NCBI RefSeq assembly: GCF_003260015.1
Contig: NZ_QCXS01000003.1
Location: 1-64,000, forward strand
Source: Nakamurella deserti
GTDB taxonomy: Bacteria; Actinomycetota; Actinomycetes; Mycobacteriales; Nakamurellaceae
Direction of reading: 5' to 3'
Length of the DNA stretch: 64,000 nt
The notes under the pieces: model-generated
Told to the model about the DNA's origin: nothing
What the model saw: the letters and a program-made list of their open reading frames with translations, nothing else
Database searches by the model: none
Shown here: positions 1-64,000 of the stretch, piece by piece
How the letters are laid out: every line of letters starts with the position of its first letter
Position numbering within the stretch: the first letter of the stretch is position 1
Program-made: the position numbers and the translations under genes

Positions 1-24
1 GCCAGGATCAAACTCTCCAATGAA
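1..24 (-). rRNA. 16S ribosomal RNA, 5' end only (partial)
   Basis: The reverse complement of the first bases contains AGAGTTTGATCCTGGC, the universally conserved sequence near the 5' end of bacterial 16S rRNA (the classic 27F primer site). The gene reads leftwards out of the window. The mature 5' end is placed about seven bases before this motif, which is approximate. Only the first two dozen bases are visible. Confidence 0.93.
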
Positions 25-181
25 AACATCAGAAAACTGATCTCCAACACACAACAAAACCTGACAAAAAATCAGATCAAAAGTGCATCAAAGGAACCCA
101 ACACCCACCAACCACAACCCCCAAAAAGAGGCCACAGAAGACAGATGCACGGGAAAAAACTAAGCACTGACTTTCGGTACA

Positions 182-200
182 CTGTTGAGTTCTCAAACAA
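182..200 (-). promoter_or_regulatory. boxA antitermination element of the rRNA leader
   Basis: On the minus strand this reads TTGTTTGAGAACTCAACAG. It closely matches the boxA element (core GTTTGAGAACTC) known in actinobacterial rRNA leaders, where NusB/NusE bind nascent RNA for antitermination. It lies about 160 bases before the 16S 5' end, the expected place. Confidence 0.8.
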
Positions 201-427
201 CAAACCCACTCGACGTCTCGGAGCCGGAAGGCCCCTCCACGTCGGGGGTACTGCTCACCTAGGGGTGTTCTGGATGCCTCGCCCCGATGCGGTCTCCGTG
301 AGGAGGCCGCGTTGATCAGACCTCCATGACTGGAGGTACCATCTTCGGGTTGTGGCACCCGGACCGGCCACGCGCCTGGCGCCTCTCGGCTCCTGCGTCT
401 TGTTCGGTACTCCGTGGTGCAAGGACT

Positions 428-456
428 AAGTTACGTGCAGATTGCCGGCTCCGCAA
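428..456 (-). promoter_or_regulatory. Candidate rRNA operon promoter
   Basis: On the minus strand, TTGCGG and TAACTT are separated by 17 bases, a fair match to housekeeping sigma-factor promoters. It lies about 230 bases upstream of boxA and just downstream of tyrS. The call rests on hexamer match, spacing and position only. Other rrn promoters may lie in the same region. Confidence 0.45.
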
Positions 457-594
457 ATCCCCAGGTCATCGCGGTTGCCCGTAGACGTTTGCGCAGGTCA
501 GGCCCGGGGGCTCGGCCAGGGCGCCCGGGGCAAGCACATCCATCGACACGCATGCAAATTCTGTGGCCTGAGCCACGCTGCGTTCCGGGCGCCG

Positions 595-1914
595 TCAGGC
601 GTCGACCCGGACCCCCGCGATCGAGCGCTTCCCCCGGCGGAGCACCAGCCACGCGCCGTGCAACAGGTCGGACCCGGACGGCACATGGTCGGGGTCGGTG
701 ATCCGGACGTTGTTGACGTTGGCACCACCCTCCGCGATCGTCCGACGGGCCTCCCCCAGCGAGGACGCCAGGCCACTGCGCTGCAGCAGGTGCACCACCG
801 ACGGCATCTCCCCCTCCACGGTCACCACTCCCGCTTCGCCGAGCGCCGCCGCCAGGGTCACCTCGTCGATCGCGGCCAACTCCCCCCGCCCGAACAGTGC
901 CGTCGACGCGGCGACGACGCCGGCGGTCGCGGCCTCGCCGTGCACCAGGGTGGTGGCATCGGCCGCCAGCGCCCGCTGGGCCTCCCGGGCGTGCGGCCGC
1001 TCGGCCGTCGCCGCGGCGAGCGCCTCGATCTCGGCACGGCTGCGGAAGCTGAACACCTTGAGGTAGCCGACGACGTCGCGGTCGTCGGCGTTCATCCAGA
1101 ACTGGTAGAACGCCCAGGCGCTGGTGAGCGACGGATCGAGCCACACCGTGCCGGACTCGGTCTTGCCGAACTTGGTGCCGTCGGCCTTGGTGATCAGCGG
1201 CGTGGCCATCGCGTGCACCTCGGTGCCGGTGACCTTGCGGATCAACTCGGTGCCGCTGACCAGGTTGCCCCACTGATCGCTGCCCCCGGTCTGCAGCCGG
1301 CAGTCGTAGCGACGGAACAGCTCGAGGTAGTCCATCCCCTGCAGGATCTGGTAGCTGAACTCGGTGAAGGACAGGCCCTCCTCGCTGGCGAGCCTGGTGG
1401 CCACGGTGTCCTTGGACAGCATCCGACCCATCCGGAAGTGCTTGCCGATGTCGCGCAGGAACTCGATGGCGCTCATCGGCGCCGTCCAGTCCAGGTTGTT
1501 GACGATCCGGGCCGGGTGGTCGCCCGCGAAATCCAGGTACTTCTCGACCTGCACGCGGATCCGCTCGACCCAGGCCGCCACCGTCTCGGGGGTGTTGAGC
1601 ACGCGCTCGCCACTCATCTTGGGGTCACCGATCAGGCCCGTCGAACCGCCGACCAGCCCCAGCGGCCGGTGACCGGCGTCCTGGATGCGGCGCGCGGTCA
1701 GCAGCTGCACCAGATTGCCGATGTGCAGGCTCGGGGCCGTCGGGTCGAATCCGACGTAGAACGTGACGGGCGGACCGTCGAGCAGCTCCTTGAGCGTCGC
1801 GTCGCCGGTGGTCTGGTGGACCAGACCGCGCCAGACGAGTTCGTCGTAGACCGAGTCGAACCCGGTCGGCGCGGGCTGGCGGGCGGAGAACTCGGTCGAG
1901 GAAGGCTGGGTCAC
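595..1914 (-). CDS. tyrS: Tyrosyl-tRNA synthetase
   Basis: A class I aminoacyl-tRNA synthetase that charges tRNA-Tyr with tyrosine in the cytoplasm. The 439-residue product has the HIGH-type signature as HIGN at about residue 64 and the KMSKS-type signature as KFGKT near residue 245. It ends with an RNA-binding S4-like domain in which a VHLLQRSGLASSLGEARRTI segment is typical. The length matches the bacterial TyrS family. The GTG start at 1914 lies just after mpg (14-base gap). The frame stays open further upstream, but that part overlaps mpg and lacks homology. It is the last gene before the rRNA promoter region and shares the direction of the arginine operon and mpg. Confidence 0.96.
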   Translation of the reverse strand: MTQPSSTEFSARQPAPTGFDSVYDELVWRGLVHQTTGDATLKELLDGPPVTFYVGFDPTAPSLHIGNLVQLLTARRIQDAGHRPLGLVGGSTGLIGDPKMSGERVLNTPETVAAWVERIRVQVEKYLDFAGDHPARIVNNLDWTAPMSAIEFLRDIGKHFRMGRMLSKDTVATRLASEEGLSFTEFSYQILQGMDYLELFRRYDCRLQTGGSDQWGNLVSGTELIRKVTGTEVHAMATPLITKADGTKFGKTESGTVWLDPSLTSAWAFYQFWMNADDRDVVGYLKVFSFRSRAEIEALAAATAERPHAREAQRALAADATTLVHGEAATAGVVAASTALFGRGELAAIDEVTLAAALGEAGVVTVEGEMPSVVHLLQRSGLASSLGEARRTIAEGGANVNNVRITDPDHVPSGSDLLHGAWLVLRRGKRSIAGVRVDA

Positions 1915-1928
1915 CGAACCATCCTGCC

Positions 1929-5449
<3,521 letters not shown>

Positions 5450-5465
5450 CTATCTGTGCGGTGCG

Positions 5466-5485
5466 GGCTGCCCGGTTCGGCAGCC
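5466..5485 (-). terminator. Inverted repeat between argR and argG
   Basis: Arms GGCTGCC and GGCAGCC (7 bp, six-base loop) lie in the argR-argG gap. There is no U-run, so this could be a weak attenuator, an RNA processing site or chance in GC-rich DNA. It is listed because it sits in the largest gap inside the arginine operon. Confidence 0.3.
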
Positions 5486-5522
5486 GCGGGGGCGGTACGG
5501 GGTGCGGGACGGAGGAACGGGT

Positions 5523-6008
5523 TCAGTCGGCGAGGCCGGCGATGCGGCGGCCGACCTCGTCGCCGGTGAGACCGTCCCTGGCGACCACCAGGATCGTGTC
5601 GTCACCGGCGATGGTGCCGACCACGTCGGCGAGGCTGGCCCGGTCGATGGCGCTGGCCAGGAACTGCGCGGCCCCCGGTGGGGTCCGCAGCACCGCGAGA
5701 TTGGCCGACGCGTCGTAGGACAGCAGCAACTCGTTGAGCAGCCGTCCCAGCCGGTCGGTGCCGCCGGGCATCGGACGGGGGACGCCGTCCTCGGGGATGA
5801 CGTAGACCGGCGGGCCCCCGTCGACCCCGCGGACCTTCATCGCCCCGAGCTCGTCGAGGTCGCGGGACAGCGTGGCCTGGGTGACCTCGATGCCCGCACC
5901 GGCCAGCACCGCCGACAGCTCCGTCTGCGAGTGCAGCCGCTGGGACCGGATGGCCTGGGTGATCCGGGACAACCGGGCGGCCTTGGTGGCCGGCGTGCCG
6001 GCGGTCAT
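5523..6008 (-). CDS. argR: Arginine repressor
   Basis: Arginine-responsive DNA-binding protein that represses arginine biosynthesis genes. The 161-residue product has the ArgR winged helix-turn-helix with SQTELSAVL followed by [17 protein letters not shown] at about residues 25-60. The C-terminal arginine-binding/oligomerisation domain contains the [12 protein letters not shown] motif. The ATG at 6008 gives a normal family length; the longer open frame reads back into argF and is not homologous. It lies 13 bases after argF inside the operon it presumably controls, together with the operator before argC. Confidence 0.96.
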
Positions 6009-6021
6009 CGGGGCACCCCGG

Positions 6022-8190
<2,169 letters not shown>

Positions 8191-8198
<8 letters not shown>

Positions 8199-9113
8199 CG
8201 GTGCTCCCGGTGGGCGTCGTCGGGACCACCGTGGTGCCGATGCCCTGCTCGGCCACGATGTCCAGCAGTACGGCGTGCGGGACCCGGCCGTCGATGACAT
8301 GGGCGGCGGCGACGCCGCCCCGGACCGCACGCAGGCAGCCCTCCATCTTGGGAACCATGCCGCTCTCCAGGGTCGGCAGCATCGCGGCCAGCTCGTCGGT
8401 CGTGACCTCCGACAGCAGCGAACCGCGGTCGGGCCAGGCCGCGTACAGCCCTTCGACGTCGGTCAGCATCACGAGTTTGGCAGCGTCCAGCGCGATGGCC
8501 AGGGCCGCGGCCGCGGTGTCGGCGTTCACGTTGTGCACCACCCCGTCGACGTCGGGCGCCACGGTGGAGACCACCGGGATCCGGCCGGCCGCGATGAGAT
8601 CCAGCACCGCCGCGGGGTTCACCGCGACGACGTCGCCGACCAGGCCGATGTCGGTGGCGACCCCGTCGACGTCGACCGTCCGGCGGGCGGCCGTGAACAG
8701 GGAGGCGTCCTCACCGCTCATCCCGACCGCGTGCGGGCCGTGCGCGTTGATCAGGTTGACCAGTTCGCGGCCGACCTGGCCGACCAGCACCATCCGGACG
8801 ACGTCCATCGTCTCGGGGGTGGTGACCCGGAAACCACCGGCGAACTCGCCCGCGATCCCGAGTCGCTTCAGCATCGCCGAGATCTGTGGGCCCCCGCCGT
8901 GTACGACGACCGGGTACACCCCGACCGCGCGCAGGTAGACCATGTCGGCGGCGAACGCCGCCTTGAGGGTGTCGTCGGTCATCGCGTTGCCGCCGTACTT
9001 GACCACGACGACACGGCCGCGGAACCGCTGCAGCCAGGGCAGCGTCGCCGCCAGCACGGCCGCCCTTGCCGCGGGGGTGTCCGGGGTCGACCCGGGAATC
9101 GCTGCACTGTCGG

Positions 9114-9117
<4 letters not shown>
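8191..9117 (-). CDS. argB: Acetylglutamate kinase
   Basis: Phosphorylates N-acetylglutamate, the second step of arginine synthesis, and is commonly the arginine-feedback point. The 308-residue amino acid kinase fold has [10 protein letters not shown] at about residues 36-45, the HGGGPQI glycine loop, and the C-terminal KMEGCLRAV segment. An N-terminal helix precedes the kinase core, as in arginine-inhibited hexameric enzymes, which suggests feedback control. Its ATG overlaps the argJ stop (ATGA). Confidence 0.97.
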
Positions 9118-11347
<2,230 letters not shown>

Positions 11348-11359
11348 AGACCGCCGGAG

Positions 11360-12067
11360 TCAGAGGTAGTCGTGCGGCAACCGGGCGCTCCCGGGGATGA
11401 GGTACTCCTCGGACGACAGCAACCGCAACCATTCCTGCTCCACCCCGGGCAGGACCTCGCCGAGCTCCCGCACACCCGCCACCTCGACGCCCGGCACCAC
11501 GAGGGCGAGCACCAGGCCGGCAGCCGCCGTCGGGGGATCCCCGCGACCGTCCCAACGTCCCGGTCGCAGGGCCTCCGCCCGCACCGTGAGGTCGGTCCCG
11601 TCCAGGTCGCACGACGCTCCGACCGACCGCAGGGCGTCCCGTGTCCGGGCGACCCGCGGTCCGCCGACCCCGCGCAGCACCGACCGACCTCCCGCCACGG
11701 CGGTGACCACCGCCGCGAGCGGGACCAGCAGCGGTGCCGCCGAGAGGTCCGCCTCGAACGGCGTCAGCTCGCCACTGGTGGACCGGGTGGTCACGGTGAG
11801 GCCGTCCGCCGATCGGACCACGTACCCACCGGCGCGGTCGAACACGGTACGTGCGGCCGCGGCGAGCGGGTCGTCCACCGCCGGGCGGCTCCGGATGAGC
11901 ACCGTGCCGCCGGTCACCACGGCCGCCGCCGCGAAGAACGCGGCTGCGAGGGCGGCCGGGAAATCCGGCGACACCTCGGCCGGCAGCCACACCCGCCCGC
12001 GCACCGGGCGGGCCGCGGCCGGGGCCGCCCAGCGGTCCTCCGCGTCGGGCCGGACCGGGCCGGTCAC
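11360..12067 (-). CDS. Degenerate EPSP synthase (AroA)-like protein, C-terminal half only
   Basis: The 235-residue product resembles the second half of 3-phosphoshikimate 1-carboxyvinyltransferase. An AAAVVTGGTVLI segment is followed by LLVPLAAVVTAVAGG and LRPGRWDGRGD, then ALVVPGVEVAGV, which line up with AroA in order. The catalytic GDHRMAM motif is replaced by GDPPTAA. The usual HETDR-type segment is altered, and the N-terminal half is absent, so it is probably not an EPSP synthase. The GTG at 12067 overlaps the stop of the upstream Lrp gene (GTGA). That start removes non-homologous residues and gives coupled translation. The role is unknown: a pseudo-enzyme, a binding partner of the regulator, or a decaying copy. 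Confidence 0.7.
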   Translation of the reverse strand: MTGPVRPDAEDRWAAPAAARPVRGRVWLPAEVSPDFPAALAAAFFAAAAVVTGGTVLIRSRPAVDDPLAAAARTVFDRAGGYVVRSADGLTVTTRSTSGELTPFEADLSAAPLLVPLAAVVTAVAGGRSVLRGVGGPRVARTRDALRSVGASCDLDGTDLTVRAEALRPGRWDGRGDPPTAAAGLVLALVVPGVEVAGVRELGEVLPGVEQEWLRLLSSEEYLIPGSARLPHDYL

Positions 12068-13008
12068 CGCGACGATCCACTCATCGACACCGCCGGATAG
12101 CGGTAGACCTCCTTGACCGTCTCCAGGTGCACCCAACTGTCCAGGTGCAGCACCGGGCGGAGGGCGCGGATCTGGTCGAGCTGACCGACCGCGGCCGACA
12201 ACGACGTCGCCCGCACGGTGGCCAGGACGTCGTAGCGGCCCAGCGTGGCGGCCAGGAATCGCACCCCCGCCAGGTCGGCGAGCAGATCCGTGGCGGTGGA
12301 GGTCCGACCCCGGACCCGCACCCCGATGCCGACGTCGTACTCCCGTTGGCGGCCCGGCTTGGACAACGCCCCGATCCGCACCACCCCCTGGTCGATCAAC
12401 CGCAGCACCCGGGTCCGCGCCGTACCGGTCGCCACCCCGGCCCGCTCCCCCAGCGCGGTGTAGGACAGCCGTCCGTCGTCCTGGAGCAGGGACAGCAGGA
12501 GGTTGTCGAGCCGGTCCAGCTCGACGTCGTCCACCCGGGTCGGGCGCAGGACGTCCACCACGAGCTCGGTGTAGGACAACGTCTCGGTCGAGGTCACCCC
12601 GTCGATGCTCCGGATGCGCTCCAACACCGCCGCCAGCTCGCGGTCGTCGCGGGTCCGCGCCTCCACGATCAGCGGGAACGCCCCACTGGCCAGGGACACG
12701 AACGGCACCTGCTCGATCCCGGCCAGCGCCGTCGCGACCGCACGGACCGGTTGGTCGACCGAGATCGACACGTGGGCCAGCGATCTGATGCCCAGGGTCG
12801 CGGGATGCACGATGCCGACCACCTGCACCTCACCGCTGTCCAGGAGGGCGGCGAGGCGTTTGGACGTCGTGGCCCGGGAGACGCCGAGGGAGACGGCGAG
12901 ATCGTTCAGCCCGATGCGCCCGTCCGCTCGCAACTCGTCCATGATGCGGAGGTCGACCTCGTCGACCCGGGCTGCGTGAGCTTCTTGATCTGACGTTAAC
13001 AATTGCAC
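12064..13008 (-). CDS. Lrp/AsnC family regulator with two tandem units
   Basis: A predicted DNA-binding transcription regulator of 314 residues. It contains two AsnC-type helix-turn-helix domains (about residues 15-60 and 165-215), each followed by a ligand-sensing RAM-like half; this duplicated form is common in actinobacteria. It is divergent from the ABC transporter/catabolic operon starting at 13238, which it probably controls with an amino acid or related ligand. The GTG start is followed closely by a TTA leucine codon at codon 4 (12997-12999), rare in such GC-rich DNA. The stop overlaps the AroA-like gene. Confidence 0.88.
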   Translation of the reverse strand: MQLLTSDQEAHAARVDEVDLRIMDELRADGRIGLNDLAVSLGVSRATTSKRLAALLDSGEVQVVGIVHPATLGIRSLAHVSISVDQPVRAVATALAGIEQVPFVSLASGAFPLIVEARTRDDRELAAVLERIRSIDGVTSTETLSYTELVVDVLRPTRVDDVELDRLDNLLLSLLQDDGRLSYTALGERAGVATGTARTRVLRLIDQGVVRIGALSKPGRQREYDVGIGVRVRGRTSTATDLLADLAGVRFLAATLGRYDVLATVRATSLSAAVGQLDQIRALRPVLHLDSWVHLETVKEVYRYPAVSMSGSSR

Positions 13009-13131
13009 GGCCCTCCCCGATTGTGCCCAGATCCTGCAGTGGAGCGCCGCTTCGCGGGCTTATCAGTGAACATCGGCGCCCCCGGTCGTACTTATCTGCA
13101 TTCCTGGGTCTCACAGCTGCATTTCCGTCAC

Positions 13132-13160
13132 TTGTCACGACGATTCGGCAATCCTAAGGT
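13132..13160 (+). promoter_or_regulatory. Candidate promoter of the catabolic operon
   Basis: TTGTCA and TAAGGT are separated by 17 bases, in the 229-base gap between the divergent Lrp gene and the solute-binding protein gene. This would give a leader of about 70 bases before the ATG at 13238. The rest of this gap shows no coding potential and no riboswitch I recognise. Confidence 0.4.
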
Positions 13161-13237
13161 CACGATCACGCCGATTGCACCATCTTCCCGCTCCGATCAG
13201 ATCATCGCGGCGTCAGGCCGCCGGAAGGACCTCAACA

Positions 13238-14116
13238 ATGCGCAAGACGCTCGTAACCCTGGCGGCCATCGCACTGGCCACCACCCTGGCCGCGTGCGGC
13301 GACAGCTCCACCCCGACCACAGCCGGCGGCGCCACCTCCGGCAGCGGGTCGGCGTCGTCGGGCACCGCACCGGCCGCCGCCGCTCCGACCGGCCTGATCG
13401 ACAGCGCGTCCCTGTCGGTCTGCATCGATCCCGAATACGCCCCGCTCGAGTACTTCGAGGGCACCGACACCAGCAACCCCGTCGGCTTCGACGCCGACTC
13501 CGCCCGCGCGCTCGGCGCCCTCTGGGGTGTCGAGACCACCTGGCAGATCACGTCTTTCGACGGACTGATGCCCGCCCTGCAGGCGCAGCGGTGTGACATC
13601 GTGTGGTCGGGCCTCTACACCAGCGCCGAGCGGCTCGCCGTCGCCGATGCGGCGCCCTACCTGAAGACCGGGCCGGGACTGCTCGTCGCCGCGGGCACCA
13701 CCGACATCACCGACGCCGACAGCCTGTCCGGCAAGACCGTCGCGGTCCAGGGCGGTGGTGCCAACGAGGCGACGCTGCAGACCCTGTCCGACGAGTTCAC
13801 CGCCGCGGGCAAGGAACCCATCACGATCCAGCCCTACCCCAAGGTCGCCGAGACCGTCGCGGCCGTCACCAACGGCAAGGCCCAGGCGCTCATCGAGACC
13901 GACGTCGCCGTGGGCGACATCGTGGCCAAGTCCGGCGGCGCCCTGGCGGCTGTCGCCGGGGTGTTCCCGACCGAGACCGAGTTCGGCGTCTTCACCACCA
14001 AGGGTTCCGCGCTGACCCCCTCGGTGGCCGCCGGGATCAAGACACTGGCCTCCGACGGCACGCTGGCCACGATCGCGACCACGTACGGTCTCGACCCGAC
14101 CAAGATCGCCTCCTGA
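13238..14116 (+). CDS. ABC transporter substrate-binding lipoprotein, polar amino acid family
   Basis: Extracytoplasmic receptor of an ABC importer. The 292-residue precursor has a lipoprotein signal peptide (positive start, hydrophobic core, lipobox LAAC near residue 20) and a low-complexity Ser/Gly/Ala linker. A family 3 solute-binding fold follows (PEYAPLEYFEG, GFDADSARALG, WQITSFDGLMPALQAQRCDIVWSG). That family binds polar amino acids, amines and opines. The ATG at 13238 is preceded by GGAAGGA. The permease begins four bases after its stop. The ligand cannot be read from the sequence, but the gene context suggests a nitrogen-rich compound. Confidence 0.88.
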   Translation: MRKTLVTLAAIALATTLAACGDSSTPTTAGGATSGSGSASSGTAPAAAAPTGLIDSASLSVCIDPEYAPLEYFEGTDTSNPVGFDADSARALGALWGVETTWQITSFDGLMPALQAQRCDIVWSGLYTSAERLAVADAAPYLKTGPGLLVAAGTTDITDADSLSGKTVAVQGGGANEATLQTLSDEFTAAGKEPITIQPYPKVAETVAAVTNGKAQALIETDVAVGDIVAKSGGALAAVAGVFPTETEFGVFTTKGSALTPSVAAGIKTLASDGTLATIATTYGLDPTKIAS

Positions 14117-14120
14117 CCCG

Positions 14121-14861
14121 ATGACCTTCGACTGGGAGACCTTCACCGGGGCGCTGTTCTCGCAGAGCTTCCTCGACGGGGCGCTGCTGTCCATCGCTCT
14201 GGCCGCGACCGCGATGGTGCTGGCCACCGTGCTCGGGTTCGGCGTGGCCCTGCTGCGGATCGCCAGGAACCGGCCCGCCCGCGTCGTCGGCGGGGTCTAC
14301 GTCTGGTTCTTCCGGGCGATCCCGACCCTGCTGGTGCTGCTGCTGATCTGGAACGCCGGCCCGCAGATCCTCCCGTCGCTGCGGGAGAACTGGTTCACCC
14401 CGTTCCTGGCCGGGTTGATCGGGTTCTCCGTCGTGGAGGCCGCGTACATGGCCGAGATCCTGCGGTCGGCCCTGCAGTCGGTGGACGACGGTCAGCACGT
14501 GGCCGCCCGCGCGCTCGGTATGCCGCCGCGGCAGGTCCTGTTCAGGGTCGTGCTGCCGCAGGCGATCAAGGTCGCCATCCCGCCGTCGGGCAACGAGTTC
14601 ATCGCGATGCTGAAGTACACGTCGCTGGCGTCGGTCATCTCGCTGCGTGAGTTGCTCACCACCGCACAGGCAGGGGTCTCGGTCACCTTCCGCTACGCCG
14701 AGTACTACACGGCCGCCCTGGTCTATTACCTCGTCATCGTCAGCGTCCTGATGGCCGGTCAGCAACTCGTCGAGCGCCGCTACCGCTGGGTGTCCCGTGG
14801 CATCACCTCGATCGGGACACCGCCACCGCTGGAGGTTCTCGCCGGAAAGGATTCCCGATGA
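14121..14861 (+). CDS. Amino-acid-type ABC transporter permease
   Basis: Integral membrane subunit of the importer. The 246-residue protein has several hydrophobic segments and the His/Glu/Gln/Arg/opine-type permease pattern: [37 protein letters not shown], and the cytoplasmic EAA-like loop [21 protein letters not shown] that docks on the ATPase. Only one permease is present, so it probably forms a homodimer. The stop overlaps the ATPase start by four bases. Confidence 0.91.
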
Positions 14862-15646
14862 GCGCCGCATCCGTCGCGACGACCACCCCGCTGCTCCAGG
14901 CGGCCAACCTGCACAAGTGCTACGGGCGCACCGAGGTGCTGCAGGGGGTGGACTTCCAGGTGCACCGCGGGCAGGTGAAGGCCCTGCTCGGGCCGTCGGG
15001 ATCCGGGAAGAGCACGATCCTGCGGCTGATGGCGCTACTGGAACCGGTCGACGAGGGCGAGATCCTGCTCGACGGCCGGCAGCTCGGCGTCGTCGCCGGC
15101 CGCGACGGCCGGACGCGGCCCCTCCGGGAGACCGACCTCGCCGTCCAGCGCCGCGACATCGGCATGGTCTTCCAACGCTTCAACCTCTTCGCGCACCTCG
15201 ACGTCGTCCACAACGTGATGCTCGCGCAGACCGCGGTGGCCCGGCTGAAGAAGTCCGAGGCGCGCGAGCGCGCGGTCGAGATCCTGGAACGGGTCGGGAT
15301 GGCCGACCGGCTGCACCACTACCCGGGCGAGTTGTCCGGCGGTCAGCAGCAACGGGTCGCCATCGCCCGGGCGCTGGTGCTCAACCCGTCGGTGATGCTG
15401 TTCGACGAACCGACGTCCGCGTTGGACCCGGAGCTGGTCGGCGAGGTGCTCGAGGTCATGGAGAACCTCGCCGCGCAGGGCATGACGATGGTCGTCGTCA
15501 CGCACGAGGCACGGTTCGCCCGCCGGGTCGCCGACGAGGTCATGCTGTTCGACCGCGGCGTCATCGTCGAACAGGCCGCACCGGACGCGTTCTTCGACGA
15601 TCCGCAACACGAGCGGACCCGGCAGTTCCTGTCCCACCTGCACTGA
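14858..15646 (+). CDS. Amino-acid-type ABC transporter ATP-binding protein
   Basis: Energy-coupling ATPase of the importer, 262 residues. Walker A is GPSGSGKST (about residues 46-54), the signature is [15 protein letters not shown], and Walker B is [12 protein letters not shown]. It belongs to the GlnQ/HisP-like group. An insertion (about residues 75-95, [20 protein letters not shown]) sits between Walker A and the Q-loop region, a region that also varies in HisP-like proteins. Its ATG overlaps the permease stop. A 52-base gap separates it from the next gene. Confidence 0.93.
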
Positions 15647-15698
15647 GACGACCGATGCCCGACGACCACCACCCCCGCCCCGCCGGAGAGGAGCAGAC

Positions 15699-16691
15699 GT
15701 GACCGACCGACACCGCGCGGTGTACGCCGACCTCGACGGCCTCTCACCCCGGCTGGGGCGGGAACTGCTGGAGGACAACGGATTCGAGGTCACGGTGCTC
15801 GACACCGCCGATCCCGCGGTGATTGCCGGATCGGCGGCGGCCCGGGCCGCCGACGTCCTGCTGGTCGGCTGGACGGCGGTGGACGACGCCCTGCTGGCCG
15901 CGCTCCCCCGGTTGCGGATGGTGTCGCTGGCCTCGCGCGGTTGCGACACGGTGGATCTGGCGGCGGCGGATCGCCGCGGGGTGTGGGTCGCCGCCCTGGG
16001 CAGTGTCGGCGCCGAGGAGGTCGCGACGCACGCCTGGGCGCTGGCGCTGGCGCTGGTCCGGCGACTGCCGTTCTTCGCGGGCCTCGGCGGGACTCCGGCC
16101 GCGGCCTGGTCGCAGCGTCCGGCGGTGGAACCACGGCGGCTGTCGGGCCTCACCCTGGGCGTGCTCGGGTTGGGTCGGATCGGCCGCACCCTGATCGACC
16201 ACGCCCGGCCCGCGGTCGCCGCGGTGATCGCCCACGACCCCCGGTCCGACTTCGGCACCCCGGCCGGGGTGCGTCGGGCATCACTGGACGAGACCCTCTC
16301 CGCCGCTGATGTCCTCGTCGTCGCGTTACCGCTGGATGAGACGACGACCGGACTGATCGGCGCCACCGCGCTGGCGCGGCTCCCGGCCGGTGCGTACCTG
16401 GTCAACGTCGCCCGCGGGCCGATCGTGGACACCTCGGCCCTGGTCGCGGCGCTGGACGCCGGGCGGCTGGCCGGCGCCGCCGTCGACGTCCTCGACGTCG
16501 AACCGCCTCTCGCCGGGCATCCGCTGCTCGGACGTGGGGATGTGCTCGTCACCCCGCACGTCGGTTTCCTGTCCGCGGACAGCAGCGCCGACTACGTCCT
16601 CGGCCAGGCGCGCAACGTCCTCGCCTGGGCCCGCGACGGGCGGCCGCTGCGGCCCGTGAACGACCCGCTGATCCTGGAAGGCACCCGATGA
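15699..16691 (+). CDS. D-isomer-specific 2-hydroxyacid dehydrogenase family protein
   Basis: A cytoplasmic NAD(P)-dependent oxidoreductase of the D-lactate/phosphoglycerate dehydrogenase type, 330 residues. The nucleotide-binding motif GVLGLGRIGRTLIDH lies near residues 153-167. Further conserved parts are LPAGAYLVNVARGPIVDT and AAVDVLDVEPPLAGHPLL, with the catalytic Arg and Glu, and VTPHVGFLSADS with the catalytic His. The GTG start has a strong GGAGAGGAG ribosome-binding site. It contains a rare TTA codon at 16326. It could reduce a 2-keto acid, or oxidise a 2-hydroxy acid, made by the downstream oxygenase/aldolase enzymes. Confidence 0.88.
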   Translation: MTDRHRAVYADLDGLSPRLGRELLEDNGFEVTVLDTADPAVIAGSAAARAADVLLVGWTAVDDALLAALPRLRMVSLASRGCDTVDLAAADRRGVWVAALGSVGAEEVATHAWALALALVRRLPFFAGLGGTPAAAWSQRPAVEPRRLSGLTLGVLGLGRIGRTLIDHARPAVAAVIAHDPRSDFGTPAGVRRASLDETLSAADVLVVALPLDETTTGLIGATALARLPAGAYLVNVARGPIVDTSALVAALDAGRLAGAAVDVLDVEPPLAGHPLLGRGDVLVTPHVGFLSADSSADYVLGQARNVLAWARDGRPLRPVNDPLILEGTR

Positions 16692-17605
16692 CCTCGACCG
16701 CCACCCTGGAGGTGTTCCAGTCGCTGTGGGCGATGGAGGACCTGCCGTGGGCCCCCACCGGTCCCCGGCCGACCCCGTGGACCCTGACCGAACAGCTCGA
16801 CCTCGTGGCCGGGCACGGCTTCCACGGCGTGGCTGTCGACCTCGGTGCGCGCCGGGTGCCGACCGCCGCCGTCCTGGCCCCGCTGCTGGGCGAACGCGAG
16901 CTCCGTTGCGCCGTCGTCGCTTTCGTCGCCGACGACGCCGGGCTGGACACCGCGCTCGCCTACGCCGACGTCGTCGGCGCGGACCGCATCGTGCTGTGCG
17001 CACAGCTGTACACCCGTGACCTGGCCGCCGCGGCGACCACCGTGGCGCGCTGGCACCGGCGCTGCGCCGGCGCCGGGGTCGAGCTGCAGTTGGAGACCCA
17101 CCGGAACACCCTGACCAACGACCTCCGCGCCACCGTGGCGCTGCTGGCGGAACTGGACCCGGCGGTGCTGCTGGCCGCGGACCTGTCGCACTTCGTCTGC
17201 GCCAACGAACTCCCCGACGGCCATGACCCGGTGGTCGAGGACCTGATCACCGCGGTGCTGGACCGGTCCGGTTCGGCACAGGGGCGCATCGCCACCCGTT
17301 GCCAGGTACAGATCCCGCTCGGCTTCCCGATGGGTCACACCGCCGAGCCCCGCTTCCGCGCCTGGTGGCAGCAGGGCCTCCGGGCCGTCGTGGCCCGCGT
17401 CGCCGCCGGCACCGGTCCGCGCGACGGCCGGGTGCTGTTCTGCACCGAGCTCGGCACCACCCCCTACGCCATCACCGACGGCACCGGCCGCGAACTGTCC
17501 GACCGCTGGGCCGAGGCGCTGGTGTTGAAGACCTGGGCCGAGCAGGCGTTCGCCGCCGCTCTCGTGCCCGACCACTCGACCGCACCGGAAGGAATCAACC
17601 GATGA
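16688..17605 (+). CDS. TIM-barrel sugar phosphate isomerase/epimerase-like protein
   Basis: A 305-residue protein with the pattern of the xylose-isomerase-like TIM-barrel family: repeated beta-alpha units, GVELQLETHRNTLTND with a likely metal-binding Glu and His, LAADLSHFVCANE in the middle, and LFCTELGTTPYAI near the end. Family members isomerise or epimerise sugars and keto acids, cleave ring products or act as endonucleases, so the reaction is undetermined. It overlaps the previous gene (ATGA) and the following oxygenase gene, which ties it to this pathway. Confidence 0.78.
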   Translation: MTSTATLEVFQSLWAMEDLPWAPTGPRPTPWTLTEQLDLVAGHGFHGVAVDLGARRVPTAAVLAPLLGERELRCAVVAFVADDAGLDTALAYADVVGADRIVLCAQLYTRDLAAAATTVARWHRRCAGAGVELQLETHRNTLTNDLRATVALLAELDPAVLLAADLSHFVCANELPDGHDPVVEDLITAVLDRSGSAQGRIATRCQVQIPLGFPMGHTAEPRFRAWWQQGLRAVVARVAAGTGPRDGRVLFCTELGTTPYAITDGTGRELSDRWAEALVLKTWAEQAFAAALVPDHSTAPEGINR

Positions 17606-18819
17606 CGAGCATCGGCATCGACAACGGACTCGGATCGCACCTGACCACCCAGGGCAACGTCGTGGTCCACGGACCGGTCACCTCCGACACCACCGGGTCG
17701 GCCATCCTGCCCGCCCGGGCCTACACCGGGCAGGCCGAGTTCGACCGCGAGCAGCAGGCGGTCTTCGCCTCCGGCTGGGTGTGGGCCGGGTTCGCGCACT
17801 GGGTCGCCGACAGCGGCCAGGTCAAGCCGGTGACCATCGCGGGTCGACCGCTGCTGCTGGTGCGCGGGACCGACGATGAGCTGCGGGTGTTCCACAACGC
17901 CTGTCGGCACCGCGGGATGGCACTGACCGAGGACGAGATCCAGGTCGAGCAGCGGATCCAGTGCGCCTACCACTGCTGGTCCTACCAGCTCGACGGGAAG
18001 CTCGCCGCCGCACCGTACCTCAGCCGCGAACGCCGGTCCAGGCTGGATCCGGACCTGGCGTCGCGTCTCGGGCTGCTGCCCGTGGCGTCGGTCGTCTGGG
18101 CCGGGATGGTCTTCGTCAACCTGGCCGCCGACGCCGGGACCGATCTCACCGGTACCGACCACGACTTCCACGCCCTGATGGCGCCACTGACCCGGCGGTG
18201 GGCCCACATCGACCTCACCCGCATCAGTCTCGCCGACGAGCGGGTCTTCGACATCCGGGCCAACTGGAAGCTGATCGTGGAGAACTTCCTCGACTTCTAC
18301 CACCTGCCGTTCATCCACCCGCAGGTCGGACCGGTCAGTGCCTCGATGGACGTGGACGACGTCGTGCTCGCCGACGCGATCGTCGGTGGCTGCTACCCGC
18401 GCGGTGCCACCGGCAAGGCGGACAAGACCGACGACGCCCTGCCGTTCCTCGGTGACGTCCCCGCCGACCGGGTGCAGAGCCAGGACATCTTCTGCGTCTT
18501 TCCCAACGCGCTGCTGTTCCTGGAGGCGGACTGGTTCCAGGTCATCGGTTTCGACCCGCTCGCGCCCGACCACACCGTGGAGCACATGGCCGTCTTCGTC
18601 GACGTCGCCGCGGCCGGCGAGGAGTTCAGCGCCACCCGGAAACGGTTGTCCGAGGTGCTCTTCGAGGTCAACGAGCAGGATCTGCCGATCCTCTACAAGT
18701 TGCAGGCGGGCCGCCACTCCCCCGGTTCGGACGCCACCAACCTGGTTTCCCACTGGGACCAGATCACCGCGCTGTTCCAGACGATCGTGGCCCGCAAGGT
18801 CGCCGATGACCGGCCCTGA
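17602..18819 (+). CDS. Rieske non-heme iron oxygenase, alpha subunit
   Basis: Catalytic component of a two-part oxygenase, 405 residues. The N-terminal Rieske [2Fe-2S] domain has C101, H103, C121 and H124 (CRH ... CAYH). The C-terminal catalytic domain has ENFLDFYHLPFIH, giving D231 as the bridging acid and H234/H239 as iron ligands, and a likely third ligand at D360. Together with the VanB-type reductase next to it, the layout resembles systems that hydroxylate or N-demethylate small charged molecules (for example glycine betaine, carnitine or proline betaine) more than ring dioxygenases with beta subunits; none of the latter is present. The substrate is unknown. Confidence 0.9.
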   Translation: MTSIGIDNGLGSHLTTQGNVVVHGPVTSDTTGSAILPARAYTGQAEFDREQQAVFASGWVWAGFAHWVADSGQVKPVTIAGRPLLLVRGTDDELRVFHNACRHRGMALTEDEIQVEQRIQCAYHCWSYQLDGKLAAAPYLSRERRSRLDPDLASRLGLLPVASVVWAGMVFVNLAADAGTDLTGTDHDFHALMAPLTRRWAHIDLTRISLADERVFDIRANWKLIVENFLDFYHLPFIHPQVGPVSASMDVDDVVLADAIVGGCYPRGATGKADKTDDALPFLGDVPADRVQSQDIFCVFPNALLFLEADWFQVIGFDPLAPDHTVEHMAVFVDVAAAGEEFSATRKRLSEVLFEVNEQDLPILYKLQAGRHSPGSDATNLVSHWDQITALFQTIVARKVADDRP

Positions 18820-19858
18820 CACCGGCGGCGACCTGCAGACCGCGCCGCCCCGGACGCGCACCGGCTGGCAGACGCTCGTCGTCCGGCAGCTGCGGCTCGA
18901 GGCGGACGGGGTCGTCTCGGTCACGTTGGCCCGGCCGGACGGTGCCGCCCTGGACAGTTGGGCGCCCGGTGCCCATCTCGACATCGAGCTGCACGACGGC
19001 CTGGTCCGCCAGTACTCGCTGTGCGGCGAGACCGGCCGCGAGGCCGAATGGACGGTGGCGGTGCGCGCCGTGCAGACCTCGCGGGGTGGCTCGTCGTTCG
19101 TGCACGAGTCGCTCCGGGTCGGGCACCGGGTGCGGGTCTCCGCGCCGCGCCAGAAGTTCCCGCTGGAGCGATCCCCGCGCTACCTCTTCGTCGCCGGCGG
19201 CATCGGGATCACCCCGCTGCTGCCGATGATCGAGGAGCTGGCCGGCACCGGCGCGACCTGGACGGTGCACTACGCCGGGCGGAGCCGGTCGGCGATGGCG
19301 TACCTGGACCGGCTGGCGCGAGCGGCGACCGGGGCGGGGCACACCGTTGTCCTGCATCCGCGGGACTCCGGGCCGCGGCTCGACCTGGACGCCGTCGTCG
19401 ACGACGCCGGGGACGACGAGGCGACGCTGGTGTACGTGTGCGGTCCCGCCGGCATGATCCGGGCCGCCCGGCAGCTCGTCCCCGCGGCTCGGCTGCGCAC
19501 CGAATCCTTCGACCCGGCACCCGATCCCGAGCCGGTACCGGTGACCACGTCACTGCTGGTGGACATCTCGGAGAAGCCCGGTGCCGCCGACCGTCCCTTC
19601 GAGGTGCAGCTGGGCGTCGAGGGTGCGGTCCTCACCGTCCCCGCGGGTGTGCCGGCGTTGGACGTGCTCAACGAGGCCGGTGCCGACCTGCCGTGGTCCT
19701 GCCGCGAGGGGACCTGCGGGACCTGCGAGACCGGCGTGCTGGACGGTGCCGTGGACCATCGTGACCACGTCCTCACCGACGCCGAACGCGCCGCGCACGA
19801 CTGCTTCTTCCCCTGCGTGTCCCGCGCCTGCGGGACACGGCTGATCCTGGATCTCTGA
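18806..19858 (+). CDS. Oxygenase reductase, phthalate dioxygenase reductase/VanB type
   Basis: Electron transfer partner of the Rieske oxygenase. The 350-residue protein has an N-terminal flavin-binding barrel (QYSLCGE, near residue 70), an NAD-binding domain (YLFVAGGIGITPLLPMIEEL; VYVCGPAGMI) and a C-terminal plant-type [2Fe-2S] ferredoxin. The iron-sulfur cysteines are in SCREGTCGTC and near the end in FFPCVS. The ATG at 18806 overlaps the oxygenase gene by 14 bases, so the two are surely co-translated. Confidence 0.9.
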   Translation: MTGPDTGGDLQTAPPRTRTGWQTLVVRQLRLEADGVVSVTLARPDGAALDSWAPGAHLDIELHDGLVRQYSLCGETGREAEWTVAVRAVQTSRGGSSFVHESLRVGHRVRVSAPRQKFPLERSPRYLFVAGGIGITPLLPMIEELAGTGATWTVHYAGRSRSAMAYLDRLARAATGAGHTVVLHPRDSGPRLDLDAVVDDAGDDEATLVYVCGPAGMIRAARQLVPAARLRTESFDPAPDPEPVPVTTSLLVDISEKPGAADRPFEVQLGVEGAVLTVPAGVPALDVLNEAGADLPWSCREGTCGTCETGVLDGAVDHRDHVLTDAERAAHDCFFPCVSRACGTRLILDL

Positions 19859-19874
19859 CCGTGGAGGACGTTCG

Positions 19875-20651
19875 ATGACCACCCATCCGCCCGCCGTGCT
19901 GACGCCGGCCGCCGACGAGGCTGCGCTCCGCCGGGAACTGGCCGCCTGCTACCGGCTGGTGGCCCACTACCGGATGACCGACCTGATCTTCACCCACATC
20001 TCGGTGCGCATCCCCGGGCCCGAGCACCACTTCCTGATCAACCCCTACGGGCTGCTCTTCGAGGAGATCACCGCGTCGAGTCTGGTCCGGATCGACCTGC
20101 AGGGGCGCATCGTCGGCGAGTCCCCGTACCGGGTCAACCCGGCCGGGTTCGTCATCCACAGTGCGATCCACGCCGCCCGCGAGGACGCTCAGTGCATCCT
20201 GCACACGCACACCCTGCCCGGCTGCGCCGTCGCGGCCAGCAGCACGGGACTGCTGCCGCTGAACCAGATCTCGATGGAGTTCCACAACCGGGTCGGTTAC
20301 CACGACTACGAGGGCGTCGCGCTGAATCTCGAGGAGCAGAAACGCATCGTCTACGACCTGGGTGACCACACCGCGCTGCTGCTGCGCAACCACGGCCTGC
20401 TGACCGTGGGCCGGACCCCCGGTGAGGCCTTCCTGCGGATGTTCTACCTCAACAAGGCCTGCGAGATCCAGGTCGCCGCGGGCGGTCTGGGCGAATTGAT
20501 CATTCCCGACGAGGCGATCGCCGAGCACACGGCCCAGCAGCTCATCGGGACCGCCGACGGCGACGATCTCGCCGACACCGACGCCTACGACCTGGCCTGG
20601 GCCGCGATGCTGCGACTGCTGGACCGGATCGCCCCCGACTACCGAGACTGA
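19875..20651 (+). CDS. Class II aldolase/adducin family protein
   Basis: A likely Zn-dependent aldolase or decarboxylase of 258 residues. Zn ligands are seen in LHTHTLPG (two His) and LLLRNHGLLTVG. The DLIFTHISVRIPG segment is typical of this family, which includes fuculose-phosphate aldolase and also lyases and decarboxylases acting on other hydroxy acids. In this operon it could cleave a hydroxylated intermediate produced by the Rieske enzyme. It is 16 bases after the reductase and 12 before the ureohydrolase. Confidence 0.87.
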   Translation: MTTHPPAVLTPAADEAALRRELAACYRLVAHYRMTDLIFTHISVRIPGPEHHFLINPYGLLFEEITASSLVRIDLQGRIVGESPYRVNPAGFVIHSAIHAAREDAQCILHTHTLPGCAVAASSTGLLPLNQISMEFHNRVGYHDYEGVALNLEEQKRIVYDLGDHTALLLRNHGLLTVGRTPGEAFLRMFYLNKACEIQVAAGGLGELIIPDEAIAEHTAQQLIGTADGDDLADTDAYDLAWAAMLRLLDRIAPDYRD

Positions 20652-20663
20652 GCCCCCACCTCC

Positions 20664-21665
20664 ATGAGCATCCCCGCAGTTCCCACCGTCGGCCCGAACC
20701 CGTTCACCACCGCCACCGCCCCGGACGGCCGGACGGTGTACGGACCACTCGACGCCGCCCGGGTCCCCCGCTACGCCGAGCCGTCCACCTTCGCCCGACT
20801 GCCCCGGCTCGACCAGGTGGGCGACGCCGACATCACCGTCGTCGGCGTGCCCTTCGACACCGGCGTCAGCTACCGGCCAGGTGCCCGGTTCGGCCCGGCC
20901 CACATCCGGACCGCGTCGAAGCTGCTCCGCCCCTACAACCAGGCCACGGGAATGTTCCCGTTCCACAGCCAGCAGGTCGCCGACGCCGGCGACATCGCCG
21001 TCAACCCCTTCGACATCGTCGAAGCGCTCGACACCGTCACCGCATCGGCCACCGCCCTCGCCGAACACGGGTCCCGGCTGCTCACCCTGGGCGGTGACCA
21101 CACCATCGCGCTCCCGCTGCTGCGGGCCCTCAACCGCATCCACGGGCCCGTCGCCGTCCTCCACTTCGACGCCCACCTGGACACCTGGGACACCTACTTC
21201 GGTGCGCCCTACACCCACGGCACCCCGTTCCGCCGCGCCGCCGAGGAGGGCCTGCTGGACGCCGAACGCTGCCAGCACGTCGGTATCCGCGGACCCCTGT
21301 ACGGCCGACAGGACCTGGAGGACGACGCCGTCGCCGGATTCCAGATCGTCCGCAGCGACGACTACCAGTTCGACGGCATCGCCAGCGTCGTCGACCGGGT
21401 TCGCAGGCGTCTGGACGGTGGCCCCGTCTACGTCTCCGTCGACATCGACTGCCTCGACCCCGCCCACGCCCCCGGCACCGGCACCCCCGAAGCCGGCGGC
21501 ATGACCTCACGGGAACTGCTCAACACCATCCGCGGGCTCGCCGGACTCGACATCGTCGGCGTCGACATCGTCGAGGTCGCCCCGGCCTACGACCACGCCG
21601 AGCTGACCGGGATCGCCGCCGCCCACGTCGGGTACGAGCTGTTGTCGGTGATGGCCCCGGCCTGA
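20664..21665 (+). CDS. Agmatinase/guanidinobutyrase-family ureohydrolase
   Basis: Binuclear Mn enzyme that would release urea from a guanidino compound. The 333-residue protein keeps the metal ligands: GGDH (143-146), DAHLD (169-173) and SVDIDCLDP (258-266). The [11 protein letters not shown] motif follows. The [16 protein letters not shown] loop resembles guanidino-acid hydrolases such as guanidinobutyrase more than arginase or E. coli SpeB, which I infer by memory of those families. It ends the catabolic operon and a GC-rich hairpin follows. Amidinohydrolases of this fold can also act on other substrates, so activity needs testing. Confidence 0.88.
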
Positions 21666-21674
21666 TGGGACACT

Positions 21675-21703
21675 CGGGGCGCGGGGTGCCCCACCCCGCC
21701 CCG
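21675..21703 (+). terminator. Hairpin after the catabolic operon
   Basis: Arms CGGGGCGCGGGGTG and CACCCCGCCCCG pair almost perfectly (one bulge). No T-run follows. It sits between the ureohydrolase stop and the GTG of the next gene, whose ribosome-binding site it nearly touches. It may end the catabolic transcript. Confidence 0.4.
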
Positions 21704-21714
21704 GGGAGGGTTCG

Positions 21715-22659
21715 GTGTCGCTGCTGGACGATGCGGTGGACGAACTGTACGCACTCGACCTGGAACGCTTCATCGGTCGCCGGGGCGAACTGGTCAAGGC
21801 GGCCAGGGCCGACGGCGACAAGGAGGCGGCCACCGCCATCGGTGCGCTGCGCAAACCCACCCAGTCGGCGTTCACCATCAACCGGCTGGCCCGGACCGAC
21901 CCGGGCGCCATCGACGCCCTGGTCGACCTGGGCACCGCCCTGCAGCAGGCGCAGACGGCCGGCGACGCGAAGGAGCTGCGGGAGCTCAACACCCGGCGGC
22001 GCGCTCTGCTGGACCGGTTGACGCGGCAGGCGTTCGACATCATCGGTCAGCAGTCCCCCACCGCGGGTCAGCGCGAGGAGGTCACCGCGACGCTGACCGC
22101 GGCCCTGGCCGACACCGGTGTCGCCGATCAGCTCCGGCAGGGCATCCTCGTCCGGGCCGCGGAATCGTCCGGCTTCGGGTTCAGCCCGCCCGAACTGACC
22201 CTCATCCGCAGCCCACGGCCGGCCGCGGCGCCGGGCGATCCCACGCCGGAGGCACCGGACGAGACCGCGCACGAGACGCCGGCGCCGGCGGCGCCCACGC
22301 GTACCCGCGCCACCGCCGGCCGCACCGGGGCCCGGGCGGCGGAGCCCGCCGGAACTGGGACGGCGAAGGACACCGCCGCACGCGGGTCCGTGAAGAAGCA
22401 GGCGGCGGAGGACCGGGCCACCCGGGAGCAGGCGGCGAAGGACCGGGCCGTCGCCGCGGCGCAGGCCGACGCCGACGCGGCCGATCAGGCCGTGCAGGAC
22501 GCGGTCGACCGGGCCGACGCGGCGCAGCAGCTGATCACCCGCCTGCAACGGGAACTCTCGACCGCCCGCCGGGCATTGGACGAGGCGCAGAAGCAGACCA
22601 GGGCGGCCGAGCAGAAGCAGAAGGCGGCCCGGGCCGCGCTGAACAAGGCTCGCGGCTGA
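21715..22659 (+). CDS. Conserved hypothetical protein with C-terminal coiled coil
   Basis: I do not recognise a functional family. The 314-residue protein has a helical N-terminal part (about 1-160; LDRLTRQAFDII, LIRSPRP), an Ala/Thr/Pro-rich linker (about 165-215) and a strongly charged Ala/Gln/Lys-rich helix (about 220-314; EDRATREQAAKDRA, RALDEAQKQTRAAEQKQKAA) that should form a coiled coil. No signal peptide or membrane segment is seen. The GTG at 21715 follows GGGGAGGG. Its relation to the upstream operon is unclear; it may be an independent actinobacterial protein. Confidence 0.75.
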   Translation: MSLLDDAVDELYALDLERFIGRRGELVKAARADGDKEAATAIGALRKPTQSAFTINRLARTDPGAIDALVDLGTALQQAQTAGDAKELRELNTRRRALLDRLTRQAFDIIGQQSPTAGQREEVTATLTAALADTGVADQLRQGILVRAAESSGFGFSPPELTLIRSPRPAAAPGDPTPEAPDETAHETPAPAAPTRTRATAGRTGARAAEPAGTGTAKDTAARGSVKKQAAEDRATREQAAKDRAVAAAQADADAADQAVQDAVDRADAAQQLITRLQRELSTARRALDEAQKQTRAAEQKQKAARAALNKARG

Positions 22660-22681
22660 CCCCGCGAGGCCGCCGTTCGAC

Positions 22682-23821
22682 CTAGGTCAGGAAGGTCAGG
22701 AACGGCACCCGCTGCTCGGGCTCGGTGAGCGAACCGTGCTGACCGATCAGCCGCAGCACCTTGCGGTCCACGACCCGGGAGTCGACGAGACCGAAGTCGG
22801 TCATCGCGGCGGCGACGAGCACGTCGCCGATCCGCGGCCGCACCCGTTCGTCGACCACCGGCCCGAACCAGCCGTCGGCGACGGCCTCGTCGCGGGTCCG
22901 CACCCAGACCTGATCGCCGAACTCCGCCGCGAACGCGTCGGCCACCGTGCGGGTTGCGCCGTCCTCGACATGCAACTGCAGGCAACGTGTCTCGCCGGCG
23001 ATGTGGCGCACCCCGGTCAGCAGCCCCGGCGTCCGGGCCAGATCGTGGCGGTACTGGTGGCCCAGGTCGAGCATGCCGTGGTCGGCGGTGACCAGCAGCA
23101 GCGTGCCCTTCGGCAGGGTGCGGCGCAGATCGGCGAGCAGGCGGTCGAGCTCGGCGGTGGCGTCGCGCCAGTGGCGCGACCGCCACCCGTGGGTGTGGCC
23201 GTTGTAGTCGACGCCGCCCCAGTACAGATAGACCAGCGCCCGCTCGTGCCGGTGCAGCAGCTCGGCGGCCGTGCGGGTGGCATCGGGCAGCTTCGTCGCC
23301 GCCACGAACGACCCACCGCGCAGCGCGGCCTCGGTCAGGCCGGAGCTCTCGAAACGGTCGGGCCCGAGCCGGAACGACGGGACCTGCGCCGCGTCGAGGG
23401 CACCGAAGACCGTCGGGTAGGGCTGCCAGGCCACCGGGTCCACCCCCTCGGCCCAGCGCAGGCCGTTGAGCAACCGGTCCTGGGCGGGGTCGAGCATGTC
23501 GTAGCCGACGAGTCCGTGCTCGCCCGGTGGGCGGCCGGTGCCGAACGAGCCCATCGACACCGCGGTGGTGGTCGGGAAGCCCGCGCGCAGTACCCGGGAA
23601 CCGGGGAGCGCACCCTTGAGGAACGGCGCCCGGGTGTCCGGGTCGGCGAGGTTGTCGTGGCCCAACCCGTCGACCAGGACGACACAGACCCGGTCGACCG
23701 TGGGCAGTCCCCAGTCCGGCGCGTGGTGCGCGTTCACGCCGAGCGCGCCGGCGGCGGCCGGCATGACCCGGCCGAGCACGTCGCCCGCGTAGTCGGGCAC
23801 CACCGGGCCGGGAACGCTCAT
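22682..23821 (-). CDS. Alkaline phosphatase-superfamily nucleotide pyrophosphatase/phosphodiesterase
   Basis: A predicted metal-dependent phosphodiesterase of 379 residues. Superfamily metal sites are visible: VCVVLVDGLGHDN near the N-terminus, FPTTTAVSMGSFGTG with the nucleophilic Thr, LYWGGVDYNGHTHGW and LVTADHGMLDL. No signal peptide is apparent. The ATG at 23821 is chosen because the longer frame runs into the upstream gene. It follows the DUF5998-like gene by four bases, so the two are co-transcribed. The substrate is unknown. Confidence 0.86.
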   Translation of the reverse strand: MSVPGPVVPDYAGDVLGRVMPAAAGALGVNAHHAPDWGLPTVDRVCVVLVDGLGHDNLADPDTRAPFLKGALPGSRVLRAGFPTTTAVSMGSFGTGRPPGEHGLVGYDMLDPAQDRLLNGLRWAEGVDPVAWQPYPTVFGALDAAQVPSFRLGPDRFESSGLTEAALRGGSFVAATKLPDATRTAAELLHRHERALVYLYWGGVDYNGHTHGWRSRHWRDATAELDRLLADLRRTLPKGTLLLVTADHGMLDLGHQYRHDLARTPGLLTGVRHIAGETRCLQLHVEDGATRTVADAFAAEFGDQVWVRTRDEAVADGWFGPVVDERVRPRIGDVLVAAAMTDFGLVDSRVVDRKVLRLIGQHGSLTEPEQRVPFLTFLT

Positions 23822-23825
23822 CGGC

Positions 23826-24422
23826 TCAGCGACGGGAGGCCGTGGCGGCCGACAGCAGCCGGGCGAAGGCCAGCGCGTCCTGCAGCGCGGCGGCGCCCTC
23901 GGCGTCGGCGCTGATCCGCAGGGCCAGGTCGTCACCCGCCAGGGTGCCGGTGTAGCCGTGGTCGGCGTCGCACTGCGGGTCACCGCAACCGGCCACCTCC
24001 AGGTCGACCCGGGACACCCCGCCCCAGCCGATCGTGAGGGTGATGTCGCGGCCGCTGAGGTCGTTGGCGCGGCGACGCGCCGGGTACTCGGCCGGCTTGC
24101 CGACGACGTGCGTCAGCATCACCGTGCGGACCGCGTTGAGCGGCACCGCCTCGGACGTGGCCACCCCGTGGGCGTCACCGCTGTGCTCCTCGTCGCCCGC
24201 GTGGTCGTCCGCGTGGACGAAGATCAGCCGGTTCGGCGTGAGCACCAGCACCGACAGGTGCCGTCGGATGGTGTCGGCGTCGAAGGTGGTCTCGCCGTGC
24301 ACCAGGTGCCCGGAGACCTCCTCGCCGGCCAGCGCCACGTCCAGCACGTCGGTGACGAAAGCCGGGTAGTAGCCCGCCTTGTCGATCTGCTCGGCGAGCC
24401 GCTTCGGCAGCGTGGCGCTCAT
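23826..24422 (-). CDS. DUF5998-like conserved actinobacterial protein
   Basis: A 198-residue protein that I take to be the actinobacterial DUF5998 type because it precedes the phosphodiesterase gene and has the pattern of a small cytosolic beta-rich protein (LSVLVLTPNRLIFVHADDH, NAVRTVMLTHVVGKP, DITLTIGWGGVSRVDLE). Two Cys in AGCGDPQCDAD may bind a metal, though this is speculative. The function is unknown. The 28-base gap after it on the coding side leads to pheT, whose stop is at 24451, on the same strand. Confidence 0.7.
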   Translation of the reverse strand: MSATLPKRLAEQIDKAGYYPAFVTDVLDVALAGEEVSGHLVHGETTFDADTIRRHLSVLVLTPNRLIFVHADDHAGDEEHSGDAHGVATSEAVPLNAVRTVMLTHVVGKPAEYPARRRANDLSGRDITLTIGWGGVSRVDLEVAGCGDPQCDADHGYTGTLAGDDLALRISADAEGAAALQDALAFARLLSAATASRR

Positions 24423-24450
24423 CGCCGGGCTCCCGGCCCCGGGCGGCGGC

Positions 24451-26945
24451 TCATCGCAGCACCGCCCCGAACTCGCGGGCGGCCGCCTCCACCACGGCGT
24501 CCCGGACCTGTTGCGCGTCGGCGCCGGTCAGGGTCCGGTCGGCGGCGCGCACGCTCAGCGCGAACGCCAAGGACTTGTGCCCCGCCGGCACCGGATCCCC
24601 GGTGTAGACGTCGAACAGCCGCACCGATTCCAGCAGCGGGCCACCGGCCCGGCGCAGCACCTCGGTCACGCGGCCCGCGGGCACGGTGTCGGCGACCACC
24701 AGCGCGACGTCCTGCAGGACCGGCGGGAACGACGAGACGACCGGTGGGACCACCGGGCGACGCTCCGGGAACCCGGACAGGTTCAGCTCCAGGGCGACCG
24801 TGCGGGCGGGCAACCCGAGGCGCTCGATGACCGCGGGGTGCAGCTCACCGGCGTAGCCGACCGGCCAGTCACCGACCCGGATACCGGCGCAGCGACCGGG
24901 GTGGAACGGTGCGAGCTCCGCGGTCTCCACCCGGAGCTCGGCGCCGGCGGTGCGGCCGATCCGGCGGGCGAGCTCGACGGCGTCGGCCCAGTCGGCGGCA
25001 CGGCCGGGACCCCACCAGCCCGCGCGGTCCCACTGTCCGGTGAGCACCGCCCCGACGTGCTGCACCTGGGTCGGCACGCTGGCCTCCAGGACGCGGAGGT
25101 CGTGGTCGGACGGGCGGGCACCGACGGTCATCACCGGGGGTCGCGGGGCGTCCGGCCGCGGCAGGAAGACCAGCCCGAGCTCGAACAGCGCGACGTCACG
25201 CGCACCCCGGGCGAGGTTGCGCGACAGCGCCTCCAGCAGTCCGGGCAGCATCGTGGTGCGCATCAGGGGCCGCGCGGAGTCGAGCGGGTTGAGCAGCGTG
25301 GCGGTGCGCCGACGGATGTCGCTCTCGTCGATGCCGAGCGCGACGAAGTCCCGCGGTCCGATGAACGGGAACGTCAGCACCTCGGTCAGTCCGATCGCGG
25401 CGAGATCCGCGGCGACCGCACGGGTACGTCGCTGGGCGGAGCTCAATCCGGCGCCGGCCGGGGCCTGCGGCAGCACCGAGCCGATGAGATCGAAGCCGTC
25501 GAGACGGGCGATCTCCTCGACCAGGTCGGCCGGACGCAGCAGGTCGGGCCGCCAGGTGGGCGGGGTGACAAGGAGCGCGTCACCGGACTCCGACGCCTCG
25601 ACGAGGCATCCGACCTGCACGAGCCGCCGCGCGGCGGTCTCGGCCGACACCGGCCGACCGAGCAGCCGTTCCGGCTCCGTCAGCGGGAGCGCGACGGTGG
25701 CCGGCGGGTTCGGTGCGCCGACGTCGGTGCGACCGGGTTCCAGGTGACCGCCGCCGTAGCGCACCAGCAGTTCCGCGGCACGCTCGGCCGCGCCCGGCGC
25801 GACGGCGGGGTCGACGTCGCGCTCGAAGCGGCGCGACGCCTCGGACGTCAGCGACCGCCGGCGGGCGGTGCGGGAGATGACCGACGGCGTCCAGTGCGCG
25901 GCCTCGATCAGCACCTCGGTGGTGGTCTCGGAGATCTCGGTGCTCGCACCGCCCATCACCCCGGCCAGTGAGATCGCGCCGCTCGGATCGGCGACGACGA
26001 GGTCGGTGGCGTCCAGGGTGCGGGCGACACCGTCCAGGGTGACGAGCTTCTCGCCCGGAGTGGCGCGCCGGACGGTGATCGGGCCCGCCAGGGTGGCGGC
26101 GTCGAAGGCGTGCAGCGGCTGGCCGACCTCGAGCATCACGTAGTTGGTGATGTCCACGGCGAGCGAGATCGACCGGATGCCGGCGGCGAGCAGCCGACGG
26201 CGCATCCAGTACGGGCTCCTGGCCGACGGATCGACTCCGGACACCTTGACGACGACGAAGCGGTCGCAGCCGGCCGGGTCGTCGATGGTCACCGGCCAGG
26301 GGACGGGCGCGCCGGCGACGTCGCGGATGTCGGTACCGGCGACGTCGGTGAACGGCACCTCGAACGCCGCCGACAGCTCCCGGGCGAGGCCACGGATGGA
26401 CAGCGCGTAGCCCCGGTCGGGGGTGATCGCCAGCTCCAGCACCGTGTCCGTCGCCCCGACCAGCGGGCGGGCGTCGGCGCCGATCACGGCGGCGGGGTCG
26501 TCGGCGTCGAGCACGATGATGCCGTCGGAGTCGTTGCCGACCCGCAGCTCCGCGGCCGAACAGATCATCCCGTCGGAGATGCGGCCGTAGGTCGACCGGG
26601 ACGCGATCGCGAAGTCACCGGGCAGCACCGCGCCCGGGAGTGCAGCGACGACGAGGTCACCGACGGCGAAGTTGCGGGCGCCGCAGATGACCTGGCGCTC
26701 GGCCGAACCGTCGGCGCCGAGCCCTGCACCGACCTCGAGCGTCACGAACCGGATGGGCTTCTTGAACCCGGTGAGCTCCTCGACGGCCAGCACCCGGGCC
26801 ACGACCAGGTCACCGGTCGTCGGTGGTGGTGTGTGCACGTCCTCGACCTCGTGACCGATCCGGATCAGCGCGGCCTCGATCTCGGCGACACCGACCTCGT
26901 CGGGCAGGGCCACGTACTGCCGGATCCACTCCAGCGGGGCGCGCA

Positions 26946-26946
<1 letters not shown>
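24451..26946 (-). CDS. pheT: Phenylalanyl-tRNA synthetase beta subunit
   Basis: Forms an alpha2-beta2 enzyme with PheS that charges tRNA-Phe. At 831 residues it has the typical multi-domain layout: an N-terminal start, an EMAP-like tRNA-binding domain (GDLVVARVLAVEELTGFKKP onward, about residues 45-150), the B3/B4 editing domain in the middle, the B5 domain, a catalytic-like core, and a C-terminal anticodon-binding FDX-ACB domain (FPPVLQDVALVV). The ATG overlaps the pheS stop by one base (TGATG). The longer open frame upstream is the pheS region in another frame. Confidence 0.97.
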
Positions 26947-28799
<1,853 letters not shown>

Positions 28800-28838
28800 G
28801 CGGCGCCGACCCCGGTTCCACGGCTCCCGGATACACGA

Positions 28839-28888
28839 CGGTCGTGGCGGCCCCCCCCCCGCGGTGGGGGGAGGAGCCGCCACGACCG
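28839..28888. terminator. Strong bidirectional hairpin between convergent genes
   Basis: A perfect 13-bp stem (CGGTCGTGGCGGC / GCCGCCACGACCG) encloses a second stem of six C pairing with six G (28855-28860 with 28866-28871), beside a run of ten C. It lies between the stop codons of the PemK-like gene (+) and the SpoU methyltransferase gene (-), so it can terminate both. There is no long U-run. Confidence 0.75.
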
Positions 28889-28915
28889 GCGGAAACGGTG
28901 CGGTGTCGACCGGGG

Positions 28916-29812
28916 TCAGGACTCCCGGCGCTGGGCGGACGCCGAGGCGTACAGGCAGATCGCCGCGGCGGTGGCCAGGTTCAGCGACTCGGCCCTGCCG
29001 TGGATCGGCACCCGGACCGAGGCGTCGGCGGCCTCGATGACGTGCCCGGGCAGTCCGTGGGCCTCGGATCCGAACAACCAGGCGGTCGGCAGATCCAGGA
29101 CCCCGTCACGTGCAGCGGCGTCCAGATCGGTGTCGGCCGACCCGGTCGTCGCCAGGACGGACAGGCCGGCCCCGGCGAGGGCGGCGAGCACCTCGTCCAC
29201 GTCGACCGCGCGGGCGACCGGCAGGTGGAAGATGCTGCCGACCGAGGCCCGCACGGCCTTGGGGTTGAACGGATCGACGGACTCCCCCGCGAACACGACG
29301 GCGTCGGCGCCGGCGGCGTCGGCCAGCCGTACGACGGTGCCGGCGTTGCCGGGATCGTTGGCGTCGACGAGCACGGCGACCAGCTTCGCGCCGTCCCCGA
29401 GCGCGCGGGCCAGTGGCACGTCCAGCGATGCGCACCGGGCGATCAGGCCCTGCGGCGTCTGGGTGTCGCTGAGCAGTTCCATGGCCCGCCGGTTCACCAC
29501 GCTCACCTCGACGTCGGCGGCGTAGGCCGCGCGCACGAGGTCGACGTGCCGGGCGGCGGCGTCGGGGGTGACGAAGAGTTCGAGGACGATCCCGGGATGC
29601 TCCCGCGCGTAGGCCAGCGCTTCGGTGACGGCCTGGGCGCCCTCGGCGAGGAACTCCCCCGCCTCGGTGCGCCGGGACCGGCGCAGCAACCGGTGCGCGG
29701 CGGCGACCCGCGAGCTGCGCTCGGTGAGGACACCGTCGCCGTTGACCTCGGTCTCGTCGTCGGCAGTGGTGAAGAAGTCGGCGTCCTTGGCCGACGAGCC
29801 CGACTTCGTCAC
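28916..29812 (-). CDS. TrmH/SpoU family RNA 2'-O-methyltransferase (tsnR-like)
   Basis: A SPOUT methyltransferase that probably modifies rRNA or tRNA with S-adenosylmethionine. The 298-residue protein has an N-terminal substrate-binding domain (about 45-110) and a catalytic domain with LVAVLVDANDPGNAGTVVRLADAAGADAV (motif 1), WLFGSEAHGLP (motif 2) and VRVPIHGRAESLNLATAAAICLY (motif 3). The first roughly 25 residues look like a variable leader, so the GTG at 29812 is likely but not certain. It follows rplT by 98 bases, as in other actinobacteria where it is called tsnR. Confidence 0.9.
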   Translation of the reverse strand: MTKSGSSAKDADFFTTADDETEVNGDGVLTERSSRVAAAHRLLRRSRRTEAGEFLAEGAQAVTEALAYAREHPGIVLELFVTPDAAARHVDLVRAAYAADVEVSVVNRRAMELLSDTQTPQGLIARCASLDVPLARALGDGAKLVAVLVDANDPGNAGTVVRLADAAGADAVVFAGESVDPFNPKAVRASVGSIFHLPVARAVDVDEVLAALAGAGLSVLATTGSADTDLDAAARDGVLDLPTAWLFGSEAHGLPGHVIEAADASVRVPIHGRAESLNLATAAAICLYASASAQRRES

Positions 29813-29910
29813 CGGGAGACCGGTGGCGTCCCGGCCGCCCGGCGTGGTGCGTCCGACCGGCGGACCGGCCGGACGCTCACGACGGGGGCGGGAGCCACCC
29901 TGGTGCGTAC

Positions 29911-30300
29911 TCAGGCGGCGTCGCTCGTACCGGCGCCGGCCAGGCTCGGCACCGCGTCCCGGGCGATCGCCACGAGCGCGGCGAACGCCGCCGCGTCGCG
30001 GACGGCGAGCTCGGCCAGAATCTTGCGGTCGACCTCGACGCCGGCCAGGTTCAGGCCCTGGATGAAGCGGTTGTAGGTGATGCCGTTCGCGCGGGCGGCC
30101 GCGTTGATGCGGGAGATCCACAGCTTGCGGAACTCGTTCTTGCGCTTGCGACGGTCGTTGTACGCGTAGTTCAGGGAGTGGAGGACCTGCTCCTTGGCCT
30201 TGCGGTACAGCCGCGAGCGCTGGCCGCGGTAACCGGCCGCGCGCTCCAGGGTCGTGCGGCGCTTCTTCTGGGCGTTGACCGCCCTCTTGACGCGAGCCAC
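29911..30300 (-). CDS. rplT: 50S ribosomal protein L20
   Basis: Large-subunit protein needed for early 50S assembly, and often the autoregulator of the infC operon. The 129 residues include the basic N-terminal extension ([19 protein letters not shown]) and the conserved [19 protein letters not shown] and YNRFIQGL segments. A C-terminal Ala-rich tail of about ten residues is longer than in E. coli. Translation starts at GTG 30300. The gene follows rpmI after 143 bases. Confidence 0.98.
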
Positions 30301-30443
30301 GGTGGCACCTGTCTTTCTACTTCGTGCTCACGCCGCGACCTCGGGTCGGACGGCGGAGCGGGATTCTGGGATGGGGTCGTGCGGGTGGCCGGTGGAACCG
30401 GCGGCGTGGCCCGGAGGCCGGTGGTGGAGCAGCAGACCTGAGG

Positions 30444-30638
30444 TCAGCGACCGAGCATCCGCTTGACGCGGGGCACGTCGACCTTGGCCACGTCGGTCGT
30501 CCCGGTCAGGCGCCGGGTGCGCTTGCTGTTCTTGACCTCGAGCAGGTGGCGCTTGTTCGCCTGCTCGCGGACGAGCTTCCCGGAGCCGGTCACCTTGACC
30601 CGCTTCTTCATCCCGGAGTGGGTCTTCATCTTGGGCAT
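30444..30638 (-). CDS. rpmI: 50S ribosomal protein L35
   Basis: Small basic ribosomal protein, 64 residues, with the family start [18 protein letters not shown] and a C-terminal VKRMLGR. Its length and sequence are typical. It lies between infC and rplT in the standard infC-rpmI-rplT order, 82 bases after infC. Confidence 0.98.
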
Positions 30639-30720
30639 GTCGTTCCTCGTCTCTCAGCCCGTCCGCACGCGGACAGGTGCCGGCTGGCTGCCGGCGGGTG
30701 GTTCAAGTGGATGTGCTGGA

Positions 30721-31809
<1,089 letters not shown>

Positions 31810-32165
31810 TGAGTCCTCCTGAAGACGGTGATGTTCGGGTGGCGCTGTGCTGCGGCCGGTCGGCCGCGCCAGAGGCGTCACCACCGGTACAACGGACCGC
31901 AGAATGCAAAAAGTCCCGCTGCCGAAGGCAACGGGACCCGATTCCACCCCACCCGGCACGCCGGGAAGGCAATACAGCGGACAGGAACGGCATCGTCGCA
32001 CCACCTCGCGGTGGGCGGGAGGACACCGGCCCGGAATGCTGGACCGAACCCGGCCGCCGGAGGCAGCGCGGGTGGGAGTCGGGCTCCACTTGCAGTCTGT
32101 GCGAGGCGTCCGGGGCTGATCTCACGATTTCGTCCTGGACACTCGCACCTGAGAGTCTAGCGCAT
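31810..32165 (-). other. infC operon leader region, gene-free
   Basis: About 355 bases between the divergent infC and DUF1844 genes. It contains the infC ribosome-binding site (AGGAGGA) and, about 100 bases before the start, a strong terminator-like hairpin with a U-run (31908-31937). The open frames across it are not homologous to anything I recognise. A transcript leader for the infC-rpmI-rplT operon is the most likely content. Confidence 0.6.
31908..31937 (-). terminator. Intrinsic terminator/attenuator in the infC leader
   Basis: On the minus strand an 11-bp stem (GUCCCGUUGCC / GGCAGCGGGAC, one G-U pair) with a three-base loop is followed directly by UUUUU. This is the clearest intrinsic terminator in the window. 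It lies before infC, not after a gene on this strand, so transcription attenuation of infC-rpmI-rplT is likely. The Bacillus infC operon is known to use an L20-dependent attenuator. Confidence 0.7.
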
Positions 32166-32534
32166 GTGAACCCGCCAGCAGAACTCCGTCCCGAGCACCC
32201 GCAACCGACCGGCCCGGCCGAGCGGGACCTGGTCGACATCCCCGCCGTCGAGGTGGTCTCACGGGCCGCGGTGATGCTGATGAGCGCCGCCGCCGAGCAG
32301 CTCGGCCTCGCCGACGAGGACCCGGACCGGCCCGCGCACCGGGACCTGGACGAGGCGCGCACCCTCATCACGGCCCTGGCCGGGTTGCTCAACGCCGCGC
32401 TCCCCGACCTGGGGCCCCACGCCGCGGCGTTCCGCGAGGGGCTGGGCGCGTTGCAGGGCGCCTTCCGGGAGTACTCCGCCGTCCCCGACCAGCCCGGTCA
32501 GGGTCCCGGCGAGAGTCGTCCCCGCCCGCACTGA
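32166..32534 (+). CDS. DUF1844 family protein
   Basis: A 122-residue acidic helical protein of unknown function. The family pattern is seen in VSRAAVMLMSAAAEQLGLADED and LDEARTLITALAGLLNAALPDLGPH. DUF1844 genes commonly sit next to infC in actinobacteria. GTG at 32166 is the first usable start (ATG at 32164 runs straight into a stop). It is divergent from infC. It ends with a Pro/Gln/Arg-rich tail. Confidence 0.82.
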   Translation: MNPPAELRPEHPQPTGPAERDLVDIPAVEVVSRAAVMLMSAAAEQLGLADEDPDRPAHRDLDEARTLITALAGLLNAALPDLGPHAAAFREGLGALQGAFREYSAVPDQPGQGPGESRPRPH

Positions 32535-32558
32535 CCGCCGGGGGTCGGTCGGCCGAGC

Positions 32559-33157
32559 TCAGCGGCGGCGCTTGCGACCGCCGCCCTGGGCGGCCTTCTC
32601 GCGGTCGATGATCTCCAGCCGGCCCAGTGGCCGGTTCGGGTCCTCCGCCGGGACGGGCGTCCGCTGCCGCCGGGTCTGCGGCGGCGCGTGGTGGTCGTAC
32701 AGGGCGCGCACCTCGCGCAGGGCGACCACCGCGCGTTCCTTGTCCATCGACTGGATGGCCATCACCGACATGACCTCGTCGTCGGCGAGCTCCAGCTGCG
32801 CCCAGACGGCGCCCTCCGGAAACGAGATGCGCTCGATCACCGGCCACGGGACGAAGCGCTCACCGACGATGTTGCGCACCCGCAGACCGTGCGCGTCGGC
32901 CCGCAGCCGCGGTCGGGCGGTGAGCATGATGCCGCCGGCGAACAGCAGCCCGAGGCCGGCCATCGCGACGGCGTCGGAGGTGCGGAAGTAGACCCCGGTG
33001 TCGGAGCCGCGCAGCTTGAGCGCGACGAAGACCCCCACCAGGATGACCGCGGCGGCCCCGATGGCGGCGTAGACGGCGATGCGTCGAGGTCGGACCGTCA
33101 CGGCCCCGGGGGTGGGACCGGTGGCCGGGGGTGCGGCCGGATGCGGCTGGTCGGACA

Positions 33158-33158
<1 letters not shown>
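32559..33158 (-). CDS. PH-domain-containing membrane protein
   Basis: A 199-residue protein with two transmembrane helices (about residues 28-48 and 60-80) and then a bacterial PH-like domain (ARPRLRADAHGLRVRNIVGERFVPWPVIERISFPEG). The C-terminal tail is basic (RKRRR). The cytosolic domain follows the membrane part. It overlaps the ribH stop by one base (TGATG), so it is co-translated with the riboflavin genes. A comparable gene follows ribH in mycobacteria. The function is unknown. Confidence 0.82.
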
Positions 33159-34988
<1,830 letters not shown>

Positions 34989-34992
<4 letters not shown>

Positions 34993-35630
34993 GCGGGGAC
35001 GCTCCCGTCGGGAGCGGTGCCGCGGGTGGTGCCGAGCAGCCGCTCGACGTACTTGGCCATCACGTCGACCTCGATGTTCAGGCGGTCGCCGGGACCGCGG
35101 CCGCCGAGGGTGGTGGCGGCCCGGGTCTCCGGGATGACGCCGATGCCGAACTCGGCGCCGGTGTCGGTGTCGTGCACGTCGACCACGGTCAGCGAGATGC
35201 CGTCGATGGCGATGGCACCCTTGCCGGCGATGTAGCGGGCCAGCTCGGGTCCCACCGCGATGCGGATCTCGTCCCAGGCGGGATGCGGGGTGCGTGACGC
35301 CAGGGTGCCGACGCCGTCGACGTGGCCCTGGACGACATGGCCGCCCATCCGGGTCGTCGGGAGCACAGAACGCTCGAGGTTGACCGCGTCACCGACGGCG
35401 AGGGCGCCCAGGGTGGTGCGGGACAGGGTCTCGGCCATCACATCGGCGGTGAAGGTGCCCGCAGCACGGTCCACGACGGTCAGGCACACACCGGACACCG
35501 CGATCGAGTCGCCGTGACCCGCGTCGTCGGTGACCGTGGCGGCCCGGATGGTCAGGCGGGCTGAGTCGCCATCGGCGGCGAGGGTGAGGTCGAGCACCTC
35601 GCCGCGTTCCTCGATGATGCCGGTGAACAC
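34989..35630 (-). CDS. ribE: Riboflavin synthase, alpha chain
   Basis: Dismutates two lumazine molecules to riboflavin. The 213-residue protein shows the two-barrel repeat: MFTGII at the N-terminus, VSGVCLTVV, then [11 protein letters not shown] and [11 protein letters not shown] in the second barrel. The GTG at 35630 begins the conserved FTGIIEE motif and has AGGAGGA eight bases upstream. It opens a three-gene riboflavin operon. I looked for an FMN riboswitch before it and did not see one. ribD is not next to it. Confidence 0.96.
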
Positions 35631-35741
35631 GTGCCATTCCTCCTGCGGACGGGGCGTCCGTGCGTGACGGACCGGCGCGGCCGAGCGGCGGCGCCACCGT
35701 CCAGTCTCCCCCATCGACGCGGCGGTCCGGTCGGATCGTCG

Positions 35742-37787
35742 TCACACCCCGGGTCGGGCCGGGGTCGCGGTCCCGCGGGTTCCCGTCGCGGCGACGTGCA
35801 GCGCGTCGGTGGACCGCTCCCCCACCCCGGCGTGGGCGGGCGACGCCGCGCCGGCGGGCGCCCCGGCGTCGGCCGGCGCCCCGACGGCGGCGGGCACTGC
35901 GGGACCGGCGGGCGCCGGGGCCGCGGCGGGCACCGGGGCGGCGGCGGGCACGGCGGCGGCGGGCACAGTGGCGGCGGGCGCGGCGGCGGCGGTCGGCGCG
36001 GTAGGCGGTTCCGCGTCGGCGGACACCGGCAGCCGGACGGTCAGCCGGGTGCCCGCGCCCGGCGGGCTGGTCAGCTGCAGGTCACCGCCCAGGACGTCCA
36101 CCCGGTCGAGCAGACCGCGGATGCCCGTGCCGAGGTCGACCGAGGCACCGCCGACCCCGTCGTCCTGGACGTCGACGGTGAGCAGGTGGCCGCGCCGGAC
36201 GACGTGCACCGACACCTTCCCCGCGTGGGCGTGCTTGACCACGTTGGCGACGGCCTCGGCGACCACGAAGTAGGCGGTGCTCTGCACCGGCATCGGCAGC
36301 GGTCCGACGCCGCTGACCCGCAGCACCGACCGCAGCGGCACCCGGTCGAGCAGGTCCTCGGTGGCCAGGGCCAGGCCCCGCTCGAGCAGGGCCGACGGCA
36401 TCACCGCGTGCACCAGGGCCCGCAGTTCGGCCGCGGCGGCGTCGATGCCGTGCCGCAGCTCGGTGGCCTGCACCCGGGTGTGGGCACCGGGGGCCAGTTC
36501 GTTGGCGACCTGCTGGGCCTCCAGGGCCAGCAGCACGAGTTTGACCTGCAGGCCGTCGTGCAGGTCCTGGGCGATCCGGCGGCGCTCGCGGTCGGCCGTC
36601 TCGACGATGCGCTCCCTCGACCGACGCAACGACTGCTCGGTGACGTGCAACGCGGCGGTCAGCCGCTCCCGGTCGACACCGAGGGCGACGACCCGACCCG
36701 CGGCGCGGACCAGCTCGGGGTCGTCGATGAGCTCCGCGTCGTAGATCACCGCGCCGATGGGCTCGCCGGACAGCTCGATGGTGACCACGCCGCGCGCCTC
36801 GGACGCCTCGGGCATCTCGACCCGCAGGCCGTCGGCGTCGACGTAGCGCTGCTCGTCCGGGACCCAGAACACCAGCTGCAGGCTCGGGTCACCCAGCACG
36901 GACGCCAGCGCGATCCCCAGGCGCGACCGCCGGTCGTCCCGGGCGCTGAGCCATTCCGACAGCTCCTGCAGCTCCCCGGTGCGGGCGAAGCCACCGCGGA
37001 ACACCGCCAGCGCGAACGCGATGGGGATGCCGGCCAGCAGGATGTTCTGGGTGCCGTCGGTGATCACCTCGGGGACGCCGAGTCCCCGTCGCAGCACGTT
37101 GGCCGAGAACGGGACCCAGAGCGCGGTGAGGATCCCGTAGGTGAACAGGGGGATCAGCACCCGGCGTTGGAACGGCCTGGCGCGGCGGAGCCGGCCGACC
37201 AGCAGGACCGTCGTCGCGACCATCGCCAGCGCGCCGGACGCCGACTGGACGATGCCGAGCCCGTGGTGGAGTCCGGGACGATCCGCGACGAACAGCGGCA
37301 GGTCGGACTGCCGTCCGTCCAACGCCCACTTCGGTATCTGCAGGACGAAGGACACCACGTAGACGCAGACCACCGTGATCACCGAGAAGCGCCCCCGGAG
37401 ACGACCGGCCGGGAAGGCGTGCAGCAGGTGCACCAGCACGGCCAGTTGGGCGGCGCCGAACTCCGCGCCGATCATCGCCAGCCACGGGGTGTCGGAGCCG
37501 CTGGGGGCGGACAGCAGGAAGCTGAAACCGCCCCAGACGAGCAGGGCCCCCAGCCCGTTGCCCGGTCGACGCCACCAGGCGAAGATGCCGGCTCCCGCCC
37601 ACAGCACACAGGTCGGGAAGGGGACCAGGGCCCACCAACCGGGCAGACCTTCCGCGACCATCACGGCGAGCAGCACGCCGCCGGAGACCAGCACCCCCAC
37701 GGCCACCAACAGCAGGGCGCGTCGCTGCGAGCGCAGCAGGTCCGACCTCGGCGGTCGCGGCGCCGCGACCGCCGGGTCGGCATTCAC
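35742..37787 (-). CDS. Membrane sensor histidine kinase (NarL-partner type)
   Basis: A 681-residue membrane kinase. About six to eight hydrophobic segments fill the N-terminal 260 residues. A PAS/GAF-like region (about 270-390) follows, then the HisKA_3 dimerisation part RERRRIAQDLHDGLQ with the phospho-accepting His near residue 410, and an HATPase domain (AVANVVKHAH; GTGIRGLLDRVDVLGG). About 85 C-terminal residues are an Ala/Pro-rich tail (AAAPAATVPAAAVPAAAP). The GTG start overlaps the response regulator stop, so the pair is co-translated. The signal is unknown. Confidence 0.92.
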   Translation of the reverse strand: MNADPAVAAPRPPRSDLLRSQRRALLLVAVGVLVSGGVLLAVMVAEGLPGWWALVPFPTCVLWAGAGIFAWWRRPGNGLGALLVWGGFSFLLSAPSGSDTPWLAMIGAEFGAAQLAVLVHLLHAFPAGRLRGRFSVITVVCVYVVSFVLQIPKWALDGRQSDLPLFVADRPGLHHGLGIVQSASGALAMVATTVLLVGRLRRARPFQRRVLIPLFTYGILTALWVPFSANVLRRGLGVPEVITDGTQNILLAGIPIAFALAVFRGGFARTGELQELSEWLSARDDRRSRLGIALASVLGDPSLQLVFWVPDEQRYVDADGLRVEMPEASEARGVVTIELSGEPIGAVIYDAELIDDPELVRAAGRVVALGVDRERLTAALHVTEQSLRRSRERIVETADRERRRIAQDLHDGLQVKLVLLALEAQQVANELAPGAHTRVQATELRHGIDAAAAELRALVHAVMPSALLERGLALATEDLLDRVPLRSVLRVSGVGPLPMPVQSTAYFVVAEAVANVVKHAHAGKVSVHVVRRGHLLTVDVQDDGVGGASVDLGTGIRGLLDRVDVLGGDLQLTSPPGAGTRLTVRLPVSADAEPPTAPTAAAAPAATVPAAAVPAAAPVPAAAPAPAGPAVPAAVGAPADAGAPAGAASPAHAGVGERSTDALHVAATGTRGTATPARPGV

Positions 37788-38434
37788 GAGCGGGCCAGGT
37801 ACTTCAACACCGCCAGCACGCGTCGGTGGCCCTCGTCGTCCACCGACAGTCCCAGGGCGTCGTAGATCCGCGACGTGTGCTGGACGACCGCCTTCTCGGT
37901 GACCACCAGCGCGGCGGCGATCGAGCTGTTGCTGCGCCCCTCGGCCACCAGGGTCAGCACCTGTCGTTGCCTGGGCGTCAGCCGGGCGATCGCCCCGTCG
38001 TCCTGGCCGGCCCGCGCCACCATGATCTCCACGACCTCGGGGTCGATCACCGCCCCGCCGACCTGGATCCGGCGGAGGTCGGCGCAGAAGGTGTCGACGT
38101 CGGCGATCCGCTGCTTGAGCAGGTAACCCACACCGCGGCGCTTCTCCGCCAGCAGCTCGACCGCGTAACGACGCTGCACGTACTGGGACAACACGACGAC
38201 CGCCATCTCGGGATGGCTGCGGGCGATGGTGAGCGCGGCGACCATGCCCTCGTCGCTGTGCGTCGGCGGCATCCGGACGTCGGTGATGACCAGGTCGGGC
38301 CGGTGCAGCTCCGTCAGCGCCAACAGGCCGGGGCCGTCGTCGGCGGCGGCGGCGACCTCGAAACCCGCGCTCTCGAGCACCAGGGTGAGGCCCCGCCGGA
38401 GCAGGACCTCGTCCTCACCGATGACGACCTTCAC
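37784..38434 (-). CDS. NarL/LuxR family response regulator
   Basis: The 216-residue partner of the kinase. It has a receiver domain with acidic residues EDE at 7-9, the phospho-acceptor D52 in VITDVRMPP, and the conserved Lys in GYLLKQR. A LuxR-type helix-turn-helix follows (LTPRQRQVLTLVAEGRSNSSIAAALVVTEKAV, about 150-185). Start is GTG 38434 with GAGGAG eight bases upstream. The same frame stays open through the upstream repeat region, but the receiver begins exactly here. It precedes the kinase gene. Confidence 0.94.
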   Translation of the reverse strand: MKVVIGEDEVLLRRGLTLVLESAGFEVAAAADDGPGLLALTELHRPDLVITDVRMPPTHSDEGMVAALTIARSHPEMAVVVLSQYVQRRYAVELLAEKRRGVGYLLKQRIADVDTFCADLRRIQVGGAVIDPEVVEIMVARAGQDDGAIARLTPRQRQVLTLVAEGRSNSSIAAALVVTEKAVVQHTSRIYDALGLSVDDEGHRRVLAVLKYLARS

Positions 38435-38690
38435 GCGTCGCTCCTCGCACGGCATCCGGCGGATGCGATGTGCACCCCGCACCAGTGTCGGTGCGGACCC
38501 GGAATGCGGAATAGACCCAGGTCCCGGCCCCGCCCGGGCCGGCCGATAGTACCGTCCGGGGACGGAGTCGGACCAGGCGGCGAACGCACCGGCAGGGCTG
38601 TCGTAGGGACGGCGGAGCCCCGGCGCGAACCGCGCCACGTCGAGACGAGCCGGCAACGTCGACGCGGACCGGTGGCGATGCGGAGCACAC

Positions 38691-38836
38691 CGGCGGCGAT
38701 GCGGAGGGAACCCGCGGCGACGCGGAGCACACCGGCGGCGATGCGGAGGGAACCCGCGGCGACGCGGAGCACACCGGCGGCGATGCGGAGGGAACCCGCG
38801 GCGACGCGGAGCACACCGGCGGCGATGCGGAGGGAA
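38691..38836. repeat. 42-bp tandem repeat, three perfect copies plus 20 bases
   Basis: The unit CGGCGGCGATGCGGAGGGAA + CCCGCGGCGACGCGGAGCACAC repeats exactly at 38691, 38733 and 38775, then a partial copy ends at 38836. Each unit is itself two related 21-base halves. A further partial copy lies just to the left (about 38665-38690). The identity of copies suggests recent expansion. It is minisatellite-like, without spacers. Confidence 0.9.
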
Positions 38837-38859
38837 GCGGCGCACCCCGGCGCGAACCG

Positions 38860-39110
38860 GCTGGCGCGGCGCAAACGGTCGGGACCCACCAGCGAACCGG
38901 CGGAGCCCCGAGGGAACCGGCGGGCGCGGGGCCGACCGGCGGGGCCCGCAGCGAACCGGCGGGGTCCCGAGCAAACGGGCGGGGGCCCCGAGCAAGCCGG
39001 CGGAGGTCGCGGTCGACCAGCCACGCGCGAAGCGCACCGGCGGGGCCGGCAACGGACCGGCGGAGTCCGCAGCGAACCGGCGGGATCGAAGCGACCCGGC
39101 GGCGTCACGG
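38860..39110. repeat. Degenerate array of AACCGGCGG-centred units
   Basis: The motif (A/G)ACCGGCGG or a close variant recurs about ten times at roughly 20-25 base intervals (for example near 38897, 38918, 38957, 39058 and 39076), separated by variable CCCCGAG-type fillers. It looks like an older, diverged minisatellite next to the perfect 42-bp array. Confidence 0.6.
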
Positions 39111-39245
39111 CGCGGCCACCACCCGACGACCACCGCGCGGCGGACAGGGCCCAGGTCTATGGAGGAGGTGGACCTCTCGTCCCTACCGTCCCTTGACCCT
39201 GTCGAACAGGCCACGATCGAGTGGCGTCATCCGGAAGGCTCCACC

Positions 39246-39629
39246 ATGACCACGTCCGTCACCTCCGTCAAGCGCCCCGTCCTCGTCACCGTGCTCGTCG
39301 TCCTGATCGTGCTGAGTGGCATCTCGTCCGTGTTCACGGCCGTCGTGCTGTTCGGCCTGCCGGGCCCGGCGGTCGTGGCGGCCGTGTTCGCGCTCGTCGT
39401 CGGTCTCATCCACTTCGCGGTGGCCAAGGGGCTGCTGAACGGCAACCCGACGGCCCGTGCGGTGGTCGCCGTGGTCAATGTCGTCCAGGCCGCGGTGGCC
39501 ATCGTGACGCTGGTCAACACCGACGGCACCCTGCAGTCGTCGGCTCTGCGGTCACTCGTCTTCGCGGTCGTCGTGCTGGCCGTCCTGTCGACGCCCGCGG
39601 CCAACGCCTTCTTCGCCCAGCGCCGCTGA
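39246..39629 (+). CDS. Small four-helix membrane protein of unknown function
   Basis: A 127-residue protein with about four hydrophobic segments (VLVTVLVVLIVLSGISSVFTAVVLF; AVVAAVFALVVGLIHFAVA; AVVAVVNVVQAAVAIVTLV; LRSLVFAVVVLAVL). There are short loops and no enzymatic motif. ATG 39246 is preferred (GGAAGG eight bases upstream); an upstream in-frame start at 39159 would add 29 hydrophilic residues. It faces the two-component genes across the repeat region. No function is assigned. Confidence 0.78.
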   Translation: MTTSVTSVKRPVLVTVLVVLIVLSGISSVFTAVVLFGLPGPAVVAAVFALVVGLIHFAVAKGLLNGNPTARAVVAVVNVVQAAVAIVTLVNTDGTLQSSALRSLVFAVVVLAVLSTPAANAFFAQRR

Positions 39630-39638
39630 GCCGCCGCG

Positions 39639-40301
39639 TCAGCGCGCGGAAGCCGCCAGCCGTCGCAACGCGCCGACGGCCCGGCCCGGGTCGTCGGCGC
39701 CGTAGATCGCCGACCCGGCCACGAAGCAGTCGGCGCCCGCCTCGGCGGCGAGGGCGATGGTGTCCTCGGCGATCCCGCCGTCCACCTCGACGACCACGTT
39801 GAGGTGGCCGGTGTCGACCAGTGAGCGGGCCTGCCTGATCTTGGCCAGCATCTCGTGCTGGAAACTCTGACCGCCGAAGCCCGGCTCCACCGTCATGATC
39901 AGCAGCGTGTCGTAGGACCGCAGCACCTCCGACCAGTCGTCCAGCGGGGTGCCCGGCTTGAGCGACAGTCCCGCCTTCGCGCCCGCGTCGCGGAGACGCC
40001 CGGCCAGCCGCACCGGGTCGCCGGTGATCGCCTCGGCGTGCACGGTCACGTTGTAGGCGCCGGCCTCGGCGTAGCCGACCGCCCACCGCTCGGGGTCACT
40101 GATCATCAGATGGCAGTCCAGGGGCAGATCGGTGGCCGCGTGCAGCGACTTCACCACGGGCAACCCCAACGTCAGGTTGGGCACGAAGTGGTTGTCCATC
40201 ACGTCCACGTGCAGCCAGTCCGCGTCGGCGACCGCAGCGGCCTCCTCCCCCAGCCGGGCGAAGTCGGCGGACAGGATGGACGGGGCGATCAGCGTCTGCA
40301 C
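39639..40301 (-). CDS. rpe: Ribulose-phosphate 3-epimerase
   Basis: Interconverts ribulose 5-phosphate and xylulose 5-phosphate in the pentose phosphate pathway. It also supplies the substrate of RibBA. The 220-residue TIM barrel has [10 protein letters not shown] at the N-terminus, [12 protein letters not shown] and the phosphate/metal motif [14 protein letters not shown], then VEVDGGI. The GTG at 40301 is chosen for its AGGG site eight bases upstream and family length; GTG 40310 is an alternative. It is near the riboflavin genes, as in mycobacteria. Confidence 0.95.
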
Positions 40302-40423
40302 GCGAGCCACCCTAGCGACCGGGAATGGCACCGGCCGCGGCGCCGTTACGCTCTCGGCGGCGGAGTGCGGCGTCGCGGACCCCGCGTCGGACCGGCGACG
40401 CCCTTCACGGGGACTGGACGGGC

Positions 40424-41125
40424 ATGAACTGGTTCGAGACGGCCTTCGCGGCCCACCTCACCATCGGCGGCGCCGAGATCACCGTCCGGGAGGTCGTCGG
40501 CAACGGCTTCGGTCTCGCCTCCGCCATCGGCGGTCTGCGACGCAAGGTCTGGGCCTGGCCGGTGGGCATCGTCGGCAACCTGCTGCTGTTCACCGTGTTC
40601 CTCGGGGTGGCCTTCGGCAACCCGCAGGGCGCCACCCTCTACGGGCAGGCGGCCCGGCAGGTGTTCTTCATCGCCGCCAGCGTCTACGGCTGGCACCGCT
40701 GGCGGCAGACGCGGGCGACCTCCGGCGGGGAGGCGGTCATCCCCCGGTGGGCCACCGCCCGCGAGCGGGCCGTCTACCTGACCGCCGCCGTGGCCGGTGT
40801 GCTGGTCTGTTTCGTGACGTTCCGGTCCATCGGGGCCGGGTTCCCCGCGGCGTGGTGGTACTACCTCGCCGACTCGTGGATCTTCGTCGGGTCGGTGCTG
40901 GCGACCTACGCGATGGCCCGCGGCTGGGTCGACTTCTGGCTGTGCTGGATCGCCGTGGACCTCATCGGGGTGCCGGAGCTGCTGTACTTCCGCTTCTACC
41001 CGTCCGCGGTGCTCTACGCCGTGTACGGGGCTTTCGTCGTGTGGGGCTTCGTGGTCTGGCTGCGGATCTCGCGCCGCCCACCGCCGGTCGGACTGCACGA
41101 CCCGGCCATGACGACGCTGGCCTGA
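40424..41125 (+). CDS. PnuC-family vitamin transporter (nicotinamide riboside or riboflavin)
   Basis: A 233-residue membrane protein of the PnuC/SWEET-like class with about seven hydrophobic segments. The [20 protein letters not shown] segment, [14 protein letters not shown] near residue 90, and the [26 protein letters not shown] region are typical. PnuC proteins move nicotinamide riboside; the related RibM/PnuX group moves riboflavin and is often near rib genes, as here. The ATG at 40424 begins just before the conserved part. The substrate is undecided. Divergent from rpe. Confidence 0.85.
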
Positions 41126-41171
41126 TCCGGCGCCGGCGGCGACCGGCGCCCGCCGCGAGCGGCCCGGCCCG

Positions 41172-42581
41172 TCAGGCGTCGCGGCGGATCAGGGCCAGGA
41201 ACATCGCGTCGGTGCCGTGCCGGTGCGGCCACAGCTGGACCGTGGGCCCGTCGCCGAGATCCGGCACGCCGGGCAGCATCGCCCGGGCATCCAGCACCGT
41301 GACGTCGTCCCCGAGACGCCTGAGCACGCCCTCGGTCTCGGCCAGGTGCGGCGAACAGGTCACATAGCCCACCACTCCCCCCACCCGCACCAGCCGCAGC
41401 GCGCTCGCCAGCAGCTCCCCCTGCAGACTGACCAAGCCGGCCACCGCCGACGGGCTGCGACGCCAACGCGCCTCGGGTCGGCGACGCAGTGCACCGAGAC
41501 CGGTGCAGGGCGCGTCCAGCAGCACGCGATCGAACGTGCCCGGCTCGAAGCCGGGGTCGCGGCCGTCCGCGGTGCGCACGGTGACCGGCAGGCCGCGGAC
41601 GGTCTTGCGGACCAGATCGGCGCGGTGCGGTGCGGGCTCGACGGCGTCCAGGGTGCCGTCCCGCCCGGCGACGAGTGCGCCCAGCAGGCCCGCCTTGCCG
41701 CCGGGACCCGCCGCGAGATCCAGCCAGCGGCGGTCGGTGCCTTCGAGCGGCGCGTTCGCCAGGGCCACCGCGACCAGCTGCGAGCCCTCGTCCTGCACGG
41801 CCGCGCGGCCGTCCGCCACCGCGGCGATCCGGCCGGGGTCGCCCTCGTCGAGATACACCCCGTACGGCGAGTACGCGGCCGCCGTCCCGCCGGCCGCGGC
41901 CACCAGCTCGTCCCGGGTGATGCGGCCGGGCCGCGCCACCAGGTGCACCCGGGGTCGCACGTCGTCGGCCTGCAGCGCCGCGGCCAGCTCGTCGCTCCGG
42001 GGAGCGAGTGCGTCCGCGAAGGCCTGCGAGATCCAGCGCGGGTGCGCGGTCGCCACCGCCCAGTGACCGACCGGGTCCACGTCGACCGGCGGCGCGAGCA
42101 CGGCGACCCACTGGTCCTCGGACCGCTGGCCGACCTTGCGCAGGATGGCGTTGGCGAACCCGGCGGCACCGGGACGGGGACCCGACCGGACGAGATCCAC
42201 CGTGGTGCTCACGGCCGCGTGCGCCGGGATCCGGGTGCGCAGCAGCTGGTACGTGCCGAGGCGGAGGGCGTCGAGCACGGCGCCGTCCAGGTCCTCCAGC
42301 GGCCGGTCCGAGCACTCGGCGATGATGCCGTCGATCAGACCCATCGCCCGGCACGAGCCGTAGGCGAGATCGGTGGCCAGACCGGCGTCGCGGCCGCTGA
42401 GGCCGCGGGCGGCCAGGATCCTGGGCAGGGCCAGGTTGGCGTAGGCGCCGTCGGTGCGGACCGCGGACAGCAGTTCCAGCGCCGCCGCGCGCGCCTGGTC
42501 GACGGCCGGCGGCGGCGCGGTGTCCGGCCGGCGCGGAGGCCGGGTTCCGCCCCGTCGGTCGGGTCCGCTGGGTCGCGTCAT
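41172..42581 (-). CDS. rsmB: 16S rRNA m5C methyltransferase RsmB/Fmu family
   Basis: An RNA cytosine-5 methyltransferase of 469 residues. An N-terminal NusB-like domain ([22 protein letters not shown], about 30-160) is followed by the SAM-binding catalytic domain: [40 protein letters not shown] with the first catalytic Cys, and [16 protein letters not shown] with the second. It overlaps the fmt stop by four bases. A short basic, Pro-rich leader precedes the NusB domain. Confidence 0.93.
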
Positions 42582-43579
42582 GCCTGCTCCTCGGGATGGG
42601 TGAAACGGTCTTCCGGGCCGGGGCGGACACCGCGGGCCCAGTCGGCGGCGGGCATCGGGCGCTTGCCGGGCGGTCGGACCGTGCCCAGACGCAGCGGCGT
42701 GGTCGCCGTCCCGACCAGGACCGACGTCTTGGACACGGCCAACTGGCCCGGGGCCAGTTCGCCGGCCGGTGCGCCGGACCGCTCGACCGGGCCCAGGCCC
42801 AGCCGATGGCCGCGGAAGACGGTCCAGGCGCCGGGTTCGGTGGTCAACGCCCGCACGGCCCGGTCGATCGCCACGGCCGGCGTCGTCCAGTCGATCCGCG
42901 CGTCGGCGACGGTGACCTTGCCCGCGTGACTCACGCCGCCCGGCGGCTGTGGCACCGGTTCCAGCGTGCCGTCGGCGATGCCGTCCAGGGTCCGGACGAG
43001 CAGTTCGGCGCCGCTGACGGACAGTCGTCCGAGCAGGTCGGTCGTGGTGTCGGTGGGACGGATCGGCTCGGTCACGGTGCCGAAGACCGGCCCGGTGTCC
43101 ATGCCGGCCTCGAGCCGGAAGGTGCTCGCACCGGTGATGTCATCACCGTGCCTGATCGCGGCGTACACCGGAGCCGCCCCACGCCAAGCCGGGAGCAGCG
43201 AGAAGTGCAGGTTGACCCAGCCGTGGGCCGGGACGTCGAGCACGGGTTGCGGCAGCAGCGCACCGTAGGCGACCACCGCGGCGGCGTCGGGCGCGAGCGC
43301 GGTGAGAGCGTCGAGCAGCTCCGGGTCACGGCCGCCGGTCGGCGTGAGGACCCGCAAATCGCGGTCGCGGGCGAGCTCCTCCACCGGACTCGGCTGCAGA
43401 GTCCGGCCGCGGCCCGTCGGCGCGGGAGGCCTGGTGACGACCGCCAGCACCTCGTGTCCGGAGTCGAGAAGGGCCCGCAGCGACACCACGGCCGGTTCGG
43501 GGGTTCCGGCGAAGACGATGCGCAGGACAGCTCCAAGGACGGGTCCCGTTCGCGGGACGTTCGACAGAAGTCTAGGCAC
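42578..43579 (-). CDS. fmt: Methionyl-tRNA formyltransferase
   Basis: Formylates initiator Met-tRNA using 10-formyl-tetrahydrofolate. The formyl-transfer domain has [17 protein letters not shown] near the N-terminus, [21 protein letters not shown] and GMDTGPVF; a C-terminal OB-like tRNA-binding domain follows. The longest reading starts at GTG 43579 (333 residues, GAGGA nine bases upstream), with 18 extra residues before the conserved LRIVFAG. A CTG at 43525 with GGAG upstream would begin exactly at the usual family start (315 residues), so the true start is uncertain. rsmB follows. Confidence 0.95.
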
Positions 43580-43678
43580 CGTGGCGGGTCCTCAGGATCG
43601 CCGAGGGACGGTGGGCGTCGCTGGCGGACCGGTGCGGGGGCGCGCGACTCCCTCACCGGCCGCCTCCCTGCGGCGTAT

Positions 43679-43711
43679 CGTGAAGGCACTACACAATGTA
43701 GGAGGTTCACG
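43679..43711. promoter_or_regulatory. Nested palindrome over the marR-like gene start
   Basis: Two concentric inverted repeats share the same centre (43695): CGTGAA ... TTCACG (43679-43711) and CTACA-CAA-TGTAG (43689-43701). The site overlaps the AGGAGG ribosome-binding site and abuts the ATG at 43712. MarR proteins bind such symmetric sites, so autoregulation is likely. Confidence 0.65.
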
Positions 43712-44773
43712 ATGCGGAACGCCCCGACGCCGACCGAGGCGCTGGACCGGGTGCTCGAACTCGTCGTCGTGTTCGACGACGACATGACCCGCGGGCTCGC
43801 CGCGGTCGGCCTCACCGTGCCCAGAGCCCATCTGCTGTGGGTGCTGCAGGCCGAAGGGCCCCGGACCCAGCAGGCACTGGCGGCCCGCATGGGTGTGACC
43901 CCACGCAACATCACCGGTCTCGTCGACGGTCTGGTGGCGACCGGGTTCGTCGAACGGGCCCCGCACCCCACCGATCGGCGCGCGGTGTCGGTGCGGCTGA
44001 CCCCGCACGGCGAGACGGTCGCCGAGGGGCTCGTCACCGGCCGGCAGGAGCTGAGCCGCACCCTCTTCGGTGACATCGACGACGACCGGTTGGCCGCCTT
44101 CCTGGACGTCAGCGAGGCGGTGCTGGAGCGGTTGGCCGCGGCATCCGCGACGACGGACGCGGGGGCGGGGCCGGCCGCGGCGGCAGGGACGGCCGCGGCG
44201 GCAGGGACGGCCGCGGCGGCAGGGACGGCCGCGGCGGCAGGGACGGCCGCGGCGGCAGGGACGGCCGCGGCGGCAGGGACGGATGGGTCGACAGGGACGG
44301 ATGGGTCGACAGGGTCGACCGGGACGCCGCAGTCGGCCGGGACAGCCCGCTCGGCCGGGACAGGCGGGACGGCGAAGTCGGCCGGATCGGCACGCTCGGC
44401 CGGGACAGCCCGCTCGACCGGACCGGCCCGCCCGGCCGGGACAGCCCGCTCGACCGGGACAGGCGGGACGGCGAAGTCGGCCGGACCGGCACGCTCGACC
44501 GGACCGGCCCGCTCGACCGGGACAGCCCGCTCGACCGGACCGGCCCGCCCGGCCGGGACAGCCCGCTCGGCTGGGACAGGCGGGACCGCAGAGTCGGCCG
44601 GATCGGCACGCTCGACCGGACCGGCCCGCTCGACCGGATCGGCACGTCCCGCCCGTTCGGGCGATGCCGGTCCGGTCGCCGGAGGTGCGCCGGTCGCCGG
44701 GAGCACGCCCCCTCCTCCGGTGGGGGACGGCGGCCGACTCGAGGGTGCCGCATCACCCGAGGTGCGGCGGTGA
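43712..44773 (+). CDS. MarR family regulator with long repeat-encoded tail
   Basis: The first roughly 145 residues form a MarR winged-helix dimer: an N-terminal helix (TEALDRVLELVVVFDDDM), HTH with GPRTQQALAARMGVTPRNITGLVDGL, and a wing with ERAPHPTDRRAVSVRLTPHG. The remaining roughly 205 residues are low-complexity: six exact AAAAGT copies, then DGSTGT and SAGTARSTGPARP-type repeats. MarR proteins are normally about 150 residues, so the tail is unusual. ATG 43712 follows AGGAGG. A membrane protein gene overlaps the stop. The regulated target may be that gene. Confidence 0.88.
   Translation: MRNAPTPTEALDRVLELVVVFDDDMTRGLAAVGLTVPRAHLLWVLQAEGPRTQQALAARMGVTPRNITGLVDGLVATGFVERAPHPTDRRAVSVRLTPHGETVAEGLVTGRQELSRTLFGDIDDDRLAAFLDVSEAVLERLAAASATTDAGAGPAAAAGTAAAAGTAAAAGTAAAAGTAAAAGTAAAAGTDGSTGTDGSTGSTGTPQSAGTARSAGTGGTAKSAGSARSAGTARSTGPARPAGTARSTGTGGTAKSAGPARSTGPARSTGTARSTGPARPAGTARSAGTGGTAESAGSARSTGPARSTGSARPARSGDAGPVAGGAPVAGSTPPPPVGDGGRLEGAASPEVRR
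44173..44280 (+). repeat. Six perfect 18-bp tandem repeats inside the marR-like gene
   Basis: The unit GGCCGCGGCGGCAGGGAC occurs six times without a mismatch and encodes AAAAGT hexapeptides in frame. Copy number changes would keep the frame. Downstream (44281-44660) lie less regular repeats encoding SAGTARSTGPARP-like peptides. Confidence 0.92.
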
Positions 44774-45423
44774 ACGCCGCGCTCCGACTTCCCGGTCAGG
44801 CGTTCCGGCTGGCGGTGCGCGTCGTGCGACTCGAGGTGAACATCTGGGTCAGCCTGTACCGCTGGGTGTTCCGGCGTCCGGCACGGATCGCTCCCGGCAC
44901 CGTCACCTTCGGGTACGGGGCCGCCGCCGCCCCGCTGTTCTGGGTGTTCATCGGCATCTCCGCGGTCGAGATCCCCATCCTGGATCTCCTGCTGCCCACG
45001 CTGACCTGGCGTCTCGTCGGCCTCGGGTTGGGCCTGTGGGGGCTGCTGTGGATGCTCGGCCTGCTGGCGTCGATGTACGTCTGTCCGCATCTCGTCGGGC
45101 CGGACGGTATCCGCATCCGCTCCGGGTTCTCCGTCGATCACGTCATCGGCTGGGACGAGGTCGCCGAGGTCCGGGTGCACCGGGAGAAGCTGCCGGGCAA
45201 CCGCACGCTGCAGCTGACCGACGCCCCCGAGGGTGCGGCCCTGCACGTGACCGTCTCCTCCGAGACCACCGTGCAGATCGTGCTGGCCACCCCCCGCACC
45301 GTGAGAGTGCCCAAGGCCGGCCCGACGGCGATCCACGTCATCTGCGCGTGGACCGACGACCCGGCTGGTTTCCTGACCGCCACCCGGGAGAACCTGCTCC
45401 GGGCCGGCGCCGAGATCGACTGA
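44770..45423 (+). CDS. Conserved membrane protein of unknown function
   Basis: A 217-residue protein with an amphipathic N-terminus, two or three transmembrane helices (about 55-110) and a soluble C-terminal part (GPDGIRIRSGFSVDHVIGWDEVAEVRVHREKLPG) that looks like a bacterial PH-type domain. This recalls the other PH-domain membrane protein at 32559, although I cannot show homology. The GTG start overlaps the marR-like stop (GTGA), so the two are co-translated; the regulator may control this gene. Confidence 0.78.
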   Translation: MNAALRLPGQAFRLAVRVVRLEVNIWVSLYRWVFRRPARIAPGTVTFGYGAAAAPLFWVFIGISAVEIPILDLLLPTLTWRLVGLGLGLWGLLWMLGLLASMYVCPHLVGPDGIRIRSGFSVDHVIGWDEVAEVRVHREKLPGNRTLQLTDAPEGAALHVTVSSETTVQIVLATPRTVRVPKAGPTAIHVICAWTDDPAGFLTATRENLLRAGAEID

Positions 45424-45523
45424 GGTCAGCCGCTCGCGGGCACCTCGTCCGTCCCAGCGGCACCCGCCCGCTCGGGCGTGGTGCACATCCGTCGGGAAGC
45501 GCTGCCCCGACAGGCGGGACGGC

Positions 45524-45551
45524 GACGTCGGCGGCCGCAGCGGCCGACGTC
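45524..45551. terminator. Inverted repeat between convergent genes
   Basis: Nine-base arms GACGTCGGC / GCCGACGTC with a ten-base loop lie between the stop of the membrane protein (+) and the stop of ligA (-). No U-run is present. It may serve both genes. Confidence 0.4.
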
Positions 45552-45562
45552 TTCCGCGACGC

Positions 45563-49008
<3,446 letters not shown>

Positions 49009-49057
49009 CGGGAATGCCTCCTGGAGGGGATATCTCGGTCCGGACGGGGCGGACGTC

Positions 49058-50131
49058 TCAGCGGTGGGCGTCGATCGGGTGGTCGTCGAGCCCGTCCGCG
49101 CCGGCGCCCTCGGCGAGCAGCCGGGCGACCTCGCGGGCGGACCGCAGCACCTGCACCGCGGTGCCCCCCGGGACGGCGTCCAGGCCGCCGGCCGGCGTGG
49201 GCACGATCAGCGAGGCGAGGGTGGCGTCGGGGAAGCCCAGGGCACGCAGGGGTTCGGTGATCGGCCGGGCACGCTCGGCGAGCGGCACCGCCGGGCCGTT
49301 CGCGGGTGCGGCGGGCGGGATGACACCGGCCAGCAGCACGGTGCCGGCGTTGAGCGCCTCCCCGACCGGGTCGAGCTCCGCCGCGGTGCGGCCGAGGGAC
49401 GTGAAGTCCACCCGGACGGCGTCGAAGCCGACGGCGCCGAGCAGCGACCACGGCGGCGGCCGGCGGCCGGCGTCCAACGCCGTGCGTACCCCGGGAACCG
49501 CCGCCAGCACCGCGCGGAGACCGTCACGGACGACCGCCTCCTCGACGGCCCGGACGGTGCTCAGACCACTGGCGGTCGGCAGCGCCCCGGCGAGCACCGC
49601 CGGCAGCAGCCGCTCCTCGAGCTGGACGACGAGGCCGGCGTGCGGCAGCCGCCGGCGGACCTCGGCGACGTGCTGCGCGAGCCCCTCGGCGAGGGACGCG
49701 ACGAGATCGTCCATCGCACCCGCGTCGGTGAGCATCCGGTTTCCGGCCGAGGTCTCCAGCTCGGCACCGAGGGTCCAGGGCCCGCAGACCTGCAGCTTGA
49801 CCGTCCCGGCGGCCGACGCGAGCTCCTCCAGGGTGTCCAGATCCCGGTCGAGCAGGTCCCGCCCGCGGCGGACGTCACGGGACGGCCGGCGCGAGACCCG
49901 CCATCCGGACGGGACCACGTCGGCCCAGATGTCGACGAGCAGCGCGATGGAGCGGCCCACCGGGTCCGCGCCCACACCCCGGGCGGGAAGCACGGGCAGG
50001 AACGGCAGCTCCGGGACCTCCCCGACGATGACCCGCAGGCTCTCGGCGACGTCGTGACCGGGCATCGCCCCCAGACCGGTCGCGGCGGCCGCGGGCCAGG
50101 CCGGCGGCGGAGGCGTCTCGGCGGTGGTCAC
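49058..50131 (-). CDS. MetE-like (cobalamin-independent methionine synthase family) protein
   Basis: A 357-residue protein resembling the C-terminal barrel of MetE: it begins with ATGLGAMPGHDVAESLRVIVGEVPELPFLPVLPARG and has VKLQVCGPWTLGAEL in the middle and PNGPAVPLAERARPI near the C-terminus. It is half the length of true MetE (about 750), and the metal-binding His/Cys set of methionine synthases is not obvious, so its reaction is uncertain. Similar short proteins sit by mnmA in actinobacteria. Its GTG start overlaps the mnmA stop (TGAGTG). Confidence 0.8.
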   Translation of the reverse strand: MTTAETPPPPAWPAAAATGLGAMPGHDVAESLRVIVGEVPELPFLPVLPARGVGADPVGRSIALLVDIWADVVPSGWRVSRRPSRDVRRGRDLLDRDLDTLEELASAAGTVKLQVCGPWTLGAELETSAGNRMLTDAGAMDDLVASLAEGLAQHVAEVRRRLPHAGLVVQLEERLLPAVLAGALPTASGLSTVRAVEEAVVRDGLRAVLAAVPGVRTALDAGRRPPPWSLLGAVGFDAVRVDFTSLGRTAAELDPVGEALNAGTVLLAGVIPPAAPANGPAVPLAERARPITEPLRALGFPDATLASLIVPTPAGGLDAVPGGTAVQVLRSAREVARLLAEGAGADGLDDHPIDAHR

Positions 50132-51217
50132 TCAGCCCGCCCGCACGATGGTGGCCGACGCGCGGACGCGCTCGTTGGCGGGGTCGTAGAGCACCACGGT
50201 CTGCCCGGGGGCGATGCCGCGCAGCGGCTCGTCCAGCGTGATCCGCAACCGCCCGTCGACCAGATCGGCACTGGCGGCGGCGGTCCCGCCGTGGGCCCGG
50301 ACCTGGATGACCGTGCGCATCGGGAACTCCTGCCCGCCTGCCGTCGGGAACACCGGCTCCGCGGTGCTGATCACCGACACCGACAACCGCTCGGCGGCGC
50401 CGACCGTCACCGTGCCACTGACCGGCTCGATGTCGAGCACGTAGCGGGGGCGGCCGTCGGTCGCGGGGCGGCCGAGGTTGAGGCCCTTGCGCTGGCCGAT
50501 GGTGTAGCCGTACGTCCCGTCGTGTGCGGCCAGCACCTCGCCGGTCTCGGCGTCGACCACCGCACCGGGCCGGCTGCCCAGCTTCTCGGTCAGGTAGCCG
50601 CGGGTGTCGCCGTCGGGGATGAAGCAGATGTCGTACGAGTCGGGCTTGGCCGCGACCGAGAACCCGCGCCGCGCCGCCTCCGCCCGGACCCACTCCTTGG
50701 TGTGGCCGCCCAGCGGGAACATGCTGTGCGCCAGCTGTTCGCGGGTCAGCACCGCCAGCACGTACGACTGGTCCTTGGCCTCGTCGACCGATCGCCGCAG
50801 CTCGCCGTCGACCAGCCGGACGTGGTGGCCGGTGACCACCGCGTCGAAGCCCAGGGCGATGGCCCGGTCCAGCAGCGCGGCGAACTTGATCTTCTCGTTG
50901 CACCGCAGGCACGGGTTGGGCGTGCGGCCGGCCGCGTACTCGGACAGGAAATCGGCGACGACGTCCTCGACGAACTCGGCCGAGAAGTCCCACACGTAGT
51001 ACGGGATGCCCAGCAGGTCGCAGACCCGGCGGGCGTCCATCGCGTCCTCGATGGTGCAGCAGCCCCGGGACCCGGTCCGCAGGGTGCCGGGCTGCCGGGA
51101 CAGCGCCATGTGCACGCCGGTCACGTCGTGGCCGGCCTCCACGGCGAGCGCCGCGGCGACCGCGGAGTCGACCCCGCCGCTCATCGCCGCGAGGACGCGC
51201 AGCCGCGGCTCAGGCAT
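50132..51217 (-). CDS. mnmA: tRNA-specific 2-thiouridylase
   Basis: Introduces the 2-thio group at wobble uridine of tRNAs, using sulfur from a cysteine desulfurase. The 361-residue protein has the PP-loop [21 protein letters not shown], a first catalytic Cys in [17 protein letters not shown] and the second in [16 protein letters not shown]. It overlaps the preceding cysteine desulfurase gene by eight bases, which fits a sulfur-transfer pair. Confidence 0.96.
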
Positions 51218-52427
51218 CCGAGGTCACCACCCGGCGACGGGACGCCTGCCAGGCCCGGCGGGCCCGTTCGACGACCGGGCCGATGGCGGCGACCACCGCA
51301 TCCACGTCCGCCGGGGTGGAGGTGTGACCGAAGGAGAACCGCAGGGCGCCCACCGCTTCGGCCTCCGGAACCCCCATGGCGAGCAGGACGTGGGACGGAC
51401 GGGCGACGCCGGCGGTGCAGGCCGAGCCGGTGGAGCACTCGATGCCCTGGGCGTCCAGCAGCATCAGCAGCGAGTCGCCCTCGCAGTCGGGGAAGCGCAG
51501 ATGGGCGTTGCCGGGCAACCGGCTGGGCCCGCCGTCGACGTGCGACTGTCCGGGATCGCCGGCCAGCACCACGTCCGGCACCACGCCGCGGACCCCGGCG
51601 ATCAGGGCGTCGCGCAGCGCGGCGAGCTGCGGCTGACGCCGGTCCAGGGACCCGACGGCGTCCTGCACCGCCACGGCGAACCCGACGATCCCGGCCACGT
51701 CCAAGGTCCCGGACCGCACACCGCGTTCCTGCCCACCGCCGAAGAGGATGGGGTCGACGGTCGCGTCGCGGCGGAGCAGCAACGCCCCCACGCCGGTCGG
51801 GCCGCCCAGCTTGTGAGCGGTCAGCGTCAGGGCGTCGGCCCCGGACGCCCCGAAGTCCACGGCGAGTTGTCCGACGGCCTGCACGGCGTCGGTGTGCAGC
51901 GGGATCCCGCGGGCGTGGGCGACCTGGACGAGCTCGCGGACCGGGTTGACCGTGCCCACCTCGTTGTTGGCCCACATGACGGTGACCAGCGCGACGTCGT
52001 CCGGGTTCTCCGCGATGGCGGCCGACAGGGTGTCGGCGTGCACCCGGCCGTAGTCGTCCACCTCGAGCCAGTCGACGGTGGCGCCCTCGTCGGCCTCGAG
52101 ATGCTCCAGGACGTCGAGCACCGCGTGGTGCTCCGTCGGGCTGGCCAGGATGCGGACGCGGGCGGCGTCCACCCGCCGCCGGGCGCGGTACAGCCCGGCG
52201 ATGGCCAGGTTGTCGGACTCGGTGCCGCCGGAAGTGAAGATCACCTCACTGGGCCGGGCACCGAGCGCGGCGGCGATCGTCTCGCGTGCCTCCTCGACGC
52301 GGCGGCGGGCGGCGCGGCCCGCGGAGTGCAGCGAGGAGGCGTTCCCCGTGTGGGCGAACGCCTGGGTCATCGCCCTGACCACGGCCGGAAGGACCGGGGT
52401 GGTGGCGGCATGATCGAGATACACCAT
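51210..52427 (-). CDS. Cysteine desulfurase (IscS/NifS family)
   Basis: A PLP enzyme that takes sulfur from cysteine. The 405-residue protein starts with [12 protein letters not shown], has the GTESDNLAI loop, PLP-binding K206 in [13 protein letters not shown], and the nucleophilic C337 in [12 protein letters not shown]. The ATG at 52427 gives the family N-terminus; a TTG just before is an alternative. It is followed by mnmA with an overlap and likely supplies its sulfur. A strong hairpin separates it from etfA. Confidence 0.95.
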
Positions 52428-52531
52428 CAATCGACCAGGGTAACCGCGCGGGCGGCGGGCCCTCGACGGTCGCCGGTCGGAACGGACGGCGGCCCCTCGA
52501 AGAACGGCACCGACGCCGTCCGGAGACGACG

Positions 52532-52563
52532 GAGCCCGGCCCACCGGGTGGTGGACCGGGCTC
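52532..52563 (-). terminator. Strong hairpin after etfA
   Basis: Fourteen-base arms GAGCCCGGCCCACC / GGTGGACCGGGCTC pair with a single mismatch around a four-base loop. It lies 14 bases beyond the etfA stop, between etfA and the cysteine desulfurase gene (both minus). It likely ends the etfBA transcript. There is no U-run. Confidence 0.6.
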
Positions 52564-52576
52564 GAACCCCGGAGGG

Positions 52577-53536
52577 TCAGCTCTTTCGGGCCTTGACGGC
52601 CTCGGCCAGCTGGGGCGCCACGGTGAACAGGTCACCCACGATGCCGAGGTCGGTGATCTCGAAGATGGGGGCGTCGGCGTCCTTGTTGACCGCGATGATC
52701 GTCTTCGACGTCTGCATCCCGGCCCGGTGCTGGATCGCGCCGGAGATGCCGAGGCCGATGTAGAGCTGGGGGGCCACCGAGGTACCGGTCTGGCCCACCT
52801 GGAACTGGTGCGGGTAGTACCCGGAGTCGACCGCGGCCCGGGACGCCCCGACGGCACCGCCGAGCGCGTCGGCCAGGTCCTCCACGACGGCGAAGTTCTC
52901 GGCGGAACCGACGCCGCGGCCGCCGGAGACGACCACCGAGGCGGCCGCGAGGTCCGGACGGTCGCCGACGGGCTCCGTCTCGGTCTGCAGTATCCGGGTC
53001 GCGGTGGCGGTGTCGAAGGTCAGCGGCACCTCCGTCAGGGTGCCGGCGCCGGGGGTGGCCTGCGGGTCGGGCAGCGAGTTCGGCCGGATGGTGATGACCG
53101 GGATACCCGCCGCCGCCCTGGCGTGCACGGTGTAGCTGCCGCCGTAGACGGAGTGCGTGACGGTGCCGTCCGCGGCCAGGTCGACGACGTCGGACAGCAG
53201 CGCGCCGTCCAGGCGCACGGCGAGCCGACCGGCCGTCTCGCGACCGTCCACGGTCAGCGGCAACAGCACGGCCGCGGGCTGCACGGACGCCGCGACCGTG
53301 GCGAGCGCCGTGACCTGCGGGGTGATCAGGTAGTGCGGGGCGTCGTCGGACTCGGCGGCGTAGACGGTCTGCGCCCCCCAGCCGGCGAGCTGCTCACGGT
53401 GCGCCGCCGCGGTGCCGGGGGCACCCACGACCACGGCCGCGGGGGTGCCGAGACGGGCCGCGAAGGCCAGCATCTCGGCGTTCACGGGGCGGAGCTGACC
53501 GTCGACGATGTCGACGAGGACCAGGACTTCGGACAT
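52577..53536 (-). CDS. etfA: Electron transfer flavoprotein alpha subunit
   Basis: FAD-binding half of the electron transfer flavoprotein, which takes electrons from acyl-CoA dehydrogenases to the quinone pool. The 319 residues show the N-terminal domain ([20 protein letters not shown]) and the C-terminal FAD domain with [36 protein letters not shown] and [15 protein letters not shown]. It follows etfB by 34 bases. The family works as a heterodimer. Confidence 0.96.
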
Positions 53537-53570
53537 GGGAAAGCCTTTCGAGGATTCGGGAGCCGGCCGG

Positions 53571-54350
53571 TCAGACCAGGCGGGCGGAGGCGAGGAACTC
53601 GGCGACCCTGGTGCCGGCGGTGCCGTCGTCGACGATCTTCTCGCCGGCTTCCTTCGGGGGCTTGGGCGTCGCGTCGACGATGGCGGAGTGCGAGTGCGCG
53701 AGCCCGGCCTCGTCGGCGCCGATGCCCAGGTCGGCCAACGTCAGCGTGGTCAGCGGCTTCTTCTTGGCGGCCATGATGCCCTTGAAGTTCGGGTACCGCG
53801 GCTCGTTGATCTTCTCGGTGACGGACACGACCGCGGGCAGCGACGCCTCGAGCGAGGAGTAGCCGCCCTCGACGACCCGCTCGGCCTTCAGCGTGGTGCC
53901 GTCGACGGTCAGGTTGCGCACGAACGTCAGCTGGGGCAGCTGCAGCCGCTCGGCCAGCATCGCCGGAACCGCCGCGGTGCGGCCGTCGGTGGACTCGTTG
54001 CCCGCGATGACCAGGTCGAACGGGACCGTCTTCAGCGCGGCGGCCAGGGTGGCGGAGGTCTGGACGGCGCAGGAACCCTGGAGGCCGTCGTCGTTGACGT
54101 GGATGGCCTTGTCCGCGCCCATGGCCAGCGCCTTGCGCAACACCTCGGCGGCGCGCGACGGGCCCATGGTCAGCACCGTCACCTCGCCGCCCTCGGCGGC
54201 GGTCAGCTGCAGCGCCGCCTCGACGCCGCGGGTGTCGATCTCGTCGATGACGGCGTCGGCCGCGTCCCGGTCGAGCAGACCGTCGGCGGGGCGCAGGTTG
54301 CGCTCGGAGTAGGTGTCGGGGACCTGCTTGATCAGTACGACGATGTCCAC
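53571..54350 (-). CDS. etfB: Electron transfer flavoprotein beta subunit
   Basis: Partner of EtfA (259 residues) with the family start DIVVLIKQVPDTYSER, the AMP-binding segment VLIAGNESTDGRTA-like (here FDLVIAGNESTDGRTAAVP), and a C-terminal arm. GTG 54350 starts the conserved part and has AGGAAG ten bases upstream. The frame is open for 16 more codons upstream without homology. It is preceded by a tandem palindrome likely to bind a TetR-type regulator. Confidence 0.95.
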   Translation of the reverse strand: MDIVVLIKQVPDTYSERNLRPADGLLDRDAADAVIDEIDTRGVEAALQLTAAEGGEVTVLTMGPSRAAEVLRKALAMGADKAIHVNDDGLQGSCAVQTSATLAAALKTVPFDLVIAGNESTDGRTAAVPAMLAERLQLPQLTFVRNLTVDGTTLKAERVVEGGYSSLEASLPAVVSVTEKINEPRYPNFKGIMAAKKKPLTTLTLADLGIGADEAGLAHSHSAIVDATPKPPKEAGEKIVDDGTAGTRVAEFLASARLV

Positions 54351-54398
54351 GTCGGCTGCTTCCTGTCGGAGCGGGTCGGACCCGCTGGTGGCCAGCAT

Positions 54399-54420
54399 CT
54401 AAGCGACCGCTTAGGTCGCT
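54399..54420. promoter_or_regulatory. Palindromic operator-like site before etfB
   Basis: CTAAGCG-AC-CGCTTAG (54399-54414) is a perfect 7+7 inverted repeat, and AGCGACC-GCTTA-GGTCGCT (54402-54420) overlaps it. It is about 50 bases before the etfB start. Sites of this shape and length are typical of TetR-family regulators, which often control fatty acid or amino acid oxidation genes including etf. The regulator is not in the window. Confidence 0.65.
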
Positions 54421-54518
54421 GCTGGTTCCCAAGTTAGCGCTCCGGTCCGGCGCCGTCGAGCGCCACGGCACCCGGTGCCGCCCCGGGAGTCGCCCACCGG
54501 CGCCGGTACGGTGCTCCT

Positions 54519-55499
54519 GTGACCGACGCCACCCCTGACGACACCCGCATCCCGGTGATCCTCGACGTGGACACCGGCGTGGACGACGCCTGGGCCCTGA
54601 TGCTCGCGGCCCGCTCGCCGCGCCTGGACCTGCGCGCGGTGACCTGCGTGTCCGGAAACGTCGGCGTCGACCAGGTGGTGGCCAACACCGCCTACGTCCT
54701 CGACGTCGCCGGTGCGCCCGAGGTGCCGGTGGGCCGCGGGGCGACCCGGCCGCTGCTCACCCCGCCGCACCACGCGACGGAGATCCACGGGCCGGACGGA
54801 CTGGGTGGCTTCTCCCGGCCCTCGGACCGCCGGATCGAAAAGCTGCACGCCACCGACCTGCTGCGGCGCGAGCTGATGGCGGCGATCGGCAACGGCGAGA
54901 CCATCACCCTGGTGCCGCTCGGGCCGCAGACCAACATCGCGTTGCTGCTGCGCTCCCACCCCGAGGTGGCGCCCGGCATCGAGCGGATCGTGTTCATGGG
55001 CGGGTCGGCGTCGGTCGGCAACGTCACCGCGCTCGCCGAGTTCAACGTCTACGCCGACCCGGAAGCCACCGCGATCGTGCTGGCCGCGGCCGACGAACTC
55101 GACATCCCGGTCACGATGTACGGCCTGGACGTCTTCCTCGACGTGGAGGTGGGGACGGCCGACGGCGCGCGGCTCGCGGCCTCCCACGACTCCGCCGCCC
55201 AACTGGCCGGCCGGCTCATCGAGTTCTCGCTGGGGGTGTTCGGCGGTGACGCCTGCACCATCGGTGACGCCGGTGCGGTCTGCGCGGTCATCGACCCGGG
55301 CGGCATCGGCACCGGGCGGTACCCCGTCCGCGTCGAGACCGGCGCCGGCGCCACCCGGGGTCAGACCGTCGTCGACCGCCGGCGATGGGTCGGTGACGCC
55401 CCGGTCCGGTCCCATCGCGACGGCACCGCCACCGACGTGGCCCTCACCGTCGACGCCGACCGGTACCGCGCACTCTGGCTCTCCGCGTTCACCGGCTGA
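54519..55499 (+). CDS. Inosine-uridine-preferring-type nucleoside hydrolase
   Basis: Splits ribonucleosides into base and ribose. The 326-residue protein has the Ca-binding signature DVDTGVDDAWALMLAA (about residues 16-31), TCVSGNVGVDQVVANT, and IERIVFMGGSASVGN with AEFNVYADPEA, and a third conserved Asp near VCAVIDPG. The GTG at 54519 begins just upstream. Nucleobases released here could feed the cytosine-deaminase-like enzyme at 56100. The exact substrate is open. Confidence 0.92.
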   Translation: MTDATPDDTRIPVILDVDTGVDDAWALMLAARSPRLDLRAVTCVSGNVGVDQVVANTAYVLDVAGAPEVPVGRGATRPLLTPPHHATEIHGPDGLGGFSRPSDRRIEKLHATDLLRRELMAAIGNGETITLVPLGPQTNIALLLRSHPEVAPGIERIVFMGGSASVGNVTALAEFNVYADPEATAIVLAAADELDIPVTMYGLDVFLDVEVGTADGARLAASHDSAAQLAGRLIEFSLGVFGGDACTIGDAGAVCAVIDPGGIGTGRYPVRVETGAGATRGQTVVDRRRWVGDAPVRSHRDGTATDVALTVDADRYRALWLSAFTG

Positions 55500-55656
55500 C
55501 AGGATGTGGGTGGGCCGCCGTCGTGCGGCCGGCCCGCCGCGATCGGGTCGGAACCGGGCCCGCAGCCGTGTCGGATCCGGCGGCCCCCCACGTCCCGAAG
55601 GTGTCCACGACCCCGGGGCCCCGCCGGTACGCGGGTCCCCGACCCGAGGAGCTGTC

Positions 55657-56049
55657 ATGACGACCACGACCCCGCCCACCGATCCCAGCCTGAACACCGT
55701 CACCTGGTGGGAGATCCCGGTGGCCGACCTGGACGAGGCGGCGCGCTTCTATCCCGCGGTGTTCGGCTGGACGGTCGCGCCGTTCGGCGACGGGTACCTG
55801 GCGGTCAACCTCGGGGACCGGATGATCGGCGGGCTGTTCGCCTCGTCGGAGGAGCCGGCCGGGGGTGGGGTCCGTATCTACGTCAACGTCGCGGACCTCG
55901 AGCAGGTGCTGGCGGCGGCCACCGCCGCCGGCGGCACGGTGATCACCCCGCGGACCCTCATCGCCGAGGGCATGGGCTGGTGGGCCGAGCTGGCCGACCC
56001 GTCCGGCCGGCGACTCGGGCTCTGCAGCGACCGGGACGCGGGCGCCTGA
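55657..56049 (+). CDS. VOC (glyoxalase/bleomycin resistance) superfamily protein
   Basis: A 130-residue single-unit VOC fold: TVTWWEIPVADLDEAARFYPAVFGW at the N-terminus, GGVRIYVNVADLEQVLAAATAAGG and ELADPSGRRLGL at the end. Members bind a metal and act on small molecules, or bind antibiotics. The substrate is unknown. The ATG follows CCGAGGA. It lies 157 bases after the nucleoside hydrolase gene and converges with the deaminase gene. Confidence 0.87.
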   Translation: MTTTTPPTDPSLNTVTWWEIPVADLDEAARFYPAVFGWTVAPFGDGYLAVNLGDRMIGGLFASSEEPAGGGVRIYVNVADLEQVLAAATAAGGTVITPRTLIAEGMGWWAELADPSGRRLGLCSDRDAGA

Positions 56050-56099
56050 GCCGGCGTCACCGGCGTCGGTCGACCCGGACCGGCGGCGACGGCACCGGG

Positions 56100-56555
56100 T
56101 CAGACGCCGATGTCCTCGTTCCACAGCTCCGGGTTGTCCCGGATGAAGTCGCGCATCATCGCGGTGCACTCGTCGTCGTCCAGGACCACCACCTCGACGC
56201 CACGGGACCGGAGGTGGTCCTCACCGCCGTAGAACGTGGTGTTCTCGCCGATGACCACCCGCGGGATCCCGTACAGCAGGATCGCACCGGTGCACATGTC
56301 GCACGGCGACAGCGTCGTGACCATCGTGGCGCGGGCGTACACCGCGGCCGGCAGCCGCCCGGCGTTCTCCAGACAGTCGGTCTCGCCGTGCCGGATGGCG
56401 CTGCCGAGCTGGACGCGCCGGTTGTGTCCGGTCGCCAGCACCTCGCCGTCCACCACGAGGGCGGCGCCGATCGGGATGCCCCCCTCGGCGAGCCCCTGCC
56501 GGGCCTCGGCGACGGCGGCGGCCAGCAGGGCACGGTCGTCGGTCGGTGCGGTCAT
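56100..56555 (-). CDS. Cytosine deaminase-like nucleoside deaminase, yeast Fcy1 type
   Basis: A Zn-dependent deaminase of 151 residues. Zn ligands H56 (HGE with catalytic E58), C85 and C88 (PCDMC) are present. The protein parallels yeast cytosine deaminase along its length: GHNRR, GSAIRHGE, LEN-GRL, TLSPCDMCTGAI, YGIPRVVIGEN, RG-EVVV-DD, and W-EDIG at the C-terminus. This suggests cytosine (or a close base) deamination. It is co-transcribed with the trans-sulfuration gene (ATGA overlap) and converges with the VOC gene; the nucleoside hydrolase at 54519 is a possible functional partner. Confidence 0.88.
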   Translation of the reverse strand: MTAPTDDRALLAAAVAEARQGLAEGGIPIGAALVVDGEVLATGHNRRVQLGSAIRHGETDCLENAGRLPAAVYARATMVTTLSPCDMCTGAILLYGIPRVVIGENTTFYGGEDHLRSRGVEVVVLDDDECTAMMRDFIRDNPELWNEDIGV

Positions 56556-57751
56556 GCGTCCACCTTCTGCAGAGCCTGCGCGATGTCGGACCAGAGATCC
56601 TCGACGTCCTCGACGCCGGTCGACAGCCGCACGGTGCCGGGGCTGATCCCCGCGGCCGCCAGCTGATCGGGCGTGTACGCGCGGTGCGAACTCGACGCCG
56701 GGTGCATGGTCAACGTCTCGACGCCACCGAGGGACGCAGCCAGCTGGATGAGGCCGACCGCCGAGGTGAACTGCTTGGCCGCCGCGGCGCCGCCGGCCAG
56801 GTCGAACGACAGCATCGCCCCCGGCCGGTCGAGCAGGGTCGCGGCGAGACGGTGCTGCGGGTGGCCGGGAAGCGAGGGGTGGTGGACGGCCTGCACGGCC
56901 GGATGGGCGGCCAGCCGGGCGGCCAGCTCGGTGGCGTTGGCGCTGGCCTCCCGGATCCGCAGCGGCAGCGTCTGCAGGCCCCGCAACGTCAGCCAGGCGG
57001 CGTGCGGGTCGGGAGTCATCCCGACACCGATCGCGTAGGCCCAGCCGCGGGTGAACAGCTCCGGGTCGGCGTAGGCGACGACACCGCCAGTGAGGTCGGA
57101 GTGGCCACCGATGTACTTCGTCGTCGAGTGCACGACGATGTCGGCGCCGTGGTGCAACGGCCGGCAGATCATCGGCGAGGCGAACGTGTTGTCCACGACG
57201 GTCAGCACGCCGTGACGTCGGGCCACCGCCGCCATCCCGGGGATGTCGGCGACGGCGGTGACCGGGTTGGAGATGGTCTCCAGGTACAGCAACCGGGTGG
57301 TCGGCTCGATCGCCGCCGCCAGCGCGTCCGGATCGTCTCCCGGCACCTCGGTGATGCGGATGTTCCACCGCCGGGTCAGGTCGGCGAGCAGCCCGGCGGT
57401 GCCGCCGTAGATCGACGCCTGGACGACCAGGTGGTCGCCGGCGACGAGGTTGGCGCTGAGCGCGGTGGTGATGGCCGCCATCCCCGACGACGTCGCCACC
57501 GCCGCGTCGGCGCCCTCCAGGGTGGCCAGCGCCTGCTCGAGGGAGCGGACGGTCGGGTTGCCGAAGCGGGAGTAGCCGTACTGGCCCCGGGGATCGTTCA
57601 GGGCGTCGGTGATCGCGTCGGCGTCGTCGAAGGCGAAGACCGACGTCTGGTAGATCGGCACCGACACCGGGCGGCCGCGCACCTCGGTGGGGACCGGCAC
57701 GTGCACGGCCCTGGTCGACAGCGCGGTCGGCGGGACGGGGTTCTGGGTCAC
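56552..57751 (-). CDS. Trans-sulfuration PLP enzyme (cystathionine gamma-synthase/lyase or methionine gamma-lyase family)
   Basis: A 399-residue PLP enzyme. PLP-binding K212 lies in HSTTKYIGGHSD; SRFGNPTVRSLEQALATLEG, SSGMAAITTAL and the C-terminal SLGGVETLTMHPASSSH are typical of the Cys/Met metabolism family. The gene order does not settle whether it synthesises cystathionine, cleaves it, or is a methionine lyase. Start is GTG 57751. It is divergent from the ABC exporter. The last bases overlap the deaminase start. Confidence 0.9.
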   Translation of the reverse strand: MTQNPVPPTALSTRAVHVPVPTEVRGRPVSVPIYQTSVFAFDDADAITDALNDPRGQYGYSRFGNPTVRSLEQALATLEGADAAVATSSGMAAITTALSANLVAGDHLVVQASIYGGTAGLLADLTRRWNIRITEVPGDDPDALAAAIEPTTRLLYLETISNPVTAVADIPGMAAVARRHGVLTVVDNTFASPMICRPLHHGADIVVHSTTKYIGGHSDLTGGVVAYADPELFTRGWAYAIGVGMTPDPHAAWLTLRGLQTLPLRIREASANATELAARLAAHPAVQAVHHPSLPGHPQHRLAATLLDRPGAMLSFDLAGGAAAAKQFTSAVGLIQLAASLGGVETLTMHPASSSHRAYTPDQLAAAGISPGTVRLSTGVEDVEDLWSDIAQALQKVDA

Positions 57752-57859
57752 GCCACGATCGTGGCACAGTGCGCCGACACCGTCCCCGCACGGACCTCCC
57801 GCGGGGCCCGACCAGCCGCGACGTCGCGGCGGCCGGCTCTGTCGGCGGCCGTGGCTACT

Positions 57860-60800
57860 GTGACGGACGTGTCGGCGGACCAGGCGGTGATCGCTCCCGG
57901 CCGGTCGGCGGCCACCGGGGGCGGCGGACCGGCCGGTGCCGTCTCCGACCCGCCACCGCGCCGCTGGGTCCGCCGCCTGTTCGCGGTCTGCTGGGGACAC
58001 CGCGTGCTCACGGTCGTGGTGGTCGTGGCCGCGCTCGGCGGACTGGGGCTCGGAGCGCTGGTCCCGCTGCTGACCGGCTGGGTCGTCGACGACGCCGTCG
58101 GCCGGGACACCTCCCGGATCGGGCTGCTCGTCGGCGCGCTGCTGGTGCTGGCCGTGGTGCAGTACGGACTCGCCTTCCTGCGCCGCTACACCGGCGGCAA
58201 GCTGTCGCTGGCGGTGCAACACGACCTGCGGCAACGGATCTTCGCCTCGATGCAGACCTTCGACGGCGCCCTGCAGGACCAGCTCCGCACCGGGCAGATC
58301 GTGTCCCGCGCCAACACCGACCTCGGGCTGGTGCAGGGACTGCTGGCGTTCCTGCCCCTCGCGGCCGGTCAGGCGGTGCTGTTCGCGGTGTCGCTGATCG
58401 TCATGGTGGTCCTCTCACCGCTGCTGAGCCTGGTCGTCGTGGTGATGGTGCCGCTGGTGGTGTGGGTCGTGCGGCTCACCCGCCGCCGGTTGTTCCCCGC
58501 GGGTTGGGCCGCCCAGCAGACGGCGGCCGACGTCACCGACATCGTCGAGGAGAACGTCACCGGCGTCCGCGTCGTGAAGGGCTTCGGCCAGGAGGACCGG
58601 GAGACGGGGCGGCTGCGGGACGGCGCCCGGACGCTGTTCGCCCAGAAACTGCGCGTCGCCCGGACGACCGCGGCGCTGACCCCGGCGTTCCCGCTGATCA
58701 CCACCGTGGGCCAGATCGGCGTCCTGGGATTCGGCGGGTTGCTCGCCATGCACGGGGACATCTCGCTCGGGACCTTCGTGGCGTTCAACGGCTACGTGTT
58801 CCAGATCGTGGGACCGACGCGCACCGTGGCGCTGCTGCTGACGATGGCCCAGCAGGCCCGCTCCGGTGTCGAGCGCGTCTTCGAGGTCATCGACTCGCGG
58901 TCCACCGTGACCGATCCGGTCCAGCCGACGCCCCTGCCCGCCGGTTCGCTCGGCGTGGACCTGACCGGCGTGGGGTTCGGCTATCTCGCCGACGAGCCGG
59001 TGCTGGACGACTTCGACCTGCACGTCCGGCCGGGCGAGACGGTGGCGCTGGTCGGGGCCTCGGGCTCCGGCAAGTCGACGATCTCGCTGCTGCTCCCCCG
59101 CTTCTACGACCCGGCCCGCGGCACCGTCGCGCTCGGCGGCGTGGACGTCCGCACGGTGTCGCTGCTCGAGCTGCGCGCGGCGATGGGGGTGGTCTTCGAG
59201 GAGGCGTTCCTGTTCTCCGCGTCCGTGCGCGACAACCTGGCCTACGGCCGGCCGGACGCCACCGACGAGCAGATCCACCGGGCGGCCCTCGCCGCCGAGG
59301 CCGACGAGTTCATCCGCAGGCTCCCGGAGGGCTACGACACGGTCATCGGCGAGCGCGGGCTGACCCTGTCCGGCGGTCAGCGGCAGCGGCTGGCGCTGGC
59401 CCGGGCGCTGCTGACCGATCCGCGACTGCTGATCCTCGACGACGCCACCAGCGCCGTCGACCCGACGACCGAGGCGGCGATCCACGCGACCCTGCGGGCG
59501 GTGACCGCCGAGCGCACGACGCTGCTGATCGCCCACCGGCGGAGCACCCTGGACCTGGCCGACCGCATCGCCCTGGTGGACCGGGGCCGGGTCACCGACA
59601 TCGGCACCGCGGCCGAGCTGCGGGCCCGGTCACCGCGCTTCGCCGGCCTGCTCGACGGGATGGACGCCGACGGGCCGGTCGCCACCGGCACCGGGCCGCT
59701 TGCCGTGGACGACGACCGGGACGCCCCCGGCGCGGACGGCACCACCCCCGCCCTCTGGCCGGCTCTCCCGGACGACGCCGGCCCCGATCGGGCGGTGCCC
59801 GGTGGTGGGGACCGCATCGGCCCGGCGCACGGCGGCGGTCGCCCGGGGGGCGGCGGCATGATGGCCGGCGGCGGGATGTTCTCGGGGATGCCCGCCACCC
59901 CGGAACTGCTCGAGCAGCTCCGTGCGCTCCCGCCCGCCCGTGACGTCCCGGCCGACGAGACCAGCACCGACGCGGATGCCCCGTTCCGGCTGCGGAACCT
60001 GCTCCGCGGCGTCCGCTGGCTGCTGCTCGCGGCACTGGTCCTGGTCGCCCTGGACGGTGCCGCCGGGCTCGCCCTCCCCGCGCTGATCCGGTACGGCGTC
60101 GACCACGGGGTGACCGTCGCCGCCGCCGGCGTGCTGGGCCTCACGTGCCTGACCGCGCTGACCGTCGCGGTCCTCACGCTGCTGGTCGAACGTGCCCAGG
60201 GGGTCGCCTCCAGCCGCGCCGGCGAGACCGTGCTCTACCAACTGCGGGTCCGCAGCTTCCGCCACCTGCAGCGGCTCGGCCTGGACTTCTACGAGCGCCA
60301 GCAGACCGGCCGCATCCTCACCCGGATGACCACCGACATCGACGCGCTCTCGACGTTCCTGCAGACGGGGCTCGTCTCCTCGGTGGTGTCACTGGTGACC
60401 TTCGTCGGCATCATCGTCGTGCTGCTGGTCATGGACCTGCCGCTGGCACTGCTGGCCTTCACCACGCTGCCGGTGATCGTGGTCGCCACCCTGGTCTTCC
60501 GGCGCATCTCGGCGAAGGCCTACGACGACGCGCGCGAGAAGGTGTCGGTGGTCAACGCCGACCTCGCCGAGAACGCCGCCGGGCTGCGGGTCGCCCAGGC
60601 GCTGGGCCGATCGGAGCGCAACAGCACCGCCTTCGCCGCGCGCAGCGCGGACTACCAGCGGTCCCGGATGCGCGCACAGACGGCGATCTCCATCTACTTC
60701 CCCGGCATCGTGTTCCTGTCCCAGGTCGCCGCGGCGGTGGTGCTGGGCGTCGGGGCCGGGCAGGTGGCGGCGGGCACCCTGAGCGTGGGCACCCTGCTGG

Positions 60801-61705
60801 CCTTCGTGCTCTACCTGGACAGCTTCTTCGCCCCGATCCAGCAGCTCTCCCAGGCCTTCGACGGGTACCAGCAGGCCGCCGTGGGTCTGTCCCGCATCCG
60901 GGAACTGCTCGCGACCCCCGTGTCCACTCCGCGGGCCGACGCCCCCCGGCCGGTCGACCGGCTCGACGGGCGCATCGACCTCGCGGAGGTCGGTTTCCAC
61001 TACGCCGGCGAGAGCAGGGAGGCGATGACCGGGGTCGACCTGCACGTCGAGCCGGGGATCACCGTGGCCGTCGTCGGCGCGACCGGCGCGGGGAAGTCGA
61101 CCCTGGTCAAGCTGATCGCCCGGTTCTACGACGTCACCGCGGGGTCGCTGCGGGTCGACGGGGTGGACGTCCGCGACTACGACCTGCCGGCCTACCGTCG
61201 GCGCCTCGGGGTCGTCCCGCAGGAGAATCACCTGTTCCGCGGCAGCGTCCGCGACAACATCGCCTACGGACGACCCGACGCCACCGACGCCGAGGTGGAG
61301 GCCGCGGCGCGCGCCGTGGGCGCGGTCGACGCCATCTCCCGCCTGCCGGGTCGCTTCCGGCACCCGGTGACCGACCGGGGCCGCAACATGTCCGCCGGCC
61401 AACGACAACTCGTCGCGCTGGCCCGCGCCCAACTCGTCGATCCCGACATCCTGCTGCTCGACGAGGCCACCGCGGCGCTCGATCCCGCCGCGGAGGCGGC
61501 CGTGCTGCAGGCCACCGACCGGCTCGCCCGGGGGCGTACGACCGTTGTCGTGGCGCACCGGATGACCACCGCCGCCCGCTCGGACCTGGTCGTGGTGATG
61601 GCCGGAGGCCGGGTGGTCCAGCAGGGACCGCACGCGGCGCTGCTCGCCGTCCCGGGCCCGTACGCGGACCTGAACAGCGGAACTGAATCGGTCCCGAGGA
61701 CCTAG
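57860..61705 (+). CDS. Fused ABC exporter with two complete TMD-NBD halves
   Basis: A 1281-residue full-transporter fusion. Half 1 has six helices then Walker A GASGSGKST (about 399), signature LSGGQRQR and Walker B LLILDDATSAVD. Half 2 has six helices, Walker A GATGAGKST (about 1074), signature MSAGQRQL and Walker B DILLLDEATAALD. The catalytic Glu is Asp in half 1 and the half-2 signature is abnormal, so one ATP site is degenerate, as in heterodimeric exporters. A Gly/Pro-rich linker (about 610-690) joins the halves. GTG 57860 is the start chosen; GTG 57869 is also possible. The open frame upstream overlaps the opposite gene and is not coding. Confidence 0.9.
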   Translation: MTDVSADQAVIAPGRSAATGGGGPAGAVSDPPPRRWVRRLFAVCWGHRVLTVVVVVAALGGLGLGALVPLLTGWVVDDAVGRDTSRIGLLVGALLVLAVVQYGLAFLRRYTGGKLSLAVQHDLRQRIFASMQTFDGALQDQLRTGQIVSRANTDLGLVQGLLAFLPLAAGQAVLFAVSLIVMVVLSPLLSLVVVVMVPLVVWVVRLTRRRLFPAGWAAQQTAADVTDIVEENVTGVRVVKGFGQEDRETGRLRDGARTLFAQKLRVARTTAALTPAFPLITTVGQIGVLGFGGLLAMHGDISLGTFVAFNGYVFQIVGPTRTVALLLTMAQQARSGVERVFEVIDSRSTVTDPVQPTPLPAGSLGVDLTGVGFGYLADEPVLDDFDLHVRPGETVALVGASGSGKSTISLLLPRFYDPARGTVALGGVDVRTVSLLELRAAMGVVFEEAFLFSASVRDNLAYGRPDATDEQIHRAALAAEADEFIRRLPEGYDTVIGERGLTLSGGQRQRLALARALLTDPRLLILDDATSAVDPTTEAAIHATLRAVTAERTTLLIAHRRSTLDLADRIALVDRGRVTDIGTAAELRARSPRFAGLLDGMDADGPVATGTGPLAVDDDRDAPGADGTTPALWPALPDDAGPDRAVPGGGDRIGPAHGGGRPGGGGMMAGGGMFSGMPATPELLEQLRALPPARDVPADETSTDADAPFRLRNLLRGVRWLLLAALVLVALDGAAGLALPALIRYGVDHGVTVAAAGVLGLTCLTALTVAVLTLLVERAQGVASSRAGETVLYQLRVRSFRHLQRLGLDFYERQQTGRILTRMTTDIDALSTFLQTGLVSSVVSLVTFVGIIVVLLVMDLPLALLAFTTLPVIVVATLVFRRISAKAYDDAREKVSVVNADLAENAAGLRVAQALGRSERNSTAFAARSADYQRSRMRAQTAISIYFPGIVFLSQVAAAVVLGVGAGQVAAGTLSVGTLLAFVLYLDSFFAPIQQLSQAFDGYQQAAVGLSRIRELLATPVSTPRADAPRPVDRLDGRIDLAEVGFHYAGESREAMTGVDLHVEPGITVAVVGATGAGKSTLVKLIARFYDVTAGSLRVDGVDVRDYDLPAYRRRLGVVPQENHLFRGSVRDNIAYGRPDATDAEVEAAARAVGAVDAISRLPGRFRHPVTDRGRNMSAGQRQLVALARAQLVDPDILLLDEATAALDPAAEAAVLQATDRLARGRTTVVVAHRMTTAARSDLVVVMAGGRVVQQGPHAALLAVPGPYADLNSGTESVPRT

Positions 61706-61813
61706 CCCACAGTCCCCGCACGCTCACCGGGTCCCACACGGAGCGGCACACAGGTCTAGATTTGGGTTCGGACATTTACACATCGCGAGAGACAGACAAG
61801 GCGGACAGCGACG

Positions 61814-64000
<2,187 letters not shown>

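Follow-up and report, generated by a model that had tools for sequence, protein, structure and literature searches.

In E. coli, IF3 controls its own gene, infC, through a non-AUG start codon. The infC-rpmI-rplT operon of B. subtilis is preceded by a leader in which binding of L20 stabilises a terminator (PMC6097659; PMC10931766). L20 leaders have evolved repeatedly and in unrelated shapes, their signature being an AA dimer and two consecutive G-C pairs involved in docking, and a survey of 20 new ribosomal leaders omits the actinomycete infC leader (PMC7247131). Among actinomycetes, an AUC start has been published for Streptomyces infC (PMC5472188). L20-like control of M. tuberculosis infC, whose 326-nt 5' UTR has a UTR/CDS read ratio of 2.6 during exponential growth and 4.9 in stationary phase, was suggested by analogy (Arnvig 2011, PMC3207917). 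We found no description of an attenuator role for the actinobacterial infC leader in the searchable literature, outside which most subscription journals lie.

The locus studied here lies in a 64,000-nucleotide stretch of Nakamurella deserti DNA (hereafter the window). On its minus strand, infC (positions 30721-31809, 362 aa, Pfam IF3_N and IF3_C) is followed by rpmI (30444-30638, ribosomal protein L35, PF01632), rplT (29911-30300, ribosomal protein L20, PF00453) and a SpoU methylase gene; upstream lies a divergent DUF1844 gene. The infC gene has no ATG and starts with AUC at 31809-31807, preceded by a Shine-Dalgarno sequence, AGGAGG, at 31820-31815 on the same strand. This start is kept as ATC in 178 of 181 related infC genes, a likeness to the non-AUG start used in E. 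coli autocontrol; the latter, however, works on translation, a layer apart from a transcription attenuator. Mechanical ORF calling stretches infC on the minus strand up to a GTG at 32004, across leader and terminator (31809-32004), but the true start is likely the AUC at 31809. A misannotated upstream start of the same kind has already been published for Streptomyces infC. The IF3 domains end at residue 167 and are followed by a long tail (30721-31300, minus strand) rich in Pro, Ala, Ser and Arg; in relatives, the infC open frames, measured from the frame and not from the start, span 186-468 aa.

The initial annotation had pointed to a hairpin with an 11-bp stem and a U5 tract about 100 bases before infC, within a gene-free leader. 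Both points hold: the gap between infC and the divergent DUF1844 gene contains an intrinsic terminator hairpin on the minus strand (31939-31911, GGGTCCCGTTGCC-TTC-GGCAGCGGGACTT) with five T's at 31912-31908, and its end lies 98 nt from the infC start codon. The stem measured 13 bp, and two T's of the U-tract can extend it. Its predicted folding energy was -23.7 kcal/mol against a mean of -12.0 for shuffled sequences (z = -5.0), and none of 200 shuffles folded as well. Read on the plus strand the hairpin has no U-tract, so the element is directed toward infC. A lax scan of positions 24,000-40,000 returned three terminator-like sites, of which the infC-leader hairpin had the most pairs (13); the remaining two, with 10 and 7 pairs, lie on the plus strand at about 30,507-30,624, where rpmI is on the minus strand. 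As 2.4 sites are expected by chance in such a 16-kb scan, the evidence is the position and the folding energy of the hairpin, not the number of sites.

We then compared the infC upstream regions of the window's genus and of many other actinomycetes, and found one common architecture. From its 5' end the shared leader comprises a -10 box, about 7 nt, CGACC, a variable hairpin, CAAGyGGAG...CUCCCACC, CCCG...CGGGU and CGGUC; variable hairpins follow, then a GC-rich hairpin usually with U's, about 50-140 nt, and AGGAGG-AUC. In the window, the leader measures about 240 nt from the predicted start to the terminator. The -10 box, TAGACT (32154-32159, minus strand, predicted start at about 32148), was recognised from the sequence and from relatives: a sister leader reading TACCAT-GTCAGGT-GCGACC aligns with TAGACT-CTCAGGT-GCGAGT in the window. 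By raw count, 165 of 180 leaders have a TANNNT box 6-14 nt ahead of their 5' end, in 163 of these at 6-9 nt, and this narrow spacing is telling support for a leader promoter.

The terminator recurs as well. In the set of 180 leaders, which includes many Streptomyces and whose members are not independent, 126 had a hairpin followed by a U-rich tract between the conserved core and infC, where dinucleotide shuffles would give 28, and terminators of -18 kcal/mol or better numbered 80 in the leaders and 3 in the shuffles. About a third of the leaders had no good U-tract by the criteria used, and a strict terminator finder overlooked many hairpins of relatives with imperfect U-tracts. Among the 17 genomes of the window's genus, counted by hand, a terminator with U-tract was present in 11, a hairpin with a weaker tail in 4, and it was lost in 2. 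Two leaders of this genus (L021 and L117) retain the switch strand described below, while the terminator 3' arm and U-tract are apparently gone, which suggests a loss of attenuation.

To describe the conserved core, a covariance model (R1) was built from 24 sequences, the window being excluded and species of its genus included. In the window's genome, R1 had a sole match at E-values up to 1, at 32125-32038 on the minus strand (56.2 bits, E 1.6e-7), corresponding to a four-helix junction, P1-P4. In an even draw over the class Actinomycetes, R1 matched 196 of 296 genomes (84 of 106 genera), nearly always once per positive genome; an enlarged model, R2, whose training includes the window and whose weakest matches were not inspected singly, reached 218 of 296 genomes and 91 of 106 genera. 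When R1 was applied to a draw over the phylum, all 26 positive genomes belonged to the class Actinomycetes. By this comparison, the leader is a structured RNA that recurs across the class.

The helices come from a MAFFT alignment made without structure (A1) and folded with RNAalifold, in which 10 of 21 pairs showed double changes. In the second alignment (A2, about 97-98 sequences), which was fitted to the model so that its figures are favoured, 96.4% of pair cells held standard pairs, 12 of 21 pairs had changed on both sides, and the covariation score was 0.346 against 0.123 for shuffles and at most 0.073 with slid partners. Within the core, AAG, GG, UCCC, ACC and GGU are invariant (AAG and GG in 97/97). 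Helix P3 (G-y-GGAG with CUCCC, 32074-32089) is supported by the alignment and pair counts, and helix P4 (ACCCG...CGGGU with an inner stem, 32048-32073) by pair counts, both on the minus strand. In contrast, P1/P2 are divergent in the window, which counts against our preferred explanation: where a GACC/GGUC closing helix is usual, the window leader has a strong predicted 5' hairpin (TGCGAGTGTCC...GGACGCCTCGCA, 32100-32147, minus strand), diverged from relatives, that replaces or competes with the usual P1/P2. No conserved leader peptide was seen by eye across relatives.

The 5' strand of P3 belongs to the switch strand GCAAGTGGAGCCCGA (32079-32093, minus strand), recognised by its invariance and by the folds of truncated transcripts. 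When only the sequence through the terminator 5' arm was folded, that arm took the CAAGyGGAGyC strand as its partner, both for the window and for the majority of about 36 leaders. The predicted antiterminator of the window joins GCAA-GU-GGA-G-CCCGA to UCGGG-UCC-CG-UUGC in 12 pairs (duplex energy -17.0 kcal/mol); it is imperfect, with a GU/CG internal loop and a bulged G. Its 3' strand, TCGGGTCCCGTTGC (31928-31941, minus strand), overlaps the terminator 5' arm. We propose that CAAGTGGAG is a candidate switch element, paired with the terminator arm in the antiterminator, and that CAAGUGGAG is a candidate antiterminator strand. In the predicted folds, the antiterminator is present in transcripts that end within the terminator and is replaced by the terminator once the 3' arm has been made. 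P3 alone was predicted at -4.4 kcal/mol and the terminator at -22.4 kcal/mol; P3 would thus hold out against the antiterminator only if assisted, whether by P4 stacking, by the order of folding or by a ligand.

The antiterminator pairing covaries between species. Across 63 distinct leaders, the duplex of a leader's own strand with its own arm came to -15.7 kcal/mol, against -13.4 for swapped partners and -9.7 for letter-shuffled strands (own versus swapped, Wilcoxon p = 3e-7, shared ancestry ignored); the effect is moderate because the conserved strand is common to all leaders. When the partner was sought across the whole downstream region, the own combination was better by only 1.3 kcal/mol (p 3.5e-4, shared ancestry again ignored), and for 30 of 45 the best freely chosen partner took in part of the terminator 5' arm. 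Pair types differ at several positions between leaders, and compensation is visible between the window, where GAGCCC faces GGGUCCC, and its sister L113, where GAGUCC faces GGAUCCC. Streptomyces leaders (L033, L045 and others) carry an extra hairpin, GGCGGUGCUCC...GGAGCCCCGCC, that overlaps the terminator 5' arm and is a possible second antiterminator. In some leaders, those of Streptomyces excepted, the terminator 3' arm can pair with a CCCC loop of P3; this pairing was dropped.

These observations suggest the following mechanism. Transcription would start about 210-220 nt upstream of the terminator, and the nascent leader would fold into the P1-P4 junction, with CAAGyGGAG paired to CUCCC in P3. 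As long as P3 lasts, the downstream GGGyCCCG... segment would be left free to form the terminator, and the polymerase would halt before infC. Without a stable P3, CAAGyGGAGyCC would pair with the same segment in an antiterminator of about 12 bp, allowing read-through. The signal would most likely stabilise the P3/P4 junction and hence repress, a direction of control that we infer. Comparison thus places a promoter upstream, a terminator before the gene and a mutually exclusive antiterminator, as in attenuators generally. The initial annotation had read the hairpin as an attenuator in which L20 or another signal shifts the leader between termination and read-through. Its switching part gains strong support from comparative sequence evidence: the leader, its -10 box and its terminator are conserved, and the covarying antiterminator is incompatible with P3 as well as with the terminator. 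L20 as the signal is held only tentatively. The conserved -10 box, about 220 nt upstream of the hairpin, speaks against a start site downstream of it, a finding that would have refuted this annotation. All together, the hairpin quite probably acts as the terminator of an attenuator that precedes infC-rpmI-rplT and switches transcription as proposed.

The closest described system, the L20 leader of B. subtilis (RF00558), resembles this locus in operon, in leader position and in opposing a terminator to a competing fold, and differs in sequence and shape. The Firmicutes L20 model had no match in 41 genomes, including the window's, in a search that did detect the B. subtilis positive control. By these comparisons, the element appears to work like the Bacillus infC attenuator, yet falls outside the RF00558 family. 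By analogy, the ligand may be L20, to which we give slightly less than an even chance, the rest going to another ligand or to none. The AA and consecutive G-C pairs of the L20 signature are invariant in the leader, but in so G+C-rich a leader the likeness is not discriminating.

The same attenuator might well answer to another signal, such as L35, IF3, some further ribosomal protein, a small molecule, or how fast the RNA is transcribed or folds, a serious possibility to which we give rather less than an even chance. The absence of a match to the Firmicutes model fits this reading, and feedback by IF3 through the AUC start is already possible (PMC5472188). Moreover, the second A of CAAG is invariant in the model-based alignment although it is paired in only 14 of 98 antiterminators and lies outside P3; it may thus be read by a ligand, a point that indicates some partner and not which one. 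Against another signal speak the operon order and leader position, which are those of B. subtilis, where L20 acts (PMC6097659), and the repeated evolution of L20 leaders in unrelated shapes (PMC7247131).

No convincing match to the leader core was found among the sites of the rRNA operon: the best R2 match there, in what we read as 23S domain VI, scored 9.9 bits (E 0.39). An AAGUGGG stretch that precedes the GTPase-centre region of 23S rRNA and is part of the L20 site (H40/41) looked suggestive, but the 3.2 kb of 23S in the rRNA locus hold seven copies of AAG[UC]GG and the best R2 match lies elsewhere, so mimicry is not claimed. That 9.9-bit match, near the 3' end of 23S (L132:138-244, minus strand), reads UAAGCGG...CUCCCACCC...GGGGGU, with the same words in the same order as the leader; it is probably due to chance.

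A leader that is a constitutive partial terminator, or a stabilising structure, with no ligand control and with its conservation reflecting promoter and folding needs, is unlikely. The loss of the terminator in some relatives is compatible with it, as is the hypothetical nature of any ligand; a fixed terminator, however, would not need a covarying antiterminator whose strand is invariant in the core.

That the leader is an independent trans-acting sRNA, the hairpin being simply its 3' end, is very improbable, even though Rfam files its Streptomyces counterpart, Scr1601 (RF02830), as an sRNA gene and attenuated leaders can act in trans elsewhere, as in a cited Listeria case (PMC3207917). A search of the window against Rfam at the gathering threshold gave no match; against the Scr1601 cut-off of 100 bits, the window scored 15.2, Kitasatospora 42.6 and Streptosporangium 33.7, all below it. 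In Streptomyces loci, the Scr1601 model scored 169 and 164 bits and spans the leader from its 5' end to the U-tract. R1, trained with the window excluded, matches both the window core and the Scr1601 region of a Streptomyces locus (L033). Scr1601 thus occupies the same infC leader, overlaps the R1 core and has its 3' end on the terminator U-tract; it differs in its filing and in an Rfam structure line that has no antiterminator pairing between CAAGuGGAG and the terminator. Judged by sequence and position, Scr1601 is the Streptomyces version of the infC leader. Two observations argue against a free-standing sRNA. All 50 loci kept for the best genome-wide matches contained infC, and in 49 of them, every locus in which the core was placed, it preceded infC by 174-302 nt and was oriented alike (in the fiftieth, L154, a simple motif failed to recognise the core). 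Further, a plain sRNA would not need a built-in antiterminator.

It is scarcely credible that the hairpin ends read-through from the riboflavin-synthesis (rib) operon, whose genes, with a PH-domain gene, do lie upstream on the same strand, since the divergent DUF1844 gene intervenes, the hairpin lies about 620 nt past the last upstream gene, and in many lineages a counterpart stands between core and infC, the leader itself opening with a -10 box.

On balance we lean slightly towards a class-wide IF3-L35-L20 attenuator of the Actinomycetes, in which CAAGyGGAG would serve both as ligand core and in the antiterminator, and in which the ligand would be either L20, bound through an architecture unlike that of known L20 leaders, or some other ribosomal ligand with no known role in the control of this operon. 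Such a regulator may bear on M. tuberculosis, which also has a long and abundant infC 5' UTR, and premature termination would give an excess of the kind reported there (PMC3207917). The passages on this UTR describe homology with the infA 5' UTR and mention no shared structure, terminator or antiterminator (PMC3207917); with about one R1 match per genome, infA apparently falls outside the family as defined by R1.

With this reading, a hairpin that had gone unnoticed and an RNA listed as a Streptomyces sRNA come together as a single regulator of the IF3-L35-L20 operon, one that is open to test and offers exact switch strands for mutation; the class concerned includes major antibiotic producers and mycobacteria. 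The attenuator offers an explanation for the over-represented M. tuberculosis infC 5' UTR. The leader may also represent a separately evolved form of ribosomal-protein feedback at this operon, and as such would be useful for comparing how RNA leaders evolve.
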